A stretch of 21,732 nucleotides of DNA from a virus. A model generated the notes under the pieces. That model made no database searches. It was not told the DNA's origin and saw only the letters and a list, made by a program, of their open reading frames with translations. Shown piece after piece: positions 1-21,732 of the stretch. Numbering within the stretch: the stretch's first letter is position 1; every line of letters begins with the position of its first letter. The stretch is from positions 1-21,732 of the IMG/VR virus record IMGVR_UViG_3300047557_002715. The stretch is one strand, 5' to 3'. A program made the translations under genes and the position numbers.

Positions 1-1
1 T

Positions 2-3000
2 TCTTCAGATGCCTCATTGACAATTAACTATGACGAAAAAATATCCGACACTTTTCTATTTTACTCCTTAAGTAAAAATGGAAGTTTAGTTAATATAGAC
101 AAAGAAGTTCAAAATTATTGTCAAATAAATTTTGTAGATAGTTATTATAATGATTCTTATGCTATTTCTGGAATAGGTAGTACAACTTTTAGTATATTTT
201 TAAAAAATTATCCCGAAAAAAATAGATATATTCAGTCTGAATGTGATGAGTTAAATTATACAACTTCTTCACAAAATGTATCTGGTGGCATTTCAAAATT
301 TAAAGAAGTATTATCTGAAAAAGGTTCCGGAGCTTATATAATTCCAAAGTCAAATTCAATTGGAAATGTTAATCAAATTAGATTTGCAAATGAAGGTTTT
401 GAATATTCATCCGATAGAACATTAAGACCGCAAGCATCTATTTCCAAATTTACTATTTTAAAAAATTTAAGTACTATAGACAACGTTATAATAAATGATG
501 GTGGTAAAAATTATATTTCCCCACCAGATTTAATTATCATTAACTCGGAAACTAAAGAACAAATTAATTCTGGTATTTTGAGATCGAGTATTTCTGGAAA
601 CTCTATTAATTCTGTTAAAATAGAAAACAAACCAAAAGGATTACCAGAATCAATTGTAACAATCCGAGCAATTAATAATACAAATGGAGTTGGAATAAGT
701 AGTATCCAATCATCTTCCTCTGGAATAGTAACATGCTTTTTAGTTACTCCACTTGTCGGATTTGGTTCAGAACCATTTAAGCAAGGTGATAAAATTTTTG
801 TTGAGGGTATAGAAAATTATGAAGGATCTGGTGATGGACTAAATTCCAAAGATTATGGATTTGAATTTTTTACAATTTCAAATTATTTTAATGCGGGAAC
901 ATCTTTAGTAAGAAGATTAGAATTTAATTTATCAGGATTTACTACAAATCCTGGAATAGCGAAAACAACCATTGGTATATACGGGAATATTATAAATTAT
1001 GATAATTATCCAAAATTTACTCCTATTCAAGTATTTTCAAACTTTATAATCGGTGAAGGAATAGAGGTACTTTCACAATTTGGATTTGAAAAACAAGATT
1101 TAAGGGTTACAGAGTCTGAAAATAGTTATGTTAAAATCTTCGGTACATATAACTTGATTCCTGAACAAATCATTCGAGGAATTCAATCAGGAACAATAGC
1201 AACAATTAACACTATTGAAGAGTCCGAAGGTGAATTTATAATTGATTATTTCACACCTAAAAATATTGGATGGTCTGATGATATTGGAAAATTAAATGAA
1301 GACACTCAAGTTATTGAGAATAATGATTATTATCAAAATCTTTCATATTCTGTGAAATCAAATAAAGAATGGTTAGAAATTTCTTCACCAGTCAACAGTA
1401 TTTTACATCCTTCTGGTCTTAAGAATTTTTCAGATACACAGATATTAAATTCTACAGAAATTGGAGTAATAACATCAAAAGAATATAGTTATTCAATATA
1501 CGATATCATAGGTGAAAATAGAGTTGATACTATTAATAATTTTGATTTATCTAATGATGTAGATGTAGTTGGTAATCTTTCAAGATTTGTAAAATTTAAA
1601 AATAAAAAACTAACAAATTATATTGAATCTAGAACTAATAGAACACTTATAATAGATGATATAAGTTCTCAATTTGCAACATTAGATGGTGACATAGAAA
1701 CATCATCTGTAATTACAAATATTACACCATCTTTTAAATTTAATAGGTATTTGATTCAAATATCTGATGTTGATTATAACAAAGTACAATTTAATGAAAT
1801 AATTGTTTTAAACGACAATCTCGATATTTTTACAATAGAGAAGGGTTCCATAACCAATTTTAATTCTGCAGAAACAGGATATACTTCAAATTTAATTGGA
1901 GACGTTTTTGGTTTTATTGATGATAATCAAAATTATTATTTAAAATTTGAACCAAGAGAAAAATATTTAACTTCTTATAATATAAAATATTTAAATACAA
2001 CTTTTTCAGATTTTTCAACGATTGTAGGTGTAACTACAATAGGATTTGTATCATTAAATGGATTTTCTAGTGAAGTTTCTGCTGGATCATCAATAACGTT
2101 ATTATCAAAAAATATACAAAATATAAATTCTGTCCATTCTCAAGTACATATATTGGATACGTTAAGAAATGAAGTGAATTATGTTGAAGTATTTGTAGAT
2201 CATGATGGTGTAAACACAAACATAGCAGAGTTTTATTCTGATAACGTTGGTGGATTAGTTAATTCAAAATCTTTAGGTCAATTTAGTTCTTCTATATCTA
2301 ATGGAATTTTAACTTTAAATTATCAAAATACTTCAAATAATAGTTTATTTGTAAGATCTAAAAATGTTGGTTTTGGGACTACTTCTTTAGCATCAAATAT
2401 TTTTAGATTTAAGCAATTAGGTCAGATTGATGGAACTGAAAATACATCAATATACACGTCTTATCAATCAACAGTTTCAACCGCAAGTTCCATATTAAAC
2501 GTTGATAATTTAAAGTATAGATCAATAAAATCAACTGTAAGGGTTAGTATCGGAGAAACAACCGCTTTACATCAACTAATGATGATTGTTGATGCTACTG
2601 ATACTGTTTCAAATATTGTCCAATATCCATATCTTTCTGTAGGAACTAATAGTGGAATAGGTACATTTGGTGTTGAAAACAATGGTTCATTGACATCATT
2701 GGTATTTTACCCTGATCAAGAATTTTCTGGAAACTTTAATATAACAAGTTTCAATGAAATTTTCTTTATAGAAAATGATTATGAAAATATTCCTCCAAAT
2801 TTAACATATGGAAATATTAGAGAATCAATTGGTGTATCTAAATATTTTTCACCAAATGATAATGATGTTAATAAAACTAATTTTACTTTGAAATATCAAG
2901 GAACTCCTATATTCATGAAAACTTTTGATCCATCAAATTCTTCAGTATTAAATTTATCTTCAGGCGAGTTTAGTATTCCAAATCACTTTTTTAGTACTGG

Positions 3001-6000
3001 AGAAGAACTAATTTATAGACCAAATTCTACTTTTACAGGTATCGCAGCAAGTTCTGTCGGAATCGGTGCTACTCAAAATTATGCAGGAATAACTACGAAT
3101 ATTCTCCCTGAAAAAGTATATGCAATTAAAATTGATAACAATAAATTTAAATTATCAACTAGAAAAGAATATGCTAATGCTGGAATTTATGTAACATTTA
3201 CTTCCACTGGATCTGGAAATAGTCACCAACTTGAAATGGTAAAGAAAAATGAAAAATGCATAATTGCTGTTGATAATATTATTCAATCACCAATTGCATA
3301 TTCTCTGTTAAATTATACAGTGAATAATGGTGGACCAATTAGTGTTGGTGCATCTTTTATAGGGTTAAGTGGAATATCTACGATTTTAATCGGTGATATT
3401 TTAAAAATTGATGACGAATATATGAAAGTTACAAATGTTGGATTTGGAACAACATATTCTGGACCAATAACTTTTAGTGGACCAATTCCTCTTGTAAACG
3501 TTAAGAGGGGATTTGTTGGTTCATCTGCAACTTCACATTTAAATTCATCAAATGTTTTATTGTATAAAGGTTCATTTAATATTGTAAAGAGCGATATTCA
3601 TTTCACAAATCCACCTCAAGGTAATTTGGAAGATCAATTATTCGGAAATCCAGATAGACTTGAAGAAGCTAGATCATATTTTAATGGTAGAGTATTCTTA
3701 AAACAAGATTATACTTCAAATACTGTTTATGATAACATAAGTGAAAATTTTACCGGAATTGGGCAAACATACTTATTAACATCATCTGGAATCAACACAA
3801 TTGGTTTAGGTGTAAGTGGTGGAAATGGAATAGTATTAATTAATGGAATATTCCAAGCACCTTCAACAGAAAATAATTCAAAAAATAATTTTACCATTCA
3901 ACAAGATATAAATGTAGGAATTACAACTATCGTTTTTACAGGAATTACAGAACCAAACGACAATACTATTGTTACTTCGGATTATGATGTCAATTTAAAC
4001 CAATTGCCTAGAGGAGGTCTAATAGTTTCCTTAGGATCAACCTCAGGACTTGGATATGCACCTTTAGTTGGAGCGTCTGTAACTGCAATATTAGACTATC
4101 CTTCACCTGGTATTGGTTCTATAATTGGTGTTGTACCCACTGAAGATGTTTTGGGTAAAAATATTGGCAATTGGGGATCAGGATATCAAAATCCAGTTTC
4201 AGTTGCAATTACCGATTCTTCTGGTGGTGGTGCCATTATTCAAGCAAATGTTGGTGCAGGTGGAACTTTATCTTTCACTATTATTAATGGTGGAGTTGGA
4301 TACTCTACAGATAATACAACTATAAATGTTTCTCCTCCAAATTATACTAACTTACCTATTATTGGAGTTTCTAGATTAAGTACAGGATCAACCACAGAAT
4401 GTGGTAAAGGATTATTACTAAATGTTGAGGTTGGTGCTTCTTCAAAAACAGGAATTGGATCTACATTATTTGAAGTAACTAATTTTAAAATTTCTAGACC
4501 TGGTTATGGATTTAGACCTGGAGATGTATTTAAACCAGTAGGTTTGGTAACAGCATATGGATTATCCCAACCAATTTCTGAATTTGAATTAACAGTTCTT
4601 GATACGTTTACAGATCAATTTTCTGCTTGGCAGTTTGGAGAACTTGACTACATAGATTCAATTAAAGATTTACAAGATGGCATTAGAACAAGATTCCCAC
4701 TATACTATAATTCAGAACTATTAAGTTTTGAAGTAGACTCTTCTAATGTTGATTCCCAGTTAATTGATTTATCATCAAACCTAGTTATCTTTATTAATGG
4801 AGTTCTACAAAATCCTGGCGAATCTTATACATTTGAAGGTGGAACTTCATTCACATTTAATCAAGCACCAAAGTCTGAAGACAATGTTTCAATATACTTC
4901 TACAGAGGAAGTTCTTCTGATAGTTTACAAGTAGATGCAAATGCTAATATAAAAATAGGTGATGATATTCAGATCTTTAGTAATAATAATTATCTTGAAA
5001 AAACAATTACTCAAGACTTAAGAACAATTACTGACATTTTAGGTGCAGATAGAATAGAAACTACTTCATATTCATCCCAAGGAGTAGATGAAATCAATTT
5101 AAAACCTTTATACTTAACAAAACAAAAAAATGACAAAATAATAAATGGAACATTAGTTTCAAAAGAAAGAGATTCAATAGAAACTCAAATTTATCCTACT
5201 GCCAAAATAATAAAAAATATAAATGTAAATGACAATCAAATTTTTGTCGATAATTCAGAACTATTTAATTATGAGGATGATTTATCAATAGAGTTTGGTG
5301 GTTTGATTGTTTCTGGAAAACCTGATCCAATTTCTGGATTTGTTACTGCAGTGGTTTCTTCGTCTGGAACTATAGAATCTCTAACAATTAACAATGTTGG
5401 AAGTGGATACACTGGATCATCAATAAATGTTAGTATTGCACCCCCATCAATGGTTGGAGTTGGTGTAGGAACTACCTGTATAGCGTCTATTTCTATACTT
5501 AATGGTTCTTTATCAACTGTATCGATTATAAATCCAGGTTTTGGATATACTTCATCAAACCCACCACAGGTTCTTGTACCTCTTCCAGATCCAACTTATG
5601 AAAAAATTAATAATATTACACAAGTAAATGGAAGATATGGTAATATTATTGGAATTGGAACTACTGTTGGAGTTGGAACAAATTTAGCTCTGAACTTTAC
5701 TCTTTCCAATTTAACTGATCTTTTTGTTGGTTATCCAATTTATATTTTTAATACAAAAGTTGGAAATGGGGTTACTTCAATTGATGGAAATAATTCAAGT
5801 ATAGTTGGAATTGGAACAACATTTTTAGATAATGTTTATTATATTAGTGGTATAAATCAATCACTTGGAATTATAACATGTAACGTTCATTCACAATCTC
5901 AAATAATTGGAATTAAAACAAGTGGATCTAATCTTGGTAATTTCTCATGGGGAAGATTATCTGGTACAAATATTAGATCAGGATCTCCTATATCAATCCA

Positions 6001-6106
6001 AGTTTCTGGATTTACAGTAAATTCTGGATTATCTACATTCCCAACGATTCAAAGACGAAATTATGGATTAAGAAATAATGGAGCTCTAATTAAAAAGATC
6101 TTGTAA
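2..6106 (+). CDS. Giant virion structural protein, 5'-truncated by the window (T4 gp7 position, probable baseplate-associated)
   Basis: The frame is open from base 2 with no stop, so the true start lies upstream; the TTG at 17 is not a credible start. At least 2034 residues are present, ending at 6106. The protein is rich in Ser, Asn, Gly and Ile, with many GIGTT-type turns, and looks all-beta. Numbering from the TTG, visible landmarks are YYQNLSYSVKS and HPSGLKNF (about 440-470), a module around LKIDDEYMKVTNVG and VKRGFVGSS (about 1130-1180), GRVFLKQDY (about 1224), paired GSGY-type repeats (about 1793-1845), and a C-terminal segment around GLSTFPTIQRRNYGLR. I recall these from large structural proteins of marine T4-like phages. 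It lies directly before gp8, where T4 has gene 7 (1032 residues), but I see no certain gp7 homology. Structural role: high confidence. Exact baseplate or fibre role: inference. Confidence 0.75.
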   Translation, partial: SSDASLTINYDEKISDTFLFYSLSKNGSLVNIDKEVQNYCQINFVDSYYNDSYAISGIGSTTFSIFLKNYPEKNRYIQSECDELNYTTSSQNVSGGISKFKEVLSEKGSGAYIIPKSNSIGNVNQIRFANEGFEYSSDRTLRPQASISKFTILKNLSTIDNVIINDGGKNYISPPDLIIINSETKEQINSGILRSSISGNSINSVKIENKPKGLPESIVTIRAINNTNGVGISSIQSSSSGIVTCFLVTPLVGFGSEPFKQGDKIFVEGIENYEGSGDGLNSKDYGFEFFTISNYFNAGTSLVRRLEFNLSGFTTNPGIAKTTIGIYGNIINYDNYPKFTPIQVFSNFIIGEGIEVLSQFGFEKQDLRVTESENSYVKIFGTYNLIPEQIIRGIQSGTIATINTIEESEGEFIIDYFTPKNIGWSDDIGKLNEDTQVIENNDYYQNLSYSVKSNKEWLEISSPVNSILHPSGLKNFSDTQILNSTEIGVITSKEYSYSIYDIIGENRVDTINNFDLSNDVDVVGNLSRFVKFKNKKLTNYIESRTNRTLIIDDISSQFATLDGDIETSSVITNITPSFKFNRYLIQISDVDYNKVQFNEIIVLNDNLDIFTIEKGSITNFNSAETGYTSNLIGDVFGFIDDNQNYYLKFEPREKYLTSYNIKYLNTTFSDFSTIVGVTTIGFVSLNGFSSEVSAGSSITLLSKNIQNINSVHSQVHILDTLRNEVNYVEVFVDHDGVNTNIAEFYSDNVGGLVNSKSLGQFSSSISNGILTLNYQNTSNNSLFVRSKNVGFGTTSLASNIFRFKQLGQIDGTENTSIYTSYQSTVSTASSILNVDNLKYRSIKSTVRVSIGETTALHQLMMIVDATDTVSNIVQYPYLSVGTNSGIGTFGVENNGSLTSLVFYPDQEFSGNFNITSFNEIFFIENDYENIPPNLTYGNIRESIGVSKYFSPNDNDVNKTNFTLKYQGTPIFMKTFDPSNSSVLNLSSGEFSIPNHFFSTGEELIYRPNSTFTGIAASSVGIGATQNYAGITTNILPEKVYAIKIDNNKFKLSTRKEYANAGIYVTFTSTGSGNSHQLEMVKKNEKCIIAVDNIIQSPIAYSLLNYTVNNGGPISVGASFIGLSGISTILIGDILKIDDEYMKVTNVGFGTTYSGPITFSGPIPLVNVKRGFVGSSATSHLNSSNVLLYKGSFNIVKSDIHFTNPPQGNLEDQLFGNPDRLEEARSYFNGRVFLKQDYTSNTVYDNISENFTGIGQTYLLTSSGINTIGLGVSGGNGIVLINGIFQAPSTENNSKNNFTIQQDINVGITTIVFTGITEPNDNTIVTSDYDVNLNQLPRGGLIVSLGSTSGLGYAPLVGASVTAILDYPSPGIGSIIGVVPTEDVLGKNIGNWGSGYQNPVSVAITDSSGGGAIIQANVGAGGTLSFTIINGGVGYSTDNTTINVSPPNYTNLPIIGVSRLSTGSTTECGKGLLLNVEVGASSKTGIGSTLFEVTNFKISRPGYGFRPGDVFKPVGLVTAYGLSQPISEFELTVLDTFTDQFSAWQFGELDYIDSIKDLQDGIRTRFPLYYNSELLSFEVDSSNVDSQLIDLSSNLVIFINGVLQNPGESYTFEGGTSFTFNQAPKSEDNVSIYFYRGSSSDSLQVDANANIKIGDDIQIFSNNNYLEKTITQDLRTITDILGADRIETTSYSSQGVDEINLKPLYLTKQKNDKIINGTLVSKERDSIETQIYPTAKIIKNINVNDNQIFVDNSELFNYEDDLSIEFGGLIVSGKPDPISGFVTAVVSSSGTIESLTINNVGSGYTGSSINVSIAPPSMVGVGVGTTCIASISILNGSLSTVSIINPGFGYTSSNPPQVLVPLPDPTYEKINNITQVNGRYGNIIGIGTTVGVGTNLALNFTLSNLTDLFVGYPIYIFNTKVGNGVTSIDGNNSSIVGIGTTFLDNVYYISGINQSLGIITCNVHSQSQIIGIKTSGSNLGNFSWGRLSGTNIRSGSPISIQVSGFTVNSGLSTFPTIQRRNYGLRNNGALIKKIL
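5381..5586 (+). repeat. Pair of GxGY beta repeats in the first giant structural gene
   Basis: Two copies of the motif found in gp14: NVGSGYTGSSINVSI (core at 5393-5410) and NPGFGYTSSNPPQVLV (core at 5531-5548), 138 bases (46 residues) apart. Further single copies in this gene are INGGVGYST (about 4283-4305) and WGSGYQNP (about 4174-4200). Confidence 0.75.
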
Positions 6107-6111
6107 TTGAT

Positions 6112-6119
6112 TATAAATA
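6112..6119 (+). promoter_or_regulatory. T4-type late promoter box TATAAATA upstream of gp8
   Basis: An exact copy of the T4 late promoter element TATAAATA, which in T4 is recognised by the gp55 sigma-like factor with gp33 and gp45. It lies in the 32-base gap between the preceding stop (6106) and the gp8 ATG (6139), leaving 19 bases to the start codon. That would give a short 5' leader. No -35-like box is expected for this class, and none is evident. Confidence 0.75.
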
Positions 6120-6138
6120 TAGAAAAAACAATATTCAA

Positions 6139-7707
6139 ATGTCTGCTATTGTAACAGATCAATTTAGAATACTTAATGCGTCGAACTTTGTAGACTCTGT
6201 TAATGATTCTTCAAATTCATATTATGTTTTTGTTGGTTTATCAAATCCAACTTTATCAAATGCATTTGGTAGAAATACTAATTGGGAACAAACACCACCA
6301 AATCCCATTGACAATAATGACTATTTAAATCATTATAAATCAACTATTCTGTTTGGTAAAAAAATAACAACTGCTAATATTAGAAGAGTAATTAGAAAAA
6401 TTGATTGGATTTCTGGTCAAAAATATGAAATGTATAGATCAGATTATAGTGTTATTAATCCATCACCAATCAGCAACTCTTTAAGATTATATGATGCAAA
6501 TTATTATGTAATTAATTCAGATTATAGAGTTTACATTTGCATAGATAATGGATCTTCAGGATCATCACCAACTGGTAATATATCTCAAGTAGAACCAACT
6601 TTTACAGATTTGGAACCATCAAAACTTAGTGATGGTTATGTCTGGAAATACTTATATACAATTTCACCTAGTGATATTATAAAGTTTGATTCAACTGAGT
6701 ACATAACAGTTCCAAATAACTGGGAATCATCCACAGATTCTCAAATTGTATCTGTTAGAGAAAATGGAAATTCTGATTTAAACGAGAATCAAATTAAAAA
6801 AGTTTTTGTTAAAAATTCTGGTTCTGGTTATAGTTTATCCGATGGGCAATCATGCAAATTGGTTGGAGATGGTTCGGGTGGAACAGTTTCTGTTCAAGTA
6901 GATGTTTCTGGAAGAATTACAGACGTAATTGTTACTTCTGGCGGAAAAAATTATACTTATGCAATTGTTGATTTAGGAACAACATCATCAAGCATTCCTG
7001 GAGTTTATGCGGAATTAATTCCAATAATTCCACCATCAAAAGGACATGGATTTGATGTTTATCAAGAACTAGGAACTGACAAAGTTTTAATATACGCGAG
7101 ATTTGATGATTCTACAAAAGATTTTCCAGTAGATACAAAATTTTCTCAAGTAGGAATTTTAAAAAATCCAAAAGTTTTTGACTCTACTGGGATAAACACG
7201 ACTAATTATACACAAAATGAATTTTCGGCGGTTTATTCTCTGATGTTAAATACTATAAATGATGGAACACCATTAGTTGGGGATAAAATACAACAGAATC
7301 AGTCAAATGGAAAAAAAGCTTTAGGATATGTTGCATCATATGATTCTGAAACTAAAGTTTTAAAATATTATCAAGATAGATCATTATACTATGGTGATGG
7401 TACAACTAATAGAGATTCTGTTGGAATAACATCATTTTTTGATTCAAATGGAAAAAATGTTAGTTTTAACTCTACAGATTTAATTTCTAAAGTAGGTAGT
7501 GGTTGGAACGCATCTATTAAAAATTTTTCTGGAATAACTACTACTGTTTCAAATAAGATTATAAATCTTGGAGTAGAGTTTACAAATGGTATTGCAAATC
7601 CCGAAATAAATAATAAGACAGGTGAAATTGTTTACATAGATAATAGATTATCTGTAACAAGAAATTATAGGCAAAAAGAAGACATTAAAATTGTTCTGGA
7701 ATTTTAA
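6139..7707 (+). CDS. 8: Baseplate wedge subunit gp8
   Basis: A structural component of the baseplate wedge. The protein has 522 residues against 334 in T4. The N-terminus (about 1-50) contains a YYVFVGLSNP strand followed by FGRNTNWEQTPPNP, matching the T4 region where a short strand leads to GRSEPW and APPYPTD. Residues 82-90 (RRVIRKIDW) match T4 IPRRDW. Residues 152-192 carry EPTFTDLEP, DGYVWKYLYTI and STEYITVP, the family's central core. The C-terminus (494-522: TGEIVYIDNR, then KEDIKIVLEF) matches T4 GEMIYMENR and EEINILFTF. The extra length lies largely in an insert at about 220-295 with two GSGY-type repeats (NSGSGY at 226-231, GGKNY at 268-272) and in a longer region at about 370-470. 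It has its own late promoter box. There is no strong Shine-Dalgarno: the leader is A-rich. Confidence 0.93.
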   Translation: MSAIVTDQFRILNASNFVDSVNDSSNSYYVFVGLSNPTLSNAFGRNTNWEQTPPNPIDNNDYLNHYKSTILFGKKITTANIRRVIRKIDWISGQKYEMYRSDYSVINPSPISNSLRLYDANYYVINSDYRVYICIDNGSSGSSPTGNISQVEPTFTDLEPSKLSDGYVWKYLYTISPSDIIKFDSTEYITVPNNWESSTDSQIVSVRENGNSDLNENQIKKVFVKNSGSGYSLSDGQSCKLVGDGSGGTVSVQVDVSGRITDVIVTSGGKNYTYAIVDLGTTSSSIPGVYAELIPIIPPSKGHGFDVYQELGTDKVLIYARFDDSTKDFPVDTKFSQVGILKNPKVFDSTGINTTNYTQNEFSAVYSLMLNTINDGTPLVGDKIQQNQSNGKKALGYVASYDSETKVLKYYQDRSLYYGDGTTNRDSVGITSFFDSNGKNVSFNSTDLISKVGSGWNASIKNFSGITTTVSNKIINLGVEFTNGIANPEINNKTGEIVYIDNRLSVTRNYRQKEDIKIVLEF

Positions 7708-7712
7708 AAAAA

Positions 7713-10700
7713 ATGGCTCAAAAAACTAATCTAAATGTAAGTCCATATTTTGATGATTTTGCCGAAGAGAATATTGGTGCAAGGGATAAAAATTATTATA
7801 AGGTTTTATTTAAACCAGGAAGTCCAATACAGGCTAGAGAATTAAATACACTACAATCAATATTACAAAACCAATTAGAATCATTTGGTAGTAATATTTT
7901 TAAAGAGGGATCGATGGTTATCCCTGGAAATATTGTTTATGATAATCAATTTTTTGCTGTTAAATTAAATTCTCAACAATACGGTGTTGAGATATCTACA
8001 TACCTCAATGATTTTGTCGGCAAAAAAATAACGGGACAGATTTCTGGTATCACTGCTACAGTTCAATTAGTACAATTACCAAATGATGAAGTTGAATATC
8101 CAACATTGTATGTAAAATATATTGATTCGGATTCAAATTTTGAAATTAATCCATTTCAAGATAATGAACAGTTATATGCATCAGAAACTGTAGGGACAAT
8201 ACAGTCAGAAACCCCATTTGCCACAACAATTTCTTCAGAGTCTACTTCCACAGCATCTTCTGCTTCAGTTAATGGAGGTGTTTACTTTGTAAGGGGAACT
8301 TTTGTAAAAGTTCTCAAACAGACTATTATACTAGATTATTATACAAATACTCCATCATATAGAGTTGGTTTTAGAATAAATGAAGAAATAATAACTGCAA
8401 AAGATGACCAATACTTATATGATAATGCAAAAGGATTCACAAATTATGCTGCTCCTGGAGCAGATAGATTTAAAATATCATTAACTTTAACCAAAAAAGA
8501 TATACAAGATTTAGATGATACTGATTTTGTAGAACTTTTAAGAGTTCAAGACGGAGCAATTAAAAAAATTGAAACAAAATCAAATTATTCAATTATAAAA
8601 GATTATCTAGCTCAAAGAACTTTTGATGAATCTGGTGATTATTCAGTAACTCCTTTTCAATTTTCATTGAATAATTCATTGAATGATAGACTTGGAAATG
8701 ATGGATTATTTTTTGCAAATGAGAAAACAGAAAAGGGTAATACCCCATCGGATGATTTATTGTGCATTAAGTTTTCTCCAGGTAAAGCATATGTTAAAGG
8801 ATATGACATTGAAAAAACTGGTGTTGAAATAGTTGATGTTCCAAAACCAAGAACTACACAAACAATTTCATCAGAAAACATCCCATTTGAGATGGGAAAT
8901 TTAATTAGAGTTAATAATGTAAGTGGGTCTCCAAAACAAAAAGAAATAATTTATCTACAAAATCAAAGAAAAAGTGGAAATATTGTAGGATCAGGAAATA
9001 CTATTGGATCTGCTAGGGTTTATAGTTTTAATCTTACAGATTCTGCATATAATGGAGCATCAACAAACTGGGATTTATATCTATATGATGTTCAAACTTA
9101 TACAGAAGTTACATTAAATCAGTCTGTATCATCTTTAGAAGTTCCAGTATCATCATTTATTAAAGGAAAAAATAGTGGTGCAAGTGGATATGCAGTTTAT
9201 GCAGGTAATGGATCAACTGTTTTGACATTATCTCAAACTTCTGGAACTTTTTCAGTAGGTGAACAAATATTAATAAATGGATCTGAAACATATGCAAGAA
9301 CTATTTCTTCATTAAAAGCATATGGTGTACAAGACATTAAATCAATTTATCAACCATCTAGTATAAGTGGATTTTCAACTTCGTTTTTATCAGATACTTA
9401 CTTAGATTTATTAACTAGATCTGAAACTATTACTATTTCATCAGAAGTTGGAGGTGTTAGTCAGGCAACCATTTCATCACCAGCATCTTTTAGTGGAATC
9501 ACAACAAATAGTATCATTAGATATCAAAGATCTGGATCACAAACTGAAATATACAATAGAGTTGTTTCAATATCACCATCACTAACATCATTAACATTAG
9601 CAGGAATTAATTCAGTTTCCGGAGTTTGCAATGGAACCTTACCAACATCAACTTATACTGGATCTTATTCTATAGGAGCACCAAAATTCAGAAATGAAAA
9701 TAAGGCATTTTTATATGCCCAACTTCCAAATCCAAATGTATCATTTGTTAATTTAAGTTCATCGACTATTACTTTTTCTGCACAATCTAATACAAATTTT
9801 ACACCAGCATCTAATACACTGACTGTAAATACTGGAAACTTTGACATTGGCATTAATACTAGTTCTGCAAAATTTGAAGCATTTGATGAAGAAAGATATT
9901 CTATTTGTTATGCTGATGGTACTATTGAATCATTGACCTCTGATAAAGTTAGTTTAAGTTTAAATTCTGATCAAGTAACATTTTCAAATATTCAAAACAA
10001 ACAAATTGCCATAATAAATGCAACTTTTGTCAAGAATGGAATTCAAAGTAAAAAGAAACAGTTTGTTAGATCAAAAACAATAAACGTAAATTTATCTAGG
10101 AATCCACAATCTGGAGTTGGAATTAATACATCAATAAACGATGGACTAACATATAATCAATATTATGGACTAAGAGTTCAAGATGAAGAAATATGTTTAA
10201 GATATCCAGATGTTGTTAAACTAATAACGGTATATGAATCTTTAGATACCAGTCAACCTGTTTTAGATCAAATTTCATTTAGTGCTATTGCAAATGTAGA
10301 TGGTAATGCAATTATTGGAGAAAATATCATAGGCAATAAGAGTAATACAATTGCAAGAATTGTATCAAAACCATCTCCAAATACTTTAGGAATAGTATAT
10401 TTAAATAATAGTCAATTTTTAGTAGATGAAGAAGTAACTTTTGAAGAATCAAATATTAAAACAAATATAACTTCAATAACACTAGGAAAATACAGAAATA
10501 TTACAAATAAATTTACTTTAGATAAAGGACAAAAAGAACAATATTATGATTACTCAAAAATTATTAGGAGATCTGGAGAATCTGAACCATCAAAACAAAT
10601 CTTAATTGTATTTGATTACTATTCAGTTTCTTCCGAAGATAATGGTGATGTTTTCACAGTAAATAGTTATGACGCTGAAAGATTTTCTAAAGATGTTCCA

Positions 10701-13700
10701 CTTATTGGTCAAAATAATGATATTAGAGCATCAGATACTTTAGATTTTAGACCAAGAGTTTCGGTGTTTAATGGTTCTTCATCTTCACCATTTGACTTTT
10801 TCTCAAGAACATTTGTAAATGAACCTAAGATTATTTTATCACCTAATGAGAGTTCTTTAGTTGGTTATGATTTTTACTTAGGAAGAATAGATAAACTTTA
10901 TTTAAATAAACTTGGAGAATTTGTTGTTTCTCAAGGTGTCCCTTCAATTGATCCAAAATCTCCAACTAAACCCGATGATGTAATGGAAATAGCGACTATT
11001 ACATTACCACCATATCTCTATAATCCAAAAGATTCAAGAGTTTCTCTTGCAGATAATAGAAGATATACAATGAGAGATATTGGGAGAATTGAAGATAGAG
11101 TTGAAACGTTAGAAAGAGTAACATCTCTAAGTTTATTAGAATTAAAAACAGAAACATTACAAGTACAAGATGCTCAGGGTTTGAATAGATTTAAGAGTGG
11201 ATTCTTTGTAGATGATTTTAAAAATTCAGATTTATTTAATACTACACTGTCTACTATAGAAGTTGATACTGATAATAATGAATTAAGACCTAGAATTTCA
11301 AAAAATAGTATTGAATTAAAACCAGTTTCTTTAGAAAATATTACTGATGAAAATTTCAATTCAAGTGTAAATTTTGACTTATTTGATTCAAACACACAAA
11401 AAACAGGTGATGTAATTACACTAAAATATAATTCTGTTGGTTGGATAGAACAAACATTTGCAACAAAAGTTGAAAATGTTAATCCGTTTAAAGTTGTATC
11501 TTATAGTGGTACTATTAAGTTAAATCCATCTAGTGATAGTTGGGTAAGAACTGTAAGATTAGAGGATGTTAATATTAATCAAGAAAATTCGGTTTGGTTG
11601 AGAGCTACAGGAAGATTTGAAGTTACAGGTAGAACCACAACTACCACTACACAAGATAGAGTGGTTGCTAGCGGTATAGAACTTTATATGAGATCCAGAA
11701 ATACTGGATTTACTGCTGTAAACTTAAAGCCTTTAACAAGATTTTATCAATTTTTAGATGGAAATAGTGGAGTAGATTTTGTTCCAAAACTTGTTGAAAT
11801 TTCAAATAGTTCAACCTTACAAAATTATGGATCTTCATCAGCATTTGTGGTTGGAGAAACTGTAATTGGATCTTTTGGAGGTTCTAATTTAATTACTTTT
11901 AGAGTAGCAAAATCTAATCATAAAGAAGGATCTTTCAATAATCCATCTATAACATACACAACAAACCCATATGTTACATCAGAAACAATACCAGAATCTT
12001 ACAGTGCATCATCAAAAACTTTGAATATTGATATAGATTCCTTATGCCTTGAAGCTCAGGGATTATATTCTGGTTATTTAACTGTTGGTATGAAATTAGT
12101 TGGACAAACTAGTGGATCTGTTGCTTATGTAAAAGATTTAAGACTAATTAGTGATGTTAATGGATTCCTTTCCGGAGCATTCTTCTTAAGAGATCCATTA
12201 AAAAATCCACCACCACCAGTAAGAATATCAACCGGATCAAAAGTTTATAAACTAAATTCAAGTGCATCTAATGAAACTCCTATTGCGGGAAGTAACCTTA
12301 TTTCTTCAGCTGAAACAATTTACAAATCAGAGGGTTCTTGGGAAGAGAGGCAGCGAACTGTAACAACAAGCACAACTGTATATTATGTTGATCCTTTAGC
12401 GCAGTCTTTTACTGTTGGTGGAGTTTCTGAAGAAACAAATGGAAATAATCCAAATGAAGACGCTAATGGAGCATTTTTAACTGCTGTTGATCTATTTTTT
12501 GCAAATAAAGATCCAAATAATGCACCTTTAACAGTTGAAGTTAGAACGGTTGAACTTGGAACACCGACAAGAACAATTGTAGGGAATCCAGTAACTTTAA
12601 GGCCAAGTGACATCAATGTTTCATCAAATGCTTCTGTTGCAACAAAAGTTACATTTGATTATCCGATTTATCTTGAACCTAATTTAGAATATGCAATTGT
12701 TTTACTTGCACCTCAGTCAGATCAATACGAAGTATGGATTGCAGAGATGGGAGAAAAGACAATTGAAACTAAAAATTTACCAGATTCTCAAGCAGTAAGG
12801 TACACCAGACAGTTTGCTATTGGAAGTTTGTTCAAATCTCAAAATGGATCTATTTGGACAGCAAATCAATATCAAGATTTGAAATTTAAGTTATATAAAG
12901 CTAAGTTCAATTTAAGTAATGGTAGTGTATTATTCCATAATCCAACACTAAATCAAAGTAACGGATATGTACCTACTTTGCAGACAAATCCAATTACTAT
13001 TTTACCTAAAAGGGTTAATATTGGAATTACAACTTTAACAAATGCATCAATAATTGGCATACTAACAACAGGAAGAAAAATATCAACACAACAATCTCCA
13101 TATGTTCATGGATATGTTGTGGGTACTGGAAGTTCTGCAACTTCAGTTGGAATAACTACCGGCGGATTTAATTATTCTACAGGAACAGTTGAAACTTATA
13201 ATGTCACTGGAAATGGAAGTGGTTTAAAATTAAATATTACCACATCAAATGGGGTGATAACTGGCGCTGTAGTAACGCCAGAATACCCTGGAAAGGGTTA
13301 TAACGTAGGTGATACTGTTGGAATTGTCACATCTTCAGTATCTCCTGTTGGAGGAGATAATGCGCGTATCACAATTACTGGAATTGCAAATGGAATTGAT
13401 ACAATATACTTATCAAATGTTCAGGGTACATTTGATGTAGGTGAAAGTTTATCTTACTATGATAACTCAGGTAATTTAGTATCTTTAGCAAATACTACTA
13501 TTTTAACATCAACTCCAGTAGGTGGTGTTTACTCCGGAAACTTCTTTAAAGTGAATCATTATGAGCATGGCATGTATTCTACAGCAAATAAAGTATCCAT
13601 ACAGAATGTAGAGAGTGATCTGCAAAAAGTTTTATTATCTTCTCCAGTATTATCATCAAACTCTACAATAAGTGTTGCATCTACATCAATCTTCAGTACA

Positions 13701-14897
13701 TTTGAAGGAAAAACTGTAAGTAATGCTAACCCAGGATATGTAAAAATTGAAAATGAAATTATCAGATATGAAAGAGTTGGTGTGGGTGTCTTAGAAGCAA
13801 TTCAACGTGGTATAGATTCAACTATTGTAGTTAATCACGATTTAAATGTACCTGTAGAAAAATATGAAATTGGAGGAGTTTCATTAAGAAGAATAAACAA
13901 AGTTCATAACATAAGTGGTACAGGTATTGACATTGATAGTTATTATATTGAATTTGATAGATCATCGGATGGTGGTATAGATAGAACAACTAACAACAGT
14001 CCTACCAATTTCCCACAATTATCCTTTAATAATGAATTATCATGTGGTGGAAATAACGTTCAAGCATCACAAAATATACAATTTAGTTCAATAATTCCAC
14101 ACGTATCTTTTATCAAACCAGGATCATCAACATTTATAAGTGGTCAAATTAGAACTATTTCTGGAACCAGCATAAGTGGAAATGAAACACCATTCATAGA
14201 TAATGGTTATGAAGATGTTGAGTTTGATGTTGAAAATAAGTTAAATTCTACTAGGATTGTAGCATCAAGTGTAAATGAAAATCAGTATTTACAATCATTA
14301 TTGAGAAATAAATCTTTCACAGTTAAAGTAGATTTGTCTACAACAAATGCAAACCTATCTCCAATGATTTTCTGGAAGAGATCATCTGCAGAATTTTTAA
14401 GCAATAGATTAAATTCTCCTATCTTAGACTATTCTTCAGACAATAGAGTCAATAGTATTTTAGATGATCCACATGCTGCGATTTATATTTCAAATACTGT
14501 GAGACTTGCTCAATCAGCTTCAACTCTTAAAGTTATTTTGAGTGCATACAGACATTCTTCAGCAGATTTTAGAGTACTTTATAGTTTAATAAGACCAGAT
14601 TCTAGTGAAGTTGAACCAACTTTTGAATTATTCCCAGGATACACTAATCTTACAATTGACAATAATCAAGATGGTTATCCTGATGTTATAGATCCTAGAA
14701 AGAATACTGGTCTTCCAGATATTTTTGTTCCTGCAAGTTTAGAAAATCAATTTTTAGAATATGAATATACTGCAAATAATTTAGGAGTCTTCACAGGATA
14801 TACTATTAAAATTGTTGTTTCTGGTAAAAATCAAGCATATGCTCCAAGATTTAAAGATCTAAGAAGTATTGCATTATTTGATGGTAATCCGGGATAA
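7713..14897 (+). CDS. Giant virion structural protein with DUF4815-type N-terminus (baseplate/tail-fibre network)
   Basis: The protein has 2394 residues. The N-terminus resembles DUF4815 (from memory): NLNVSPYFDDF at about 6-16, then a Gln/Leu-rich helix around PIQARELNTLQSILQNQLESFG (about 40-60) and EGSMVIPG. A KGYDIEK segment lies near 362. Around 1118-1145 a conserved helix, MRDIGRIEDRVETLE, probably forms a short coiled coil. A second recognisable domain, about 1558-1735, begins DPLAQSFTVGG and includes AVDLFFANKD, YLEPNLEYAIVLL and VWIAEMGE. A module with VKIENEIIRYERVG is near 2010. The C-terminus ends APRFKDLRSIALFDG. Such proteins are found in marine T4-like phages as virion proteins. 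T4 genes 9-12 occupy this position, but no similarity to them is visible. The start follows the gp8 stop by five bases with only an A-run and no Shine-Dalgarno. Attachment or fibre-network function is inferred. Confidence 0.85.
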   Translation: MAQKTNLNVSPYFDDFAEENIGARDKNYYKVLFKPGSPIQARELNTLQSILQNQLESFGSNIFKEGSMVIPGNIVYDNQFFAVKLNSQQYGVEISTYLNDFVGKKITGQISGITATVQLVQLPNDEVEYPTLYVKYIDSDSNFEINPFQDNEQLYASETVGTIQSETPFATTISSESTSTASSASVNGGVYFVRGTFVKVLKQTIILDYYTNTPSYRVGFRINEEIITAKDDQYLYDNAKGFTNYAAPGADRFKISLTLTKKDIQDLDDTDFVELLRVQDGAIKKIETKSNYSIIKDYLAQRTFDESGDYSVTPFQFSLNNSLNDRLGNDGLFFANEKTEKGNTPSDDLLCIKFSPGKAYVKGYDIEKTGVEIVDVPKPRTTQTISSENIPFEMGNLIRVNNVSGSPKQKEIIYLQNQRKSGNIVGSGNTIGSARVYSFNLTDSAYNGASTNWDLYLYDVQTYTEVTLNQSVSSLEVPVSSFIKGKNSGASGYAVYAGNGSTVLTLSQTSGTFSVGEQILINGSETYARTISSLKAYGVQDIKSIYQPSSISGFSTSFLSDTYLDLLTRSETITISSEVGGVSQATISSPASFSGITTNSIIRYQRSGSQTEIYNRVVSISPSLTSLTLAGINSVSGVCNGTLPTSTYTGSYSIGAPKFRNENKAFLYAQLPNPNVSFVNLSSSTITFSAQSNTNFTPASNTLTVNTGNFDIGINTSSAKFEAFDEERYSICYADGTIESLTSDKVSLSLNSDQVTFSNIQNKQIAIINATFVKNGIQSKKKQFVRSKTINVNLSRNPQSGVGINTSINDGLTYNQYYGLRVQDEEICLRYPDVVKLITVYESLDTSQPVLDQISFSAIANVDGNAIIGENIIGNKSNTIARIVSKPSPNTLGIVYLNNSQFLVDEEVTFEESNIKTNITSITLGKYRNITNKFTLDKGQKEQYYDYSKIIRRSGESEPSKQILIVFDYYSVSSEDNGDVFTVNSYDAERFSKDVPLIGQNNDIRASDTLDFRPRVSVFNGSSSSPFDFFSRTFVNEPKIILSPNESSLVGYDFYLGRIDKLYLNKLGEFVVSQGVPSIDPKSPTKPDDVMEIATITLPPYLYNPKDSRVSLADNRRYTMRDIGRIEDRVETLERVTSLSLLELKTETLQVQDAQGLNRFKSGFFVDDFKNSDLFNTTLSTIEVDTDNNELRPRISKNSIELKPVSLENITDENFNSSVNFDLFDSNTQKTGDVITLKYNSVGWIEQTFATKVENVNPFKVVSYSGTIKLNPSSDSWVRTVRLEDVNINQENSVWLRATGRFEVTGRTTTTTTQDRVVASGIELYMRSRNTGFTAVNLKPLTRFYQFLDGNSGVDFVPKLVEISNSSTLQNYGSSSAFVVGETVIGSFGGSNLITFRVAKSNHKEGSFNNPSITYTTNPYVTSETIPESYSASSKTLNIDIDSLCLEAQGLYSGYLTVGMKLVGQTSGSVAYVKDLRLISDVNGFLSGAFFLRDPLKNPPPPVRISTGSKVYKLNSSASNETPIAGSNLISSAETIYKSEGSWEERQRTVTTSTTVYYVDPLAQSFTVGGVSEETNGNNPNEDANGAFLTAVDLFFANKDPNNAPLTVEVRTVELGTPTRTIVGNPVTLRPSDINVSSNASVATKVTFDYPIYLEPNLEYAIVLLAPQSDQYEVWIAEMGEKTIETKNLPDSQAVRYTRQFAIGSLFKSQNGSIWTANQYQDLKFKLYKAKFNLSNGSVLFHNPTLNQSNGYVPTLQTNPITILPKRVNIGITTLTNASIIGILTTGRKISTQQSPYVHGYVVGTGSSATSVGITTGGFNYSTGTVETYNVTGNGSGLKLNITTSNGVITGAVVTPEYPGKGYNVGDTVGIVTSSVSPVGGDNARITITGIANGIDTIYLSNVQGTFDVGESLSYYDNSGNLVSLANTTILTSTPVGGVYSGNFFKVNHYEHGMYSTANKVSIQNVESDLQKVLLSSPVLSSNSTISVASTSIFSTFEGKTVSNANPGYVKIENEIIRYERVGVGVLEAIQRGIDSTIVVNHDLNVPVEKYEIGGVSLRRINKVHNISGTGIDIDSYYIEFDRSSDGGIDRTTNNSPTNFPQLSFNNELSCGGNNVQASQNIQFSSIIPHVSFIKPGSSTFISGQIRTISGTSISGNETPFIDNGYEDVEFDVENKLNSTRIVASSVNENQYLQSLLRNKSFTVKVDLSTTNANLSPMIFWKRSSAEFLSNRLNSPILDYSSDNRVNSILDDPHAAIYISNTVRLAQSASTLKVILSAYRHSSADFRVLYSLIRPDSSEVEPTFELFPGYTNLTIDNNQDGYPDVIDPRKNTGLPDIFVPASLENQFLEYEYTANNLGVFTGYTIKIVVSGKNQAYAPRFKDLRSIALFDGNPG

Positions 14898-14906
14898 ATT
14901 TTTAAA

Positions 14907-15113
14907 ATGGCAATGATACCAGTAGAAGGGCATCCAAATTTATATCGTGATGAAAAAACAGGTGCTATAATTAATTATGATCATCAAGGTCATAACCAAT
15001 ATTTTAATATAGTGAATAATAGAAAAAAACAAAAAGAAGAAATTGATACAATTAAAAAAGATATTGATGAAATAAAAACAATGTTGAAGGAGATTTTAAA
15101 TGGAACCCAATGA
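14907..15113 (+). CDS. Small conserved phage protein with C-terminal coiled coil, function unknown
   Basis: The protein has 68 residues. The N-terminal half contains PVEGHPNLYRDEKTGAIIN, a pattern I recall from short conserved proteins in marine T4-like phages. Residues about 38-65 are Lys/Glu/Ile-rich with a heptad-like spacing (IDTIKKDIDEIKTMLKEIL), so a coiled coil is likely. It starts nine bases after the giant structural gene, and its last 14 bases overlap the start of the next small gene, indicating cotranscription and probably coupled translation. The position in the late cluster suggests a virion or assembly role, but nothing in the sequence proves one. Confidence 0.75.
   Translation: MAMIPVEGHPNLYRDEKTGAIINYDHQGHNQYFNIVNNRKKQKEEIDTIKKDIDEIKTMLKEILNGTQ
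15087..15092 (+). promoter_or_regulatory. Strong Shine-Dalgarno AAGGAG inside the upstream gene
   Basis: AAGGAG lies seven bases before the ATG at 15100. It sits inside the coding region of the 68-residue protein and is the best-spaced ribosome binding site in the window. It supports translation of the short overlapping gene at 15100-15276. Confidence 0.7.
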
Positions 15114-15276
15114 AATAACTTTAGATACAATTGATAAAATGTTTGAATATGAAAAACATTCAAGATTTATTGATGAATTAAATTTTGAAGAATTAAAAAA
15201 ATTTTCTAAACTTTACTGCAAACTTTATTTGAAACAACAAGAAGTAATATCAAAATTTTCATTGTCCAATTCATAA
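15100..15276 (+). CDS. Small (58-residue) conserved phage protein, function unknown
   Basis: This short gene overlaps the preceding one by 14 bases in another frame and ends in TAA at 15274-15276. The predicted protein begins MEPNEITLDTIDKMFEYEK and is strongly helical and charged, with FEELKKFSKLYCKLYLKQQ toward the C-terminus. I recall short proteins with the pattern 'DTI.KMFEYEK' followed by 'YLKLYLK.QE' in this position in marine T4-like phages, but that is memory, not a search. A well-spaced AAGGAG (15087-15092) supports the start. Its stop codon lies inside the late promoter-like box at 15272-15279. Function is unknown; an assembly helper is possible. Confidence 0.75.
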   Translation: MEPNEITLDTIDKMFEYEKHSRFIDELNFEELKKFSKLYCKLYLKQQEVISKFSLSNS

Positions 15277-15279
15277 ATA
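15272..15279 (+). promoter_or_regulatory. Late promoter-like box CATAAATA
   Basis: CATAAATA differs from the T4 late box only in its first base. It ends 24 bases before the ATG at 15304, similar to the spacing seen at gp8. It lies at the only other real intergenic gap in the window (15277-15303). It probably drives the 15304 gene and the neck genes that follow. Confidence 0.55.
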
Positions 15280-15303
15280 TACATAGATCTATTTAAATAA
15301 TAA

Positions 15304-15648
15304 ATGTCTGCAGTATACGTTAATAATCTGGTAATTAACGCAGGATGTGATTTTACACAAACATTTACCTTACAGGGAGTTGATACAAATTCATCGTTTG
15401 ATCTCACTAATTATACTGTAGAATCATTTATGAGAAAATGGTCTGGTAGTAGTTCATACGTAGAATTTAGTGCAAATATAATTTTTCCAGCATCTGCTGG
15501 AAAAATTACTTTATCATTAGATTCTACAGAAACTAGTTCAATAAAACCTGGAAGATATATTTATGATATTGTAATAACCGATAATATTGGAACTAAAAGT
15601 AGAGTTGTTGAGGGTATGGTTTTAGTAAGAGAAGGAGCTACTAGATAA
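15304..15648 (+). CDS. Small beta-sandwich virion protein (BppU/Ig-like type)
   Basis: The protein has 114 residues and is predicted to be almost all beta. It begins MSAVYVNNLVINAGCDFTQTF, then shows SFDLTNYTVESFMRKW, a KITLSLDSTETSSIKPGRYIYDI stretch and a terminal RVVEGMVLVREGATR. The 'G.DF.Q.F.L' start, the 'DLTNY' strand and the 'PGRY.YDI' ending resemble small phage domains such as the baseplate upper protein (BppU) N-terminal fold. The assignment rests on pattern only. It follows a late promoter-like box and its stop overlaps the next ATG (TAATG at 15646-15650). The position corresponds to the gp12/wac interval of T4, so a baseplate, fibre or whisker component is the best guess. Confidence 0.7.
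   Translation: MSAVYVNNLVINAGCDFTQTFTLQGVDTNSSFDLTNYTVESFMRKWSGSSSYVEFSANIIFPASAGKITLSLDSTETSSIKPGRYIYDIVITDNIGTKSRVVEGMVLVREGATR
15632..15637 (+). promoter_or_regulatory. Shine-Dalgarno AAGGAG for the 168-residue fibre-like gene
   Basis: AAGGAG lies ten bases before the ATG at 15648, within the end of the upstream gene. It supports translation at the TAATG overlap. Confidence 0.55.
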
Positions 15649-16154
15649 TGGCAGACATTAAAGTTAGAGTAGGTCAACAAAATTCTATAAAAGTTCTTTC
15701 TAGTGTTTCTGGTGCCGCTGGAGGAAGAGCAGTCTTTGCAGATAACGTTATAGGTGGTATAGCATCTGTAACAAATCTTTCTGTAAGTGGTATTTCAACA
15801 TTTAATTCATCTGCACAATTTCGTTCATCAGTTTCAATACTTGGCGATTTATCAATTACTGGATCTTTTGCAGTTGGTTTACTTACTGTAATAAATATTA
15901 ATTCAAATAATTTAAAAGTATCTGGTGTTTCTACTTTTGTAGGATTATCTACTTTTGCAAATGACGTTTATGTTGGACAGGGTTTTTATTATAAAAATTA
16001 TAATGCATATGGAATGCCTTACTTTAACCCTACAGGGTTAATAGTTTCCACTCAAAGTCCACAAAATGGAATTACAAGCAGTAATTATCTAATGACAACA
16101 GATGATAATGGAATTCCATCATGGACAAGTGTTATAGACGGAGGAATTTACTAA
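15648..16154 (+). CDS. Small fibre-like structural protein with 'SVSGxSTF' repeats
   Basis: The protein has 168 residues. It begins MADIKVRVGQQNSIKVLSS, a start I recall from marine T4-like phage structural proteins. Residues about 35-110 consist of short beta repeats: VTNLSVSGISTF, VSILGDLSITGSF and LKVSGVSTFVGLSTF. These look like the repeating strands of trimeric fibres or beta-solenoids. The C-terminal part contains YLMTTDDNGIPSWTSV, a pattern common near fibre ends. It lies immediately before gp13, where T4 encodes fibritin (wac). A whisker or short-fibre role is possible, but there is no visible sequence match to fibritin. The start overlaps the previous stop. Confidence 0.7.
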   Translation: MADIKVRVGQQNSIKVLSSVSGAAGGRAVFADNVIGGIASVTNLSVSGISTFNSSAQFRSSVSILGDLSITGSFAVGLLTVININSNNLKVSGVSTFVGLSTFANDVYVGQGFYYKNYNAYGMPYFNPTGLIVSTQSPQNGITSSNYLMTTDDNGIPSWTSVIDGGIY

Positions 16155-16155
16155 A

Positions 16156-16998
16156 ATGGCAAAACCATCAACAAGACAAGAATTAATTGATTATTGTTTG
16201 AGAAAACTAGGAGCTCCTGTCTTAGAAATTAATGTTTCAGATGAGCAGATAGATGATTTAGTAGATGATGCTCTTCAAGTTTATAATGACCGCCATTTTG
16301 ATGGTGTTGAAAGGATGTATTTAAAATATAAAATTACAGAACAAGATATAAACAGAGGCAAGGCAAGGGGACCAAATGGAGTTGGAATTGTAACAACCAC
16401 CGGATCTTCAAATATTTCTGGAGTGGGAACTACCACATTTAATTTTTATGAAACTTCTAATTATATTCAAGTACCAGATACAATAATTGGTATAGAAAAA
16501 ATTTTTAAATTTGATACCAGTTCTATATCTGCAGGAATGTGGAGTATTAAATATCAATTATTTTTAAACGATTTATATTATTTCAATTCTGTGGAACTTT
16601 TACAGTATGCAATGGTAAAAACATATTTGGAAGATATTGATTTCTTACTATCTACAGATAAACAGATTAGATTTAATAAGAGACAAAACAGACTATATTT
16701 AGATATTGATTGGAATGCCCAGGGTAAAGATACATTTATTATAATTGATTGCTATAGAATTTTAGATCCTAATGATTTTACAAAAGTCTATAACGATCTT
16801 TTTGTGAAAAAATATTTAACTGCTTTAATTAAGAGACAATGGGGACAAAATCTCATAAAATTTAGGGGAGTTAAACTTCCTGGAGGTATTGAATTGAATG
16901 GTAGAGAAATATATGAAGATGGTCAAAGAGAAATAGATAAATTGATGGAAAGAATGTCTATGGATTACGAACTACCACCTTACGATTTTATTGGATAA
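16156..16998 (+). CDS. 13: Neck protein gp13
   Basis: A component of the head-tail connector (neck) that is added to the filled head with gp14 so that the tail can attach. The protein has 280 residues against 309 in T4. The N-terminal helix region, TRQELIDYCLRKLGAPVLEI followed by VSDEQIDDLVDDALQVY and RHFDG (to residue 50), is the family hallmark. The C-terminal region has KYLTALIKRQWGQNL (219-233), FRGVKLPGGIELNGREIYED (236-255) and ends ELPPYDFIG, also typical. A Gly/Thr-rich loop at about 72-95 (GVGIVTTTGSSNISGVGTTT) resembles the GIGTT segments of the giant structural proteins here. A GGAGG (16140-16144) precedes the ATG by 11 bases. The stop overlaps the gp14 start in TAATG. Confidence 0.93.
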   Translation: MAKPSTRQELIDYCLRKLGAPVLEINVSDEQIDDLVDDALQVYNDRHFDGVERMYLKYKITEQDINRGKARGPNGVGIVTTTGSSNISGVGTTTFNFYETSNYIQVPDTIIGIEKIFKFDTSSISAGMWSIKYQLFLNDLYYFNSVELLQYAMVKTYLEDIDFLLSTDKQIRFNKRQNRLYLDIDWNAQGKDTFIIIDCYRILDPNDFTKVYNDLFVKKYLTALIKRQWGQNLIKFRGVKLPGGIELNGREIYEDGQREIDKLMERMSMDYELPPYDFIG

Positions 16999-18386
16999 TG
17001 GCACTAAATCCGTTTTTTTTACAAGGATCACCAAATGAACAAAGACTTGTTCAGGAATTAATTAATGAACAACTTAAAATTTTTGGTGTAGAAGTAATTT
17101 ACATTCCAAGAAAATTTGTTAGAAAAGAGACAATATTAAAAGAAATTTCTTCATCAAAATTTGATGATAATTTTGCAATAGAAGCATATATAAACAACTA
17201 TGATGGTTACACTGGTCAGGGAGATATTTTAACGAAATTTGGAGTTAGTTTAAAAGATGAACTTAGTCTAGTAATTTCAAGAGAAAGATACGAGGATTTT
17301 ATCATCCCCCTTCTTGGAGAAGTTGATGAAGAACTTGAGTTAATATCAAGACCTAGAGAAGGAGATTTGGTTTATTTTCCTCTTGGACAAAGATTATTTG
17401 AAGTGAAATTTGTTGAACATGAAAGTTCATTTTATCAATTAGGAAAGTTATATGTTTACGAGTTAAAATGTGAACTTTTTGAATATGAAGATGAGGTACT
17501 TAATACTTCAATTGATGAAATTGATACTCAATTACAAGATGAAGGATATGTAATTTCTTTAAATATGTTAAGAACTGGAGAATTAGCAGCTGCCTTACCG
17601 TTCATTGGAACTGGTTATGTCAAAAATATTTATTTAAATAATGATGGTTACGGTTATATTTCAACACCAACAGTTTCAATTGAAACTGCACCTTCTGGTG
17701 GTACAAATGCCACTGCTGTTGCAATTACAACATCAATTGGTAGGGTTAGATCAATAAAAGAAATTTTAATAGTAAATCCAGGATCTGGTTATACAGTTGC
17801 ACCAGCAATCACTATAAATGGTGGTGGGGGAGTTGGTGCAGCTGCAACTTGTTCTATTGAAACTAATAGTAGTGGAGTTGTAAATATACAAATAATTAAC
17901 AAAGGATCTGGATATGTTAATCCACCTTTTATAGAATTTACAAATCCCCAAATTGGCACAGATTTAGCTGTGGGAGTAGGATCATTATCTGCAGATGGAA
18001 AACTTGAATCTATTTTAATTACAAATCCAGGATCTGGTTATGTAGTAGAACCAAATATCTTTATAGAACCACCACCTATTTCAACCGATACTGAAAATTA
18101 TAAATTTAATGAGATAGTAACTGGATCTAATTCTGGAACAACTGCAAGGGTAAAGTCTTGGAATGCAGGTACAAATGTTCTTAAAGTATCTATTATTAAA
18201 GACGTATCAACAAGGGGTTTTTATCCAGGAGAATCAATTATTGGATCTGAAACATTTGCACAATATACATTGTCTTCATACGATTCTTTCAACACATCCG
18301 ATAAATATAGTCAAAATAAAACAATTGAGCAAGAATCTGATCAGATTGTTGATTTCTCAGAGTCAAATCCATTTGGGACTTTCTAA
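16998..18386 (+). CDS. 14: Neck protein gp14 with a large repeat insertion
   Basis: Partner of gp13 in the neck. The protein has 462 residues against 256 in T4. The core matches T4 gp14: FGVEVIYIPRKFV (29-41), AYINNYDGYTG (63-73), FGVSLKDELSLVIS (81-94), PREGDLVYFP (119-128) and FEVKFVEHESSFYQLGK (134-150). The end (SFNTSDKYS to SNPFGTF) corresponds to the short T4 tail containing SFESSPFDNDF. The extra roughly 200 residues lie between core and tail. They consist of four GxGY beta repeats (Tyr at 220, 265, 306 and 348) followed by an SGTTARV...GESIIG module (about 367-418). The insertion is therefore internal and keeps both conserved ends. The start overlaps the gp13 stop, and the stop overlaps the gp15 start, both as TAATG, so translation is likely coupled. 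Confidence 0.92.
   Translation: MALNPFFLQGSPNEQRLVQELINEQLKIFGVEVIYIPRKFVRKETILKEISSSKFDDNFAIEAYINNYDGYTGQGDILTKFGVSLKDELSLVISRERYEDFIIPLLGEVDEELELISRPREGDLVYFPLGQRLFEVKFVEHESSFYQLGKLYVYELKCELFEYEDEVLNTSIDEIDTQLQDEGYVISLNMLRTGELAAALPFIGTGYVKNIYLNNDGYGYISTPTVSIETAPSGGTNATAVAITTSIGRVRSIKEILIVNPGSGYTVAPAITINGGGGVGAAATCSIETNSSGVVNIQIINKGSGYVNPPFIEFTNPQIGTDLAVGVGSLSADGKLESILITNPGSGYVVEPNIFIEPPPISTDTENYKFNEIVTGSNSGTTARVKSWNAGTNVLKVSIIKDVSTRGFYPGESIIGSETFAQYTLSSYDSFNTSDKYSQNKTIEQESDQIVDFSESNPFGTF
17610..18077 (+). repeat. Four tandem GxGY beta repeats inside gp14
   Basis: Protein repeats with cores DGYGY, PGSGY, KGSGY and PGSGY at gp14 residues 216-220, 261-265, 302-306 and 344-348, spaced 45, 41 and 42 residues apart. 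Each core follows hydrophobic-Asn (e.g. LIVN, QIIN, LITN) and is followed by a Pro-containing strand (STPTVSI, APAITI, NPPFIEF, EPNIFI). At DNA level the second and fourth copies share an identical 19-base stretch (17774-17792 and 18023-18041), so copies have recently duplicated or converted. Confidence 0.85.
18096..18251 (+). repeat. SGTTARV...GESIIG module inside gp14
   Basis: Residues about 367-418 of gp14 read as NEIVTGSNSGTTARV, a variable strand with VLKVSII, then FYPGESIIGSE. The same 'G..SG.TA.V ... L.V ... F..GE.I.G' pattern recurs in the 2394-residue structural protein (around 9163-9290 and 10312-10450), so this is a mobile protein module rather than part of the gp14 core. Confidence 0.65.
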
Positions 18387-19186
18387 TGTTAGGAACTTAC
18401 TACTATCACGAAATTATTAGAAGAACTGTAATTTCATTTGGAACCTTATTTAATGAAATTTATATAAGGCATAAAAATTCTTCAGGAACTGGAATAAGTG
18501 ACATGAAAGTTCCATTGGCATATGGACCTATACAAAAATTTCTTGCACGAGTAGAGCAACAGTCTGATTTAAATAAACCAATATCAATGACTTTGCCTAG
18601 ATTGTCATTTGAAATGACATCTATTCAATATGACCCAACAAGAAAAGCAAATATAACTCAATCATTTAAAGTTTTAGATTCAAATAATAATTTTAAAAAA
18701 GTATATTTGCCAGTTCCGTATAATATTGGATTTCAATTAAATTTAATGTCCAAAATACAAGATGATGCTTTACAAGTTGTAGAACAAATACTACCATTTT
18801 TCCAGCCTTCTTTTAATTTAACAATAGATCTTATTGATTCTATAGGAGAAAAAAAAGATATTCCTATTGTCTTAGATAGTGTATCATTCACTGATGACTA
18901 TGAAGGAGATTTTTCTACAAGAAGAATTTTAATTTATACATTTAATTTTACTGCAAAAAGTTACTTATTTGGACCTATTGCAGATACTACAGATGGACTT
19001 ATTAAAAAAGTTCAAGTTGATTACTATAGTGGCACTGACACTACTACAGCAAGAAGAGAAATGAGATATACGGTTACACCAGATCCAATTGATGCTAATC
19101 CTGATGATGATTTTGGATTTAATGAATCAATTGAAGTATTCTTTGATGGTAGAGAATATAGTCCAACTCAACAAAAAGATATTTAA
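18386..19186 (+). CDS. 15: Tail sheath stabiliser / tail completion protein gp15
   Basis: gp15 caps the finished tail, binds the last ring of sheath and tube, and forms the tail's interface with the neck. The protein has 266 residues against 272 in T4. Matching segments are the start MLGTYYYHEIIRR followed by LFNEIYIRH, the KVPLAYGP strand (T4 VPITYASK), LPRLSFEMTSIQYDP, the central DDALQVVEQILPFFQPSFNL (T4 DDMFQIVEQILPYFQPHFN), and STRRILIYTFNFTAKSYLFGP, followed by IADTTDGLIKK. The C-terminus is acidic (DANPDDDFGFNE). The start shares the TAATG with the gp14 stop and has no good Shine-Dalgarno of its own, which suggests translational coupling. It is six bases upstream of gp16. Confidence 0.95.
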   Translation: MLGTYYYHEIIRRTVISFGTLFNEIYIRHKNSSGTGISDMKVPLAYGPIQKFLARVEQQSDLNKPISMTLPRLSFEMTSIQYDPTRKANITQSFKVLDSNNNFKKVYLPVPYNIGFQLNLMSKIQDDALQVVEQILPFFQPSFNLTIDLIDSIGEKKDIPIVLDSVSFTDDYEGDFSTRRILIYTFNFTAKSYLFGPIADTTDGLIKKVQVDYYSGTDTTTARREMRYTVTPDPIDANPDDDFGFNESIEVFFDGREYSPTQQKDI

Positions 19187-19192
19187 ATTATT

Positions 19193-19630
19193 ATGAAAAG
19201 CAATTATGATAAATTAGATGAATCTTTTAATATAGGAAGTAGTATTATTAAATCTGATGAAAATCTAGATTCTAATGAGTTAGATATAACTCCATTAAAA
19301 AATGATGTAAGTCAGGATATTGAAAAAGATTATGCATATACAAGATCTCATTTATATTCATTAATAGAAAAAGGTCAAGAAGCAATCAATGGAATTATGG
19401 AAATTGCTTCTGAAGGTGGTAGTCCAAGAGCATATGAAGTTGCAGGACAACTTATAAAAAATGTCAGCGATGTTACTGATAAATTAATAGATCTACAAAA
19501 GAAACTTAAAGACGTTGAGGAAACTACATCTAAAACAACTAACAATACAACAAATAACGCAATTTTTGTTGGATCAACTTCAGAATTATCAAAAATATTA
19601 AAGCAAGGTTTTCTAAATAATAAGGAGTAA
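19193..19630 (+). CDS. 16: Terminase small subunit gp16
   Basis: The small terminase subunit forms a ring that regulates the gp17 packaging motor and selects phage DNA. The protein has 145 residues against 164 in T4. The N-terminal acidic region leads into QDIEKDYAYTRSHLYSLIEK, matching T4 LEDDYGVVRRNMHFQQQM. The central helical segment GSPRAYEVAGQLIKNVSDVT followed by DKLIDLQKKLKDVE corresponds to the T4 oligomerisation coiled coil starting DSPRHMEVFATLMGQM. The end contains NNAIFVGSTSELSKIL, matching T4 NATVFVGSPTDLL. All parts are present and in order, so it appears intact. The gene that normally follows, gp17, is not here. Confidence 0.93.
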   Translation: MKSNYDKLDESFNIGSSIIKSDENLDSNELDITPLKNDVSQDIEKDYAYTRSHLYSLIEKGQEAINGIMEIASEGGSPRAYEVAGQLIKNVSDVTDKLIDLQKKLKDVEETTSKTTNNTTNNAIFVGSTSELSKILKQGFLNNKE

Positions 19631-19642
19631 AATCTTACATTA

Positions 19643-21619
19643 ATGTCTTGGTCAAAGGATTATAAAAAGTCAATAGACTGTGATAATCCTAAGGGATTTT
19701 CTCAACGTGCTCATTGCGATGCACGTAAAAAAAGAGAAAGAGGTGAAAAAACAAAATCAAAATCTCCTTTTAATGAAATGCACGAATTAAAATCTCATAG
19801 AACAGTTGAAAAAATTGCAAAAAAACATCGTTTGGAAGTTTCATTTGTAAAAAATCAACTAGAGATGGGAGTCCCAATCGAGCATGAACATACAAGAGAC
19901 AAAGATTTAGCAACTGACATTGCTCTTCAACATCTTGATGAAATTCCAGATTATTATACTCGTTTGAAAAAAATGGAAGCAGATGCTAAAAAGCACCATA
20001 AAAAATTTAAAGATGTTAAAGAAAATTATGATTACAATAATAAAGCAGTAATTGAACTTGAATCAAAATTGAAAAAACTAAATGACATTTCTTATGATTC
20101 AATAGATAATTTAATGCGTAAAATTATGAAAAGACATGATATGACTGCAAAAGAACTGCATAATGCTTTTGTGAAAAAACATGATAAAACTCCAGATGAT
20201 TGGATTAAGCAAAAAATCGATGAAGGAACTTTACATCATTGGTTTAAGGGTTCTAAATCTAAAGATGGAAAACCAGGATGGGTTCAAGCAGACGGTTCTC
20301 CATGTGCTAATGAACCGGGAGAAACTAAAACACCAAAATGTTTTAGTAGTGGTAGATTAAATGCATTGAAAAGAAAAGGTGATGAAGGAGAAGCACTGAT
20401 TAGATCAGCAATTCGTCGCAAACGTCAGAAAGATAAAGGACAACAAGAAAAAACTGGAGCAGCAAAACCAACAAATGTTCCAACCTTTGCTAAAGGTAAA
20501 AAAGATAAAAATTACGTAAAAGCAGAACCAGGAATTAAAGAAGCAATGGAAATTACCGAAGCACAAAAAGATAAACCAGGTAAAGGCAGTGGTAAAAAAG
20601 ATGCCTGTTATCATAAAGTAAAGTCAAGATATGATGTTTGGCCAAGTGCATATGCATCTGGAGCTTTGGTTAAGTGTCGTGAAGTTGGTGCAAAAAACTG
20701 GGGAACAAAATCAGAAGACTGTTGGGATGGTTATAAGCAAGAAGGTATGAAAAAGAAAGGTAAAAAATTAGTTCCAAATTGTGTACCAATAAAAGAAGAA
20801 GGAATGATTAGATATTGTCCAAAATGCCAAAAAAATGAAACTCGTTCAGAATGTAAATATGGAGTAAAGTTTTGGGATATGTATTCAATGCCAATTACTC
20901 TTGGGAAAAAATATACTCCAAACACTCCACATCCAGGAAATTTTCCAGAGTCTTATGATCATGAGCATTCAATGGCTCGTTCCGAACTTTCAACAATTAT
21001 TTCGGCAGCAAAAAGAATTCGTAAAAAAATGAAAGGTGAGGGAAATATTGAAGCATGGGTTCAATCCAAAATTACTAAAGCAGCAGATTATTTAGATTCT
21101 GCTGCTGATTATATTGATAGTGGTGAAATGAAAGAACAATCATTTGATATTACTCATACCGCTTCAGATGCTGCAAAAAGAAGAAGAGAAGCAAAGATTC
21201 AAAAACTAGCAGTTGGAGGAGCAACTCCAGGAGAACGTTCAGCAGCTTCATCCAAACTCAGTGGTCCATCTTTACCATTAATTAAAACTGCAGATTCTTA
21301 TGAACCAGAAGGTGACTTGATTGAATATTCAAATTGGAGAGTAGATTTTGGATTATCTGAAGATTGGCAAAAAGTCAATCGCCAAGATAAAACTGATGGA
21401 TTGAGTCAGAAAGCAGTTAACGCTTATCGTCGTGAAAATCCTGGTTCAAAACTACAAACTGCTGTAACCGAAAAGAACCCAGAAGGTAAAAGAGCAAAAC
21501 GTCGTGCTTCATTTTGCAGTCGTATGTCCGGAATGAAGTCTAAACTTACATCAGCAAAAACTGCAAGAGATCCAGATTCAAGAATTAACAAAGCACTTCG
21601 TCGTTGGAACTGCAACTAA
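19643..21619 (+). CDS. Lys/Arg- and Cys-rich mosaic protein (DUF5661/DUF5872/DUF6321-like modules), possible head-internal protein
   Basis: The protein has 658 residues and is highly basic. Modules in order: an N-terminal CDNPKGFSQRAHC motif (13-25); a segment like DUF5661 (about 74-112: MGVPIEHEHT, ALQHLDEIPDYYTRLKKME); DDWIKQKIDEGTLHHWFKGS with C221/C233; a DUF5872-like module (320-354: KKDACYHKVKSRYDVWPSAY, ending C345); a C360/C380 module (CWDGYKQEG, LVPNC); YCPKC (391-395) with C404; a helical AWVQSKITKAADYLDSAADY segment (471-490); and a DUF6321-like C-terminus (about 585-658) ending NKALRRWNC. The DUF names are from memory. It has 13 Cys, far denser than the structural proteins, and about 21 CGT/CGC Arg codons. 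AAGGAG (19622-19627) lies 15 bases before the ATG, unusually far. Function is unknown. The location beside gp16 suggests a head or packaging role. Confidence 0.75.
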   Translation: MSWSKDYKKSIDCDNPKGFSQRAHCDARKKRERGEKTKSKSPFNEMHELKSHRTVEKIAKKHRLEVSFVKNQLEMGVPIEHEHTRDKDLATDIALQHLDEIPDYYTRLKKMEADAKKHHKKFKDVKENYDYNNKAVIELESKLKKLNDISYDSIDNLMRKIMKRHDMTAKELHNAFVKKHDKTPDDWIKQKIDEGTLHHWFKGSKSKDGKPGWVQADGSPCANEPGETKTPKCFSSGRLNALKRKGDEGEALIRSAIRRKRQKDKGQQEKTGAAKPTNVPTFAKGKKDKNYVKAEPGIKEAMEITEAQKDKPGKGSGKKDACYHKVKSRYDVWPSAYASGALVKCREVGAKNWGTKSEDCWDGYKQEGMKKKGKKLVPNCVPIKEEGMIRYCPKCQKNETRSECKYGVKFWDMYSMPITLGKKYTPNTPHPGNFPESYDHEHSMARSELSTIISAAKRIRKKMKGEGNIEAWVQSKITKAADYLDSAADYIDSGEMKEQSFDITHTASDAAKRRREAKIQKLAVGGATPGERSAASSKLSGPSLPLIKTADSYEPEGDLIEYSNWRVDFGLSEDWQKVNRQDKTDGLSQKAVNAYRRENPGSKLQTAVTEKNPEGKRAKRRASFCSRMSGMKSKLTSAKTARDPDSRINKALRRWNCN

Positions 21620-21620
21620 A

Positions 21621-21732
21621 ATGAAATCATTTCAACAATTTCTTTCAGAAAGTATTAATATTGCAGGAGATTTTAATGGAAATCTCTATATGAACTCACC
21701 ACAACCAGAAACTACTAGAGAGTCTTTTCTTG
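21621..21732 (+). CDS. Start of a gene with a capsid-targeting-like N-terminus (3' end outside window)
   Basis: An ATG one base after the previous stop opens a frame that runs off the window (37 codons seen). It begins MKSFQQFLSES, then INIAGDFNGNLYMNSPQPE. The first ten residues resemble the T4 capsid-targeting sequence MKTYQEFIAE of the internal proteins (IPI-IPIII, Alt), which is cut by the gp21 prohead protease after 'L/I-x-E'. Here LSE followed by Ser would fit that rule. I also recall an 'NIAGDFNGNLYMNS' type start from marine T4-like phages. There is no Shine-Dalgarno, so translation probably depends on the upstream gene. Identity of the full protein cannot be told. Confidence 0.7.
   Translation, partial: MKSFQQFLSESINIAGDFNGNLYMNSPQPETTRESFL

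Follow-up and report, generated by a model that had tools for sequence, protein, structure and literature searches.

The window analyzed here is an IMG/VR virus record (IMGVR_UViG_3300047557_002715) that was studied at its full length of 21,732 bases. Judged by gene content and profile matches, it comes from the late-gene region of a T4-like cyanophage. Toward its 3' end, all on the plus strand, lie genes whose products match profiles of a gp13-like head-tail adaptor, a gp14-like head closure protein and a gp15-like tail sheath stabilizer (positions 16156 to 19186), followed by the small terminase subunit gp16 (19193 to 19630; phrog_445, E = 8e-52) and a 658-amino-acid protein with a profile match to phrog_727 (19643 to 21619). 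A baseplate wedge gene is also found among the genes 5' of the last gene, which starts with the ATG at 21621, one base past the stop codon of its neighbor (21617 to 21619), and whose frame is open up to the end of the fragment (21621 to 21732, plus strand). Since the gp16 gene is at 19193 to 19630, the last gene sits in the late head/packaging block.

Translation of positions 21621 to 21731 gave MKSFQQFLSESINIAGDFNGNLYMNSPQPETTRESFL. In a profile search, residues 1 to 36 aligned to positions 1 to 38 of 108 of phrog_1742 (E = 1e-12), a family whose function is annotated as unknown. The gene is truncated by the fragment end, but locus L002 contains an exact copy of the last 2000 bases of the fragment and there the full gene encodes 102 amino acids. 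The 37-amino-acid piece matched 130 of 50,697 phage records at E values of up to 10, in 127 cases over at least 80% of its length, and all 130 records are named Synechococcus, Prochlorococcus or cyanophage. The complete gene in L002 together with these matches demonstrates that the gene is real.

A preliminary description of this DNA had likened the first ten residues, MKSFQQFLSE (21621 to 21650, plus strand), to the T4 capsid-targeting peptide MKTYQEFIAE, including the L-x-E end. Indeed, five of the ten residues are identical and the other five are conservative replacements, with a BLOSUM62 score of 35 compared to a self score of 51. The peptide, referred to here as the tag, occupies the extreme N terminus with its approximately ten residues; the aromatic residues F4 and F7 are the counterparts of the residues used for targeting in T4, and L8-S9-E10 has the L/I-x-E form of the gp21 processing site.

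Conservation of the tag in two gene families

In four annotated relatives, the phrog_1742 gene is preceded by a large gene, hypothetical or structural, and followed by another late gene. In S-SRM01, an endonuclease gene is placed between the large gene and the phrog_1742 gene, and gp17 and gp18 are encoded downstream in three of these relatives. To sample the family independently of the tag, 80 loci were fetched via the neighboring 658-amino-acid gene. An intact phrog_1742 body was present in 61 of them, and 60 of these 61 carried the tag, with F or Y at position 4 and F at position 7 in 60 of 61. The family alignment shows no exception at F7 and E10 and hardly any at F4. Two members, L317 and L328, are nearly the same over most of the protein, and L317 keeps the tag, but the segment directly after the tag is different and longer in L317; thus, this segment can be swapped within one family, which speaks for modularity. 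A homologue without a tag (MELPLMENLNISGDFNG...) is encoded in L074 in a frame starting near position 11703 and provides a natural control for function. Furthermore, Sf-FS3 (PV340856.1, 111880 to 112128) encodes a tagged protein of 82 amino acids before the large terminase subunit, with a YPGA-type body that resembles phrog_1742 by eye.

The roles of the individual residues are known from T4. According to the accessible text of PMC9026906, amber mutagenesis of IPIII assigned targeting mainly to residues 4 and 7 and processing to residues 8 and 10. A second tag-independent sample was obtained by fetching loci with the catalytic region of NMN adenylyltransferase (NMNAT) alone, and the best 80 of 274 were analyzed. 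The tag was at the start of 79 of these 80, and in the eight commonest cases it was located 113 to 134 residues upstream of the catalytic region. The 80th locus starts with MKTFLQFVTE and departs from the pattern at V8 only. These best 80 of 274 are close relatives (73 to 96% identity). Nevertheless, the 79 tagged loci contained 29 distinct 10-mers in which positions 3, 5 and 9 were variable, whereas position 4 was F in 27 and Y in 2, position 7 was F, position 8 was I in 21 and L in 8, and position 10 was E; the search pattern permits F, L or Y at position 4 and I, L, M or F at position 8 and requires F7 and E10. The conserved columns are those with an experimentally assigned role in T4, and this is the strongest single argument for a targeting signal.

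The tag is more frequent than expected by chance

Candidate ATG starts were scored against the T4 peptide alone in 14 genomes (ten T4-like cyano- and pelagiphages, T4, RB49, phiM12 and SPO1), with a threshold of at least 25 and permutation of residues 2 to 10 as the null. The ten cyano- and pelagiphage genomes had 26 starts at or above 25, compared to approximately 1.2 by permutation, and 22 of the 26 were the first ATG of their frame. S-SRM01 had nine such candidate starts, among them two near-identical paralogues and one that is not the first ATG. T4 itself had five (null, 0.2) and RB49 had one, and no start reached 25 in phiM12 or SPO1. The core pattern was found right behind the start methionine in 20 cases, internally in 10 and near the C terminus in 1 in the 14 genomes. 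Within the ten cyano- and pelagiphages, S-PM2 and P-HM1 had no start at or above 25, and a strict DNA pattern had no match in RB49 and KVP40; thus, not all T4-like phages have the tag.

The strict DNA pattern matched 19 times in 18 records, whereas the reversed pattern had no match. When IMG/VR was scanned with three tag patterns, at least 120, at least 120 and 106 stretches were found; codon-permuted controls of the second pattern, with the same codons in another order, gave 0 and 1 stretches. A looser MKT-type control pattern also gave at least 120 stretches, and 102 of 108 among the matches listed were at starts of open reading frames (ORFs). Therefore, location at an ORF start alone is no evidence. 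The gene neighborhood did distinguish the two: among the matches listed, T4-superfamily genes were beside 164 of 265 tagged loci but only 29 of 120 control loci (P = 4e-12), and with structural genes only the numbers were 60 of 265 and 15 of 120 (P = 0.03). The tag exceeds chance expectation.

The tag precedes many different bodies

The pieces fetched in the survey contained 362 tag matches, of which 12 under 40 amino acids were dropped; merging of identical proteins among the 350 kept left 324 unique proteins among the matches listed. Their bodies (residue 13 onward) fell into 110 BLASTP clusters with 70 singletons, which is a maximum because homologues that are short or diverged fall apart at the E value of 1e-3. 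NMNAT formed the largest cluster (71 of the 324 among the matches listed), and the second had 32 members. Thirty representatives of the 110 clusters were picked by hand for a Pfam search; 10 of them had a match at an E value of 0.01, and 6 were above the Pfam cutoffs (AAA_33/zeta toxin, glucosaminidase, DPBB, HNH, DUF6267 and CTP_transf_like). Matches to ART-PolyVal, Acid_phosphat_B, FapA and PheRS_DBD3 were below the cutoff and were not relied on. A PHROGs search with 10 tagged proteins returned mostly unknowns, and PADLOC gave a single weak match for eight tagged proteins, which was not relied on either. Two or more distinct tagged proteins, and up to five, were encoded in 43 of 265 tagged loci among the matches listed. 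This also applies to G003, the contig with the tail of the fragment, which encodes the phrog_1742 protein and an NMNAT starting with MKSFIQFISE.

One tagged family has 12 members, 11 of which were aligned, and has a predicted fold of the ADP-ribosyltransferase (ART) type. The top PDB matches of the model were tankyrase/PARP and ExoA-type ART domains, with E values of 5e-4 and up, a Foldseek probability of approximately 1 and a TM score of approximately 0.4, at moderate model confidence (pLDDT of 65). In L305 (962 to 1504) and its relatives, H21 and T23 are invariant and V49-Y50 nearly so. These proteins are candidates for injected ADP-ribosyltransferases.

A second module (KRLGLVGDGHGGWY...G...AKT...G.L.F) follows the tag of NMNAT, for example, in S-SRM01 (L099, 32429 to 33748), and is also present in gp12, the Cas9-like nuclease found in S-CREM2 virions (W17, 10313 to 7704, minus strand). 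The kinase gp14 of S-CREM2 resembles it by eye only. The module is possibly another packaging or cargo domain. In T4, gp61.1 (NC_000866, 19130 to 18966, minus strand), a hypothetical protein of 54 amino acids, starts with MKTFKEFIKED, close to the tag, which makes it a candidate for an overlooked T4 internal protein.

Tagged proteins in virions

For S-CREM2, 52 virion proteins are given in Table 3 of PMC10665884, and 50 of them could be used; two did not map to the ORF calls and were left out. On the basis of this table, a relaxed pattern found the tag on 5 of the 50 virion ORFs compared to 0 of 166 others (Fisher P = 5.7e-4), but this pattern was set after the virion N termini had been seen, and the strict pattern keeps only gp6 and gp154. 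The five tagged proteins of the table are the SAM hydrolase gp6 (MKDFDSFLEE), gp13 (MKDLHSFLTE), the kinase gp14 (MKRFDAFLTE, with a GTG start), gp136 (MQTFSMFFSE) and the NMNAT gp154 (MKNFSSFLTE). The Cas9-like nuclease gp12, also listed there, has LRFASFMAEA at residues 17 to 26 and was left out of the tagged count.

In S-SCSM1, the virion label was counted on 48 coding sequences of the record, compared to 45 given in the accessible text of the paper. The tag was on 1 of these 48 and on 1 of 234 other ORFs, which is not significant alone (P = 0.31), and the tagged virion protein is an NMNAT. Pooling of S-CREM2 and S-SCSM1, with the virion proteins as listed in these sources, gave 6 of 98 virion ORFs and 1 of 400 nonvirion ORFs with the tag (P = 3e-4). 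The NMNAT of S-SZBM1 (MRFRQFIIEA) is among the 30 virion proteins reported for that phage, and SSZBM1_192 (MKTFKQYITE) is not among these 30. Hence, the earlier idea that the peptide could serve as a search tag for injected proteins worked in practice: it marks NMNAT, a SAM hydrolase, a kinase and two unknowns in S-CREM2 virions and NMNAT in two more phages. According to PMC3037559, the NMNAT family T4-GC190 is represented in S-SM1 virions, and the S-PM2 member was not detected in S-PM2 virions (citing Clokie 2008). The S-SM2 member of the family is tagged and the S-PM2 member is not; the contrast between S-SM1 and S-PM2 is compatible with a link between tag and virion but confounded by sensitivity. 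A 69-amino-acid virion protein of S-SCSM1, SSCSM1_93 (91626 to 91835), ends with RTFKEFLEYIE, a tag-like motif at the C terminus.

The phrog_1742 protein itself behaved differently. Its homologue SSCSM1_30 is not labeled as a virion protein in S-SCSM1, whereas the products of both neighboring genes are, and SSZBM1_191 is not among the 30 S-SZBM1 virion proteins, whereas the flanking SSZBM1_190 is. Within the lists available for S-SCSM1 and S-SZBM1, the two gene-bearing phages that were compared, the product was thus reported in neither. Tryptic peptides of 7 to 30 amino acids number two for the S-SCSM1 homologue and six for the S-SZBM1 homologue, and with six usable peptides, the absence of the latter carries weight. 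The preliminary reading is therefore supported in one part, that a targeting signal is very probably present and marks virion proteins. As for the tagged protein itself, absence from capsids had been named there as a refutation, and the homologues missing from these two proteomes touch on that point.

The body of the phrog_1742 protein

An AlphaFold2 model of the L002 copy has a low-confidence stretch up to approximately residue 33 and a predicted beta-beta-alpha-beta core from residue 34 to 80 with a pLDDT near 90. Besides a family member, the matches among viral models included DUF6321 proteins and a 517-amino-acid virion protein of S-SCSM1 (E = 4e-3). A profile of the core found the same domain in large proteins, namely, in L473 (E = 6e-7) and in SSCSM1_29 (E = 0.017). 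SSCSM1_29 is the homologue of the 658-amino-acid neighbor in the fragment (39% identity; phrog_727, E = 1e-126) and is labeled as a virion protein; thus, the body is a domain that is otherwise carried by a virion protein. The phrog_727 copy of the fragment itself had no match to the core profile. Among weak PDB matches, T7 Gp2 and the epsilon subunit of RNA polymerase recurred near the top (E = 0.15 to 0.42). T7 Gp2 was the best Foldseek match (E = 0.15; VIA Z of 4.7, rmsd of 2.3 over 49 residues) but was tied with unrelated chains, and a Gp2/epsilon fold of the modeled body is speculative. When the family profile was run against PDB sequences, it gave one match at chance level (E = 0.19), which was discarded.

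Protease and scaffold of the relatives

A T4-type signal would need a scaffolding core and a prohead protease. The fragment does not extend to those genes, and the evidence on gp21 and gp22 is from relatives. Proteins of both types are annotated in S-RIM8, S-SCSM1, S-CREM2 and S-SZBM1; in S-SRM01, gp22 is annotated and a gp21-like protein, alike in sequence, has another name. T4 gp23 loses a propeptide of 65 residues, according to the accessible text of PMC9026906, and near that position, at residues 52 to 58, the gp23 propeptide of four of the five cyanophages checked has one LxE|A site; the fifth has LSE|T.

In nine of the ten cyano- and pelagiphage genomes, the prohead protease ends with F-x-x-F-[LIM] and a few residues, spaced like residues 4, 7 and 8 of the tag; examples are the gp21-type proteases of L099 (2234 to 2884) and L100 (1429 to 2073), and those of P-HM1 and S-CREM2 deviate from this ending. 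Perhaps this motif is the protease's own core-binding peptide. The numbers of C-terminal F-x-x-F-L motifs were too small to use.

Discussion

MKSFQQFLSE is very probably a T4-type capsid targeting sequence. By analogy to T4, the F4/F7 aromatic pair would dock the protein on a gp22-type scaffolding core during prohead assembly. After closure of the shell, a gp21-type protease would cut after L-S-E (E10), and the mature protein, residues 11 to 102, would be freed inside the head, packaged with the DNA and ejected with it into the host at infection. The same signal would load other cargo, such as NMNAT. Docking, cutting and ejection are all inferred from T4, and the phrog_1742 protein, judged by its sequence, is a candidate for head-delivered cargo. 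Taken as a whole, a signal of the T4 type that loads this protein and other cargo into the head is the best explanation and one that we regard as likely.

The peptide might also target the prohead core in a protein that is not injected but is an assembly factor of the core or scaffold type, which is degraded or leaves the head. Such a protein would be absent from virion proteomes, as were the homologues in the available lists of S-SCSM1 and S-SZBM1, in which products of neighboring genes are present. Moreover, the gene lies within the head/packaging block, and in T4 the proteins of the core are for the most part cleaved by gp21 and lost, as stated in PMC9026906. On the other hand, a protein detected in the virions of S-SCSM1 contains the core domain as well, and other tagged proteins are retained in the virions of the proteomes at hand. 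We consider an assembly factor unlikely.

Alternatively, the resemblance could reflect a common amphipathic N-terminal helix without targeting function. The motif is short, and the looser MKT control was frequent too (at least 120 stretches; ORF starts in 102 of 108 among the matches listed). However, codon-permuted patterns gave 0 and 1 stretches compared to at least 120, the conserved columns are those with a role in T4, the tag is associated with the listed virion proteins of S-CREM2, and T4-superfamily genes are beside 164 of 265 tagged compared to 29 of 120 control loci among the matches listed. A helix that arose by chance was rejected in view of the permuted controls and the virion association, and a common helix without targeting function is very improbable. 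Slightly more improbable still is a tag that was inherited with a few vertical gene families and is not portable. NMNAT and the second cluster do make up 71 and 32 of the 324 unique tagged proteins among the matches listed, but the bodies form 110 BLAST clusters with 70 singletons among the same matches, unrelated Pfam families and folds follow the tag, and the segment behind it was swapped inside phrog_1742.

With a T4-type targeting signal as the preferred reading, a broader picture can be drawn, to which we give an even chance: T4-like cyanophages and their aquatic relatives might share one portable N-terminal code of ten residues, which the prohead core and the gp21 protease would both recognize, and with it preload a large and fast-changing arsenal of injected proteins (NMNAT, SAM hydrolase, kinases, ADP-ribosyltransferases, P-loop and HAD-like enzymes and many unknowns). 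The product of the phrog_1742 gene would belong to this cargo and would perhaps bind the RNA polymerase of the host in the manner of Gp2.

The virion proteomes of cyanophages, in the lists available, contain enzymes such as NMNAT, and the tag marks such proteins. Whether these enzymes are packaged or carried over was left undecided by the authors in the accessible parts of PMC9602691 and PMC10665884. With the tag on only 1 of 400 nonvirion ORFs of S-CREM2 and S-SCSM1 as defined by their lists, packaging versus carryover becomes directly testable. Furthermore, the tag yields a list of candidate injected effectors, mostly of unannotated function, from sequence alone, which suggests a simple means of listing what these viruses inject.

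PMC9026906 had already raised the possibility that T4-like phages employ the capsid targeting sequence (CTS) to load a variety of proteins. A search of the open-access literature found no description of the tag in cyanophages and no paper containing the tag strings. The mechanism is known from T4; judged by these searches, what is new is the occurrence of the tag in cyanophages, its agreement with virion proteomes and the variety of bodies behind it.

As in the CTS of T4 IPI, IPII and IPIII, described in the accessible text of PMC9026906, the tag is N-terminal, has approximately ten residues with K2, F/Y4, F7, I/L8 and E10, and would be cut at L/I-x-E. The predicted cut after E10 reads L-S-E|S in the phrog_1742 protein, with S at residue 11, unlike I-A-E|A in the two T4 proteins with MKTYQEFIAE. 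A T4 protein of 95 amino acids starts with MKTFKEF, a form found in 17 of the 324 unique tagged proteins from IMG/VR among the matches listed; this protein is apparently IPI, since 95 minus 19 is 76, the stated size of mature IPI. Unlike the T4 CTS cargo, which consists of small basic proteins, the tagged cargo here includes large enzymes such as NMNAT, SAM hydrolase and kinase. T4 Alt, an injected ADP-ribosyltransferase, has a likeness in the tagged 12-member family with the predicted ART-type fold, but these putative ART-type proteins are smaller than Alt and have a CTS-like N terminus. In the giant phage SPN3US, inner-head proteins have N-terminal propeptides that are cut by the prohead protease and were inferred to target the head; several have 124 to 127 residues and one has 20, compared to 10 in the tag (accessible text of PMC5694885). 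The idea of effectors such as ARTs that are shipped in the head is also shared with polyvalent and MuF-fused effectors, as described in the accessible part of PMC9503650. There, packaging was inferred from fusions and gene neighborhood, whereas here it is suggested by a short shared tag.
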